Program-made: the position numbers and the translations under genes
Assembly (NCBI GenBank): GCA_902793325.1
Contig: CADBCY010000030.1
Location: 1 to 44,420, forward strand
DNA from: an uncultured Eubacteriales bacterium
Lineage (GTDB): Bacteria; Bacillota; Clostridia; Christensenellales; Aristaeellaceae
Length of the DNA stretch: 44,420 bases
Direction of reading: 5' to 3'
Part shown: positions 1-44,420 of the stretch, piece after piece
Layout of the letters: each line of letters begins with the position of its first letter
How positions within the stretch are numbered: position 1 is the first letter of the stretch
Notes under the pieces: model-generated
What the model was told of the DNA's origin: nothing
The model's database searches: none
What the model saw: the letters and a program-made list of their open reading frames with translations, nothing else

Positions 1-22
1 ACACCAATATCATACAAACGCT

Positions 23-56
23 GCCAGGTCTGCGCAAGACCTGGCATTACTTTTTT
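23..56 (+). terminator. Rho-independent terminator of a gene left of the window
   Basis: A perfect 9-bp stem (23-31 with 37-45) has a 5-base loop and a run of six T at 51-56. It probably ends a rightward gene lying outside the window. Confidence 0.75.
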
Positions 57-69
57 CGTGTCCCATTAT

Positions 70-97
70 AAAGAGGCTGCCTCGTTTTGAGACAGCC
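70..97 (-). terminator. Terminator of the spoIIGA-sigE operon
   Basis: Read leftward, a GGCTG-x-CTC / GAG-x-CAGCC stem (75-97) with one mismatch is followed by TCTTT. It lies 34 bp past the sigE stop, facing the terminator at 23-56. Confidence 0.6.
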
Positions 98-130
98 CCA
101 TTTTCTATATCTTTCGGCATCACTTCCGGC

Positions 131-838
131 TCACGCCAGCCTCGCCAGCTCCTCCCGGAGCTTGCCCATGATGCGCTTCTCCAGGCGGGAGATGTAGCTC
201 TGGGAAATGCCCATCATGTCGGCGACCTCCTTCTGCGTGTGCTCCCGGGCGCTGCCCAGGCCGTAGCGGAGCTCCACGATGCTGCGCTCCCGCGTGGACA
301 GCGTGTCGATGGCGGTGTGCAGCATCTGCTTCTCGATGCTGGAATCCAGGTCCTTGCTCACCAGGTCCGGCTCCGTGCCCAGGATGTCCGAGAGCAGCAG
401 CTCGTTGCCGTCCCAGTCGGTGTTCAGCGGCTCGTCGAAGGACACCTCCAGCTTCAGGCGGCTGGTCTTTCTGAGGACCATCAGGATCTCGTTCTCGATG
501 CAGCGGCTGGCGTAGGTGGCCAGCTTGATGTTCTTGTCCGGGTCGAAGGAGTTCACCGCCTTGATCAGCCCGATGGCCCCGATGGAGATCAGGTCCTCGA
601 TGCTGATGCCGGTGTTTTCAAACTTGCGCGATATGTAGACCACCAGCCGGAGGTTGCGCTCGATGAGGGTGTCCCGGGCGTGGGCGTCGCCCTGCCGCGC
701 CCGGCGCATCAGCGCCACCTCCTCCTCGCGGGTCAGCGGCGGCGGAAGGAGATCGCTGCCGCCGATGTAGCACACGGAGCCGCGGCGAATCTGGACGATG
801 AGCCCGAAGATGGATTGTCGGATGGATTTGACGGCCAT
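131..838 (-). CDS. sigE: RNA polymerase sporulation sigma factor sigma-E
   Basis: A 235-aa sigma-70-family protein that directs mother-cell transcription during early sporulation. The first ~27 residues form a hydrophobic, amphipathic pro-sequence ahead of [12 protein letters not shown], the form in which sigma-E is made inactive. Region 2 contains [18 protein letters not shown] and the -10 recognition helix [13 protein letters not shown]. The stretch [19 protein letters not shown] is typical of sigma-E rather than sigma-G or sigma-K. Region 4 ends in a helix-turn-helix, [20 protein letters not shown]. The ATG is preceded by AAAGGAGG. It follows spoIIGA by 15 bp in the same operon, the arrangement known from Bacillus and Clostridia, where SpoIIGA removes the pro-peptide. 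Confidence 0.96.
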
Positions 839-853
839 GATGATTCCTCCTTT

Positions 854-1588
854 TCATATGTGGGACGCGAAGGCGCACGGCGCGATGGCGCGGCACGGGC
901 CGGGCAGCGGCGCGGGGGAGAGGGCGACCCAGGCGTCCGGCATGCGCCGCCGCCCGCACCAGATGGCCTCGGGCCGGAAGCAGCGCAGCGTGCCGCGGCC
1001 GCCCACGCCGCCGTAGGCCACGCTGCGGAACCCGCCGCGGGGCAGGATGGGCCGGAGCAGCTCGTCCTCCGCGATCAGCACCGGCAGGCCCGACAGCGGC
1101 TCGCGGAGCTGGTTGCCGGTGTCGACGAGCGCGGTGAAGCGGGCGCTGCGCCCGCCGCAGGTCAGGAGGAAATCCGCCTCCCAGCGCTCCCGGACGCGGC
1201 GGCGAACGCCCAGCAGCATCGCGAGCGCGGGCACGACGCCCGCCGCCGGCAGCGCGGCCCGCAGCCCCAGCGCGGCCCGCAGCCCCAGCGTGGCCGCCCA
1301 GCCCGACGCGAGCACCCCACCCGCGCCCAGCAGCAGCATCGCCTCGCCCAGCCGCCGCCACCGGGCGCGCCCGATCAGCAGGAGCGCTGTAGGCGCGAGC
1401 AGCATAAGCTGGAGGGGCGGCGAGCGCCAGGGCACCGGGTGGACGGCGGCGAGGACGCTCCAGAGCTGGGTCAGCGCCGCCGCGGCCAGCAGGTTTCGCC
1501 AGCGAAAGGCGTGCAGCGCCCGGGCGGCGAGCGCGAGGAGGGGGAGATCCAGCATCAGGTTGACAGCGAGGAACCGTTCTATGCTCAC
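854..1588 (-). CDS. spoIIGA: Sigma-E processing peptidase SpoIIGA
   Basis: A 244-aa membrane-anchored aspartic-type protease that cleaves pro-sigma-E at the sporulation septum. The N-terminal ~130 residues form about five hydrophobic helices. The C-terminal half carries the catalytic DTGN motif in FTALVDTGNQLREPLSG, then the family pattern LPVLIAEDELL and FRSVAYGGVGGRGTLRCFRPE. It is somewhat shorter than the Bacillus protein (~309 aa). The start is GTG, preceded by GAGGTGA. The linker between membrane helices holds a perfect 18-nt tandem duplication (1253-1288). It heads the operon with sigE. Confidence 0.92.
   Translation of the reverse strand: MSIERFLAVNLMLDLPLLALAARALHAFRWRNLLAAAALTQLWSVLAAVHPVPWRSPPLQLMLLAPTALLLIGRARWRRLGEAMLLLGAGGVLASGWAATLGLRAALGLRAALPAAGVVPALAMLLGVRRRVRERWEADFLLTCGGRSARFTALVDTGNQLREPLSGLPVLIAEDELLRPILPRGGFRSVAYGGVGGRGTLRCFRPEAIWCGRRRMPDAWVALSPAPLPGPCRAIAPCAFASHI
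1253..1288. repeat. 18-nt perfect tandem duplication inside spoIIGA
   Basis: Positions 1253-1270 and 1271-1288 are identical and duplicate six residues, giving GLRAAL twice in the membrane domain. The frame is kept. It is probably a recent slippage event. Confidence 0.85.
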
Positions 1589-1610
1589 GTTCGCTCACCT
1601 CGTGGCCCTC

Positions 1611-1639
1611 ATGATACAGAACGGCCCGGGAAATCTCAA
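1611..1639 (-). promoter_or_regulatory. Candidate promoter of spoIIGA-sigE
   Basis: Leftward TTGAGA (1634-1639), a 17-bp spacer and TATCAT (1611-1616), ending 23 bp before the GTG of spoIIGA. In Bacillus this operon uses sigma-A with Spo0A~P. The candidate Spo0A boxes lie directly upstream. Confidence 0.55.
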
Positions 1640-1668
1640 GAAATCGGCGTCGATGCGGCGACCAAAAA

Positions 1669-1881
1669 TATCGACAATATCGCCGTTCTCCCGCGCATTT
1701 CGCGGTTTTTTTCGACAATTCCGGGCGCGCCGGGGGCCGGCGGCGGGCGCGCGCGGCGTCGCAATACACAACGTATGGCGCTCCGAGGCCGGGCGAAGGC
1801 CCACATGCGGTGTCGTCGACAAAATGTCGGCGGAATTCGACGAAAATGTGCGCTTGGCGATGAATCCCGGGGCGTTCGACA
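1669..1881 (-). promoter_or_regulatory. Cluster of candidate Spo0A boxes upstream of spoIIGA
   Basis: The 352-bp gap between spoIIGA and the ylmC-like gene has no gene of its own. Reading leftward it contains TGTCGAA at 1875-1881 and 1711-1717 (the latter as TTGTCGAAAAA), TGTCGAT within 1669-1678, and TTTTGTCGAC near 1816-1825. The known 0A box core is TGTCGAA. Heptamer matches in both orientations suit Spo0A control of spoIIG. The rest of the gap shows nothing I recognise. Confidence 0.55.
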
Positions 1882-1940
1882 GGTTTTTGGCAGAACCGAC
1901 GTCCCTCGCCGCGCATAGCATGAGACGGGGGGCGGTAGAT

Positions 1941-2195
1941 ATGAGTTTTTCGGAAATTCGCCAGAAGGACGTCATCAACATCTCGGACGGCAGGAAGCTG
2001 GGCAGGCCAATTGACCTCATCCTGAACGACGACGCCTGCGCCGAGGCGCTGGTGGTGCCCGGCGGCGCCGGCGGCATACTGGGCCTGTTCCGCCAGGACC
2101 GGGAGGGCTGCGTGATCCCCTGGTCGCGCGTGCGGCGCATCGGGGACGACGTGATCCTGGTCGAGGTGGAATCCGAACGGATATGCGCGGATTAA
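1941..2195 (+). CDS. ylmC: YlmC/YmxH-family sporulation protein (PRC-barrel)
   Basis: An 84-aa single PRC-barrel-like domain. The family pattern is clear: EIRQKDVINISDGRKLG near the start, GGILGLF in the middle, then VIPWSRVRRIGDDVILVE at the C-terminus. YlmC/YmxH proteins are conserved in spore formers and usually lie near sigE and sigG; their biochemical role is not settled. The ATG follows a purine-rich GGGGGGCGG. The frame stays open far upstream, but this start matches the family's N-terminus. It is divergent from spoIIGA and followed by nrdR with its own promoter. Confidence 0.85.
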   Translation: MSFSEIRQKDVINISDGRKLGRPIDLILNDDACAEALVVPGGAGGILGLFRQDREGCVIPWSRVRRIGDDVILVEVESERICAD

Positions 2196-2238
2196 TTGGA
2201 AAAATTCATAATTTCACGGGATAAATTTTAAAAAACGC

Positions 2239-2267
2239 TGGACTTTACGTTATTTTTTGTGTATAAT
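2239..2267 (+). promoter_or_regulatory. Promoter of nrdR
   Basis: TGGACT (2239-2244), a 17-bp AT-rich spacer and TATAAT (2262-2267), 21 bp before the start codon of nrdR. Confidence 0.7.
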
Positions 2268-2288
2268 AGGGTATATGAGGTGAGGATT

Positions 2289-2777
2289 ATGAAGTGCGCC
2301 TATTGCGGCCATATCCAGAGCAGGGTCGTGGATTCCAGGCAAAGCGAGGACGGCACTTCCATCCGCCGCCGCAGGGAATGCGAGAGCTGCGGGCGACGCT
2401 TCACCACCTACGAGCGCATCGATCTCGTGCCGCTCATGGTCATCAAAAAAGACCAGACGCGCGAGGCGTTCGACGTGGAAAAGCTGCGCCGGGGCATCGC
2501 CAAGGCCTGCGAGAAGCGGCCAGTCCCCCTCGATAAAATCGACGAGCTGGCACGTGGAATTGAGCGCAAGCTCAACAACCAGCCGGAGTCGGAGATCACC
2601 AGCCAGCAGGTGGGCGAGCTGGTGATGGACGGGCTGAAGAATCTGGACGAGGTCGCGTATGTGCGCTTTGCCTCGGTATATCGCCAGTTCCGGGATATCC
2701 AGACCTTTCGCGACGAGCTGAACAAGCTCCTGGCGGATATCGACATGGGTACAGCTGATGGAGAGCCCGTCAGATAA
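2289..2777 (+). CDS. nrdR: Transcriptional repressor NrdR
   Basis: A 162-aa zinc-finger and ATP-cone repressor of ribonucleotide reductase genes, which senses ATP/dATP. Residues 1-34 hold the zinc ribbon with the two cysteine pairs CAYC and CESC, flanked by [19 protein letters not shown] and RRFTTYER. The ATP-cone starts at about residue 47 with [20 protein letters not shown]. The length fits the family (~150-160 aa). The start at 2289 is chosen because it gives the universal MKC(A)YC N-terminus and has AGGTGAGG just upstream; the frame extends ten codons further without support. The phoP-like gene follows by 33 bp with no terminator. Confidence 0.95.
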
Positions 2778-2810
2778 TGCCAATATACGAAAAGGAGAGA
2801 GGATACGCAC

Positions 2811-3512
2811 ATGGCAAATGAATTGATTTTGGCTGTCGACGATGAGGCTCACATCCTTGAGCTTCTGTCGTTCAATCTCGAAGCTTCCGGGTATCGCGTA
2901 GTCACCGCCGCGACGGGCGAGGACGCGCTGGTCGTCTGCGCGCACGAGCGCCCCGCCATGGTCCTGCTGGACATCATGCTCCCCGGCATTGACGGCATGG
3001 AGGTGTGCCGCCGGCTGAAGAGCGCCCCGACCACCGCGGATATCCCCATCATCATGCTCACCGCCAAGGGCGACGAGGTGGACAAGATCCTCGGCCTGGA
3101 GCTGGGTGCGGACGATTATATTGTAAAGCCCTTCTCCGTGCGCGAGCTGATCGCCCGCGTGAAGGCGCTGCTGCGCCGCGCGGCGCCCCAGAACGAGGAA
3201 GAGGGCATACTGCACGTGGGCGGCCTGACCATCGACGTGGGCAACTACGAGGCTTTCCGCAACGGCGAGAAGCTGTCGCTGACGCTCAAGGAATTCGAGC
3301 TGCTCAAGCTGCTGGTGCTCAGCCGCGGCAAGGTGCTGACCCGCGACTTCCTGCTGGATCGCATCTGGGGCTATGAGTTCTACGGCGAGACCCGCACGGT
3401 GGACGTGCACATCCGCCACATCCGCCAGAAGCTGGGCGACGACGCCCACTACATCGAAACCATCCGCGGCGTTGGCTATAAGTTCAACGATCGCCAGGAG
3501 AACAGGCTATGA
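2811..3512 (+). CDS. phoP: OmpR/PhoP-family response regulator
   Basis: A 233-aa cytoplasmic DNA-binding response regulator. The receiver domain (about 1-120) has the acidic pair D10-D11, the phospho-acceptor D54 in MVLLDIMLPG and the conserved lysine in DYIVKPFSVREL. The C-terminal winged helix (about 135-230) ends with the typical RTVDVHIRHIRQKLGDD and TIRGVGYKF. AAAGGAGAGAGG precedes the ATG. The gene overlaps the kinase gene by 4 bp, so translation is probably coupled. Together with a PAS-HAMP kinase this resembles PhoP/PhoR (phosphate) or WalR-like systems. The phosphate role is inferred, as no pst/phoU genes are present here. Confidence 0.88.
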   Translation: MANELILAVDDEAHILELLSFNLEASGYRVVTAATGEDALVVCAHERPAMVLLDIMLPGIDGMEVCRRLKSAPTTADIPIIMLTAKGDEVDKILGLELGADDYIVKPFSVRELIARVKALLRRAAPQNEEEGILHVGGLTIDVGNYEAFRNGEKLSLTLKEFELLKLLVLSRGKVLTRDFLLDRIWGYEFYGETRTVDVHIRHIRQKLGDDAHYIETIRGVGYKFNDRQENRL

Positions 3513-5266
3513 GATCAAGGGTCGCATTTATTGCGACCCTCATTGCGCTCGTCTTTCTGGTCGGCCTGTTCACGTTCAGCTGCTCGCGGCTGGCGCGCGA
3601 GGAGAACGAGGAAGCCGAACGGGTCCTCACCTTTCTGGGCGAGGCTTCCGCGCGCTTCAACCTCTCCGAGGACACGGAGGCCCGCGAGGAGTTCATGCGG
3701 AGCATGCCGGTCGGCGGCAACACGCTGAAGGGCCTGTTTGACGCCGAGGGCGAGGCGCTGTACGTTTCTGACGACGCCTGCTCCCGCCTGACGGAGGCGG
3801 ACTTCGCGGCGGCCGTGAAGGGCGAGGTGCGCGCCTACCGCCACGTCGACGCAAGGGGCCGGGACATGGCTTACGCCATCTATCAGTATGAGGATGGCGC
3901 ATTTCTGTTGTATGCAAAGGAAATGGACGACGCCTGGAGCGAGATCATACAGCATCCCTCCATGGTGGCGTTCGCGCTGGTGTTCGGCATCAGCATGGTG
4001 CTGTTCCTGAGCGTGCTCCTGACCATGCTCTACCGGGAGCGCCGCGTGGACCAGACCATGCGCGCCCTGGGGCGGTTTGCCGACGGCGACTTCGACGCCC
4101 GCATCGAGGGCTTTTCCGAGAAGGACGCGGAGATCGCCCAGTACAACACCATCATCAACAACATCCAGGAGCGCATCTTCCGCCAGAAGAACCGCAACCG
4201 CGTGCTGCACTCCGTGATGACGCAGATGCAGAACGGCATCATCGCCGTGGACCAGGACCTGCGCATCACGCTGGTGACGCCGGTGGCGAAGAAGCTGCTG
4301 GGCATCGCGGGGAACCCGGAGAACCTGAACGTCAACGAGGCGTCCAAGGACGTGCGGCTGGACGAGGTGTTCACCGAGGCCATGCAGAGCGAGGGCGTGT
4401 ACACCAACGAAGTGGCCGCCCGCACCGCCATGGGCCGCGGGCACCGGCCGCTGCGGCTGTACGTGTCGCCCATGCGGCAGGACGGCCGCGTGGTCGGCGC
4501 GCTGGCCATCGTGGAGGACATCACCGAGCTGCGTCGGCTGGAGCAGGTGCGCACCGACTTCGCCGCCAACGTCTCCCACGAGCTCAAGACGCCGCTGACC
4601 AGCATCCGCGGCTTCGTGGAGACGCTGCAGGCGGGCGCGATCGACAACCCGGAGATGGCGCACAAGTTCCTGAACATCATCGTGATGGAGACGGACCGCC
4701 TGTCGCGCCTTATCAACGACATCCTGTCCATCAGCAAGCTGGAGTCCGGCCGGGACGAGGTGACCACGGAGCGCATCCGCCTGGACAAGAAGGCCTACGA
4801 CATCTGCGAGATGCTGGAGATCCAGGCCGGGGCGAAGCACGTGAAGCTGAACTACCACCTGAACCAGGAGCCGGTGTACATCATCGGCAATCCCGACCGG
4901 GTGGAGCAGATGCTGGTGAACCTGACGGAGAACGCCATCAAGTACAACGTGGAGGGCGGCTCGGTGACGGTGCAGGTGTTCGTCAACGACCAGGAGGCGA
5001 ACGTCACCATCTCCGACACGGGCATCGGCATCGCCGAGGAGAACCTGCCGAGGCTGTTCGAGCGGTTCTACCGGGTGGACAAGGGCCGCTCCCGCCAGAT
5101 GGGCGGCACGGGCCTGGGCCTGGCCATCGTGAAGCACATCGTGCGCAGCATGAACGGCGAGATCGAGGTGCACTCCAAACTGGGGGAGGGGACGGAATTC
5201 CTCATCACCCTGCCGCTGGCCCCGAGGGAAAACCCCGAAAAGGAAACGATATTCGACGAGATGTAA
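3509..5266 (+). CDS. phoR: PhoR-like sensor histidine kinase (HAMP-PAS-HisKA-HATPase)
   Basis: A 585-aa membrane kinase. A first membrane helix (about 5-25) and a second (about 150-173) flank a ~125-residue extracytoplasmic sensor. A HAMP linker (about 175-225), a PAS domain (about 235-340) and the HisKA box with H357 in NVSHELKTPLTSIRGF follow. The ATPase domain shows the N box (LTENAIKYN), the G1 box (DTGIGIAEENL), the F box (LFERFYRVDKGRS) and the G2 box (GGTGLGLAIVKHI). All catalytic elements look intact. The start codon overlaps the stop of the response regulator. The architecture matches PhoR; the ligand cannot be read from the sequence. A strong terminator follows. Confidence 0.9.
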   Translation: MRSRVAFIATLIALVFLVGLFTFSCSRLAREENEEAERVLTFLGEASARFNLSEDTEAREEFMRSMPVGGNTLKGLFDAEGEALYVSDDACSRLTEADFAAAVKGEVRAYRHVDARGRDMAYAIYQYEDGAFLLYAKEMDDAWSEIIQHPSMVAFALVFGISMVLFLSVLLTMLYRERRVDQTMRALGRFADGDFDARIEGFSEKDAEIAQYNTIINNIQERIFRQKNRNRVLHSVMTQMQNGIIAVDQDLRITLVTPVAKKLLGIAGNPENLNVNEASKDVRLDEVFTEAMQSEGVYTNEVAARTAMGRGHRPLRLYVSPMRQDGRVVGALAIVEDITELRRLEQVRTDFAANVSHELKTPLTSIRGFVETLQAGAIDNPEMAHKFLNIIVMETDRLSRLINDILSISKLESGRDEVTTERIRLDKKAYDICEMLEIQAGAKHVKLNYHLNQEPVYIIGNPDRVEQMLVNLTENAIKYNVEGGSVTVQVFVNDQEANVTISDTGIGIAEENLPRLFERFYRVDKGRSRQMGGTGLGLAIVKHIVRSMNGEIEVHSKLGEGTEFLITLPLAPRENPEKETIFDEM

Positions 5267-5271
5267 TCCAC

Positions 5272-5309
5272 CACGGAAAAGGCGGCGATATCGCGCCGCC
5301 TTTTCCGTG
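5272..5309 (+). terminator. Terminator after phoR
   Basis: A perfect 16-bp stem (5272-5287 with 5294-5309) with a 6-base loop; the T tract lies inside the stem. It contains a GTG in frame with the next gene, which argues against starting that gene there. Confidence 0.7.
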
Positions 5310-5333
5310 AAGCGAACCGGAGGACAAACATCC

Positions 5334-6125
5334 ATGGCATCCAGAAAAAACGCCCTCCCGTGGCCCTTTGCGCCCGGCGAAGTCGGCCTGAACCGGGACA
5401 CGAGCCTTCTGAAGCTGGTGGCGATGGTCAGCATGCTCATCGACCACGTGGGCAAGATGATCTTTCCCCGGTACCGCATCATGCGCATCATCGGGCGGCT
5501 CGCGTTCCCGATCTTCTGCTACTGCATCGCGGTGGGCTGCGTGTACTCGAAGAACCGGCTGAAGTACCTGACGCGCATCGTGCTGATGGGCCTGATCACC
5601 CAGCCCATCTACGCGGTGGCCATGGCCCACTCCACCAGCCGGATGTACGCCATCCCCTTCCGGTCGAACCCGGTGGGCGCAGCGTTGAACTTCTACGTGG
5701 AGAGCTTCGCCCACCCGAACGTGCTGCTCACGCTGGCGCTGGGCCTGCTGGTGATCTGGACCCTCCGCGAGCGGCAGATCGTGCTGACGCTGGCGCTGGC
5801 GCTGCTGGTGTGGAAGATCCAGAGCGGCATCGACTACGGCTGGCGCGGCGTGGCGCTGGTCGCGCTGTTCTACCTGTTCATCGACCAGTGGTGGCTGGCG
5901 CTGCCGGCGCTGCTGGCGTTCATGTTCTGGTGGGGCTCGGCGACCGGCCCCTACCACCTGTTCGGCATCGGCTTTGGCATACAGATGTTCGCGCTGCTGG
6001 CGCTGCCCATCATCTTTATCCCCACCAACTCGAAGCTGAAGATCAACAAGTGGGTGTTCTACCTGTTCTATCCCGCGCACCTGGTCGGGATACTGCTCGT
6101 CGAACTGGCGATGAAGGCCGCGTGA
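5334..6125 (+). CDS. TraX-family membrane protein
   Basis: A 263-aa integral membrane protein with about eight hydrophobic segments. The TraX-family pattern is visible: KLVAMVSMLIDHVGKMIFP near residue 30, then IMRIIGRLAFPIFCYCIAVG, an R-x-L-I-T-Q-P-I-Y segment, NVLLTLALG in the middle, and FYLFYPAHLVGILL at the end. TraX acetylates F-pilin in plasmid F, but most chromosomal relatives in Firmicutes have no assigned substrate; an acyltransferase role is inference. The ATG at 5334 is preceded by GGAGG 11 bases upstream. No separate promoter is evident, so expression may depend on read-through of the upstream terminator. Confidence 0.82.
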   Translation: MASRKNALPWPFAPGEVGLNRDTSLLKLVAMVSMLIDHVGKMIFPRYRIMRIIGRLAFPIFCYCIAVGCVYSKNRLKYLTRIVLMGLITQPIYAVAMAHSTSRMYAIPFRSNPVGAALNFYVESFAHPNVLLTLALGLLVIWTLRERQIVLTLALALLVWKIQSGIDYGWRGVALVALFYLFIDQWWLALPALLAFMFWWGSATGPYHLFGIGFGIQMFALLALPIIFIPTNSKLKINKWVFYLFYPAHLVGILLVELAMKAA

Positions 6126-6145
6126 AAAAGTAACAATCGGCGGGG

Positions 6146-6174
6146 TTGACACCGGCGCTTTATCGTGGTAAAAT
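6146..6174 (+). promoter_or_regulatory. Promoter of the T-box leader
   Basis: Consensus TTGACA (6146-6151), a 17-bp spacer and TAAAAT (6169-6174). Transcription should start near 6181, at the 5' end of T-box stem I. Confidence 0.85.
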
Positions 6175-6180
6175 GCTGTG

Positions 6181-6471
6181 CATAGCGATGAACGGGTTTT
6201 CAGTAGGCGCGCATGGGCCTTCAAGAGAGCCGCCGGCGGGTGCGAGGCGGCGGGCAGTGCGCAGGCCGAATTACAGCCCGGGAGCTGCGCGGTTGAACGG
6301 GCTTCGCAAAGCCGCGCCGGGTTTCGCCCGTTACAGCGGCAGGGTATCGCCGTGGACTGCGTTCGGTCCCGCGCCGTACCTGACGAGGGCGTCTTCGCGA
6401 GGGGACGCTGAATAGAGGTGGTACCGCGGATATCATCCGCCCTCTGCTACTCAAGCGGAGGGCGGTTTTTT
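6181..6471 (+). promoter_or_regulatory. T-box riboswitch (probable tyrosine specifier)
   Basis: A tRNA-sensing leader of about 290 nt. Visible parts are AGTA at 6202-6205 on the 5' side of the specifier loop; AGAGAGC and GGGTGCGAG of the distal stem I (6225-6247); GAA at 6268-6270 facing AGTA; and the T-box core AGAGGTGGTACCGCGG at 6414-6429. The antiterminator pairs GAGG (6415-6418) with CCTC (6441-6444). The competing terminator is 6437-6471. Placing the codon as GAA-n-codon-A, as I recall it in Geobacillus glyQ, gives UAC (6272-6274), tyrosine; AUU and UUA are alternatives. Uncharged tRNA would allow expression of the downstream symporter. Confidence 0.93.
6437..6471 (+). terminator. Regulated terminator of the T-box
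   Basis: A 12-bp stem (6437-6448 with 6454-6465, one G-U pair), a 5-base loop and six T (6466-6471). Its 5' arm overlaps the antiterminator pairing, so the two folds exclude each other. Confidence 0.92.
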
Positions 6472-6508
6472 CATGCCATCCTCCGAGAAACACAAGGAGG
6501 GGACTCTC

Positions 6509-8059
6509 ATGTTTATCAAGCTCCTGATGTTGGTCGTGTTCTTCGGCGTCATGGTGGGCGTGGGCGTGTACTGCCGCCGCCACGCCACCAACGTGGACGG
6601 CTTCGTGCTGGGCGGCCGCGCCGTCGGCCCGTGGCTCACCGCCTTTGCCTTCGGCACGTCCTACTTCTCCGCCGTGGTGTTCGTGGGCTACGCGGGCCAG
6701 TTCGGCTGGCGCTTCGGCCTGGCCTCCACGTGGATCGGCCTCGGCAACGCCGTGCTCGGCTCGCTGCTGGCCTGGGTGGTGCTGGGGCGCCGCACGCGCA
6801 TCATGACCCAGCAGCTGAACACCGCCACCATGCCGGAGTTCTTCGCCCGCCGCTACGGCAGCAAGGCGCTGCAGATCGGCGCGTCGGTGATCGTGTTCGT
6901 GTTCCTGATTCCCTACACCGCCTCGCTGTACAACGGCCTGTCCCGCCTGTTCGGCATGGCGTTCAACATCCCCTACACGGTCTGCATCGTCATCATGGCG
7001 GTGCTGACGGGCGTATACGTGATCGTGGGCGGCTACATGGCCACCGCCATCAACGACTTCATCCAGGGCATCATCATGCTGTTCGGCATCGTGGCCGTGA
7101 TCCTGGCGGTGCTGAAGGCCAACGGCGGCTTCATGCAGGCCTACACCGACATGGCCCGCGTCACCGACGCCAGCGTGTCCGAGGCGCCCGGCATGTTCGC
7201 CTCGTTCTTCGGCCCCGATCCGGTGAGCCTGCTGTTCGTGGTCATACTGACCTCGCTGGGCACCTGGGGCCTGCCGCAGATGGTCCAGAAGTTCTACGCC
7301 ATCAAGTCCGAGGGCGCCATCGCCAAGGGCACCATCATCTCCACGCTGTTCGCGGTGGTGGTGGCGGGCGGCTGCTACTTCCTGGGCGGCTTCGGCCGGC
7401 TGTTCTCCGACAAGATCGACATTGCCGCCAACGGCTACGATTCCGTCATCCCCACGATGCTGGAGACGCTCTCCCCGGCGCTGATCGGCGTGGTGGTGAT
7501 ACTGGTGCTGTCGGCCTCCATGTCCACGCTGTCCTCGCTGGTGCTGGCCTCCAGCTCCACGCTGACGCTGGACCTCATCAAGGGCAACATCGTCAAGGAC
7601 ATGGACGAGAAGAAGCAGCTCCTGGTGATGCGCGCGCTGATCGTGGTGTTCATCGCCGTGTCCGTCATCATCGCCATCGTGCAGTACAACACCAACGTCA
7701 CTTTCATCGCCCAGATGATGGGCATTTCCTGGGGCGCGCTGGCCGGCGCGTTCCTGGCCCCGTTCCTCTACGGCCTGTACATGAAGGGCGCCTCCAAGGC
7801 GGGCTGCTGGTGCAGCTTCATCTTCGGCGTGGGCATCATGATCCTCAACATGCTGTTCAAGCCGATGTTCCCGGTCTGGCTGCGCTCGCCCATCAACGCC
7901 GGCGCCGTGGCCATGCTCGGCGGCCTGGTGATCGTCCCCGTGGTGAGCCTGTTCACGCCCAAGCCCAACAAAAAGCTGGTGGAGTACGCCTTCGCGGGCT
8001 ACGAGCGCAAGGTCGTCGTCACCGCCAGGGCCCGCCTGGACGGCGAAGAGGTGGAATAA
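6509..8059 (+). CDS. Sodium:solute symporter (SSS family), T-box controlled
   Basis: A 516-aa sodium-coupled transporter with about 13 membrane helices, the usual SSS size and topology. Family marks are FVLGGRAVGPWLTAFAFGTSYFSA in helices 1-2, a GGYMATAINDFIQG segment in helix 5, and LVLSASMSTLSSLVLASSS in helix 8, where sodium ligands lie in this fold. AAGGAGGGG precedes the ATG at 6509. The gene is preceded by a T-box leader whose best specifier reading is tyrosine, so uptake of tyrosine or a related compound is the likely role. This is inferred from regulation, since SSS substrates range from proline and pantothenate to sugars. A terminator follows closely. Confidence 0.9.
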   Translation: MFIKLLMLVVFFGVMVGVGVYCRRHATNVDGFVLGGRAVGPWLTAFAFGTSYFSAVVFVGYAGQFGWRFGLASTWIGLGNAVLGSLLAWVVLGRRTRIMTQQLNTATMPEFFARRYGSKALQIGASVIVFVFLIPYTASLYNGLSRLFGMAFNIPYTVCIVIMAVLTGVYVIVGGYMATAINDFIQGIIMLFGIVAVILAVLKANGGFMQAYTDMARVTDASVSEAPGMFASFFGPDPVSLLFVVILTSLGTWGLPQMVQKFYAIKSEGAIAKGTIISTLFAVVVAGGCYFLGGFGRLFSDKIDIAANGYDSVIPTMLETLSPALIGVVVILVLSASMSTLSSLVLASSSTLTLDLIKGNIVKDMDEKKQLLVMRALIVVFIAVSVIIAIVQYNTNVTFIAQMMGISWGALAGAFLAPFLYGLYMKGASKAGCWCSFIFGVGIMILNMLFKPMFPVWLRSPINAGAVAMLGGLVIVPVVSLFTPKPNKKLVEYAFAGYERKVVVTARARLDGEEVE

Positions 8060-8074
8060 GCGAACCGTTGACGC

Positions 8075-8104
8075 GGCCCCGCCGGACGGCGGGGCCTTTC
8101 TATT
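8075..8104 (+). terminator. Terminator after the symporter gene
   Basis: A 9-bp GC stem (8075-8083 with 8088-8096), a GGAC loop, then TTTCTATT. It abuts the promoter of the next gene. Confidence 0.75.
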
Positions 8105-8131
8105 GCCAATTCGTCCGTTTTCCGCTATAAT
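8103..8131 (+). promoter_or_regulatory. Promoter of the methyltransferase-ThyX-like operon
   Basis: TTGCCA (8103-8108), 17 bp, TATAAT (8126-8131), 19 bp before the start codon at 8151. Confidence 0.8.
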
Positions 8132-8150
8132 AGGCGGGGGAGGGTTGCCC

Positions 8151-8933
8151 ATGGACATTCAGGCGCTTCGGGAAGCGTGGCTGGCGGAGCAGGCGCAGGC
8201 CAGGATCCACGGCTGGGATTTCTCCCACCTCGACGGGCGCTGCTCCGAGGAGGACGACCTGCCCTGGGATTATCGCGCAATCGTATGCGCGTACCTGAAG
8301 CCTTCCTCCAGGCTCCTGGACCTGGAGACGGGCGGCGGGGAATTCCTGCTGTCGCTGAACCACCCCGGGGAGAACACCGCCGCGACCGAGGGCTATCCGC
8401 CGAACGTCGCGCTGTGCGAGGCGCGGCTCAAACCGCTCGGGATCGACTTCCGCGAGGTCAGGGACGCATCGGCGCTGCCGTTTGCCGACGGCCGGTTCGA
8501 CATCGTGATCGACCGGCACGGGGACTTCGACCCGGCGGAGATCGGCCGCGTGCTGAAGCCCGGCGGGCTGTTCATCACCCAGCAGGTGGGCGAGGACAAC
8601 GACCGCGAGCTGGTGGAGCTGCTGCTGCCCGGGACGCCGAAGCCCTTTCCGGGGATGAACCTCCGCCGGCAGCGCCAGGCCTTCCTGGACGCGGGCTTCG
8701 ACGTGATCCGCGGCGAGGAGTGCTTTCGCCCCATACGCTTTTTCGACACCGGCGCGCTGGTCTGGTTTGCGCGCGTGATCGAGTGGGAGTTCCCCGGCTT
8801 TTCCGTGGAGAGCTGTCTCCCGGGCCTGCTGCGCGCGCAGCGCATACTGGAGGAAAACGGCGCGATCGAGGGTACCATACACCGCTACCTGATCGTCGCG
8901 CAGAAGCGCCCGGATGCGGCGCAATCGAAATGA
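8151..8933 (+). CDS. Class I SAM-dependent methyltransferase
   Basis: A 260-aa soluble protein. After a ~45-residue lead with GWDFSHLDGR, the SAM-binding motif I is SRLLDLETGGGEFLLSL. An acidic turn (TEGYPPN) and the motif IV region DIVIDRHGDFDPAEIGRVLKPGG follow, the Methyltransf_11 pattern. The C-terminal ~80 residues contain an aromatic segment (WFARVIEWEFPGF) that may bind the acceptor. The substrate is unknown. The ATG at 8151 is preceded by GGGGGAGGG; a frame extension upstream would run into the promoter. The ThyX-like gene starts 12 bp after the stop, so the two form an operon. Confidence 0.8.
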   Translation: MDIQALREAWLAEQAQARIHGWDFSHLDGRCSEEDDLPWDYRAIVCAYLKPSSRLLDLETGGGEFLLSLNHPGENTAATEGYPPNVALCEARLKPLGIDFREVRDASALPFADGRFDIVIDRHGDFDPAEIGRVLKPGGLFITQQVGEDNDRELVELLLPGTPKPFPGMNLRRQRQAFLDAGFDVIRGEECFRPIRFFDTGALVWFARVIEWEFPGFSVESCLPGLLRAQRILEENGAIEGTIHRYLIVAQKRPDAAQSK

Positions 8934-8945
8934 GGGATGAATTAT

Positions 8946-10268
8946 ATGAATCAGAGCAGGGCGATCATCGTGGTGGAGAACCGGGAGGCGCTGCGCGTGG
9001 CGGCGGCCTCGGCCCGCATCTCCACCCAGCAGGGCACGGCGCTGGAGATCCTGGAGAAGAGCCTGGGGGACGAAAAGGACCTGCGGCTCATCGACAAGGT
9101 GCTGTCCTCCGGCCACAAGTCGGTGATCGAGCACCAGACCTTTTCCATCGCCTTCAACGACGTCTCCGTGCTGGCGGAGCAGTTCCTGATCGAGGCGCGG
9201 CTGGCGTCGTTTACGGTGAAGTCCCGGCGCTACGTGGACTTCGGCGCGGCGGGCTACGTGGTCCCGGACGGCCTGACGGCGGCGCAGCGCGCCCGCTACG
9301 CCGCCGCCATGGAGGCGCGCTTCGACGACTACCAGCGGCTGATGGCGCTGGGCGTGCCGAAGGAGGACGCCCGCTTCGTGCTGCCCTACTGCCTGCGCAG
9401 CAACTTCTTCATGACGCTGGACGCCCGCGAGCTGATCGCGCTGATCTGCGCCATGCTGGACGGCCGCGGCCGCGGATTCGGCGAGATCGAGGCGCTGGGC
9501 GCGCAGCTCAGGGAGCAGTTTGACGCGCTGTACCCCGGCGTGATCGACCGCGAGCGCCCGCGCTACGCCGGGTGCGCCATGGCCGCGCTGCCGACGGAGA
9601 TCGCCGAACCCGACGTCGCACGCGGCGGCGCCGAGCTGCTGAGCGCGCCTGCGGACGCCGAGGGCCTGCTCGGCGCGGCGCTGGGCTTTTCCGGCAGGAT
9701 CGGGGCGGGGGAGGGCGGCCTCTCCAGGGACGTCGTGCGCGCGCTGATCACCGACGCGCGGCCGCGCGAGCTGGAGCTGCTCAACTACGGCTTCCGCATC
9801 AGGAACATCTCCCTGGCCTGCCTGACGCACTTTGCGCGCCACAGGATCCAGTCGCCGGTGATCCCGCCGGTGATTCGGGCGCTGGCCGGGGGCCGCTTCG
9901 TGCTGCCGGAGACGGTGGCCGCCGATCCCGCGGCGGAGGCGCTCTACCGCCATGCCTTCGAGGCGCAGGCCGCGGCGGCGCGGGAGGCGCTGTCGATGGG
10001 CATGCGTCCGGAGGACGCGAGCTACTTCGCGCTGAGCGGACACCAGTTGGACATCCTCATCTCGATGAACGCCCGCGAGCTTTTGCACTTCATGAAGCTG
10101 CGCGCTTGTTCCCGCGCCCAGTGGGAGATCCGCGGCGTGGCCATGGAGATGCTCCGGCTGCTGCGCGCGGAGAGCCCCGCCGTCTTTGAGGGCTACGGCG
10201 CGAGCTGCCGTCTGGGTCCCTGCCCGGAGGGCAGGATGAGCTGCGGCAAGCCCTGGGAACGCTTCTGA
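8946..10268 (+). CDS. Internally duplicated ThyX-like (FAD-dependent thymidylate synthase) protein
   Basis: A 440-aa protein made of two ThyX-like halves; ordinary ThyX is ~220-250 aa. Half 1 (about 1-215) has RVAAASARIS, SSGHKSVIEHQTF (55-66), then EARLASFTVKSRRY (83-96) where ThyX has RHRxxSxNExSxRY, and GVPKEDARFVLP. Half 2 (about 216-440) has THFARHRIQS with R298-H299-R300, FVLPE, GMRPEDASYFAL, and NARELLHFMKLRACSRAQWEIR, whose R386 matches the dUMP-binding arginine of ThyX. So the flavin and dUMP residues are split between halves. ThyX normally makes dTMP from dUMP using FAD and methylene-folate. Whether this protein does so is unproven. The start at 8946 has GAGGG at a good distance; ATG 8937 does not. 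Confidence 0.82.
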   Translation: MNQSRAIIVVENREALRVAAASARISTQQGTALEILEKSLGDEKDLRLIDKVLSSGHKSVIEHQTFSIAFNDVSVLAEQFLIEARLASFTVKSRRYVDFGAAGYVVPDGLTAAQRARYAAAMEARFDDYQRLMALGVPKEDARFVLPYCLRSNFFMTLDARELIALICAMLDGRGRGFGEIEALGAQLREQFDALYPGVIDRERPRYAGCAMAALPTEIAEPDVARGGAELLSAPADAEGLLGAALGFSGRIGAGEGGLSRDVVRALITDARPRELELLNYGFRIRNISLACLTHFARHRIQSPVIPPVIRALAGGRFVLPETVAADPAAEALYRHAFEAQAAAAREALSMGMRPEDASYFALSGHQLDILISMNARELLHFMKLRACSRAQWEIRGVAMEMLRLLRAESPAVFEGYGASCRLGPCPEGRMSCGKPWERF

Positions 10269-10332
10269 CGACCTGCGGCGCCCGGTGGGAGGGAACCCGA
10301 ATCCGTTCCCCGATCTCGCCGGTTTGATGGGA

Positions 10333-10362
10333 TTGACCCCGGCGCCGCAGCCGGTGTATAAT
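10333..10362 (+). promoter_or_regulatory. Promoter of the thioredoxin-like gene
   Basis: TTGACC (10333-10338), 18 bp, TATAAT (10357-10362). Confidence 0.75.
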
Positions 10363-10444
10363 GGGAACGCCGGAGCCGCGCCCCCGCCGTCGCCGGGATG
10401 CGGTTCCCCAAAAAGACAATCCGATTTGCGAGGAGGAACAATCA

Positions 10445-11227
10445 ATGCGCAAGATTCACAGGATCGCGGCGCTCGCACTGGCGCTGCTTCTCGCGCTGGC
10501 CGCCGTCCCGGCGCTGGCGAAGGCGGACGTCCTGGGCGAGCCCCTGGACGACTTCACCGTGGACACCCTCGACGGCAGCTTTACCCTGTCCGAGGCGCTG
10601 AAGGACCACGAACTGGTGCTCATCAACCTGTGGGCGACCTGGTGCCCGCCCTGCGAGAGCGAGTTTCCCTTCCTTGAGGAGGCCTACGAGCAGTACGCCG
10701 ACCGCGTGGCGGTGGTGGCGCTGTCCGCGGACCCGGACGATACCCCCGACATGCTGCGGGAATACGCCGAGGAGCACGGGCTGACCTTCCCCATCGGCAG
10801 CGACACCCATAAACTGTTCGAGTACTTCCGGCAGTCCGGCATCCCCACCAACGCGATCGTCGACCGCTTCGGCTGCGTGGCGTTCATCGAAGCCGGCGCA
10901 AAGACCAGCGCCAAGGCGTTCACCGACCTGTTCGATACCTTTCTGGACGAGGGCTATACCGAGACGAAGCCGCTCGCGGCCTACACGCTGTACTTCTACG
11001 ACCAGGATTACGAGGCCGTGCCCGGCTGCGTGGTGAACTTCTGCACCGACGAGCTCTGCTCGCCCGTGGTGTCCGACGAATACGGCGAGGCGACCTTCAT
11101 GGGCGCGCCCGACGCCTACCACGTGAAGGTGCTCAAGGTGCCGGAGGGGTATGTGTACGAGTCGGACGAGGAGATGGTCACGACGCCGGACAGCACGATC
11201 CTGTACGTCGAGCTGAAGAAGCAGTAA
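10445..11227 (+). CDS. Exported TlpA/ResA-like thiol-disulfide oxidoreductase
   Basis: A 260-aa protein. Residues 1-25 are a signal peptide ending VPALAKA, with a signal peptidase I site and no lipobox. A thioredoxin fold (about 30-170) has the active site WATWCPPC, followed by FLEEAYEQYADRVAVVALSAD and the cis-proline loop QSGIPTNAIVD. An additional ~85-residue domain follows (from about LAAYTLYFYDQDYEAVPGC). It resembles a small Cna-B/carboxypeptidase-regulatory beta-sandwich and contains its own CVVNFCTDELC cysteines. The likely role is reducing disulfides or cytochrome/protein thiols outside the membrane; the partner is unknown. AGGAGG precedes the ATG at 10445. Monocistronic, with its own promoter and terminator. 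Confidence 0.85.
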   Translation: MRKIHRIAALALALLLALAAVPALAKADVLGEPLDDFTVDTLDGSFTLSEALKDHELVLINLWATWCPPCESEFPFLEEAYEQYADRVAVVALSADPDDTPDMLREYAEEHGLTFPIGSDTHKLFEYFRQSGIPTNAIVDRFGCVAFIEAGAKTSAKAFTDLFDTFLDEGYTETKPLAAYTLYFYDQDYEAVPGCVVNFCTDELCSPVVSDEYGEATFMGAPDAYHVKVLKVPEGYVYESDEEMVTTPDSTILYVELKKQ

Positions 11228-11236
11228 TCGCGCCAG

Positions 11237-11298
11237 GCCGCCCTACGGACAGGGTGACTTACGCCCATGTAAGCCCCCGCATCCGCAGGGCGGCTTTT
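11237..11298 (+). terminator. Long-armed terminator
   Basis: A 13-bp stem with one mismatch (11237-11249 with 11282-11294) encloses a second small hairpin (CTTAC/GTAAG) and ends in TTTT. Confidence 0.65.
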
Positions 11299-11373
11299 GC
11301 GCGCCTGCGAAAGCGGCGGGGCAGTTAACGAAAAATGCGCAGAAATCAAGGGAAAAAAATTTTCAGGAGGATG

Positions 11374-11403
11374 TAGACAATACCGACCGGCCTCTGCTAT
11401 AAT
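11374..11403 (+). promoter_or_regulatory. Promoter of the GGDEF-EAL gene
   Basis: TAGACA (11374-11379), 18 bp, TATAAT (11398-11403) with an extended -10 TGC. Confidence 0.7.
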
Positions 11404-11449
11404 AAACTATACTATGCCCTTAACGCAGATCGCCAAAGGAGCGCCGAAC

Positions 11450-14400
11450 ATGGAGAAATATCGGTTTGACCCGAAGGTCCTGGCCAGCATGGAGGCCTCT
11501 CCCGTTCCGTTTGCCATCTACCAGTTCATCGACCGGCGGGTGGTTACGCTGATGCTCTCCGCCGGCTTCTGCGAGCTGTTCGGGTTCGACGATCGCGCGG
11601 AAGCCTACTACGTGATGGACAACGACATGTACCGCTCCGCCCATGCCGACGACATGGCGCGCATCGCGGACGCCGCTTTCCGCTTTGCCACCGAGGGCGG
11701 CGAGTACAACGTGGTCTACCGCACGAGAAACAGCGAGGCGGAGGACTACGTCGTCGTGCACGCCCAGGGCCAGCACGTCTACACGGAGACCGGCGTGCGG
11801 CTGGCGTATATCTGGTACACGAACGAGGGCATGTTCTCCGACGAGGCGGGGGAGCTGAAGGACGACCTGAACCGCTCGTTCAACCAGATGCTGCGCGAGG
11901 GCAGCATGGTGCACCAGCACCACTACGACTCCATCACGGGCCTGCCCAACATGACCTACTTCTTCGAGCTGGCGGAGGCGGGCATCAAGAACCTGTGGAT
12001 GAGCGGCAAGCCGCCCGCCATACTCTTCCTCGACCTGTGCGGCATGAAGTCCTTCAATAACAAGTGGGGCTTCTCCGAGGGCGACAAGCTGATCCGCGAC
12101 TTCGGGCACCTGCTGGGCCAGCGCTTCGGCAACGAGCAGTGCGCGCGGCTCGGGCAGGACCACTTCGCCGCCTTCGTCTCCGCGGAGGGGCTGGAGGAGA
12201 AGCTGCGCGAGCTGTTCGCGGCGGCCGTGGCGCTCAACGACGGCAACGCCCTGCCGGTGCGCGCGGGCATCTACCTGGTGGGGAAGGACTGCGTGGAGAT
12301 CGGCAAGGCCTGCGACCGCGCGAAGATGGCCTGCGACGTGAACCGCAAGCTCTTCCAGTCGGAGTTCAACTATTTCGACGACACCATGCTGGCGGAGGCG
12401 GAAAAGCGGCAGTACATCATCGACAACCTCGACCGCGCGCTGGCGGAGAAGTGGATCAAGGTGTATTTCCAGCCCATCGTCCGCGCGGCCAACGGCAAGG
12501 TGTGCGACGAGGAGGCGCTGTCCCGCTGGATCGACCCGGAGCGCGGCTACATGACGCCGTCGGACTTCATCCCCGCGCTGGAGGAGGCCAAGCTGATCTA
12601 CAAGCTGGACCTCTACGTGGTGGACGAGATCCTGGCCAAGATGAAGCGCCAGGCGGACGCGGGGCTGTACGTGGTGCCGGAATCGGTGAACCTGTCCCGC
12701 GCGGACTTCGACAGCTGCGACATCGTGGAGGAGATCTGCCGGCGCGTGGACGCCGCGGGCATCGAGCGCGCGAAGCTGACCATCGAGGTCACCGAGAGCG
12801 TCGTCGGCAGCAGCTTCGAGTTCATGAAGGCGCAGGTCGCCCGCTTCCAGAGCCTGGGCTTCCAGGTGTGGATGGACGACTTCGGCAGCGGCTACTCCTC
12901 GCTGGACGTGCTGCAGAGCATCCACTTTGACGTCATCAAGTTCGACATGCGCTTCATGCAGCAGTTTGACAGCGGCGACGAGGGCAAGATCATACTCACC
13001 GAGCTCGTCAAGATGGCCATTGGCCTGGGCGTGGAGACGGTGTGCGAGGGCGTGGAGCGCGCCGACCAGGTGGAGTTCCTGCGCGAGATCGGCTGCACCA
13101 AGCTGCAGGGCTTCTATTACTGCAAGGCGATTGCGCCGGAGGAGATCATCGAGCGCAACCGCAAGGGCATCCAGATCGGCTTCGAGAACCCGGAGGAATC
13201 GGAATACTACACCACCATCGGCCGGATCAACCTGTACGACATGGCGGTGCTCGCCGGCGAGGAGGACGAATCGCTGCGGCGCTACTTCGATACCCTGCCC
13301 ATGGCCATCATGGAGGTCAACGGCAGCGTGGCGAAGTACACGCGCTGCAACAAGTCCTACCGCGACTTCATGCAGCGCGCCTTCGGCATGATCTTTGTCG
13401 CCGAGGAATTCGACTACGGCGCCATGCCGGACGGCCCCGGCGCCTCCTTCGTCAGCGCGGTGCTGCGCTGCAGCCGCGACGGCAACCGCGCCATCGTCGA
13501 CGAGAAGATCGGCGAGGACACCACGGTGCACTCCTTCGTGCGCAGGGTGGCCGTCAATCCCGTCACGGGCACGGCGGCCGTGGCCGTGGCCGTGCTGGCG
13601 GTCGTGAAGGAGAGCGAGAACGCCGGCACCACCTACGCGAGCATCGCCCGGGCGCTGTCCGCGGATTACATCAACCTCTACTACGTGGACATGGAGACGG
13701 AGAAGTTCATCGAGTACAGCTCCGACGCGATCCGCGAGGACCTGGCGGTGGAGCGCCACGGCGCGGATTTCTTCGCCAGGAGCCGCGACGACGCGATGAA
13801 GCGCCTGTACCGAGAGGACCGGGCGTTCTTCGTCGAGACCTTCACCCACGAGAACGTGACGCGGGCGCTGGACACCCAGGGCACCTTCCGGCTGACCTAT
13901 CGGCTGATGGTGGACGGCGAGCCCACCTACGTCAACATGAAGGCCGTGCGCATGCAGACGGGCTCCAGGTACATCATCATCGGCGTGAGCAACGTGGACG
14001 CCCAGATGAAGCACAAGGAGGCGCTGGAGCGCATCCAGGCGGAGCGCGTCACGTTCGAGCGCATCACGGCGCTGTCCGGCGACTACATCGGCATCTATAC
14101 CGTCGATCCCAAGACCGACCAGTACATGGAGTACAGCGCCACGCGCGAATACGAGGGCCTGGGCCTTGCCAAGGAGGGCGAGGACTTCTTCAACGCGGCC
14201 AGGCGCGACAGCGCCAAGACGATCTTCCCGGACGACCTGGGGCTCTTCAACGCCATGTTCACCAAGGAAAACGTCATGCGGGACATCGAGCGCACCGGGC
14301 TGTTCGTGCTGCGCTACCGGCTGGTCATCAAGGGCGAGCCGGTGTACGTGAACCTCAAGGCCGCGATGGTCGAGGAGCAGGACGGGCCGCGGCTGATCAT

Positions 14401-14917
14401 CGGCGTGAACAACGTCGACGTGCAGGTGCGGCGCGAGCTGGACTACGAGCGCAAGCTCTCCGCCGCGCGCAGCCGCGCGAACCTCGACGGCCTTACCGGC
14501 GTGAAGAACAAATCCGCCTACGAGGACATGTCGGAGACGCTGTCCCGGCAGATCGAGGGCGGCCAGCCCGTCAAGTACGCCATCGCGCTGTGCGGCGTGA
14601 AGGATCTCGAGCGCACGAACGAAACGCTGGGCCGCGATGCGGGCGACCGGCTGATCCGGGAGGCCTGCGCCGTCATCTGCGACGTGTTCAATCACAGCCC
14701 CGTGTTCCGCGTCGCCGGCGACCAGTTCGCGGTCATCGCGCAGGGGCGCGACTACGAATGCATCGACGCGCTGGTCGCGGCGCTGGAGGACATCAACGAG
14801 AAGAACCGCCAGGCAGGCAGGGCGGTCATCGCCTGCGGCATGGCCAGGTACGACGGCACCGGGAGCGTCGCGAGCGTGTTCGAGCGCGCGGACGCCCTGT
14901 GCCGGGCGGATGAATGA
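11450..14917 (+). CDS. Large GGDEF-EAL-sensor-GGDEF protein, probable c-di-GMP phosphodiesterase
   Basis: A 1155-aa cytoplasmic multidomain protein. Order: an N-terminal PAS-like region (about 1-155); a GGDEF domain with degenerate signature G235-Q-D-H-F239; an EAL domain (about 320-565) with E355-A-L, a DDFGSGYSSLDVL loop and ETVCEGVE; a linker of PAS-like size; two tandem copies of a ~125-aa sensor unit (DNA 13633-14010 and 14064-14430, each LSxDYIxxYxVD ... GVxNVDxQ); and a C-terminal GGDEF domain with A-G1090-D-Q-F. Both cyclase signatures are altered, while EAL catalytic motifs look intact. Hydrolysis of c-di-GMP is therefore the likely activity, with the GGDEF domains as GTP sensors. 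AAAGGAGC supports the start. No membrane segment is seen. Confidence 0.88.
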   Translation: MEKYRFDPKVLASMEASPVPFAIYQFIDRRVVTLMLSAGFCELFGFDDRAEAYYVMDNDMYRSAHADDMARIADAAFRFATEGGEYNVVYRTRNSEAEDYVVVHAQGQHVYTETGVRLAYIWYTNEGMFSDEAGELKDDLNRSFNQMLREGSMVHQHHYDSITGLPNMTYFFELAEAGIKNLWMSGKPPAILFLDLCGMKSFNNKWGFSEGDKLIRDFGHLLGQRFGNEQCARLGQDHFAAFVSAEGLEEKLRELFAAAVALNDGNALPVRAGIYLVGKDCVEIGKACDRAKMACDVNRKLFQSEFNYFDDTMLAEAEKRQYIIDNLDRALAEKWIKVYFQPIVRAANGKVCDEEALSRWIDPERGYMTPSDFIPALEEAKLIYKLDLYVVDEILAKMKRQADAGLYVVPESVNLSRADFDSCDIVEEICRRVDAAGIERAKLTIEVTESVVGSSFEFMKAQVARFQSLGFQVWMDDFGSGYSSLDVLQSIHFDVIKFDMRFMQQFDSGDEGKIILTELVKMAIGLGVETVCEGVERADQVEFLREIGCTKLQGFYYCKAIAPEEIIERNRKGIQIGFENPEESEYYTTIGRINLYDMAVLAGEEDESLRRYFDTLPMAIMEVNGSVAKYTRCNKSYRDFMQRAFGMIFVAEEFDYGAMPDGPGASFVSAVLRCSRDGNRAIVDEKIGEDTTVHSFVRRVAVNPVTGTAAVAVAVLAVVKESENAGTTYASIARALSADYINLYYVDMETEKFIEYSSDAIREDLAVERHGADFFARSRDDAMKRLYREDRAFFVETFTHENVTRALDTQGTFRLTYRLMVDGEPTYVNMKAVRMQTGSRYIIIGVSNVDAQMKHKEALERIQAERVTFERITALSGDYIGIYTVDPKTDQYMEYSATREYEGLGLAKEGEDFFNAARRDSAKTIFPDDLGLFNAMFTKENVMRDIERTGLFVLRYRLVIKGEPVYVNLKAAMVEEQDGPRLIIGVNNVDVQVRRELDYERKLSAARSRANLDGLTGVKNKSAYEDMSETLSRQIEGGQPVKYAIALCGVKDLERTNETLGRDAGDRLIREACAVICDVFNHSPVFRVAGDQFAVIAQGRDYECIDALVAALEDINEKNRQAGRAVIACGMARYDGTGSVASVFERADALCRADE

Positions 14918-14942
14918 CGAAAAAACAGAACCAAACAACAGA

Positions 14943-14967
14943 GCTGCTGCGAGAACATCGCAGCGGC
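14943..14967. terminator. Bidirectional terminator between convergent c-di-GMP genes
   Basis: A 10-bp stem with one G-U pair (14943-14952 with 14958-14967). Rightward it is followed by TATATTGT; leftward it runs into a T-rich tract ending TTTTTT. Confidence 0.6.
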
Positions 14968-15001
14968 TATATTGTCGTTGGTGCGCTTCGGTTGCGCGGC
15001 G

Positions 15002-16177
15002 CTACGCGCAGATCGTCGTCTGGCCGTGGGACTTGCAGTATTCCTTGTCCAGGTACAGCTTGTGGTCGGCCCGCTGCAGGCACTTCTGGAAGGTATCCTG
15101 CCCGCCGGCCAGCCGGTCGTAGCCGATGCCGACGGCCAGCGTATACGGCGTGCCCTCCGCGCGGCAGCGCTCCGTGATCTCCGCGCGGATGTCGGCGATC
15201 AGCGCGTCGAGGACGCTGCTGTCCGGGAGGTGCGCGATGATGATGAACTCGTCGCCGCCGTACCGGGCCAGGAACACGGGCACGCTGCGCTGCCGGACGA
15301 CCTTCCGGAGGGAGTCGGCGAGGATGACCAGCGCGCGGTCGCCCTCGGCGTGGCCGTAGGTGTCGTTGATCGACTTGAAGTTGTTCGCGTCCAGCATCAT
15401 GACGAAGGTCGAGCGGTCCTCCTTGCGCAGGTTGGATTCCTGCGCGACGTAGCGGATCAACTGGCCGCGGTTGTTGAGCTGCGTCAGCGGATCAATCGAA
15501 ATCTGCGCCTCCATGGAGTGGATGTAGAAGATCAGCATCAGGATCGTGCAGCTGAAGCAGAATATGGGCGTGCTCGGCAACACCAGGAGCTGGAACATGC
15601 CGCCGGCAATGACTATCAGCGGGAACATGCCGATGTACAGGTGCCGCCGCTTTTCGATGGGGTTCGCCTCGTTCTTCGCCCGGCGCATGGTGTAGATGAT
15701 TACGGCGACGATGTAGATGAACGGCACCGTGACCAGGAAGATATTGTAGGCGGGCCGCAGCTCGAGGGCGTCGCTCAGCAGCACCTGCGGCGCGAAGATG
15801 TACGTGGCGACCAGCGCGATCGAGGATACGAGGAAGGGAAAGATGACCGCGAACTTGTTGATCCTGCGCTCGCGGTGCGCCACCTGCTCGACGACCATCA
15901 CGTAGTCCAGCCAGCTATAGGTAACCGCGGCCATGAAGATATAGTTGGCGAAGTTGGTCGTCACCACGGTGAAGCGGTTTCGGGGGAGCATGCCGGCGAT
16001 GACCGACGCCCACGTCGCGTCGGAGATGAAGTAGAGCGTGAACGCGATCAGCGCGTGATCGTACTTGATCTGCTTCTCCTGCCGGTCCACGCTCAACAGG
16101 TCGCGCGCGAGCATGATGCCGAACAGGATCACGCAGACCAGGTTCGATTCGGTATAGTAAATGAAGTACTGAGACAT
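15002..16177 (-). CDS. Membrane diguanylate cyclase (7TM-like plus GGDEF)
   Basis: A 391-aa protein. The first ~220 residues hold about seven hydrophobic helices arranged in pairs, a membrane sensor module. The C-terminal ~165 residues are a GGDEF domain: DPLTQLNNRGQL, then DANNFKSINDTYGHAEGDRAL, then the intact signature RYGGDEF. Synthesis of c-di-GMP from two GTP is expected. The start at 16177 is preferred because AAGGGA and GGAGG lie upstream; an ATG nine bases earlier at 16186 has no spaced ribosome site. It lies 43 bp downstream of the next gene's stop, in the same direction, so the two are probably co-transcribed from 18792-18820. An inhibitory RxxD site upstream of the signature is not obvious. 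Confidence 0.88.
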   Translation of the reverse strand: MSQYFIYYTESNLVCVILFGIMLARDLLSVDRQEKQIKYDHALIAFTLYFISDATWASVIAGMLPRNRFTVVTTNFANYIFMAAVTYSWLDYVMVVEQVAHRERRINKFAVIFPFLVSSIALVATYIFAPQVLLSDALELRPAYNIFLVTVPFIYIVAVIIYTMRRAKNEANPIEKRRHLYIGMFPLIVIAGGMFQLLVLPSTPIFCFSCTILMLIFYIHSMEAQISIDPLTQLNNRGQLIRYVAQESNLRKEDRSTFVMMLDANNFKSINDTYGHAEGDRALVILADSLRKVVRQRSVPVFLARYGGDEFIIIAHLPDSSVLDALIADIRAEITERCRAEGTPYTLAVGIGYDRLAGGQDTFQKCLQRADHKLYLDKEYCKSHGQTTICA

Positions 16178-16220
16178 GGCCTCCATCCCTTCCAGGTGAC
16201 AGACATGCGTCGAAGCCGCG

Positions 16221-18749
16221 CTACTGCGCCTTCCGCATGGACAGTATGCACTTGACGTCGCTGGCGCGGTCGTCCACGTAATCCGCGTCCACGCCGAGGC
16301 TCAGCTCGCCCCCGGCGCACTGCATTCGGAATACCTCGCTCAGGCTCTTTTTTTCCTCGACGCACCGGCGCGCGATGTCCCACAGCGCGTCTTCGCGCCT
16401 GGGGGTCAGCCGCCTGCAGAACGCGTGGGCGTCCAGCTCGGATTCCAACTGCTCTTTCGTCAGGCCCATGGCCTTTTCCATGCCGTGGGCGACGACCTCG
16501 AAGGCGTCCTTGCCGTCCCGGGGCACCATGAACAGCACCGTCTTGGAGGTAAAGCGCGCCAGCAGTTCCATGCGCCCGTGGAGGTTTGCCATCTCGGTGA
16601 CGTTGCGGGCGGCGCCGTAGAAGCGCCGGGCCTTCCCGTCCTCGTTCAGGAAGTAGAAGTGTATGAAGAAGCTGGAATACCCGCCGTCGGCGCGGCCGAA
16701 GGTCAGCACGCCGCTGGAGCCGTTCAGGCGGTCGTCGTAGGCCCTTTGAAGGTGCCCGCGCAGCGCCGCGACCTCGCTCGGCGACATGAACTGCTGTATC
16801 CCCGTGAGCCGATCGACGAAATCGGGCACGTTGACGGCCTGGTAGAACTGCTGGTTGAAGCGCACGATGTCCACGTCGTCGCCGTGCCAGGCGTAGATGG
16901 CCGCCGGGCCGATGATGTTGTTGAGCATCGAATCGGTGTAGACGGTGTCGTTCAGGAACTCGCGGATGCGGAATTCGTCGTTCGCCTTGTTCACGAAGCC
17001 CTGGTCGTCGACGGCCTCCCGGTCGGCGATCAGCGCCTCGAACGCCTCCGCCGGCATGGGCTTGAAGAAGAAGTAGCCCTGGATATACCGGCAGCCCAGG
17101 CTCATCAGGTATTCGTTCTGCTCCTCGGTCTCCACGCCCTCGACGATGATCGGGACATCCATGGTCTTGGCCATGTTGACCACGGATTCCAGGATGTGCA
17201 TGCCCTTGCGCTCGGTGACCTGGTCCATCCGCAGGAAGTAGGCGTCCAGCTTGATCATGTCCACGTTGAGCTCGCGGAGCATGTTCAGCGACGAGAAGCC
17301 GCTGCCGAAGTCGTCCATGAGCACCCTGAACCCCATGTCGCGGAAGTCCTGGACGGTGTTGCGGATCTTCTCCGAGCCCTCGCCGTAGGCGGATTCGGTG
17401 ATTTCGACCTTGATCGCGCCCTTGGGCAGGCCGTACTTTTCGACCAGCGATTCAAAGTAGGCGGGCACGTCCATGGCGAAGATGTCCACGGGGCTGATGT
17501 TGACCGACACGGGGATGAGCGGGTTGCCATCGTCCAGCGATTTGCGGATCCACCGGCACACCGCTTCCCAGATGAACTTGTCGAGGTCGGGGATGAAGCC
17601 GTACTTCTCCAGCACGGGGATGAAGGCGACGGGGGGAATCCGCCGGCCGTCCGGGGTGATCCAGCGGGCCAGCGCCTCGGCGCCGACGATGTGGCCGTTC
17701 AGCGACCGGCACTGGGGCTGGAGGTGGAAGGTGATCTCGCCGTTGTGCAGGGCGTCCCGGAAATCCGACAGGATCTTGTAGTCCTCGGCCGCCTTGCTGA
17801 GCATCGACGGGTCGAAGAACATGATGCGGTTGCGGAAGTCCTTCTTGGCCTCCTGGCAGGCGAGCGACGCCTGGTCGTAGAGGTGGTAGATGGAGGCGCT
17901 GCCCTGGGAGCGAACCGCGCCGATGGCGGGGAAGAAGCCGACGGACGCGCCGTGGTTGCCGAGGATGGCGTGGATGTGCTCGAACAGGTCGTCCAGGTCG
18001 AACCCCTCCGCCGGCACGAGCAGCGAGAAATCGTCCCCGCCCATGTACCCGGCGACGCCGTCGTGGGCCTCGGCGGCCGCGCCCAGCGTGCGCCCGATGT
18101 CGGCGAGCACCCGGTCGCCGGCGTCGCGCCCGTACCACTCGTTGAACAGCTTGAAGTGCTGCAGGTCGATCACGACCAGCAGCCGGTCGGTCCCGGTGTC
18201 GGCCAGCTTGCCCTCGCAGGCGCCGCAGAAGTCCTTTTCGAGCGGCAGGCCGGTGAGCACGTCGCAGCGGGCCGCATCGCGATAGCTGACCTTCGTCTTG
18301 CCCTCCTCGCGGTCCTTGCGGTTCTGGATATCGAAGATATAGCAGTAGAAGGTATCCTCTGGCAGGCCGTGGGCCGCGCCGCCGATGACGTACTGCTCGA
18401 TCCACCGCCAGCCGCCGTTCGTGTCGCGGAAGCGATACTGCAGGGCGAGCGCGCCGGGGACCTCGGCGGTCTTCAGGCGCTGCGCGACCGTCGCCGGGTC
18501 CATCATCTCCGCGTAGGCGCGGCGGTCGTCGGGGTGGATGATCTCCTTGACGATATAATCGTAGAAGAGGCTGTACACGCCCTCGTTCGTCGGGACCTGG
18601 TACTTCTCCTCCACGTTGAAGATGAATTTGTAGCGATCCTGGCTGAGGTCCACGGAAATCAGCTCGTCAAAGGACGACTGATTGATATAGTCGAGCAGCG
18701 GGACTGCCGGACGGTCCTTGGAAAACAGCCGCAGTAAACCGATGGCCAT
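16221..18749 (-). CDS. PAS-GGDEF-EAL-PAS protein, probable c-di-GMP phosphodiesterase
   Basis: An 842-aa cytoplasmic protein. A PAS-like region (about 10-150) contains IHPDDRRAYAEM and WRWIEQYVIGG. A GGDEF domain follows with DVLTGLPLEKDF and YMGGDDF, an E-to-D variant. The EAL domain contains VGAEALARW, DDFGSGFSSLNML and VEGVETEEQ, all expected for an active phosphodiesterase. A second PAS-like region (about 620-760) and a C-terminal helical tail follow. GGDDF can be active or act as a GTP sensor, so net activity is uncertain, with hydrolysis more likely. Three in-frame ATGs lie close together; the one at 18749 has GGAG nine bases upstream, while 18764 has no spaced site. First gene of a two-gene leftward operon. 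Confidence 0.85.
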   Translation of the reverse strand: MAIGLLRLFSKDRPAVPLLDYINQSSFDELISVDLSQDRYKFIFNVEEKYQVPTNEGVYSLFYDYIVKEIIHPDDRRAYAEMMDPATVAQRLKTAEVPGALALQYRFRDTNGGWRWIEQYVIGGAAHGLPEDTFYCYIFDIQNRKDREEGKTKVSYRDAARCDVLTGLPLEKDFCGACEGKLADTGTDRLLVVIDLQHFKLFNEWYGRDAGDRVLADIGRTLGAAAEAHDGVAGYMGGDDFSLLVPAEGFDLDDLFEHIHAILGNHGASVGFFPAIGAVRSQGSASIYHLYDQASLACQEAKKDFRNRIMFFDPSMLSKAAEDYKILSDFRDALHNGEITFHLQPQCRSLNGHIVGAEALARWITPDGRRIPPVAFIPVLEKYGFIPDLDKFIWEAVCRWIRKSLDDGNPLIPVSVNISPVDIFAMDVPAYFESLVEKYGLPKGAIKVEITESAYGEGSEKIRNTVQDFRDMGFRVLMDDFGSGFSSLNMLRELNVDMIKLDAYFLRMDQVTERKGMHILESVVNMAKTMDVPIIVEGVETEEQNEYLMSLGCRYIQGYFFFKPMPAEAFEALIADREAVDDQGFVNKANDEFRIREFLNDTVYTDSMLNNIIGPAAIYAWHGDDVDIVRFNQQFYQAVNVPDFVDRLTGIQQFMSPSEVAALRGHLQRAYDDRLNGSSGVLTFGRADGGYSSFFIHFYFLNEDGKARRFYGAARNVTEMANLHGRMELLARFTSKTVLFMVPRDGKDAFEVVAHGMEKAMGLTKEQLESELDAHAFCRRLTPRREDALWDIARRCVEEKKSLSEVFRMQCAGGELSLGVDADYVDDRASDVKCILSMRKAQ

Positions 18750-18791
18750 GAACGGCATCTCCATTCCCGGTTGTATTTGTTAACGGTTACA

Positions 18792-18820
18792 ATTATATGC
18801 CGATTTCTCAACGAAGTCAA
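18792..18820 (-). promoter_or_regulatory. Promoter of the leftward GGDEF/EAL operon
   Basis: Leftward TTGACT (18815-18820), 17 bp, TATAAT (18792-18797). Confidence 0.82.
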
Positions 18821-18861
18821 TAAAAAGATGGCCGGGCACTCCCGTCGCCCGCGCGCACGCC

Positions 18862-18891
18862 GAACGTTACGATATTTTTGACTGAACGTTA
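18862..18891 (+). promoter_or_regulatory. Direct repeat GAACGTTA, candidate operator of the sugar ABC operon
   Basis: GAACGTTA occurs at 18862-18869 and 18884-18891, 22 bp apart (two helical turns), just upstream of the likely promoter. AACGTTA recurs at 25464-25470 at the D-lyxose isomerase promoter. A palindromic AACGTT core suits a LacI- or AraC-type regulator. This is inferred. Confidence 0.4.
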
Positions 18892-18893
18892 TT

Positions 18894-18922
18894 TTCTTGA
18901 CATTCTGCGCACATGTTATAAT
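18894..18922 (+). promoter_or_regulatory. Candidate promoter of the sugar ABC operon
   Basis: TATAAT (18917-18922) with an extended -10 TGT and a weak TTCTTG at 17-bp spacing. A better hexamer, TTGACA (18897-18902), has only 14 bp spacing. The ~180-nt leader from here to 19105 shows no known riboswitch, only a possible short peptide frame. Confidence 0.55.
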
Positions 18923-19050
18923 ACAGCGTGTCCCGAGTTGACGCATTGTGGCAAAATGTTTGCTTTTTACCGAGCGCGTGCTATGCCCGGTAGAAATAGG
19001 GATCCCCAGATGGCGGTTGAAGCCCGGAGATGAAGGGAGGAGAAAGCTGG

Positions 19051-19092
19051 ATGTCCGGGATGCGGCCGCGGAAACAGATTCTTGCAGAATGA
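19051..19092 (+). CDS. Possible 13-residue leader peptide
   Basis: ATG at 19051, preceded by GGGAGGAG at suitable spacing, encodes MSGMRPRKQILAE and stops at 19092, 13 bp before the binding-protein gene. Nothing else supports translation. It may be chance. Confidence 0.2.
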   Translation: MSGMRPRKQILAE

Positions 19093-19105
19093 AAGGAGAT
19101 TTCCC

Positions 19106-20065
19106 ATGAAGAAGATTCTTGCGCTGGTCATCGTCATGCTGATGGTCTTCACCGTCACCGCCTCCGCCAAGGAGCTGTCCGAGATCAAGATCGGCTACAT
19201 TCTGAAGCCGGAATCCAACGAGTACTGGTCCAGCATGAAGGCGGGCGTCCTGGAGTGGGCCGCCGAGAAGGGCGTTCAGGTTGACGTGCAGTGCGTCGAC
19301 GACGAGAGCAACTTCACCGGCCAGCTGGAAATGATGGAGAACATGATCAACATGGGCTATGACGCCATCTGCGCCGCGCCCCTGTCCGCCAACAACCTGG
19401 TCTCCGGCGCCGTGAAGGCCGCGCAGGCCGGCGTCGTGGTGGTCAACGTTGACGAGAACATCGACCTCGAGGCCGTTATCGCCGAGGGCGGCAACATGGC
19501 CGGCCACTACACCACCGACAACATCGTCGTCGGCAACACCGGCGCCCAGTTCATCGTGGACCAGATCGGCCAGGGTCAGGTGGCCATCATCTCCGGCACC
19601 GACGGCAACGTGACCTCCAACAACCGCGTGGCCGGCGCGACCCAGATCTTCGAGGCCACCGACGGCGTCGAGCTGGTTGCCGTGCAGAACGGCGACTGGG
19701 ACCGCATGGTCGCCATGGATGCCGCCACCAACATCATGACCACTTATCCCGACCTGAAGGCCTTCTACTGCGCGAACGACACCATGGCGCTGGGCGTCTA
19801 TGAGGCGGTCGTGAACGCGGGCAAGGCGGACCAGGTGATCGTGGTCGGCACCGACGCCGTGCAGGGCGCGAAGGAATCCGTGCGCGACGGCCAGATGGCC
19901 GCCACCGTGGGCCAGGACAACATCGGCATCGGCATCGCCTGCGGCGAGCTGGCGCTGCAGTGCGTGCTGGACGGCTGGAAGGCCGATCCCGCCGTGGAGC
20001 AGTGCGTGACGCAGTACATCCCCTGCTTCCTGGTGACCAAGGACAACGCTGCCGATTACCTGTAA
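19106..20065 (+). CDS. Sugar-binding protein of a CUT2 ABC transporter (AlsB/RbsB-like)
   Basis: A 319-aa exported binding protein. The signal peptide (1-20) ends VTASA, followed by KELSEIKIGYIL; there is no lipobox cysteine. The Peripla_BP_4 fold is clear. Several stretches resemble the E. coli D-allose protein AlsB as I recall it: APLSANNLV, NVDENIDLEAV, VTTDN-like YTTDNIVVGN, GDWDRMVAMDAATNIM, AFYCANDTMALGVYEAVVNAGK and VVGTDAVQGAKESVRDGQM. A rare aldohexose or pentose is the likely ligand, consistent with the nearby D-lyxose isomerase. GAAAGGAG precedes the ATG. First gene of the ABC operon, separated from the ATPase gene by a strong hairpin. Confidence 0.88.
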   Translation: MKKILALVIVMLMVFTVTASAKELSEIKIGYILKPESNEYWSSMKAGVLEWAAEKGVQVDVQCVDDESNFTGQLEMMENMINMGYDAICAAPLSANNLVSGAVKAAQAGVVVVNVDENIDLEAVIAEGGNMAGHYTTDNIVVGNTGAQFIVDQIGQGQVAIISGTDGNVTSNNRVAGATQIFEATDGVELVAVQNGDWDRMVAMDAATNIMTTYPDLKAFYCANDTMALGVYEAVVNAGKADQVIVVGTDAVQGAKESVRDGQMAATVGQDNIGIGIACGELALQCVLDGWKADPAVEQCVTQYIPCFLVTKDNAADYL

Positions 20066-20088
20066 TCGTCAGCTGATACAGCTTTCGG

Positions 20089-20120
20089 GCAGGTTTGTAC
20101 CACAGGTACAAACCTGCTTT
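20089..20120 (+). terminator. Intra-operon hairpin after the binding-protein gene
   Basis: A perfect 13-bp stem (20089-20101 with 20105-20117), an ACA loop and then only TTT. It probably works as a partial terminator or 3' stabiliser that gives more binding protein than ATPase and permease. Confidence 0.65.
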
Positions 20121-20181
20121 CCCTAAGGGGCACTACCAGTGCAAGTACAAGTCTCCAAATCCTTGCGAAGGAGCAGCGTCT

Positions 20182-21699
20182 ATGGATTATTTAGTGCAGA
20201 TGAAGGGCATGACCATGAAGTTCTCCGGCGTCGTAGCGCTTGAAAAAGTCGACTTCGACCTGCGGCCCGGAGAGGTTCACGTCCTGCTCGGTGAAAACGG
20301 GGCGGGGAAGTCGACCCTGGTGAAGATGCTGAGCGGCATCAACCACCCCTCGGAGGGTGAAATCACCATCGGCGACAAGAAGTTCAGCTATCTCACCCCG
20401 AACATGTCGAAGGAAAACAATATCGCCATCATCTATCAGGAGCTGTCGGTGATCGACGAGCTCTCGATCGCCGAGAACCTGTACGTGGGCAAGCTCCCCA
20501 CGAAGCGCATCCTCGGCATCCCCCAGGTGGACTACGAGGTCATGTACCGCAAGGCGCGCGAGTTGATGGACAAGATGAACATCCACCGCAGCCCCGGCAC
20601 GCTGGTGCAGGATCTCTCCATCTCCGAAAAGCAGATGGTGGAGATCGCCAAGGCCCTCGCGGCGGACGCGCGAATCATCATCATGGACGAGCCGACCTCC
20701 TCCCTCTCGGTGGAGGAGACGGAGAACCTGTTCAAGATCATACAGCAGCTCAAGGCCGAGGGCATCGGCATCGTGTATATTTCCCACAAACTGAAGGAGA
20801 TCAAGCAGATCGGCGACCGCGTGACGGTGCTGAAGGACGGCAGGTACATGGGTACCGTGGACGTGAAGGACATCGAGGTGGACGACCTGGTGCCGATGAT
20901 GGTCGGCCGCAAGGTGCAGGAGCGCTTCCTGCGGACGACGCCGATGGAGGAGAACCCGGAGGTGCTCTTCTCGGTCAGGAACCTGACGCGGCGGGACGGC
21001 ACGGCCAAGGACATCAGCTTCGATGTGTACAAGGGCGAGATCCTGGGCCTGGCGGGCCTGATCGGCGCGGGGCGCAGCGAGACGATGGAGGGCATCTTCG
21101 GCGTGCGGCCCATCTCCTCGGGCGAGGTTTACCTGAAGGGGAAGAAGCTGCACATCACCGACCCGTACAGCGCGCTGAAGCAGGGCATCGCGTTCGTGAC
21201 CGAGAACCGGCGCGAGACGGGCTTCTTCCAGAACTTTGAGATCTGGCGGGAGATCTCGGTCACCACGAACCTGAAGAAATCCAAGCTGGGCGGCTTTACC
21301 GGCCTGACCAACGAAAAGCAGGAGCGGGAGCAGGCGCGCGTGTACAGCGAGAAGCTGCACACGAAGTGCTCCAGCATCGACCAGATGACGGTGAACCTGT
21401 CGGGCGGCAACCAGCAGAAGGTCATCGTGAGCAAGTGGCTGGCGGTGAATTCGGACGTGTTCATCTTCGACGAGCCCACGAAGGGCATCGACGTTGGCGC
21501 GAAGAGCGAGATCTACCAGATCATGCGCGAGATGGTGGACGCGGGCAAGGCGGTCATCATGGTCACGTCCGACATGGCCGAGCTGCTGGGGACCTGCGAC
21601 AGGATCATCGTGTTCTCGAACGGTCGGGTGACGGAGACCTTCATGAACGCGGATGCCACCGAAGAGAAGATTTTGTATGCGGCAGTGGCGGCGTATTAA
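20182..21699 (+). CDS. Sugar ABC transporter ATPase (RbsA/AlsA family)
   Basis: A 505-aa protein with two fused ATPase domains, typical of CUT2 importers. Domain 1 has Walker A GENGAGKST (about residue 40), signature LSISEKQMVEIAKAL and Walker B IIIMDEPTSSLS. Domain 2 has the usual degenerate Walker A (GLIGAGRSE), signature NLSGGNQQKVIVSKWL and Walker B VFIFDEPTKGIDVG. It energises import together with the permease that follows. GAAGGAG precedes the ATG at 20182. The first domain's signature reads LSISEKQ rather than LSGGxQ, which is normal for this family. Confidence 0.94.
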   Translation: MDYLVQMKGMTMKFSGVVALEKVDFDLRPGEVHVLLGENGAGKSTLVKMLSGINHPSEGEITIGDKKFSYLTPNMSKENNIAIIYQELSVIDELSIAENLYVGKLPTKRILGIPQVDYEVMYRKARELMDKMNIHRSPGTLVQDLSISEKQMVEIAKALAADARIIIMDEPTSSLSVEETENLFKIIQQLKAEGIGIVYISHKLKEIKQIGDRVTVLKDGRYMGTVDVKDIEVDDLVPMMVGRKVQERFLRTTPMEENPEVLFSVRNLTRRDGTAKDISFDVYKGEILGLAGLIGAGRSETMEGIFGVRPISSGEVYLKGKKLHITDPYSALKQGIAFVTENRRETGFFQNFEIWREISVTTNLKKSKLGGFTGLTNEKQEREQARVYSEKLHTKCSSIDQMTVNLSGGNQQKVIVSKWLAVNSDVFIFDEPTKGIDVGAKSEIYQIMREMVDAGKAVIMVTSDMAELLGTCDRIIVFSNGRVTETFMNADATEEKILYAAVAAY

Positions 21700-21711
21700 G
21701 GAGTGAATGAC

Positions 21712-22695
21712 ATGAACATGGCACAGGCGAATAAAAAGAACAGGATGACCTTCGGGACCTATTGGGAGAAGTTCGGCACGCTGAGCATCCTGTTGTTGAT
21801 ACTGATCGGCTTTTCCATCGCGTCGCCGACTTACTTCCTCACGCTGAACAACATCAAACAGATCGGCATGCAGTCGACCATCTACACGGTGCTGGCCTTC
21901 GGCGAGTTCTTCGCCATACTGCTGGCGGGCATCGACCTGTCGGTGGGCTCCGTGGCGGCCTTCTGCGGCGCGGTCTGCGCGAAGCTGCTGCTGGCGAACT
22001 GCCCGGTGTGGGCGGCGGTGGTGCTGGGCATACTGATCGGCGTCCTGATGGGCATTGTCAACGGCACGCTGATCAACCTGCTGCAGCTGCACCCCTTCGT
22101 GGTCACCCTGGGCACCAACACCATCTTCCGCGGCATCGCGCTGGTCATGTGCGACGGCAAGCCGGTGTTCGGCCTGCCGCAGGGCTTCAAGGCCATCGCG
22201 CTGTACGTCGGCGGCTTCCCGATCCCGTTCCTGATCGTGCTGGTGATGGCGGCGATACTGATCTGGTTCACCAAGTACACGGTCGCGGCGCGCAACATGT
22301 ACGCGCTGGGCGGCAACAAGCAGTCCGCGTGGTATTCCGGTATCAATACCCGCAAGTACACGCTGCTGGCGCACACGCTGTCGGCGACCTTCGCCAGCAT
22401 GGCGGGCATTATCATGACGGCGCGCGTGGGCGCGGCGGAGCCCACCGCCGGCGACGGTTACGAGACTTACGCCATCGCGGCGTGCATCATCGGCGGCACC
22501 AGCTTCTTCGGCGGCAAGGGCAAGCCCTTCGGCGTGCTGCTGGGCGGCATACTGATCGGCACCATCTTCAACGGCCTGAGCATCCTGAACGTGTCCAGCT
22601 TCTACCAGAAGATCGCCCTGGGCAGCCTCATCATCTTCGCCCTGGCCCTGGAAAAGGTCGTCAGCAACATCAGCGCCAAGACCGAGAAGAAGTGA
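21712..22695 (+). CDS. Sugar ABC transporter permease (RbsC/AlsC family)
   Basis: A 327-aa membrane permease with about eight to ten helices. Family marks include AGIDLSVGSVAAFCGAVCA, LHPFVVTLGTNTIFRGIALV, TVAARNMYALGGNKQSAWYSGI and the TARVGAAEPTAGDGYETYAIAA segment near the coupling loop. Start at 21712 is chosen because AAGGAG ends 8 bp upstream; the upstream GTG lies within the ribosome site. The ATPase stop is 12 bp away, so the genes are cotranscribed. Confidence 0.93.
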   Translation: MNMAQANKKNRMTFGTYWEKFGTLSILLLILIGFSIASPTYFLTLNNIKQIGMQSTIYTVLAFGEFFAILLAGIDLSVGSVAAFCGAVCAKLLLANCPVWAAVVLGILIGVLMGIVNGTLINLLQLHPFVVTLGTNTIFRGIALVMCDGKPVFGLPQGFKAIALYVGGFPIPFLIVLVMAAILIWFTKYTVAARNMYALGGNKQSAWYSGINTRKYTLLAHTLSATFASMAGIIMTARVGAAEPTAGDGYETYAIAACIIGGTSFFGGKGKPFGVLLGGILIGTIFNGLSILNVSSFYQKIALGSLIIFALALEKVVSNISAKTEKK

Positions 22696-22711
22696 TCCCG
22701 CGGGACGCAGG

Positions 22712-22756
22712 GGCCATGCCGGCTGCCCGCATGAGCGCCGGAAGCGCGGCATGGCC
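22712..22756 (+). other. Intercistronic hairpin
   Basis: A perfect 10-bp stem (22712-22721 with 22747-22756) with a 25-base loop and no T tract, between the permease and VOC genes. It is more likely an mRNA stability element than a terminator. Confidence 0.5.
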
Positions 22757-22796
22757 GCGGCCGTCCGCAGGGCCGACATGAAGGAGGCACGGAGAC

Positions 22797-23186
22797 ATGA
22801 AGGATTTTGTCAGGGCCTATGCGCACGTGGGCCTGTATATCAAGGACGTGGAGCGCTCCAAGAAGTACTACTCGGAGATCCTCGGCTTCACCTGCGTGTG
22901 CGAATTCACCAATGATACCGGCGACAAGCTGGCGTTCATGAAGTCCAACGAGCTCATCATCGAGCTCATCCAGCACAAGGTCTGGATGGACCGGCGGGAC
23001 GGCCTGTTCGACCACATCGCCATGCGGGTGGACGACATCGAGGCCGTCAGCGCGATGCTGAAGGAGAAGGGCGTCGAGTTTGAAGACGACATCTACTTTG
23101 AAACCCGCGTGTTCGACAACGGCGTAAAGTACCAGGCCTTCCGGGGCCCGGACGGCGAGCATCTGGAGATCTACCAGGTGATGTAA
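22797..23186 (+). CDS. VOC-family (glyoxalase-like) protein
   Basis: A 129-aa vicinal-oxygen-chelate fold. Two beta-alpha-beta-beta-beta modules are visible: AHVGLYIKDVERSKKYYSEILGF at residues 9-31 and DHIAMRVDDIEAVSAML at about 72-88. Candidate metal ligands are H10, E61 (in ELIIELIQ), H73 and E123 (in EHLEIYQVM), the glyoxalase I arrangement. Within a sugar operon it may be an isomerase, epimerase or lyase acting on the imported sugar or a toxic aldehyde derived from it; the reaction cannot be fixed. AAGGAGG lies upstream. A hairpin separates it from the permease gene, but no terminator does. Confidence 0.82.
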   Translation: MKDFVRAYAHVGLYIKDVERSKKYYSEILGFTCVCEFTNDTGDKLAFMKSNELIIELIQHKVWMDRRDGLFDHIAMRVDDIEAVSAMLKEKGVEFEDDIYFETRVFDNGVKYQAFRGPDGEHLEIYQVM

Positions 23187-23288
23187 GGCGTTTGTCGGCG
23201 CACTTTGCAGGCAGACGCGGTCCGTTCGGCCGCGCCTGCCTGCCGGTTTGTTACGGCCCCGGCGGCTGCCGGGGAGAGAGGAGGGCAA

Positions 23289-24512
23289 ATGACCAGGGAA
23301 GCCATCATCAGGAGTACATTGAAGGCGGGCGAGGGAGTGCTCCGCCTGACGCCCACCTGGGTGCCGCGCCCGTTCAACCGGCCCGGGCACAGGATCCGCC
23401 TGCATCCGGACGACTACTTCGCCATGGGCATGGATCGCGGCGCCATCGTGGAGCGCTGGTTCTCTTCCATCACCCACGTGGAGACCGCCGGCGCGGGCCC
23501 CTATGAGGGCATGAGCTTCGTCAACGTGGACGACGACAAGGACCACGTGATCCTGTTCAAGGATTTCGTCGATGCGCTGGGCGCGGAGCTGATCGGCCGG
23601 GAGCTGATGGATCGCTTCGGCACGTGGCCGATGTATTCAAAGTTCTACGATTACGAGATGCCGCTGTTCCACCACATCCACCACGGCGAGGCGGCCTGCA
23701 AGCGCTACGGCGACGTCAAGCCGAAGCACGAGCACTACTTCTTCCCCAAGCAGTACAACCAGACGCTGGGGAAGATGCCCGTATCCTACTTCGGCTTCGA
23801 TCCCTCCGTGACGAAGGAGGAGGTCAAGGCGCGGCTGGCCAACTTCACCAAGTGCGACGGCCGCATCACCGAGCTCTCCCGCGCGTTCAGGATCGAGCTG
23901 GACACCGGCTGGTACACCCCCGCGGGCGTCGTGCACGCGCCGGGCTCGCTGTGCACCTACGAGCCCCAGTGGAATTCCGACGTCATGGCCATGTGGGAGA
24001 ACGTCGTCAACGGCGAGGTGTTCCACTGGGACGACCTGGCGGGCTACGTGCCGGACGCGGACAAGAACAACCTGGACGTGATCCTGGACGTGGCGGACTG
24101 GGAGATCAACACCTGCCCGGACTACCGCGAGCGCTTCTTCCGCCGCCCGCTGCCCGAGCGCTCGGGCGAGGGCTGGGACCAGAAGTGGATCGCCTACGGC
24201 AACGACTACGTCGGCGCGAAGGAGCTGACCGTGAAGCCCGGCGGCGAGGTGACGATCGCCGACGACGCGGCCTACGGCTGCCTGGTCATCGAGGGCCACG
24301 GCCGCTTCGGCGTATTCGACTGCGAGTCGCCCACGCTGATCCGCTACGGCGATTTCACCGCCGACGAGTTCTTCGTATCCCACGACGCCTCCGTGCGCGG
24401 CGTGACGGTGAAGAACACCTCGCGCTACGAGGACCTGGTGATCCTCAAACACTTCGGCCCGAACTGCGGCATGCCGGAGGTCGAGGCCATGAAGAGGCCC
24501 TTCCACACCTGA
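23289..24512 (+). CDS. Large cupin-like protein of unknown function in the sugar operon
   Basis: A 407-aa soluble protein that I cannot assign to a characterised family. A histidine-rich block, MPLFHHIHHGEAAC followed by KPKHEHYFFPKQYNQTLG (about residues 120-155), and the later YTPAGVVHAPGSLCTYEPQ (about 215) give the spaced His/Glu pattern of cupin metal sites, reminiscent of phosphomannose isomerases. A second beta-sandwich (about 305-400, LTVKPGGEVTIADDAAYGC ... VEGHG-like GHGRFGVF) looks like a further cupin barrel. A sugar or sugar-phosphate isomerase role is a hypothesis from fold and context. The ATG at 23289 is preceded by GAGAGGAGGG. Last gene of the ABC operon, converging on the lyxose isomerase gene. 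Confidence 0.75.
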   Translation: MTREAIIRSTLKAGEGVLRLTPTWVPRPFNRPGHRIRLHPDDYFAMGMDRGAIVERWFSSITHVETAGAGPYEGMSFVNVDDDKDHVILFKDFVDALGAELIGRELMDRFGTWPMYSKFYDYEMPLFHHIHHGEAACKRYGDVKPKHEHYFFPKQYNQTLGKMPVSYFGFDPSVTKEEVKARLANFTKCDGRITELSRAFRIELDTGWYTPAGVVHAPGSLCTYEPQWNSDVMAMWENVVNGEVFHWDDLAGYVPDADKNNLDVILDVADWEINTCPDYRERFFRRPLPERSGEGWDQKWIAYGNDYVGAKELTVKPGGEVTIADDAAYGCLVIEGHGRFGVFDCESPTLIRYGDFTADEFFVSHDASVRGVTVKNTSRYEDLVILKHFGPNCGMPEVEAMKRPFHT

Positions 24513-24563
24513 CGCCCCGGCCAGAGCAGGCCTGGGATCAGACAACTCCGGAATACTACCGAC

Positions 24564-24596
24564 AAAAAGAGGGACGCCCCTTGCCGGGACGTCCCT
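24564..24596 (-). terminator. Terminator of the D-lyxose isomerase gene
   Basis: A 7-bp outer stem (24570-24576 with 24590-24596) with an inner CCC/GGG pairing. Leftward it is followed by TCTTTTTGTC. It lies between convergent genes and may also stop rightward transcripts. Confidence 0.72.
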
Positions 24597-24612
24597 CCTG
24601 CCTGCCTTCGGA

Positions 24613-25359
24613 TCAGCTCTTCTTGCCGAAGCGGAACCTGGTGTACTTGGGGTAGTCCGCGAACATCAGGTACTCGGGCGCTTCGTCCTCGACCATCTCG
24701 GGGATGCGTTCGCCCGCGGTGTGGAAGCGGTTGTCGATGGTGTCGTCGTTGCGCGTGGAGACCTCGAACAGGATCACGTCGCCCGTGCCGGGGACGCCCT
24801 GCCACTTGTGGTACTGGCCCGGCTTCAGCGTGATGGACTGGCCCGGCTTCAGCGTGATCTGGCCGCCCGCCGGCACGGTCACGCGCTTTCCGTCGATGGT
24901 GACCGTCACGGGCGTGTCCGCGAAGGTGCCGGGCTTGCCGGCGAGGCCGCCCTCCACGTCCTTATAGTCCTCGGGCGTGCAGTTGTACAGCGTGAGCACC
25001 AGGTCGCCGCCGCCGCGGTTGATGATGTCCTCCATCTTGTACCAGTGATAGTGGAAGGGCAGGATCTGGCCGTCGTTGACCAGCAGGTACTTCTCCGCGT
25101 AGACCTTCGGGTACTTCTCCTGATTGTAGAAGTTGCCGTTCCGGAAGGTGAATATCGTCAGGCCGATCTTGTCGAAGTCGCCGCTGCCGAAGTCGGTGAT
25201 ATCCCAGCCGAGCATGTTCTCGACGATCTCTTCCTCATCCTCGCCCAAGTTCTTCCAATCCTCGACCGTGTAGTAGGCGAAAGGCGGCATCGGGAACTTG
25301 CCGTCCTCCATCACCTTCATCGCGTGCTTAATGATCCTGTTTGCCTCGGAACGCTTCAT
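24613..25359 (-). CDS. D-lyxose ketol-isomerase
   Basis: A 248-aa cupin-type isomerase, expected to interconvert D-lyxose and D-xylulose, with D-mannose/D-fructose as a common side activity. It aligns with the E. coli O157 D-lyxose isomerase over its length: MKRSEANRIIKHA at the start, MLGWDITDFGSGDF, KVYAEKYLLV, then the metal site PFHYHWYKMEDIINRGGGD (two His and a Glu) and the fourth ligand in PGQYHKW. The ATG at 25359 has AAAGGA upstream; the TTG two codons earlier is not needed. It has its own promoter and converges with the ABC operon. A kinase for D-xylulose is not in the window. A 24-nt period repeat codes for ITLKPGQS twice. Confidence 0.93.
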   Translation of the reverse strand: MKRSEANRIIKHAMKVMEDGKFPMPPFAYYTVEDWKNLGEDEEEIVENMLGWDITDFGSGDFDKIGLTIFTFRNGNFYNQEKYPKVYAEKYLLVNDGQILPFHYHWYKMEDIINRGGGDLVLTLYNCTPEDYKDVEGGLAGKPGTFADTPVTVTIDGKRVTVPAGGQITLKPGQSITLKPGQYHKWQGVPGTGDVILFEVSTRNDDTIDNRFHTAGERIPEMVEDEAPEYLMFADYPKYTRFRFGKKS

Positions 25360-25436
25360 GGTCAACCATCCTTTCAGAAATAATCATGGCGTGGAACGCC
25401 GCGCTTGCCGGCCGTCCCTGCGCATCTGCCACATGT

Positions 25437-25465
25437 ATTATAGCAGATAAATAACATAAAGTCAA
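25437..25465 (-). promoter_or_regulatory. Promoter of the D-lyxose isomerase gene
   Basis: Leftward TTGACT (25460-25465), 17 bp, TATAAT (25437-25442) with an extended -10 TGC. AACGTTA at 25464-25470 overlaps the -35 edge and matches the repeat upstream of the ABC operon. Confidence 0.85.
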
Positions 25466-25516
25466 CGTTATCTCGCGGCGCGGGCGGCCCACAACCCCCT
25501 GAAAACGCGCGCTCTC

Positions 25517-25545
25517 TTGACAGGCATCCCGGCGATCGATATAAT
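25517..25545 (+). promoter_or_regulatory. Promoter of the GNAT-VWA-MoxR operon
   Basis: Consensus TTGACA (25517-25522), 17 bp, TATAAT (25540-25545). The 333-bp gap 25360-25692 holds this and the divergent lyxose isomerase promoter; the ~140-nt leader has no recognised element. Confidence 0.87.
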
Positions 25546-25692
25546 CACAAGTGTCGCGAAACGGCGTCGTCGCCCCGCGCTTTACGGCCCGAAGGGCCCG
25601 GGGCGCGGAGCGGAAGGCGGCGCGAACGCGGCGAAGTCGGGCGGCGCGATGCTGTCGCGTCGACGGGACGGGCGGACCGTCGGGGGCGTACC

Positions 25693-26244
25693 ATGGAAAT
25701 CCGAAGGACGATCGCATTGAAGGACGGCCGGGAATGCGTGCTGCGAAGCGGCGCGGAGCGCGACGGAGAGGCCGCGCTTCTGAACTTTACCCGGACGCAC
25801 GCGCAGACGGACTGGCTGCTCTCCTATCCGGACGAGCTCAGCCTGACCGCCGCGCAGGAAGGGCAGTTTCTGAAGCGGAAGGCGGAGGACCCCGGCGAGG
25901 TCGAGCTGCTCGCGGAGGTCGACGGCGAGGTCGTCGGCATGGCCGGAATCGAGCGCATCGGCGCGCAGGAGAAGCTGAGGCACCGCGCCGGGTTCGGCGT
26001 CAGCGTCGATCGCGCGTACTGGGGCCTCGGCATCGGGCGCGCGCTGACGGAGGTCTGCATCGAGTGCGCACGGGCCGCGGGCTACGCGCAGCTCGAGCTG
26101 GATGTGGTCGCCGGGAACGCGCGCGCCGTCGAACTCTACCGGAGCCTGGGCTTTGTGGAGTACGGGCGCAACCCCAGGGGCTTTCGCTCCCGCCTGACCG
26201 GCTGGCAGGAGCTCGTGCTCATGCGGCTGGAGCTGGACGGATGA
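25693..26244 (+). CDS. GNAT-family N-acetyltransferase
   Basis: A 183-aa acetyl-CoA-dependent acetyltransferase. Motif A is FGVSVDRAYWGLGIGRAL (about 108-125), and motif B contains LELDVVAGNARAVELYRSLGF with the usual N-x-x-A-x-x-L-Y. The N-terminal part (LLNFTRTHAQTDWLLSYPDE) is characteristic of a RimJ/RimL-like subgroup but does not identify the substrate. A GGGGGCG stretch serves as a weak ribosome site. It is the first gene after the promoter at 25517 and lies 21 bp before the VWA gene, suggesting cotranscription. It might modify a protein or small molecule handled by the MoxR/VWA pair, which is speculative. Confidence 0.82.
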   Translation: MEIRRTIALKDGRECVLRSGAERDGEAALLNFTRTHAQTDWLLSYPDELSLTAAQEGQFLKRKAEDPGEVELLAEVDGEVVGMAGIERIGAQEKLRHRAGFGVSVDRAYWGLGIGRALTEVCIECARAAGYAQLELDVVAGNARAVELYRSLGFVEYGRNPRGFRSRLTGWQELVLMRLELDG

Positions 26245-26265
26245 CGCGGGGGACGGGGAGGCACC

Positions 26266-27636
26266 ATGGATCGTGAAGCAACCGGGATCGCAGGCGACGC
26301 GCGGCGCGCGCTCGTCCGCTGCCTGTTTCAGGCGGGGGCGACGCTTCCCTTCCTGCGCCAGCCGATCGAGCGCATGCGCCTGATTCCCGATCCCACCGTA
26401 TCCTGCCTGGCCACGGACGGCGTGCACCTGTTCTACGCGCCGGACGGCGCGCCGGGGGAAGCGGAGGTCGGGCATGTGCTGGCGCACTGCCTCTTCCGGC
26501 ACCTCATCCCGCCGGAAAGGGCGGTCAGGCCGCTGTGGGACCTCGCCTGCGACCTGTCCGCGGAGTTCCTGCGCGCGGAGCTGTTCTCCCCGAAGGGCTC
26601 GAAACTCACGCAGAGGTTCGTCACGGACGCGCTGCCGGAGAACGTCGATCCCCGCGCCGCGGGGGCGGTGTACCGTTCGCTCATGGACCTGTTCGAGGAC
26701 GAGCTCGATCCGCTGTACGCCCGGTTTGCCCGGGACGACCACCGCTACTGGTACGCGCCGCCCGCCCGCGGGCTGTTTGACGGCGCGCGCGCCCCTGCGG
26801 ACGCCGGGCCTGCCGCGCCAGGGCGGGGGGAAGGCGCCGGGGGCCGTTCCTTCCGTGGCGACGGCGCGCAGTCCTACGAGGCGTGGATCGCGCAGGCGCT
26901 GGACAGCCGCTGGCCCTCGGAGGAGGCGCTGCCGGGCGGCGCGTCCGCGACGGGCCGGTACGGTCTCGCGCCGGGGAGCCGCGAGGAGAAGATGCTGCTG
27001 CGCGAGGAGGGAAAGTACGATTTCTCCCGCTACCTCCGCCGCTTCTCCACGACGCGGGAGGAGATCCGGCTCGACCTCGGGGGTTTCGACTACATCCCCT
27101 ACTGCTACGGCCTCGAGCGGTACGGCAACCTGCCGCTCATCGAGCCGCTCGAGTACACGGAGAGCCGCAAGGTGGAGGAGCTCGTGATCGCGATCGACAC
27201 CTCCGGCTCGTGCACGCGGCCCATCGTGGAGCGGTTTCTGGCCGAGATCGAGCGCATCCTCATGCGGCACGACGACTTCTTCGCCAGGATGAACGTGCAC
27301 ATCATACAGTGCGACGCCATGGTGCAGTCCCACGTGGCGATCCACTCCTTCGAGGAATGGAAGGATTACACGAAGGACCTCGTCATCAAGGGGCGGAGCG
27401 GCACCGATTTCGCGCCGGTGTTCGCGCTGGTGGAGCGCCTGCAGAGGAACGGCGCGCTGAAGAACCTGAAGGGGCTGCTCTACTTCACGGACGGCGACGG
27501 CGCCTATCCGCAGAAGGAGACGCCCTACGAGACGGCCTTCGTGTTCACCACGCGCAGGGCGCTGGAATTCAATATCCCCGGGTGGATCGTGCCGCTCTGC
27601 CTGGAGCGGCCCGGCGACCGGGACGGCACGGCATAA
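26266..27636 (+). CDS. VWA/metallopeptidase-like protein (DUF2201-type)
   Basis: A 456-aa soluble protein. The N-terminal half (about 15-200) resembles the putative metallopeptidase domain of DUF2201 proteins, with GHVLAHCLFRHLIPP supplying an HxxxH pattern but no catalytic Glu. A low-complexity Ala/Gly-rich linker follows (about 170-205). The C-terminal VWA-like domain (about 300-445) keeps a MIDAS metal site: DTSGS, then RSGTDF, then FTDGDG. Such proteins are usually encoded beside a MoxR AAA ATPase, as here, and act as its partner in maturation or metal insertion of targets that are mostly unknown. GGGGAGG precedes the ATG. The downstream ATPase gene starts 15 bp after the stop. Confidence 0.82.
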   Translation: MDREATGIAGDARRALVRCLFQAGATLPFLRQPIERMRLIPDPTVSCLATDGVHLFYAPDGAPGEAEVGHVLAHCLFRHLIPPERAVRPLWDLACDLSAEFLRAELFSPKGSKLTQRFVTDALPENVDPRAAGAVYRSLMDLFEDELDPLYARFARDDHRYWYAPPARGLFDGARAPADAGPAAPGRGEGAGGRSFRGDGAQSYEAWIAQALDSRWPSEEALPGGASATGRYGLAPGSREEKMLLREEGKYDFSRYLRRFSTTREEIRLDLGGFDYIPYCYGLERYGNLPLIEPLEYTESRKVEELVIAIDTSGSCTRPIVERFLAEIERILMRHDDFFARMNVHIIQCDAMVQSHVAIHSFEEWKDYTKDLVIKGRSGTDFAPVFALVERLQRNGALKNLKGLLYFTDGDGAYPQKETPYETAFVFTTRRALEFNIPGWIVPLCLERPGDRDGTA

Positions 27637-27651
27637 GACAGGATGGATCGC

Positions 27652-29121
27652 ATGAACATACAGGAAGCAAAGACGGAGATCGCCCGCACGTTCCGGGCGT
27701 ACACGAAGCGGCGGCCCGACGGGGCGCACAGGATCCCGCCGGAGAAGCAGCGCCCGGTGCTGCTCATCGGCCCGCCCGGCATCGGGAAGACGGCCATCAT
27801 GAAGCAGATCGCAGAGGAATGCGGCTGCGGGCTCGTCGCCTATTCCATGACGCACCACACGCGGCAGAGCGCCATCGGCCTTCCGTTCATCTCCCAAAAG
27901 GACTACGGCGGGCGGACGGTTTCCGTCACCGAGTACACGATGAGCGAGATCGTCGCCGCCATCTACGACTACATGCAGGCGACCGGGAAGCGCAGCGGCA
28001 TACTGTTCCTCGACGAGATCAACTGCGTGTCGGAGACGCTGACCCCCGTCATGCTGCAACTATTGCAGAACAAGACCTTCGGCAACGTTCCCCTCCCGGA
28101 GGACTGGGTGATCGTCGCCGCCGGGAACCCGCCCGAGTACAACAAGTCGGTGCGCGAGATGGACATGGTCACGCTGGACCGCGTCAAGCACATCGACGTG
28201 GAGGCGGACCTCGAGGTCTGGCAGGCCTACGCGCGCGCGCAGGGCGTGCACCCGGCCGTGCGGACGTACCTGTCCGTGTATCCCGATCACTTCTACCGGA
28301 TCACCGATACGGACCGCGGGCAGCTCTTCGTCACGGCGCGCGGGTGGGAGGACCTGTCGCTGATGCTCACGTCCTACGAGGAGGACGGCATATCGGTCGA
28401 CGCGAACTGGTTCCTGCAATACCTCCAGCACGACGCTATCGCGCGCTCCTTCGGCTTCTACTACGACCTCTTCCGGCACTTCACGGAGGGCGCCGCGGCG
28501 GCCTGCGAGGCGTCGCCCGGCTTCTCCCTCGGCGCGCTGCTGCTCGGCGCGCCCGGGAAGCTCGCCGCCTGCGCGTCCACGGAGTGCCTTGCCATCGCGG
28601 CGATGCTCTTTCATACGATCGAGCGCGAGGCGACCCGCCTGTCGGAGTGGCGGCAACGGCTCGCGCGGCGGCGGGAGCTCGTCGCGCTGCTCCCGCCGGA
28701 CGACGCCTTCGCGGTGGAGGAAAATGCCCGCGCGTTCTTCGACCAGAAGCGCAAGGCCCTGGAGATCAAGGTCGCCCACAAGGCGATGAAGCGGGACGAG
28801 GAATTCCGGGAGACGGCCGCGCTGACGCGGCTGGAGGCCGACGCCGTCGAGTGGCGGAAGCTGCCCGAGGGCGAGCGGGGCGGCTTCTCCGCCTTTGCGT
28901 GCGCGCGGATCGAGGCGGAAACCGCCGCGCACGCCGGGGACGCGGAAAGGGCCGCTTCCGCCATCGCGGAGGCCTATCGCGTGCTCGAGCTGTGCCCGCA
29001 GGGGCGCAGCGCACGGCTGTACCTCACCAGCGACCTTGCCGCCTCCGCGCCCTGTGCGGAGCTCCTCGCGGCGTTCCCGTCGGAGGCCTTTGAAGCGACC
29101 CGCAGGGAGATCGAGGCGTGA
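27652..29121 (+). CDS. MoxR-type AAA+ ATPase
   Basis: A 489-aa protein. The AAA core (about 35-250) has Walker A GPPGIGKT, a family-typical MTHHTRQSAIGLP segment, Walker B GILFLDEIN, sensor 1 VIVAAGNPPEYN and an arginine in MVTLDRVKHI. The C-terminal ~230 residues are helical and rich in charged residues, unlike short MoxR proteins (~320 aa), and may bind the VWA partner. ATG 27652 is preferred because AGGA lies nine bases upstream; an ATG at 27643 has no ribosome site. It probably works as a hexameric ATPase chaperone with the preceding VWA protein. A strong bidirectional terminator follows. Confidence 0.85.
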   Translation: MNIQEAKTEIARTFRAYTKRRPDGAHRIPPEKQRPVLLIGPPGIGKTAIMKQIAEECGCGLVAYSMTHHTRQSAIGLPFISQKDYGGRTVSVTEYTMSEIVAAIYDYMQATGKRSGILFLDEINCVSETLTPVMLQLLQNKTFGNVPLPEDWVIVAAGNPPEYNKSVREMDMVTLDRVKHIDVEADLEVWQAYARAQGVHPAVRTYLSVYPDHFYRITDTDRGQLFVTARGWEDLSLMLTSYEEDGISVDANWFLQYLQHDAIARSFGFYYDLFRHFTEGAAAACEASPGFSLGALLLGAPGKLAACASTECLAIAAMLFHTIEREATRLSEWRQRLARRRELVALLPPDDAFAVEENARAFFDQKRKALEIKVAHKAMKRDEEFRETAALTRLEADAVEWRKLPEGERGGFSAFACARIEAETAAHAGDAERAASAIAEAYRVLELCPQGRSARLYLTSDLAASAPCAELLAAFPSEAFEATRREIEA

Positions 29122-29146
29122 TACGGTTCCCATCCAAACGGGAATG

Positions 29147-29209
29147 AAAAAGCCCCACCCTGCCTGGACGACGGAAATGCGTCGATCCGGGCGAGGCGGG
29201 GGGCTTTTT
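29147..29209. terminator. Bidirectional terminator
   Basis: AAAAAGCCCC (29147-29156) pairs with GGGGCTTTTT (29200-29209) around additional internal pairings. It serves the MoxR operon rightward and the GGDEF gene leftward. Nothing is seen from 29210 to 29291. Confidence 0.8.
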
Positions 29210-29291
29210 GGCGGAACCGCCGGGACGGGCGACCCGGCGCGCTTCATTCGTGGCGTACCCACGCGGCGGGATGCCCGTCTGGGAACGCGCT

Positions 29292-30392
29292 CTAGTTGGA
29301 GCACGCGCGGTACCTGCGCCTGTCCGCGCCGTTCGCCTGGTAGTAGCGGGCCTTGGCCGCGTACATCCGCTCGTCCGCCAGCTTGGCGAGCTCGGTGACG
29401 CCACGGTCCGGGTATTCGGCGTGGCAGACGTAGCCGTAGCAGGCGCTGAGCGGCATGCCGTTGCGCTCGGACCAGGACTTCATGCTGCTCTCGAAGGCGT
29501 TGAACAGGTTGACGAGCTCGTCCGGGCCGGCAGAGATCAGCACCGCGAATTCGTCCCCGCCGATGCGGTACATCTTGCCCCGGTCGCCGAAGCAGTGCTC
29601 GATGCACCGCGCCGCGCCGATGATCAGCTTGTCGCCGGACTCGTGCCCGTAGCGGTCGTTGATCTCCTTCAGCCCGTTCAGGTCGGCGGCAATGTACACC
29701 AGCCGATCCGGCAGGGGCGCTTCCGTGAGCCGCTTCAGGTCCTCCTCGTAGAAGCGCCGGTTCGGGAAGCCCGTCAGCACGTCCATGTCCGCGTTTTCCT
29801 GTTCCTCCACGATGCGCTCGGCCAGCTTCATCTTCAGCCGCAGGAAGCTGATGCCGAGCACCAACTGGAACACGATGAATATGGAGAGGTTGATGAGCGG
29901 CGCCACGGCCTGGGAAACCACCGCCGTGAGGTAGAGCATGACGACGTCCGCGACGATGACGATGAGCGAATACACGGCCGGGAACAGGAAGAAGCTCAGC
30001 GGCACGATCAGCGAGAACGTCATGAACACCGTCGCGTCCACCGCGTTGTAGATGATGACGTCGGAGTAGGTGATGCCCAGGGACCACGCGAAGAAGAAGG
30101 TCGCGCACAGCGGATTGGCGATGTTCAGCAGGGCGTACCTGTGCTCGATGTCCCGCTTGACGTAGATGTTCAGGAATATGGAAATGGCCGCCACGCTCAG
30201 CAGCGAGATGTAGAAGCCGCGGTATTTCCACAGGTACGGGCCGTACAGCGGAGGATTGATGGTTGAATAGACCAGCATGCATATCTCGAGTATCGTCACG
30301 ACGCTCAGCGCGGTCATGGAAATCCCCCAGGACGAGCTGTAGATTCCCTGAAGGATCCGGCCCTGCCTGCTCGCTATGTTCTTCGCATCCAT
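29292..30392 (-). CDS. Membrane diguanylate cyclase
   Basis: A 366-aa protein. About six hydrophobic helices (residues 20-190) form an uncharacterised membrane sensor. A GGDEF domain follows, with DMDVLTGFPNRRFYEEDL, ADLNGLKEINDRYGHESGDKL and the intact signature RIGGDEFAVLIS. Synthesis of c-di-GMP is expected. GGAGG lies 7 bp before the ATG. It is monocistronic with its own promoter (30458-30486) and is the fourth c-di-GMP gene within 19 kb. The last ~20 residues are basic and rich in Arg. Confidence 0.9.
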   Translation of the reverse strand: MDAKNIASRQGRILQGIYSSSWGISMTALSVVTILEICMLVYSTINPPLYGPYLWKYRGFYISLLSVAAISIFLNIYVKRDIEHRYALLNIANPLCATFFFAWSLGITYSDVIIYNAVDATVFMTFSLIVPLSFFLFPAVYSLIVIVADVVMLYLTAVVSQAVAPLINLSIFIVFQLVLGISFLRLKMKLAERIVEEQENADMDVLTGFPNRRFYEEDLKRLTEAPLPDRLVYIAADLNGLKEINDRYGHESGDKLIIGAARCIEHCFGDRGKMYRIGGDEFAVLISAGPDELVNLFNAFESSMKSWSERNGMPLSACYGYVCHAEYPDRGVTELAKLADERMYAAKARYYQANGADRRRYRACSN

Positions 30393-30457
30393 GGTGAACC
30401 TCCGTCAATCGGGCGCAAGTCGCGCGCGGCTTGCAAAATGCCATTGTATTGATGGAT

Positions 30458-30486
30458 ATTATACCACCGGATTAAAGTAAACGCAA
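30458..30486 (-). promoter_or_regulatory. Promoter of the diguanylate cyclase gene
   Basis: Leftward TTGCGT (30481-30486), 17 bp, TATAAT (30458-30463) with an extended -10 TGG. Confidence 0.65.
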
Positions 30487-30520
30487 CACAAATCTGCCCG
30501 CCGCGGTTCCGGAAATCAGG

Positions 30521-30552
30521 AAAACCCGCGCCGCCGCTCCGAAGCGGCGGCG
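30521..30552 (-). terminator. Terminator of the polysaccharide operon
   Basis: A perfect 10-bp GC stem (30529-30538 with 30543-30552) with a TCGG loop, then CGGGTTTTCC leftward, 4 bp past the last stop codon. Confidence 0.8.
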
Positions 30553-30556
30553 TTTG

Positions 30557-31342
30557 TCATTCGGCGTCCCGCCCGAACACTTCCAACTCGATGAGGGCGG
30601 GGAAGGCGGAAGGGTCGTCGCTCTTGACCATGTTTTGCAGCCGCAGCCAGCGCACCCGGCGCGTTCCCAGCGCGATGAATTGCCGGTCGCCGGTCTTTTC
30701 CAGGGGAAAGTCCACGATCCCGCCGTCGCTCAGGGCCACCTGCCCGCGCACCCAGTAGGCGTCGTGGGGGAAATCGGCACGCAGGGTCAGCGCCATGGCG
30801 TCGACCAGCGCTTCCCGGCCGAGGTCCAGCAGGCACCAGGCGTCCTCCCGCGCGCCGATGCCCCAGCTCTGGAAGGGCCACTCGCCGTGGAAGGTGTTGA
30901 ACCGCAGCCCGTCGATCACGTTCCTGGCCGCGAAGCAGCTCTCGCCGCGGGTCTCCACGTTGGCCGTGCAGTGGGGGAAGAAGTCCGTGTCGCCCCGGAG
31001 GTCGCTGGGGTTGCAGGCGAGGTTGCGCCGGGCCGCGATCTCCGCCCCGGTCATGATCCTCGCCGAGGCGATGTGCCGTGCCTCCCCGAAGGCCCCGGGC
31101 CGGTAGGGCAGCCGGTGCTCGCCCCAGGGAACGACCCAGTGCAGCCTGCCCTCGGGCAGGTAGACCTCGCCGGGGAGCACGGAGGCGTCCGGCTGGATCC
31201 ACAGGTGGCGGGCGTCCCCGGCGTCGATCTCGAGGCAATCGCCCTCCCGGTATGCACGGTCGAAGCACAGCAGCGCCTCCGTCTCGTGGCGCGCCCGCGC
31301 GAGCACTTCGCCCGCGGCGTTTTTCGCGGTAATCTCGATCAT
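30557..31342 (-). CDS. Protein of unknown function with discoidin-like domain in the polysaccharide operon
   Basis: A 261-aa protein without signal peptide or membrane segment; I do not recognise the family. The N-terminal ~85 residues look like a small beta domain (ITAKNAAGEVLARARHETEA). The C-terminal ~150 residues have a pattern expected of F5/8-type (discoidin) galactose-binding folds: FAARNVIDGLRFNTFHGEWP, WGIGAREDAWCLLDLGREALVD, LRADFPHDAYWVRGQVALSDG and FPALIELEVFG. A discoidin-like module without export is odd; it could bind imported oligosaccharides or act as an enzyme. GGAGGTG precedes the ATG. Last gene of the operon, 7 bp after the GH88 gene. Confidence 0.72.
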   Translation of the reverse strand: MIEITAKNAAGEVLARARHETEALLCFDRAYREGDCLEIDAGDARHLWIQPDASVLPGEVYLPEGRLHWVVPWGEHRLPYRPGAFGEARHIASARIMTGAEIAARRNLACNPSDLRGDTDFFPHCTANVETRGESCFAARNVIDGLRFNTFHGEWPFQSWGIGAREDAWCLLDLGREALVDAMALTLRADFPHDAYWVRGQVALSDGGIVDFPLEKTGDRQFIALGTRRVRWLRLQNMVKSDDPSAFPALIELEVFGRDAE

Positions 31343-31349
31343 GTCCCGT

Positions 31350-32459
31350 TCACCTCCGCCAGAGCATCGGGTCGGTGCCGGCCAGCTTGGCCAGCGCCTC
31401 CACGAAGAAGTAGTCGCCGTAGACGATGTTGGTGTGCACGCCCGCCGCGTCGTCGTGGTAGCTGGCGGTGCACTTCGTGAGCAGGCCGCAGGTCCCGGCG
31501 GAGAGGTCCAGGCAGCGGTCGATCAGCCCGTCCAGCAGCGCCTCCGCCGCGTCCCGGTAGGCCTGCCTGCCCGTCAGCCCGGCGAGCTCGATCAGCCCGC
31601 AGGCGGCGCAGGCTCCGGCGATGTTGTCGATGCGCTCCGGGGTCGCGGGCTGCAGGAAGTCGCAGTCCGTCAGGCCGTCGGGGCGGATGTGCGCGATGAA
31701 GAAGTCCGCGATGCGCCGCGCCGCCTCCAGGTAGCGGGGGTCGCCGGCGTTCATGTAGGCCAGCGCGAAGCCGTACAGCCCCCACGCCTGCCCCCTCGAC
31801 CACGCCGAGCCCAGCCCGTAGCCCTGGCCCGCGTGCTCGCACAGCTTCGCGCCGGTCTGCGGGTCGAACTCCACGATGTGGCTGACCGAGCCGTCCGGGC
31901 GCAGGAAGTCGCGCAACGTCGTGTCCGCGTGCGCCTTCGCCACGTGGGAGAAGCGGGGGTCGCCCGTCGCCGCGCCGGCCCAGAACAGCAGGGACAGGTT
32001 CATCATGCAGTCGATGATGGCGTAGCCCACGCGCTCCGGCTCGTTCCAGGCGCGGATGAAGCCCATGGGGTTGAAGCGCCCCATCAGCAGGCTCGCGGCG
32101 TGGAGCGCGTCCACCCCGGCCTGCCGGTCGCCCGTCAGCTTCCAGTGCGCCCCGCAGGAGAGCAGGTACATGAAGCCCACGTCGTGGTTGAGCTTTTCAA
32201 AGCTCCGGAATTCCGCCGTGAGCAGCTCCTCGGCGCGAAGGGCCTCCCGCAGGAACGCATCGTCCCCGTCGAACGCCCATAGCTGCCACATCAGGCCCGG
32301 CCAGAAGCCCCCCGTCCACCAGCTGTTGCCGTCGAAGGGGGAGGGCTGCCAAGTCGCGCCGCCGCGGTAGGGGAGCAGGTCGGCTTCCGCCGCCATGGGC
32401 AGCGTGGCGCGGGTCTTTTCCGCGGCGCGGCGCAGGATGTCATAGGCATTGTTCCGCAA
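31350..32459 (-). CDS. Glycoside hydrolase family 88, unsaturated glucuronyl hydrolase
   Basis: A 369-aa cytoplasmic alpha6/alpha6-barrel enzyme that hydrates the double bond of the unsaturated uronic acid left by polysaccharide lyases, releasing it from the oligosaccharide. Two aspartates fit the catalytic pair of the Bacillus GL1 enzyme (D88, D149): D93 in NHDVGFMY and D150 in YAIIDCMMNL. GSAWSRGQAWGLYGFA is a further GH88 hallmark. The start is TTG at 32459, with GAGGTG seven bases upstream; the first 20 bases overlap the DUF2264 gene. No signal peptide is seen, so it acts after uptake. Its presence indicates a uronate-containing substrate cut by a lyase. Confidence 0.93.
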   Translation of the reverse strand: MRNNAYDILRRAAEKTRATLPMAAEADLLPYRGGATWQPSPFDGNSWWTGGFWPGLMWQLWAFDGDDAFLREALRAEELLTAEFRSFEKLNHDVGFMYLLSCGAHWKLTGDRQAGVDALHAASLLMGRFNPMGFIRAWNEPERVGYAIIDCMMNLSLLFWAGAATGDPRFSHVAKAHADTTLRDFLRPDGSVSHIVEFDPQTGAKLCEHAGQGYGLGSAWSRGQAWGLYGFALAYMNAGDPRYLEAARRIADFFIAHIRPDGLTDCDFLQPATPERIDNIAGACAACGLIELAGLTGRQAYRDAAEALLDGLIDRCLDLSAGTCGLLTKCTASYHDDAAGVHTNIVYGDYFFVEALAKLAGTDPMLWRR

Positions 32460-34245
32460 TTCGCATCACCTCGTCGGGAATCGTATCGGGCAGGCCGCCG
32501 TCCTCGGTCGCGCACACCGCGCACACCAGCCGCCCTTCGCCGGGGTCCAGCTTCGCCCGCAGCGTGGGGATCAGCGTGCGCGGGTACATGAGGCTGGTGT
32601 TGGGTTCGGCCTCCACCACCTCGCCGCCCTCGTAGCCGGAAATCGCGAACACGGCGCAGGAGCCCGCCGCGCAGCGCGCGGAGGCCATGGCGTCCGTCGC
32701 GCGCGCCTCGCTGACGACGCGCGCACAGGGCCGCGGGCCGGGCAGGTCCCGGCAGACGGCAAAGCCGCCCTCCGCCAGCTCCAGCGGGCGGTCGGTGCGC
32801 ACGGTGTGGCAGCGCACGTGCCAGTTCTCCCACGGGATCAGGCGGGTCTCGACGCGCACGCCGTCCATGGGGCTCCAGGTACAGGAGACTTCGCGCCTGT
32901 CCAGCGAAAAGCGCTCGAAGCCGCTGCGCCCGTGCCACAGGCCGCGCGCGCCTTTCACCGCCAGCATGCTGTCGAAGGCGCCCTTCTTCAGCGTGCCCGC
33001 CTCCTTGGCGACGGAGAACGCGAAGCGCGTGGAGTAGGCGAACTTCTCGTACTTCTCGTCCTCGTGGGCGTGCTCGTAGGCGTGGTTGCCGGCGGTGTAG
33101 GCGATCACGGAGCGGTTGCCCGCGTCCCGGGTCAGCAGTAGCCGCGCCTGCTCGTCCGCCAGCACGCGCGGCGGCACGCAGGGCCTTTCCTCCGCCTGCC
33201 AGAAGGGATGATCCTCCGGCAGTGCCAGCGCGGCGAACACCTTCATGGCCCAGTAGGGGGAACCGGGGGCGTTGTAGCCCTCGGCGAACACCAGGTTCGG
33301 GTAGCCGTAGCCGATGGTGAGCACGCCGTCGCGGTCGAAGATGGGCCGTCGCATCCACCAGCGGAGGTTTTCGAGCAGCAGGTGCCGGATCTCGCCCCAG
33401 CCCAGGCCCACCGCCGTCACGCCGCCCAGCGCGCAGGCGCTCCAGAACGCCCCCTGGGCGAAGCGGTAGGTGAGGCTGCGGCCGTAGGGCAGCGCCCGGC
33501 CCTCGCCGTCAAACCAGGCGGCGAAGCGCGGCGCGATGGCCCGCGCGCGCGCCCGGAAGCGCCCGGCGCGCTCCGGGTCCCGGTCCTCCATGAACCGGGC
33601 GTACACCAGGCCGTAGTAGTGGAAGGCCCACAGCGTGTAGTAGTCGCGCTGGGCGGGCTTGTCGTAGTACCAGCCGTCGCCGCAGTAGTGGCTCTCCAGG
33701 TTGGCCAGGTCGTCCTCGAGCCGCGCCGCGTCGGTGGGCAGGCCCACGCGGAGGAACCCGCAGTTCACCAGCACCCGGAAGAACAGCCAGTTGTTCTGGG
33801 GCATGTCGTAGCGGTTGATCTGGTCGAGCCAGCGGTACAGGTTGCGGCGGCCGTCCTCCGGGAGCTCGAAGTAGAAGCGCTCCGGGATCATGCACAGCGC
33901 CATGCCCATGACGGCCATCTCCACCATGCGCTGGTCGAAGGGGCCGATGTCGCCCCAGTACTCCTCGTGGGCGGGATCGGTGCCGTGCAGTATGCCCTCG
34001 CGCCACACGGCCCACAGCGGCTCCGCCTCCGGGCAGCCGCCCGCCAGCATGGGCACCAGCGCCCACAGCACCCGCGAGAAGCCCTCCATGCCCGCGACGG
34101 CCTCGTCGTACAGCGCGCCGGTGTCGCCCAGGTGGAGCCGCGCCTTTCCCGGGGAGAGGCAGGGCAGCAGGGGTTCGATCAGGTCCGTCGCCAGCCGGCA
34201 CAGGTCGGCCCGGGTCTTCAACGGGTTTTCGGAATAACGGCTCAT
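32440..34245 (-). CDS. DUF2264-family protein
   Basis: A 601-aa soluble protein of the DUF2264 family, found in polysaccharide-use loci and thought to have an alpha/alpha-barrel plus a beta-sandwich. Supporting stretches are SRYSENPLKTRADLCRLA at the start, EYWGDIGPFDQRMVEMAVMG, PQNNWLFFRVLVNCGFLRVG, GDGWYYDKPAQRDYYTLWAF and YNAPGSPYWAMKVF. Its biochemical role is not firmly known; with a heparinase-like gene and GH88 alongside it may be a lyase or hydrolase on uronic-acid oligosaccharides. The ATG is preceded by AAAGGAAG and overlaps the upstream stop by 4 bp (ATGA). No signal peptide. Confidence 0.85.
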   Translation of the reverse strand: MSRYSENPLKTRADLCRLATDLIEPLLPCLSPGKARLHLGDTGALYDEAVAGMEGFSRVLWALVPMLAGGCPEAEPLWAVWREGILHGTDPAHEEYWGDIGPFDQRMVEMAVMGMALCMIPERFYFELPEDGRRNLYRWLDQINRYDMPQNNWLFFRVLVNCGFLRVGLPTDAARLEDDLANLESHYCGDGWYYDKPAQRDYYTLWAFHYYGLVYARFMEDRDPERAGRFRARARAIAPRFAAWFDGEGRALPYGRSLTYRFAQGAFWSACALGGVTAVGLGWGEIRHLLLENLRWWMRRPIFDRDGVLTIGYGYPNLVFAEGYNAPGSPYWAMKVFAALALPEDHPFWQAEERPCVPPRVLADEQARLLLTRDAGNRSVIAYTAGNHAYEHAHEDEKYEKFAYSTRFAFSVAKEAGTLKKGAFDSMLAVKGARGLWHGRSGFERFSLDRREVSCTWSPMDGVRVETRLIPWENWHVRCHTVRTDRPLELAEGGFAVCRDLPGPRPCARVVSEARATDAMASARCAAGSCAVFAISGYEGGEVVEAEPNTSLMYPRTLIPTLRAKLDPGEGRLVCAVCATEDGGLPDTIPDEVMRIAEQCL

Positions 34246-36059
34246 GGATGCTTCCTTTCGATGCGTATTGCGATGTCGTGCGCCTGGGCGGGCGGCGCAG
34301 TGAAGGTCGCGCGCCACAGGCTGCCGGGAAAGCTGCGGGCCATGCGGGGATCCGCGACGGGGATCTCCTCCACGGCGACGGCCATCGCCGCCGCGGGCAC
34401 CAGCCGCACAGGCCCGCAGGTCAGGCCGCCCGCCCCGACGGTCGGGCGACGGCGGAGCAGGAACACCTCGGTCACCGGCCGGGGCGCGTGGGTGCGGACG
34501 GTATCCTCGATCGTGACGCCGTCCGCGCGGCAGGCGATGCGCCGCCGGCACAGGAGTACGCCCGCCCCGTCCGGATAGGCGTCCGCCATGTCCAGCGCCA
34601 GGCCGTCGGCGTCCGTGCGGACGTCCTTCGCCCGGCGCGACCAGCCGTTGACCTGCTCGAAGCCGCCGATCATGGGCACGTTGTGGTTGGCGGCGCGGGT
34701 GTTCCACAGCGTGTACCGGGCCTCGGAGAAGGTCGCGCCGGTGTAGGTCATGTTGCCCGCGTCCACGATCACGGGTTCGCCGTCCGCCAGCAGGATGAAG
34801 GAGCCGCAGTCGTTGTGGTTGTGGCTGCCCTCGTTGACGCCGCCCTTCGCGGCCAGCGCGAAACCGCCGCGCCGCAGGATGCGGACCTCCAGGTCCTCCA
34901 GCCACACGTCCTCCGGGGGCAGGATCTCCGCGGACACATCCTTCGCGGGGCGGAAGAGGTCCTCCAGCAGGCGCCAGAGCTGCGGCGTATCGTCGATGTG
35001 CGCCGCGAGCCCGCCCCAGAAGCGCCGCCCGAAGGCGACGAGCGCGGGGTCGCCCAGCCGTTCTCCGGCAAATTCCAGCCGTTCGCCGGGGATTTGCGGG
35101 CGGGCGTCGCAGTCGGCAAAGTTGACGAACCACTCCCCGCCCAGCCAGGCGTTCAGCGGGAAGCGCAGGATGTTCCGCAGCTTCTCATCCGCCCAGAAGG
35201 CCATCCGGCCGCCGGTGACGCGCTCCAGCAGCGCCAGGCAGTCCAGCAGCGCGCCGCCCGCCATGCTCCAGTAGCCCGGCCCCTCGTCGCAGCCGCCGTC
35301 GGCGGGCAGTACGTCGAGATACCGGTCCAGCATTCGGCAGCCGCGCTCCAGCAGCGCGCACAGCCGCAGCCGGTCGTCCGCCCAGGCGCAGGCGGCCAAC
35401 ATGACGTTCGATACGATCCAGGGCGTCCAGTTGCACAGGTCCTTGCGGGTTATGCCCATCCACCAGAAGTCGTCCCGCGTCTCGAAGGGGACGAGCACGC
35501 GGCGCTCGGTTTCCAGTCGCACGCGGCGGCGGATGAGGGGCGACACGCCGTCCAGCTCGTCCGGCAGCAGCGCGCAGGTCAGGGCCAGGATCATGGCCGT
35601 CTGGGCGGCGAACAGGTCCACGTAGGGGTTCGTCACGTCCGGGAGCAGGCGCTCGGCGGCGGGCGGCAGGCCCTCGTGTGCGGAGCCGTTGTGGGCGCTC
35701 ACGACCCAACTGCTCTCCTCGCAGATGAGCCAGATGCCGTCCACCACGTCGTCCAGCGCGCCGACGTCTCCGGTGGCGCAGATCTCCAGCAGCGCCGCGA
35801 TCAGCTTGCGGCGCCGCAGGAAGTAGGGCGTTTCATACGCGGCGCGGTCGCCCGTCCGGCCGAAGGCCATGAATTGTCGGGCCGTGAGCAGCGGGTATTC
35901 CGCGCCGTGGTACCGCGCCGCCAGCGACCTGAGCGCCGAGATGCGCGCCGCGCTGAGCCCCTCCCACGCGGCCCGGTCGCGGGCGGGCGGGAAGGGGCAG
36001 GCGGGCCTTTCGGCGATCAGCGTCCGCAGGGGATGCGCTTGCAGGAATTCGTTGAACAT
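34242..36059 (-). CDS. Heparinase II/III-family protein (polysaccharide lyase)
   Basis: A 605-aa protein. The N-terminal ~380 residues form a helical toroid with CNWTPWIVSNVMLAACAWA and DEGPGYWSMAGGALLDCLALL, as in heparinase II/III and related uronate lyases. The beta-sandwich begins near 400 and contains NEGSHNHNDCGSFIL, whose histidines and asparagine match the catalytic/metal region, then IVDAGNMTYTGATFSEARY. Members cleave heparin, alginate or other uronate chains by beta-elimination; the exact chain cannot be told. No signal peptide is present, so it should act on imported oligosaccharides. Products would suit the GH88 enzyme downstream. AAGGAA lies upstream of the ATG. Confidence 0.87.
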   Translation of the reverse strand: MFNEFLQAHPLRTLIAERPACPFPPARDRAAWEGLSAARISALRSLAARYHGAEYPLLTARQFMAFGRTGDRAAYETPYFLRRRKLIAALLEICATGDVGALDDVVDGIWLICEESSWVVSAHNGSAHEGLPPAAERLLPDVTNPYVDLFAAQTAMILALTCALLPDELDGVSPLIRRRVRLETERRVLVPFETRDDFWWMGITRKDLCNWTPWIVSNVMLAACAWADDRLRLCALLERGCRMLDRYLDVLPADGGCDEGPGYWSMAGGALLDCLALLERVTGGRMAFWADEKLRNILRFPLNAWLGGEWFVNFADCDARPQIPGERLEFAGERLGDPALVAFGRRFWGGLAAHIDDTPQLWRLLEDLFRPAKDVSAEILPPEDVWLEDLEVRILRRGGFALAAKGGVNEGSHNHNDCGSFILLADGEPVIVDAGNMTYTGATFSEARYTLWNTRAANHNVPMIGGFEQVNGWSRRAKDVRTDADGLALDMADAYPDGAGVLLCRRRIACRADGVTIEDTVRTHAPRPVTEVFLLRRRPTVGAGGLTCGPVRLVPAAAMAVAVEEIPVADPRMARSFPGSLWRATFTAPPAQAHDIAIRIERKHP

Positions 36060-36086
36060 GGCGTTCCTTCCTCGTGTGCGGCGGGC

Positions 36087-36917
36087 TTATCCCTTCAGGC
36101 CCGTCGTGGCGATGCCCTGGATGAAGTACTTCTGCAGCGCCAGGAACACGACGGACACCGGCAGCAGGCTGCATACGGATACCGCCATGATCAGGTGGTA
36201 GTCGCTGGAGTTTTCCTGGATGAACCGCCGCAGGCCGACCTGCACGGTCTTGTTCACGTCGCGGGTCAGGTAGATCATGGGGCCCATGTAGTCGTTCCAG
36301 GTGCCCACGAAGGTGAAGATCACCAGCCGCGCCCAGATGCCGTATTCGCTCAGGCCGTCGATGCGCGCGGCCTCGCACAGCTCGGTGGGGATGCCCTGGT
36401 AGAACTGGCGCATCAGGAACACGCCGAAGGCCGAGAAGGACTGCAGCACCACGATGGCCCAGAGCGTATCGTACAGCCCCATGGCGCGCATCAGTATGAA
36501 CTGGGGCAGCATGTAGGTCTGCCAGGGCACGGCGATGGTGGCCACGTAGCAAATGAACAGCGTGTTCCGGCCCCGGAATTGCAGCTTGGCGAAGGCATAG
36601 GCCGCGAAGGAGGAGGTCAGCGTCTGGATGAAGGTGACCAGCAGCGCGATCGTCGCCGTGTTCTTAAAGTAGGTCACCAGCGGGACCTTCGACCAGATGA
36701 GCCGGTAGTTCTCCCAGTGAAACGTCTCGGGAATCCAGCGGATCGGGTAGCTGAACACCTCGCGGTCGAGCTTCAGCGAGGCGGAGATCATCCACACGAA
36801 GGGGATCAGCGTGAACAGCGCCAGGGCGATCAGCACGGCGTACAGCAGCGCCTTCAGCGCCACGGAGGCCGGCGAGCGCCGGATGACGGTATGCCTGCCC
36901 TGAACCATTTGTGTCAT
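36087..36917 (-). CDS. CUT1 ABC transporter permease (MalG type) with shortened EAA loop
   Basis: A 276-aa inner-membrane permease with six predicted helices. FTLIPFVWMISASLKLDREVF marks the first helix and loop, and the YFIQGIATTGLKG end is typical for CUT1 MalG-type subunits. The cytoplasmic coupling loop reads ELCEAARIDGLSEYGIWARL and passes at once into VIFTFVGTWNDYMGP. Family members normally carry about 12-13 more residues here, including an I-x-LP-x-x-KPA stretch. The frame is intact, so this is an in-frame deletion (junction near 36324-36334), a family variant or an assembly artefact. AAAGGGGGCGG precedes the ATG. It pairs with the permease 15 bp upstream. Confidence 0.88.
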   Translation of the reverse strand: MTQMVQGRHTVIRRSPASVALKALLYAVLIALALFTLIPFVWMISASLKLDREVFSYPIRWIPETFHWENYRLIWSKVPLVTYFKNTATIALLVTFIQTLTSSFAAYAFAKLQFRGRNTLFICYVATIAVPWQTYMLPQFILMRAMGLYDTLWAIVVLQSFSAFGVFLMRQFYQGIPTELCEAARIDGLSEYGIWARLVIFTFVGTWNDYMGPMIYLTRDVNKTVQVGLRRFIQENSSDYHLIMAVSVCSLLPVSVVFLALQKYFIQGIATTGLKG

Positions 36918-36932
36918 GTGTGCCGCCCCCTT

Positions 36933-37892
36933 TCATCGATTGGCGTACTTGTCTTCCATGCTGAACTGCGCCAGCGTGAAGACCAGCACGATCACCAGCA
37001 GCACCATGGCGATGGCGCTGGCGATGCCGTAGTTGAAGTTGGAGAACGCCTCGTCGTAGATGTAGGTGACCAGCATCTTAGTGGAGCGGCCCGGGCCGCC
37101 CTCGGTCATGATGGCCACCACGTCGTAGATCTTGAAGCAGGAAATGATCATCATGGTGGAGGCGAAGAAGGTGGTGGGCCGCAGCTGCGGCAGCGTGACG
37201 TGCGTGAACTGCTGCCACTTGTTGGCGCCGTCCATCGTGGCCGCCTCGTAGAGGTCGGCAGGCACGCCCTGCAGCGCGGCCAGGTAGATGACCATGTAGT
37301 AGCCCATGTTGCGCCACACGCTCACCAGTATGATGGACCATATGGCCATGGTGCTGTCGGCGGTCCAGCTCTTGTTGAAGCTGCCGCCCATGGCCATGAT
37401 GAGCTGGTTGATCGGGCCGTTCTTCATCATCATGAACCGCCAGCACACGCAGATGGCCACCATCGAGGCCACATAGGGGAAGAAGAACACCGTGCGGAAG
37501 CCGATCGCGCCCCTGACCGCCCGGTTCAGCGCCAGCGCCAGCGCTATCGCGCACACCAGCGTCATCGGCACGGTGACCAGCGTGTAGAACAGCGTGTTCT
37601 TCAGCGCGATGCCCAGGTCCACCTTCGTGAACAGGTACCCCAGGCCCTTCTCGGCCACCTTGGTGACCTTGAAGATTTCCGCGTAGTTGTTCAGCCCGAC
37701 CCACTCCATGGTGCTGAACGCGCCGCCCTTCCACTTCACAAAGGACAGGAAGATGGAGAACAGCACCGGCAGCAGCGTGAATATGGCGAACCCGATGAAG
37801 TTCGGGGCCAGGAAGGAGTAGGCGATCAGCGTCTTTCTGCGCTCATAGCTGCTCACCGCCCGGCGAGGCTCGCGTGTCGTCGATTTGGCCAT
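36933..37892 (-). CDS. CUT1 ABC transporter permease (MalF/UgpA type)
   Basis: A 319-aa permease with six main membrane helices. The N-terminus (RRKTLIAYSFLAPNFIGFAIF) is typical of oligosaccharide importers. The EAA loop is complete: YEAATMDGANKWQQFTHVTL followed by PQLRPT. With the MalG-type partner it forms the channel for the polysaccharide fragments bound by the protein encoded upstream. A G+A-rich AAAGGAG lies 11 bp before the ATG. No ATPase gene is present in the operon. Confidence 0.93.
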   Translation of the reverse strand: MAKSTTREPRRAVSSYERRKTLIAYSFLAPNFIGFAIFTLLPVLFSIFLSFVKWKGGAFSTMEWVGLNNYAEIFKVTKVAEKGLGYLFTKVDLGIALKNTLFYTLVTVPMTLVCAIALALALNRAVRGAIGFRTVFFFPYVASMVAICVCWRFMMMKNGPINQLIMAMGGSFNKSWTADSTMAIWSIILVSVWRNMGYYMVIYLAALQGVPADLYEAATMDGANKWQQFTHVTLPQLRPTTFFASTMMIISCFKIYDVVAIMTEGGPGRSTKMLVTYIYDEAFSNFNYGIASAIAMVLLVIVLVFTLAQFSMEDKYANR

Positions 37893-37917
37893 GTGGTTGA
37901 CGCTCCTTTCCCGTGAG

Positions 37918-37963
37918 GGATCGGGAACGGGGAACGGCGGGGGACATCCCCCATTCCCGATCC
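37918..37963 (-). other. Intra-operon hairpin ahead of the permease genes
   Basis: A 10-bp stem (37918-37927 with 37954-37963) encloses a second G5/C5 stem (37939-37943 with 37948-37952). No T tract. It lies between the binding-protein and permease genes. Confidence 0.5.
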
Positions 37964-37984
37964 TTCACCGCGGATCCATACAAC

Positions 37985-38019
37985 GGGCGGGGAAGGCGAG
38001 ACATTCGCCCTCCCCGCCC
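37985..38019 (-). other. Intra-operon hairpin after the binding-protein gene
   Basis: A 15-bp stem (37985-37999 with 38005-38019) with a 5-base loop. It pairs fully only in the leftward RNA, where the odd position is G-U; rightward it would be an A-C mismatch. It probably protects or limits the transcript, raising binding-protein levels relative to permeases. Confidence 0.6.
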
Positions 38020-38048
38020 TTGCGTTCAGGTGATTTCGGAGGCCGGGA

Positions 38049-39290
38049 TCAGCCCAGGACCTCTGCCACCCGCTCGTTCATCTCTTCGATGCCCTCTTCG
38101 ACGGTGTACTCGCGGGTCATGATCAGGCTGTGCACCTCGTTCAGGATCGTGGAGATTTCGGAGGAGTGCTCGGAAGCCGGCATTTCGATGCCCACGTACA
38201 CGGGCACCAGCGCGGCTTTGCTGGCGTCGTCCGCCGGGAAGCCGTCGGCGGAGGACATGGCCTCGGCGACGTTCTCGGAGACCCACGCCGGACGGGTGCC
38301 GGTGGAGGCGGTGGCCAGGGAGCCTTCCTCGCCGGCCAGCCAGGAGATGTACTCCCAGGCCAGTTCCTTGTTCTCGGACTTGGCGTTGATCATGGCGCCG
38401 GTCAGGTTGCCGAAGGAGGAACCCGCGGGCACGCCCTCCTTGTGGGGAACGGACACGATGCCCCAGTTGAAGTCGCAGGTGCCGTCCTTGATGGCGCCGA
38501 TCAGGGTGGACACGAACCAGTAGCCCATGGGCAGCATGGCGATGTTGCCGTTCTCAAAGGCGGCGGAGTAGTGCAGGCCGGCGGCCTTCAGCTCGTCGTA
38601 GGCCATGCAGGCGCCCGCGTCCTCCAGGTCCTGGTACAGCTCATAGAAGTAGGCCAGGTCGCTGTAGTCGCCGTCGATCAGCGTGTTCACGCCGTCGCAG
38701 ACGTCCCAGTTCACCACGGCGCTCAGCCAGGTGTGGTAGTGGGTGCCGTACACGCCGTCGCTCGTCATCTTCTTGGCCAGCTCCGCGTACTGCTCCCACG
38801 TCATGTCGTTGGTGGGGTAGTCGACGCCCGCCGCGTCGAACAGGTCCTTGTTGTAGTACAGCACCCAGAAGTCGGAACGGAAGGGCAGCGCGTACTGCTC
38901 GCCGTCCACGGCGTAGTTGCTCTCGATGCCCGCGAAGCCGCTCAGGTCGTAGCCGGAGGCCTCGATGTAGCTGTTCAGGGGCTCTTCATAGCCCGCTTCC
39001 TGCCAGTTCAGCAGGTCGGTGATCTCCTTCACCATATAGACATCGCTGGCGTCGCCGCCGGCCAGCATCGTGGTGGTCTTTACGGCGTAGTCCTGGGAGG
39101 CGACGTCGACGTACTCGATGGTCACGCCGGGGTGGGTGGCCTCGAAGGCGGCTTTCTGGGCGGCCAGATAGGGGGTGGTCTCGGCATCCCAGGCCACGAT
39201 GGTCAGGGTCTGTCCTTCATCTGCCATGGCGAAGTTGGCCGTGCAGAACAGCAGGGTCATTGCCAGAACCAGAGCGAGCGCTTTTTTCAT
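38049..39290 (-). CDS. CUT1 ABC transporter substrate-binding protein (family 1)
   Basis: A 413-aa exported binding protein. Residues 1-23 form a signal peptide ending NFAMA before DEGQTLTIVAWDAE; the cysteine at 16 is not in a lipobox. The family 1 fold shows FEATHPGVTIEYVDV, TTTMLAGGDASDVYMVKE, ALPFRSDFWVLYYNKDLFDAAG, FENGNIAMLPMGYWFV and ENKELAWEYISWLAGEEG. It likely binds unsaturated or uronate-rich oligosaccharides, given the lyase and GH88 genes. AAGGAGG lies before the ATG. First gene of the seven-gene operon; strong hairpins follow it, consistent with higher expression than the permeases. Confidence 0.92.
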   Translation of the reverse strand: MKKALALVLAMTLLFCTANFAMADEGQTLTIVAWDAETTPYLAAQKAAFEATHPGVTIEYVDVASQDYAVKTTTMLAGGDASDVYMVKEITDLLNWQEAGYEEPLNSYIEASGYDLSGFAGIESNYAVDGEQYALPFRSDFWVLYYNKDLFDAAGVDYPTNDMTWEQYAELAKKMTSDGVYGTHYHTWLSAVVNWDVCDGVNTLIDGDYSDLAYFYELYQDLEDAGACMAYDELKAAGLHYSAAFENGNIAMLPMGYWFVSTLIGAIKDGTCDFNWGIVSVPHKEGVPAGSSFGNLTGAMINAKSENKELAWEYISWLAGEEGSLATASTGTRPAWVSENVAEAMSSADGFPADDASKAALVPVYVGIEMPASEHSSEISTILNEVHSLIMTREYTVEEGIEEMNERVAEVLG

Positions 39291-39342
39291 GGGATTTTCC
39301 TCCTTATTCTCAACGGGCGGTGCCCGTCAGATTCGCCGGACG

Positions 39343-39361
39343 GATGAAAACGGTTTTCATC
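39343..39361. promoter_or_regulatory. Palindromic operator, probably for the LacI-family regulator
   Basis: A perfect 9+1+9 inverted repeat, GATGAAAAC-G-GTTTTCATC, lies just downstream of the expected start of the leftward transcript, where bound repressor would block transcription. A partial copy, GAAAACCGTT, lies at 39414-39423 between the divergent promoters. Confidence 0.75.
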
Positions 39362-39371
39362 ACTGGCCCAT

Positions 39372-39400
39372 ATTATACGCAAATCACGGCGAATTGTCAA
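39372..39400 (-). promoter_or_regulatory. Promoter of the polysaccharide operon
   Basis: Leftward consensus TTGACA (39395-39400), 17 bp, TATAAT (39372-39377). The operator lies about 10 bp beyond the -10. Confidence 0.9.
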
Positions 39401-39472
39401 TACATTTCGTAAAGAAAACCGTTAATTTACAGTAATTCTTGAAAATACATGAAAATGAAACGAAAAAGGCCG

Positions 39473-39501
39473 TTGCCATTTTCGCCTGCATGTGATATAC
39501 T
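39473..39501 (+). promoter_or_regulatory. Promoter of the LacI-family regulator gene
   Basis: TTGCCA (39473-39478), 17 bp, TATACT (39496-39501). Upstream A-tracts at 39442, 39452 and 39463 are spaced about one helical turn apart and may bend the DNA or act as an UP element. Confidence 0.75.
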
Positions 39502-39531
39502 TAGGGCAAAGTACAGGGAGGAGGCGAGCCC

Positions 39532-40602
39532 ATGCAGCCGAGAACCGTTACCATCCATGACGTGGCCAGGCTGGCGGAGGTGTCCGTCGCCACGGTTTCC
39601 CGGGTGCTGTCCGGAGGCGGCGCCAGCGCGGCGACCCGGGAGCGGGTGGAAGCCGCGGCGCGGCAGTTGGGTTATCGCAAGCTGACCGGGGAGCGGAGAA
39701 GCGAAGCGGGGGAGGAGCACGCCCTGGCGCTGGTGATTTCCGATCTTACAAACCCGTACTACGGCATGCTGTGCGCCGGGGCGGAGGTCGCCGCCAGGCG
39801 CGCGGGCTGGCCGCTGATCGTCGTGCAGCCGGAGTTCGCGCAGGGCGGGGAGGACACCGCGGTGGAGCGCATCAACAGCCTGCCCGTGTGCGGCGCGGTG
39901 CTGGTCGGCGCGGCCATGGAGCAGGGCGACGCGGAGGAGATCCGCCGCCGGCTGTGCCGCATCGCCCGGCGCATGCCCATCGTCACCATCGGGCCCCGCG
40001 TGGAGGGCGTCAGCTGCGTGAACATCACCTCCGACCTCTCGCTGAGCGTGCGCAAGTCGCTGGCGCACCTGGTCACGCTGGGACATCGCCGCATCTCGTT
40101 CATCGGCGGCTCCGGGGGCATGCGCTCCTCCAGCGCCCGGCGGCGGGCGTTCTACGAAGAGATGGAGCGCCTCGGCCTGCCCACCGACTGGGAGATGCGC
40201 ACCGACGCGGGCTTCACGCCCCAGGCGGGGGAGTTCTGCGTGAACCGTCTGTTCAGCGGCGCGGCGCCGGAGCGGCGGCCCACCGCCATCATCGCCATCA
40301 ACGACCTGGTGGCCCTGGGCGCGCTTCGGCAGCTCCAGCGCATGGGGCTGCGCGTGCCGGAGGACGTGGCCCTCATCGGCTGTGACAACCAGTTCTTTAC
40401 GCCTTACCTGAACCCTTCCCTGACCACGGTGGACCTGCATCCCTACGACCACGGCGTCACCGCCATCGAGGAGCTCATCGGAAGCCTGAAGGGCGGCGGA
40501 GGCTCCTACTCGCAGATCCGGGAGTGCAGCCTCATCGTCCGGGAAAGCTGCGGCGCGATGCTCGGCGCGCGCCCGATCACAGAAAAGGAGGAGATCCCGT
40601 GA
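39532..40602 (+). CDS. LacI-family transcriptional regulator
   Basis: A 356-aa DNA-binding regulator. The helix-turn-helix and hinge (about 1-60) read VTIHDVARLAEVSVATVSRV, then ATRERVEAAARQLGYR. The ligand domain (about 65-340) is of the periplasmic-binding type, with LALVISDLTNPYYGML, FIGGSGGMRSSSARRRAF, TAIIAINDLVALGALRQL and VALIGCDNQFFTPYLNPSLT. It is transcribed away from the polysaccharide operon and most likely represses it through the palindrome at 39343-39361; the inducer would be an imported oligosaccharide or its breakdown product. AGGGAGGAGG precedes the ATG. Its stop overlaps the GTG start of the next gene by 4 bp, an unexpected coupling. Confidence 0.92.
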   Translation: MQPRTVTIHDVARLAEVSVATVSRVLSGGGASAATRERVEAAARQLGYRKLTGERRSEAGEEHALALVISDLTNPYYGMLCAGAEVAARRAGWPLIVVQPEFAQGGEDTAVERINSLPVCGAVLVGAAMEQGDAEEIRRRLCRIARRMPIVTIGPRVEGVSCVNITSDLSLSVRKSLAHLVTLGHRRISFIGGSGGMRSSSARRRAFYEEMERLGLPTDWEMRTDAGFTPQAGEFCVNRLFSGAAPERRPTAIIAINDLVALGALRQLQRMGLRVPEDVALIGCDNQFFTPYLNPSLTTVDLHPYDHGVTAIEELIGSLKGGGGSYSQIRECSLIVRESCGAMLGARPITEKEEIP

Positions 40603-41441
40603 AAAAACCGCTTGCGACCCTGCTCTGCCTGCTGCTCGTCCTGAACTTGCCCTTCTCCGCCGCGCTGGCGGAGGACAGCGCTTCGGCGCGCCCGACCGGC
40701 GCGCTGGAGGCGATCGAGGCGCGCGGCGCGCTGCGCGTCGGCACGACGGGCGACTACAACCCGATGTCCTTCCTCGACCCCGAAACGAACGCCTACGTGG
40801 GCTTTGACGCGGCGCTGGCGGAGGACCTGGCCGCGGCGCTGGGCGTGGCGCTCGAGTACGTGCCCACGTCCTGGCCGACGCTGATGGACGATACCCTCGC
40901 CGGGAAGTTCGACCTGGCGCTGTGCGGCATCACCATCACCGACGCCCGGAAGGAGCAGGCGCTGATGAGTAAGGGCTACCTCGGCAACGGCAAGACCATA
41001 CTCTGCCGCACGGAGGACGCCGGCAGGTACACGAGCCTCGAGGCCATCAATCGCCCGGAGGTGCGGGTGATGGTGAACCCCGGCGGGCTGAACGAGAAGT
41101 TCGCGCGGGCGAACCTGCCGGACTGCACGCTGATCGTGCACGACGTGAACCAGGAGATCCCCGCGCTGGTCGCCGCGGGCGAGGCGGACATCATGATTAC
41201 GGAGATCATGGAGGCGGGCTACTACGTCGGGCAGGACGAGCGCCTGGCCGCGCCGCTGATCTACGAGCCCTTCACCCGCGGGCAGCTCGGCGCGCTGATG
41301 CCCCGGGGCAACGAGGACCTGCTGGCCTGTGTCGACGCCTTCCTGGACGAGGAGCGCGCGTCCGGCCGGCTGGACGAACTGGCGGAGGAATACATCTACC
41401 GTTATCTCGACGGCGATGCGGAAGCGGCGGACGCCGCGTAA
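40599..41441 (+). CDS. Secreted PheC-like protein (cyclohexadienyl dehydratase or solute-binding protein)
   Basis: A 280-aa exported protein. The signal peptide (1-24) ends SAALA before EDSAS; there is no lipobox. The fold is solute-binding family 3. Several motifs match, as I recall it, Pseudomonas PheC, which turns prephenate into phenylpyruvate and arogenate into phenylalanine in the periplasm: RVGTTGDYNPMSF, YVGFDAALAEDLAAALG, VPTSWPTLMDD, YLGNGKT and VNPGGLNEKFARANL, whose Glu may be the general acid. Ordinary amino-acid-binding proteins lack this combination, but binding only is possible. GTG start overlaps the lacI stop (GTGA), preceded by AAAAGGAGGAG. No permease or ATPase gene accompanies it. 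Confidence 0.8.
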   Translation: MKKPLATLLCLLLVLNLPFSAALAEDSASARPTGALEAIEARGALRVGTTGDYNPMSFLDPETNAYVGFDAALAEDLAAALGVALEYVPTSWPTLMDDTLAGKFDLALCGITITDARKEQALMSKGYLGNGKTILCRTEDAGRYTSLEAINRPEVRVMVNPGGLNEKFARANLPDCTLIVHDVNQEIPALVAAGEADIMITEIMEAGYYVGQDERLAAPLIYEPFTRGQLGALMPRGNEDLLACVDAFLDEERASGRLDELAEEYIYRYLDGDAEAADAA

Positions 41442-41471
41442 GCAAAATTGAAGGATCGCGCAATAAACCCG

Positions 41472-41500
41472 TTGAGCATTTCGCGCGGATATGCTATAAT
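41472..41500 (+). promoter_or_regulatory. Promoter of the flavin reductase gene
   Basis: TTGAGC (41472-41477), 17 bp, TATAAT (41495-41500) with an extended -10 TGC. Confidence 0.8.
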
Positions 41501-41551
41501 ATCTCCATCACGCCCGGCGCGTCCGGGAAGTGCAACGAGGAGGAGAAAACC

Positions 41552-43459
41552 ATGAAGAAACGCTTGTTCGCACTGTGCGTCGCCCTGGCGATGCTGCTGG
41601 CGCTGGCGCCGATGGCGCTGGCCGACACCGTCACCGGGACCGGCACGGCCCAGGGCTTCGGCGGTGAGATCACCGTGACCGTCACGCTGGAGGACGACGT
41701 GATCACCGACGTCCAGGCCGTGGGCGACGACGAGACCGACGGCATCGGCAAGAACGTCATCAAGGAGTGGCCCGCCGCCTTCGTCGAGGCGAACGGCATC
41801 GTGGACACCTACACCGGCGCGACCTTCGCCGGCATCACCCGCGCCGGCTTCATCGAGGCCGCGCGCGCCGCGCTCGCCGACGCGGGCGTGAACCCGGACG
41901 ACTACCTGCGCGAGGCCGCGGAGGAGGCCGCCGAGGATCTGGACCTCGAGGCCGACGTGGTGATCGTGGGCGCGGGCGGCGCGGGCATGACCGCCGCCAT
42001 CACCGCCGCGGACGCCGGCGCGACCGTCATCGTGCTGGAGAGCCAGCCCGCCGTGGGCGGCAACTCCGTCAAGTCCACCGGCGGCATGAACGCCGCCAAG
42101 ACCGCCGACCAGGACGAGAACGAGTTCGGCGAGTCCGCGGGCGTCGAAAAGACGCTGGCCACCGCCGCGGAGAAGTGGGCAGACAACGAGGCCATCACCG
42201 CCCTGGCCGCCACCGTGCAGGAGCAGTGGGACGCCTACCAGGCCAATCCCGAGGGCTACTTCGATTCCGTGGAGCTGTTCGCGCTGGATACGCTCATCGG
42301 CGGCAAGGGCATCAACGACCCCGAGCTGGTGAACACGCTGGTCAACAACAGCGCCGACGCCATCGAGTGGCTGCGCACCCAGGGCATCGACCTGACCGAC
42401 GTGGCCTCCTTCGGCGGCGCGTCCGTCAAGCGCATCCATCGCCCCCTGAATGATGAGAAGAAGGTCGTGTCCGTGGGCGCGTACACCGTGCCGCTGCTGG
42501 AGCAGGCCTGCGCCGAGCGGGACAACCTGCTGCTCCTGACCGACACCACCGCCACCAAGATCCTGACCGACGACACCGGCGCGGCCATCGGCGTGGAAGC
42601 CGAGGGCAAGGCCGGCAACACCGTGACCGTCAGCGCGGGCGCCGTCCTGCTGACTACCGGCGGCTTCGGCGCGAACCTGGACATGGTCGTGTCCTATAAG
42701 CCCGAGCTGGCCGGCTTCATGACCACCAATGCCGCGGGCATCCAGGGCCAGGGCATCGAGATGGCCCAGGCGCTGGGCGCGGCCACCGTGGACATGGAGC
42801 AGATCCAGATCCATCCCACCGTGCAGGCGGACAGCGCTTCCCTGATCACCGAGGGCCTGCGCGGCGACGGCGCAATCCTGGTGAACGCCAACGGCGAGCG
42901 CTTCATCGACGAGGTCGGCACCCGCGACGTGGTTTCCGCGGCGGAGATCGCCCAGCCCGGCTCCTTCAGCTGGCTGGTCGTGGACCAGAAGATGGTGGAC
43001 GCTTCCTCCGTCATCCAGGGCTACATCAAGAAGGGCTTCATGCTCTCCGGCGACAGCTATGAGGCGCTGGCCGAGGCGCTGGAGATTCCCGCCGAGGCAT
43101 TTGCCGCCACCATGCAGACCTGGAACGGCTACGTGGCCGAGAAGAACGACCCCGACTTCGGCCGCACCTCCTTCGCGCAGCCGCTGGATACGGCGCCCTA
43201 CTATGCCGTGAAGGTGACCGCGGGCATCCACCACACCATGGGCGGCCTGAAGATCGACCCCGAGACCCACGTGCTGAACACCGACGGCGAGATCATCCCC
43301 GGCCTGTTCGCGGCGGGCGAGGTCACCGGCGGCGTGCACGGCGCGAACCGCCTGGGCGGCAACGCCGTGGCGGACTTCGTGGTGTTCGGCCGCATCGCCG
43401 GCGCGCAGGCGGCGGCCTATGCCGCGGCGCTGACCGAGGCGCTGGCTCCGGCGGCGTAA
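41552..43459 (+). CDS. Exported FMN/FAD-dependent reductase (fumarate/urocanate reductase family)
   Basis: A 635-aa secreted flavoprotein. The signal peptide (1-24) ends PMALA before DTVTG. An FMN-binding domain (about 25-110) has DTYTGATFAG; T91 is the probable site of covalent FMN attached by an ApbE-type enzyme, which is not encoded here. The FAD_binding_2 domain (about 134-630) has VVIVGAGGAGMTAA, QIHPTVQ, GLRGDGAILVNANGERFIDE, GTRD, IHHTMGG and GEVTGGVHGANRLGGNAVAD, the fumarate-reductase layout. No heme motifs (CxxCH) exist, so electrons must come through flavins. The acceptor could be fumarate, urocanate, a cinnamate-type or another enoate. GAGGAGGAG precedes the ATG. Confidence 0.9.
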   Translation: MKKRLFALCVALAMLLALAPMALADTVTGTGTAQGFGGEITVTVTLEDDVITDVQAVGDDETDGIGKNVIKEWPAAFVEANGIVDTYTGATFAGITRAGFIEAARAALADAGVNPDDYLREAAEEAAEDLDLEADVVIVGAGGAGMTAAITAADAGATVIVLESQPAVGGNSVKSTGGMNAAKTADQDENEFGESAGVEKTLATAAEKWADNEAITALAATVQEQWDAYQANPEGYFDSVELFALDTLIGGKGINDPELVNTLVNNSADAIEWLRTQGIDLTDVASFGGASVKRIHRPLNDEKKVVSVGAYTVPLLEQACAERDNLLLLTDTTATKILTDDTGAAIGVEAEGKAGNTVTVSAGAVLLTTGGFGANLDMVVSYKPELAGFMTTNAAGIQGQGIEMAQALGAATVDMEQIQIHPTVQADSASLITEGLRGDGAILVNANGERFIDEVGTRDVVSAAEIAQPGSFSWLVVDQKMVDASSVIQGYIKKGFMLSGDSYEALAEALEIPAEAFAATMQTWNGYVAEKNDPDFGRTSFAQPLDTAPYYAVKVTAGIHHTMGGLKIDPETHVLNTDGEIIPGLFAAGEVTGGVHGANRLGGNAVADFVVFGRIAGAQAAAYAAALTEALAPAA

Positions 43460-43483
43460 CGCCGGGCTGAACCGCTGACAAAT

Positions 43484-43573
43484 GGAGGCGCGCACCGGGC
43501 CCGCCGCCCTGACATCGCGACGATGCGTTCGTCGCGGTCGGAGCGAAGAAACCCGGCGCCGCGCCTCCTTTTT
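43484..43573 (+). terminator. Branched terminator after the reductase gene
   Basis: GGAGGCGCG (43484-43492) pairs with CGCGCCTCC (43560-43568), followed by five T. Inside are CCGGG/CCCGG pairing and an 8-bp hairpin, CGCGACGA/TCGTCGCG. Confidence 0.7.
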
Positions 43574-43701
43574 ACTGCTTTGTGCCGCGCGCCGGCCAGG
43601 AAACCGCACCCGGCGCACATCCGGGACCGGACGGCGACACGCGGCCCCGTTTACGTTCGATCGTGGATAACCAAAGGGAAACGCGCCGCTTCCAGACAGT
43701 C

Positions 43702-43736
43702 AAAAGCCCCGAAAACGCTGTGTTTTCGGGGCTTTT
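43702..43736. terminator. Bidirectional terminator
   Basis: A perfect 15-bp stem (43702-43716 with 43722-43736) with a 5-base loop and A/T tracts at both ends. The rest of the 376-bp gap 43460-43835 holds no gene; base composition shifts to AT-rich beyond about 43680. Confidence 0.88.
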
Positions 43737-43835
43737 CCTTTGTGAAAGAACGCGTAAAAGGACTCCAAAGCATAGAAAGACCGCGTAAAATATACCAGGA
43801 CAAAGCTCCGTAAACGGGAAATGGTCAAATGAAGT

Positions 43836-44339
43836 TTACAGTTTCAGAACGGCGTCGATATTGCCATCCTCATACTCTTTGATTTCCTCAAATCCAAAGG
43901 AGCGATAAAGACTTCTTGCCGTCGTATTCTCGCGATCATAGCAGATCCAGCAATACTCCGCTCTCCCGTGGGGAAACGTCCTGATATAATCCAACGCGAG
44001 TCTGACGGCCTCACGTCCATAGTCTTTTCCCTGAAACTCCTCGTCGATCATCAGACGCCAAAGAAAATAATTATCTTTTGAGATTTCCGGTGCATCTTTG
44101 TCGTCGCAAACCTCTCCATAGTCATAGGCAAGCATCAGAAAGCCGACCGGAGTATCATCGTCATAAATCCCGAATGGGTATACGGCTCCGTTGGTCTTAT
44201 TTACGACGTAAGCATGAACGAGACTCCATACGTTGCTTGCGAGAAAACCCTCCTGTTCCTTCTTTACGCTCAGATCCATGATATCCCATACGTTATATTT
44301 ATTGAATTCATCCAGATGGACCGTAAGCGTCAAAAACAA
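43836..44339 (-). CDS. GNAT acetyltransferase, BltD/spermidine-acetyltransferase-like
   Basis: A 167-aa acetyltransferase. Motif A is WRLMIDEEFQGKDYGREAVR (the second glycine of Q/RxxGxG replaced by Y), and motif B is NTTARSLYRSFGFEEIKEYEDG. The pattern VKKEQEGFLASN ... YPFGIYDDDTPVGFLML resembles BltD/PaiA-type diamine and spermidine acetyltransferases. It is clearly AT-richer than all neighbours, a sign of recent transfer. The reading frame opens with TTG directly after an in-frame TAG and no ribosome site is seen. The true start may therefore be the ATG at codon 21, or the 5' end may be damaged. It lies behind a bidirectional terminator. Confidence 0.8.
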   Translation of the reverse strand: MFLTLTVHLDEFNKYNVWDIMDLSVKKEQEGFLASNVWSLVHAYVVNKTNGAVYPFGIYDDDTPVGFLMLAYDYGEVCDDKDAPEISKDNYFLWRLMIDEEFQGKDYGREAVRLALDYIRTFPHGRAEYCWICYDRENTTARSLYRSFGFEEIKEYEDGNIDAVLKL

Positions 44340-44420
44340 CTACGTCTGTGCTAAAGCAATTTCTTGTGATAAGCTAACCTTCTAGGATTAGAGATAGTTT
44401 AGTTTTTTCGACACAGGATT

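Follow-up and report, generated by a model that had tools for sequence, protein, structure and literature searches.

Flavin-dependent thymidylate synthase (ThyX) is a textbook enzyme with active sites built from three subunits. The locus described here encodes two ThyX-like units in one chain, raising the question of whether such a chain still makes thymidylate and, if so, which unit contributes what to the active site. The original prediction was that the two halves are complementary and form one composite site per chain, or else that the protein has moved to a new reaction. The window, meaning the whole 44,420-nucleotide stretch of DNA that was analysed, comes from a gut bacterium, and the tandem protein is the only recognisable thymidylate synthase encoded in its genome (95% complete).

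The tandem gene and its two halves

The tandem gene encodes a protein of 440 aa, or of 443 aa if an in-frame ATG at 8937 is taken as an alternative start. The 440-aa protein matches the Pfam family Thy1 (PF02511) in two stretches, with 229.1 bits against a cut-off of 24.8, and the NCBIfam family thyX (TIGR02170) with 162.3 bits against a cut-off of 87.9. An AlphaFold2 model of the whole chain (pLDDT 84.4, pTM 0.82) has a ThyX fold in both halves, each of which matches solved ThyX on structure comparison. These matches bear out the predicted presence of two ThyX-like halves in one 440-aa chain. The secondary structure of the model relates the halves by a gap-free offset of 215 residues, and a C-terminal tail of the ordinary ThyX type follows half 2 only. 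A weak sequence match to half 2 (residues 300-421, E 0.0016) was also seen for the solved 164-aa protein Win31 (9deh).

Residue names such as H53, R78 and R174 follow T. maritima (Tm) numbering unless marked Mtb. The list below gives residues of the window protein with their Tm equivalents in brackets, and its counts refer to the set of 58 tandems described in the next section.

8103..8933, + strand: class I SAM methyltransferase-like gene (Pfam Methyltransf_11, 33 bits)
8946..10268, + strand: tandem ThyX gene, an open frame of 440 aa plus stop with Pfam and NCBIfam matches
8946..9560, + strand: half 1, ThyX fold, about residues 1-205; proposed B- and C-subunit roles
9111..9134, + strand: GHKSVIEH of half 1, residues 56-63, with H57 (H53), S59 (T55) and E62 (E58)
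9192..9200, + strand: E83-A84-R85 of half 1, a decayed RHR in which R78 has become E and R80 is kept
9207..9233, + strand: active-site loop of half 1, residues 88-96, with S93 (S88), R95 (R90) and Y96 (Y91), 58/58
9363..9374, + strand: E140-D-A-R143 of half 1, equivalents of E144 and R147, 58/58
9627..10265, + strand: half 2, ThyX fold, about residues 228-440; proposed A-subunit role
9759..9767, + strand: R272-P-R274 of half 2 at the H53/T55 positions, predicted dead site; R272 and R274 58/58
9837..9845, + strand: R298-H299-R300 of half 2, RHR kept, 58/58
10098..10130, + strand: LRACSRAQWEI of half 2, residues 385-395, with R386 (R174); R386, R390, Q392 and E394 58/58
10197..10247, + strand: C-terminal tail, residues 418-434, common to ordinary clostridial ThyX

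Division of the active-site residues

Conservation was followed in 58 distinct tandem proteins, including that of the window; one pair is more than 97% alike. The loci gave 77 full-length tandem frames, reduced to 49 distinct proteins by removal of duplicates, and nine further tandems, taken from genomes farther away and a record of a phage collection, completed the set. L067 was left out, its match covering residues 65-439 only and that genome's copy containing an in-frame TAG. The comparison set of 33 ordinary ThyX consists of the 30 best-scoring among 89 genomes of the order with a match, plus three from the family sample, and therefore leans towards typical ThyX. The weak, phage-like or divergent single ThyX L060-L063, L087 and L088 were left out of it, and L064 gave no match.

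In ordinary clostridial ThyX, the residues that are divided between the tandem halves all lie in one unit (33/33). Half 1 of the tandems holds H53, E58, R80, S88, R90, Y91, E144, R147 and R165 in 58/58 proteins and has S or T at the T55 position in 57/58; within the GHKSVIEH site, H57 and E62 occur in all 58, and S59 is S in 46, T in 11 and A in one. R78 is missing from half 1 in all 58: its counterpart, residue 83, is E in 56 proteins and Q in the other two. The H79 position (residue 84) is variable, with H in six, and R85 is kept in every protein. In the profile alignment, the Tm R174 position of half 1 corresponds to residue 170, which is R in 0/58 tandems; residue 174 of the window protein, four past this position, is R in 55/58. 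Half 2 holds R78, H79, R80, N163, R165, R174, Q180 and E182 in all 58 proteins, and lacks H53, T55, S88 (S in 7/58), R90 and Y91. The contiguous signature, RHR and then SxRY in one domain, is absent, as RHR is found in half 2 only and SxRY in half 1 only. Every one of H53, R78, S88, R90, Y91 and R174 is invariant in one half or the other; in the numbering of the window protein, the invariant residues include H57, E62, R85, S93, R95, Y96, R143, R298, H299, R300 and R386. Because the same residues are invariant in 58 distinct tandems, the split in the window protein is, as judged from these alignments, not due to chance.

All the residues named in the original prediction are present in the window protein, and most of its motifs agree with this wider comparison. 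GHKSVIEH, S88, S93 and R94-R95-Y96 of the window protein are all present in half 1, where H57, E62, S93, R95 and Y96 are invariant; EAR does replace RHR, and the dUMP-binding arginine is indeed missing. Half 2 does keep R298-H299-R300 and the LRACSRAQWEI segment with R386, and the loss there goes beyond NExSxRY to H53 and T55, whose positions fall on R272 and R274 when the alignment is extrapolated. The claim that half 1 keeps the tail of the signature stands, but its missing N-E cannot be read as decay: the N85 and E86 positions are S and V in 33/33 ordinary clostridial ThyX, which makes this apparent loss uninformative.

At two followed positions that are fixed in ordinary ThyX, neither half has the usual residue. 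Q75 is Q in 33/33 ordinary ThyX, whereas the tandems have F in 48/58 at this position in half 1 and H in 58/58 in half 2; an invariant Q lies one residue ahead of it in half 1. The Mtb R87 position, R in 33/33 ordinary ThyX, is V in 52/58 first halves and L in 57/58 second halves. T. maritima ThyX has I there, so this arginine is not universal among solved ThyX. Complementary decay is also imperfect, since half 1 keeps R80 and both halves keep N163 and R165.

Proposed composite sites and alternative readings

In the M. tuberculosis ThyX site, R95-H96-R97 and R199 are on subunit A, S71 and R190 on subunit B, and R87, S105, R107 and Y108 on subunit C (PMC6514825). Work on T. maritima ThyX (PMC8316439, PMC11940539) places R78 at flavin N1 and H53 on a third monomer, names S88 and Y91 as possible acids and has R174 activating dUMP. 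Transferred to the tandems, the A set lies complete in half 2. Half 1 contains the B set and, R87 excepted, the C residues (three of four). Under this three-subunit scheme, 9/10 residues expected to be kept are kept, against 2/10 dispensable ones (Fisher two-sided p = 0.005, with the half playing A chosen after the split was known and the residues not independent). Should half 2 take place A and half 1 places B and C, D2 symmetry would put half 2 at D too. The sites centred on A and D would then be complete except for R87, and those centred on B and C, lacking residues of every role, would be dead, an assignment made by symmetry rather than from coordinates. Neither half alone holds the residues for four equal sites, and both are probably required, in combination, for a working site.

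We propose that two ThyX units were fused and that complementary residues were then lost. Two chains would assemble as the usual four-unit ThyX body. In it, half 2 would always give the FAD and uracil arginines (R78-H79-R80 and R174), the role of subunit A, and half 1 would always give the dUMP-holding, flavin-shielding loop (S88, R90 and Y91), H53 and the T55/R165 contacts. Per two chains, two dUMP/FAD/folate sites would be complete and two dead, as opposed to four equal sites. We put the probability that the tandem is a flavin-dependent thymidylate synthase of this kind, with two fused ThyX units, complementary loss and two live sites per two chains, at about 0.78; its assembly, site count and catalysis are what we infer. 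Conservation across the 58 tandems, the published subunit assignments and seven distant tandems (see below) all favour the predicted composite site per chain.

In the predicted dead pair, R78 corresponds to E83 (56/58), H53 to R272 (58/58) and T55 to R274 (58/58), the last two having been placed by extending the 215-residue offset 2-3 residues upstream of the hhalign-aligned part. These key positions of the lost sites have swapped charge (R78 to E83; H53 and T55 to R272 and R274) yet are conserved, and symmetry would bring E83 (half 1) and R274 (half 2) into one dead pocket. A tentative suggestion, which we hold to be possible but on balance doubtful, is that the lost sites were not simply abandoned, and serve as a salt-bridge lock driving half pairing or as a regulatory site controlling the live sites.

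A check for thyA or a standard thyX in the source genome (95% complete), proposed along with the original prediction, found no thyA and no second Thy1 match. The genus carries the tandem in 28/28 genomes, one copy having an in-frame TAG, and ThyA in 0/28; several of these genomes encode an additional ThyX, and most have no candidate thymidylate synthase other than the tandem. This gene content agrees with the FAD- and CH2-THF-dependent conversion of dUMP to dTMP that is typical of ThyX. A sample of 120 genomes of the family comprised, among the matches listed, 27 with a full-length tandem, 73 with a shorter ThyX match and 20 with none. ThyA was sought in 80 genomes: the 27 with a tandem, 23 from the 73 whose match was shorter, the 20 lacking a ThyX match and ten with a more distant tandem. 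It was found in 0/27 and 0/23 of the first two groups, in 8/20 of those without a ThyX match among the matches listed, and in 2/10 of the distant tandem genomes, both of these matches being weak and partial. The tandem is the sole Thy1 match, again among those listed, in 22 of the 27 family tandem genomes. The other five have more, and the three extra matches looked at were a TAG-interrupted ThyX (G224), a fragment (G225) and a second tandem (G270). The last genome, of family f1, thus encodes two different tandem ThyX genes (L123 and L124).

Some genus-mates of the source also have an additional, single-domain ThyX whose frame contains 2-3 TAG codons (L060, L061, L062 and L064, from G205, G224, G222 and G210, respectively). 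A tRNA with anticodon CTA (Pyl by ARAGORN) lies about 0.4 kb from the TAG-bearing ThyX on three of four stretches (L152-L155), and the G+C content of these stretches is 0.55-0.58, compared with 0.65 in the window. They look like TAG-recoded phages with a ThyX of their own.

The main alternative is that the fusion now catalyses a different methylation, much as the PolB UMP/dUMP methylases do, with UMP or some modified nucleotide as a conceivable substrate. The changes at Q75 and Mtb R87 in both halves keep this reading in play, but all the other followed positions that are fixed in ordinary ThyX are fixed in one half of the tandems. The survival of most catalytic residues disfavours a new reaction. 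So do the absence of ThyA from all 28 genomes of the genus, most of which have the tandem as their sole candidate synthase, and the dCMP deaminase gene (a source of dUMP) beside one distant phage tandem. We consider a new reaction unlikely, and to that extent the second arm of the original prediction is set aside. Less likely again is that a single half, by means of substitute residues, makes up a complete ThyX-type site and that its partner is purely structural. In favour, half 2 has RHR, R174, the C-terminal tail and the highest Z to solved ThyX, and half 1 has the near-constant arginine (55/58) four residues past its R174 position. A scaffold would need none of the active-site residues, yet half 1 holds eight such positions without exception in 58 proteins, and mean pairwise identity among the tandems is alike in half 1 (0.57) and half 2 (0.55), compared with 0.27 in the intervening residues 206-270.

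It is less probable still that the tandem is a non-catalytic relic or regulator in hosts that live on thymidine salvage. Thymidine kinase is found in 25/28 genus genomes, so salvage could replace synthesis, and among the matches listed 12/20 family genomes without a ThyX match also lack ThyA. Five of these 12 belong to genera with a tandem elsewhere, so missing sequence is a likely cause, and a relic would hardly be expected to be kept in 28/28 genus genomes with most followed active-site residues invariant. Four genomes of family f1 (G240, G290, G291 and G308), each more than 90% complete, had neither ThyX nor ThyA among the matches listed, which reflects either missing sequence or a thymidine-dependent life. 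The reading we prefer is the composite one, under which the tandem ThyX is probably a working thymidylate synthase, as predicted from sequence conservation.

Neighbourhood, spread and known systems

Depending on the start chosen, 3 or 12 nt separate the end of the methyltransferase gene from the tandem gene, and the two had been assigned to the same operon and considered as partners. This link was rejected: no methyltransferase homologue was found at E 1e-5 in the thyX loci of 27 relatives (some of them on short contigs). In 18 of the 27, a sodium:solute symporter gene directly precedes thyX with a gap of 86-371 nt, whereas in the window the symporter lies before the methyltransferase, 887 nt from thyX. 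The methyltransferase is a local insertion, a recent neighbour outside the tandem ThyX system.

Tandems of the clostridial type were also found elsewhere in the order, in a second family (G087), and in two other families within the phylum (7/398 sampled genomes, the source genome included). In a tree of the halves, clostridial first halves group together and second halves group together, as would be expected, from sequence, for one fusion. An unverified and unannotated 'Bacteriophage sp.' record from human faeces (MT835736.1, L149) encodes a clostridial-type tandem with 43.5% identity, and is either of phage origin or a misassigned bacterial contig.

Very different tandems of 387-476 aa occur in three small genomes of family f28, and tandems of 480-518 aa in four phages (Ma-LMM01, Microcoleus My-WqHQDG, Tunturi_5 and BONAISHI). 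All seven have RHR in the second half only, SxRY (SxRF in one) in the first half only and the R174-equivalent arginine in the second half, giving the same polarity as the clostridial type. One of the phage tandems adjoins the dCMP deaminase gene, whose product makes dUMP. An independent origin of the distant tandems was considered, but their branches are too long for the tree to place them. Scans of viral contigs with both alignments, using two peptide patterns each, found no relative, and a search of the phylum sample with the distant bacterial type gave a match in 1/299 genomes, a 222-aa frame.

Duplication of ThyX is not in itself new. Chloroflexi ThyX, duplicated in one chain, was remarked on in Biology Direct in 2009 (PMC3224940) and described there as uncharacterised, and as the sole thymidylate synthase of sequenced Chloroflexi except Dehalococcoides. 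Compared by description only, it shares the duplication with the clostridial tandems, and the available excerpt describes no residue split. A search of the full-text literature, in which subscription papers are little covered, found no description of an active site divided between ThyX halves. The Microcystis phage Ma-LMM01 protein gp020 and its relatives (PHROG 36506) are double-length, annotated as thymidylate synthase and divide the residues in the same way, but are very divergent and tied to the clostridial type by fold and motif only. The PolB-type UMP/dUMP methylases, which accept UMP in addition to dUMP, showed a likeness to the tandem in fold. Unusual length has also been noted for the ThyX of Chlamydia, for which Griffin et al. 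in 2005 reportedly showed activity.

The tandem appears to be a clear-cut example of how duplication, fusion and complementary loss can play out within a single active site, and the same split polarity is shared by two bacterial types and by phage proteins. By giving its two linked copies different roles, it seems to have done away with half of the sites, and it would allow a test of whether the four sites of ThyX act independently. The tandem resembles ThyX of T. maritima (TM0449) and M. tuberculosis in the fold of both halves and in that its chain contains almost all of the signature residues followed, and it has its C-terminal tail in common with clostridial ThyX. It differs in being a 440-aa fusion with a divided signature and with Q75 and Mtb R87 changed in both halves; as it lacks the contiguous RHR-SxRY signature, we class it as a fused variant related to ThyX and not as a canonical member. 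Ordinary ThyX is a homotetramer with four equal sites at three-subunit interfaces, whereas the tandem is predicted to have two sites per assembly.
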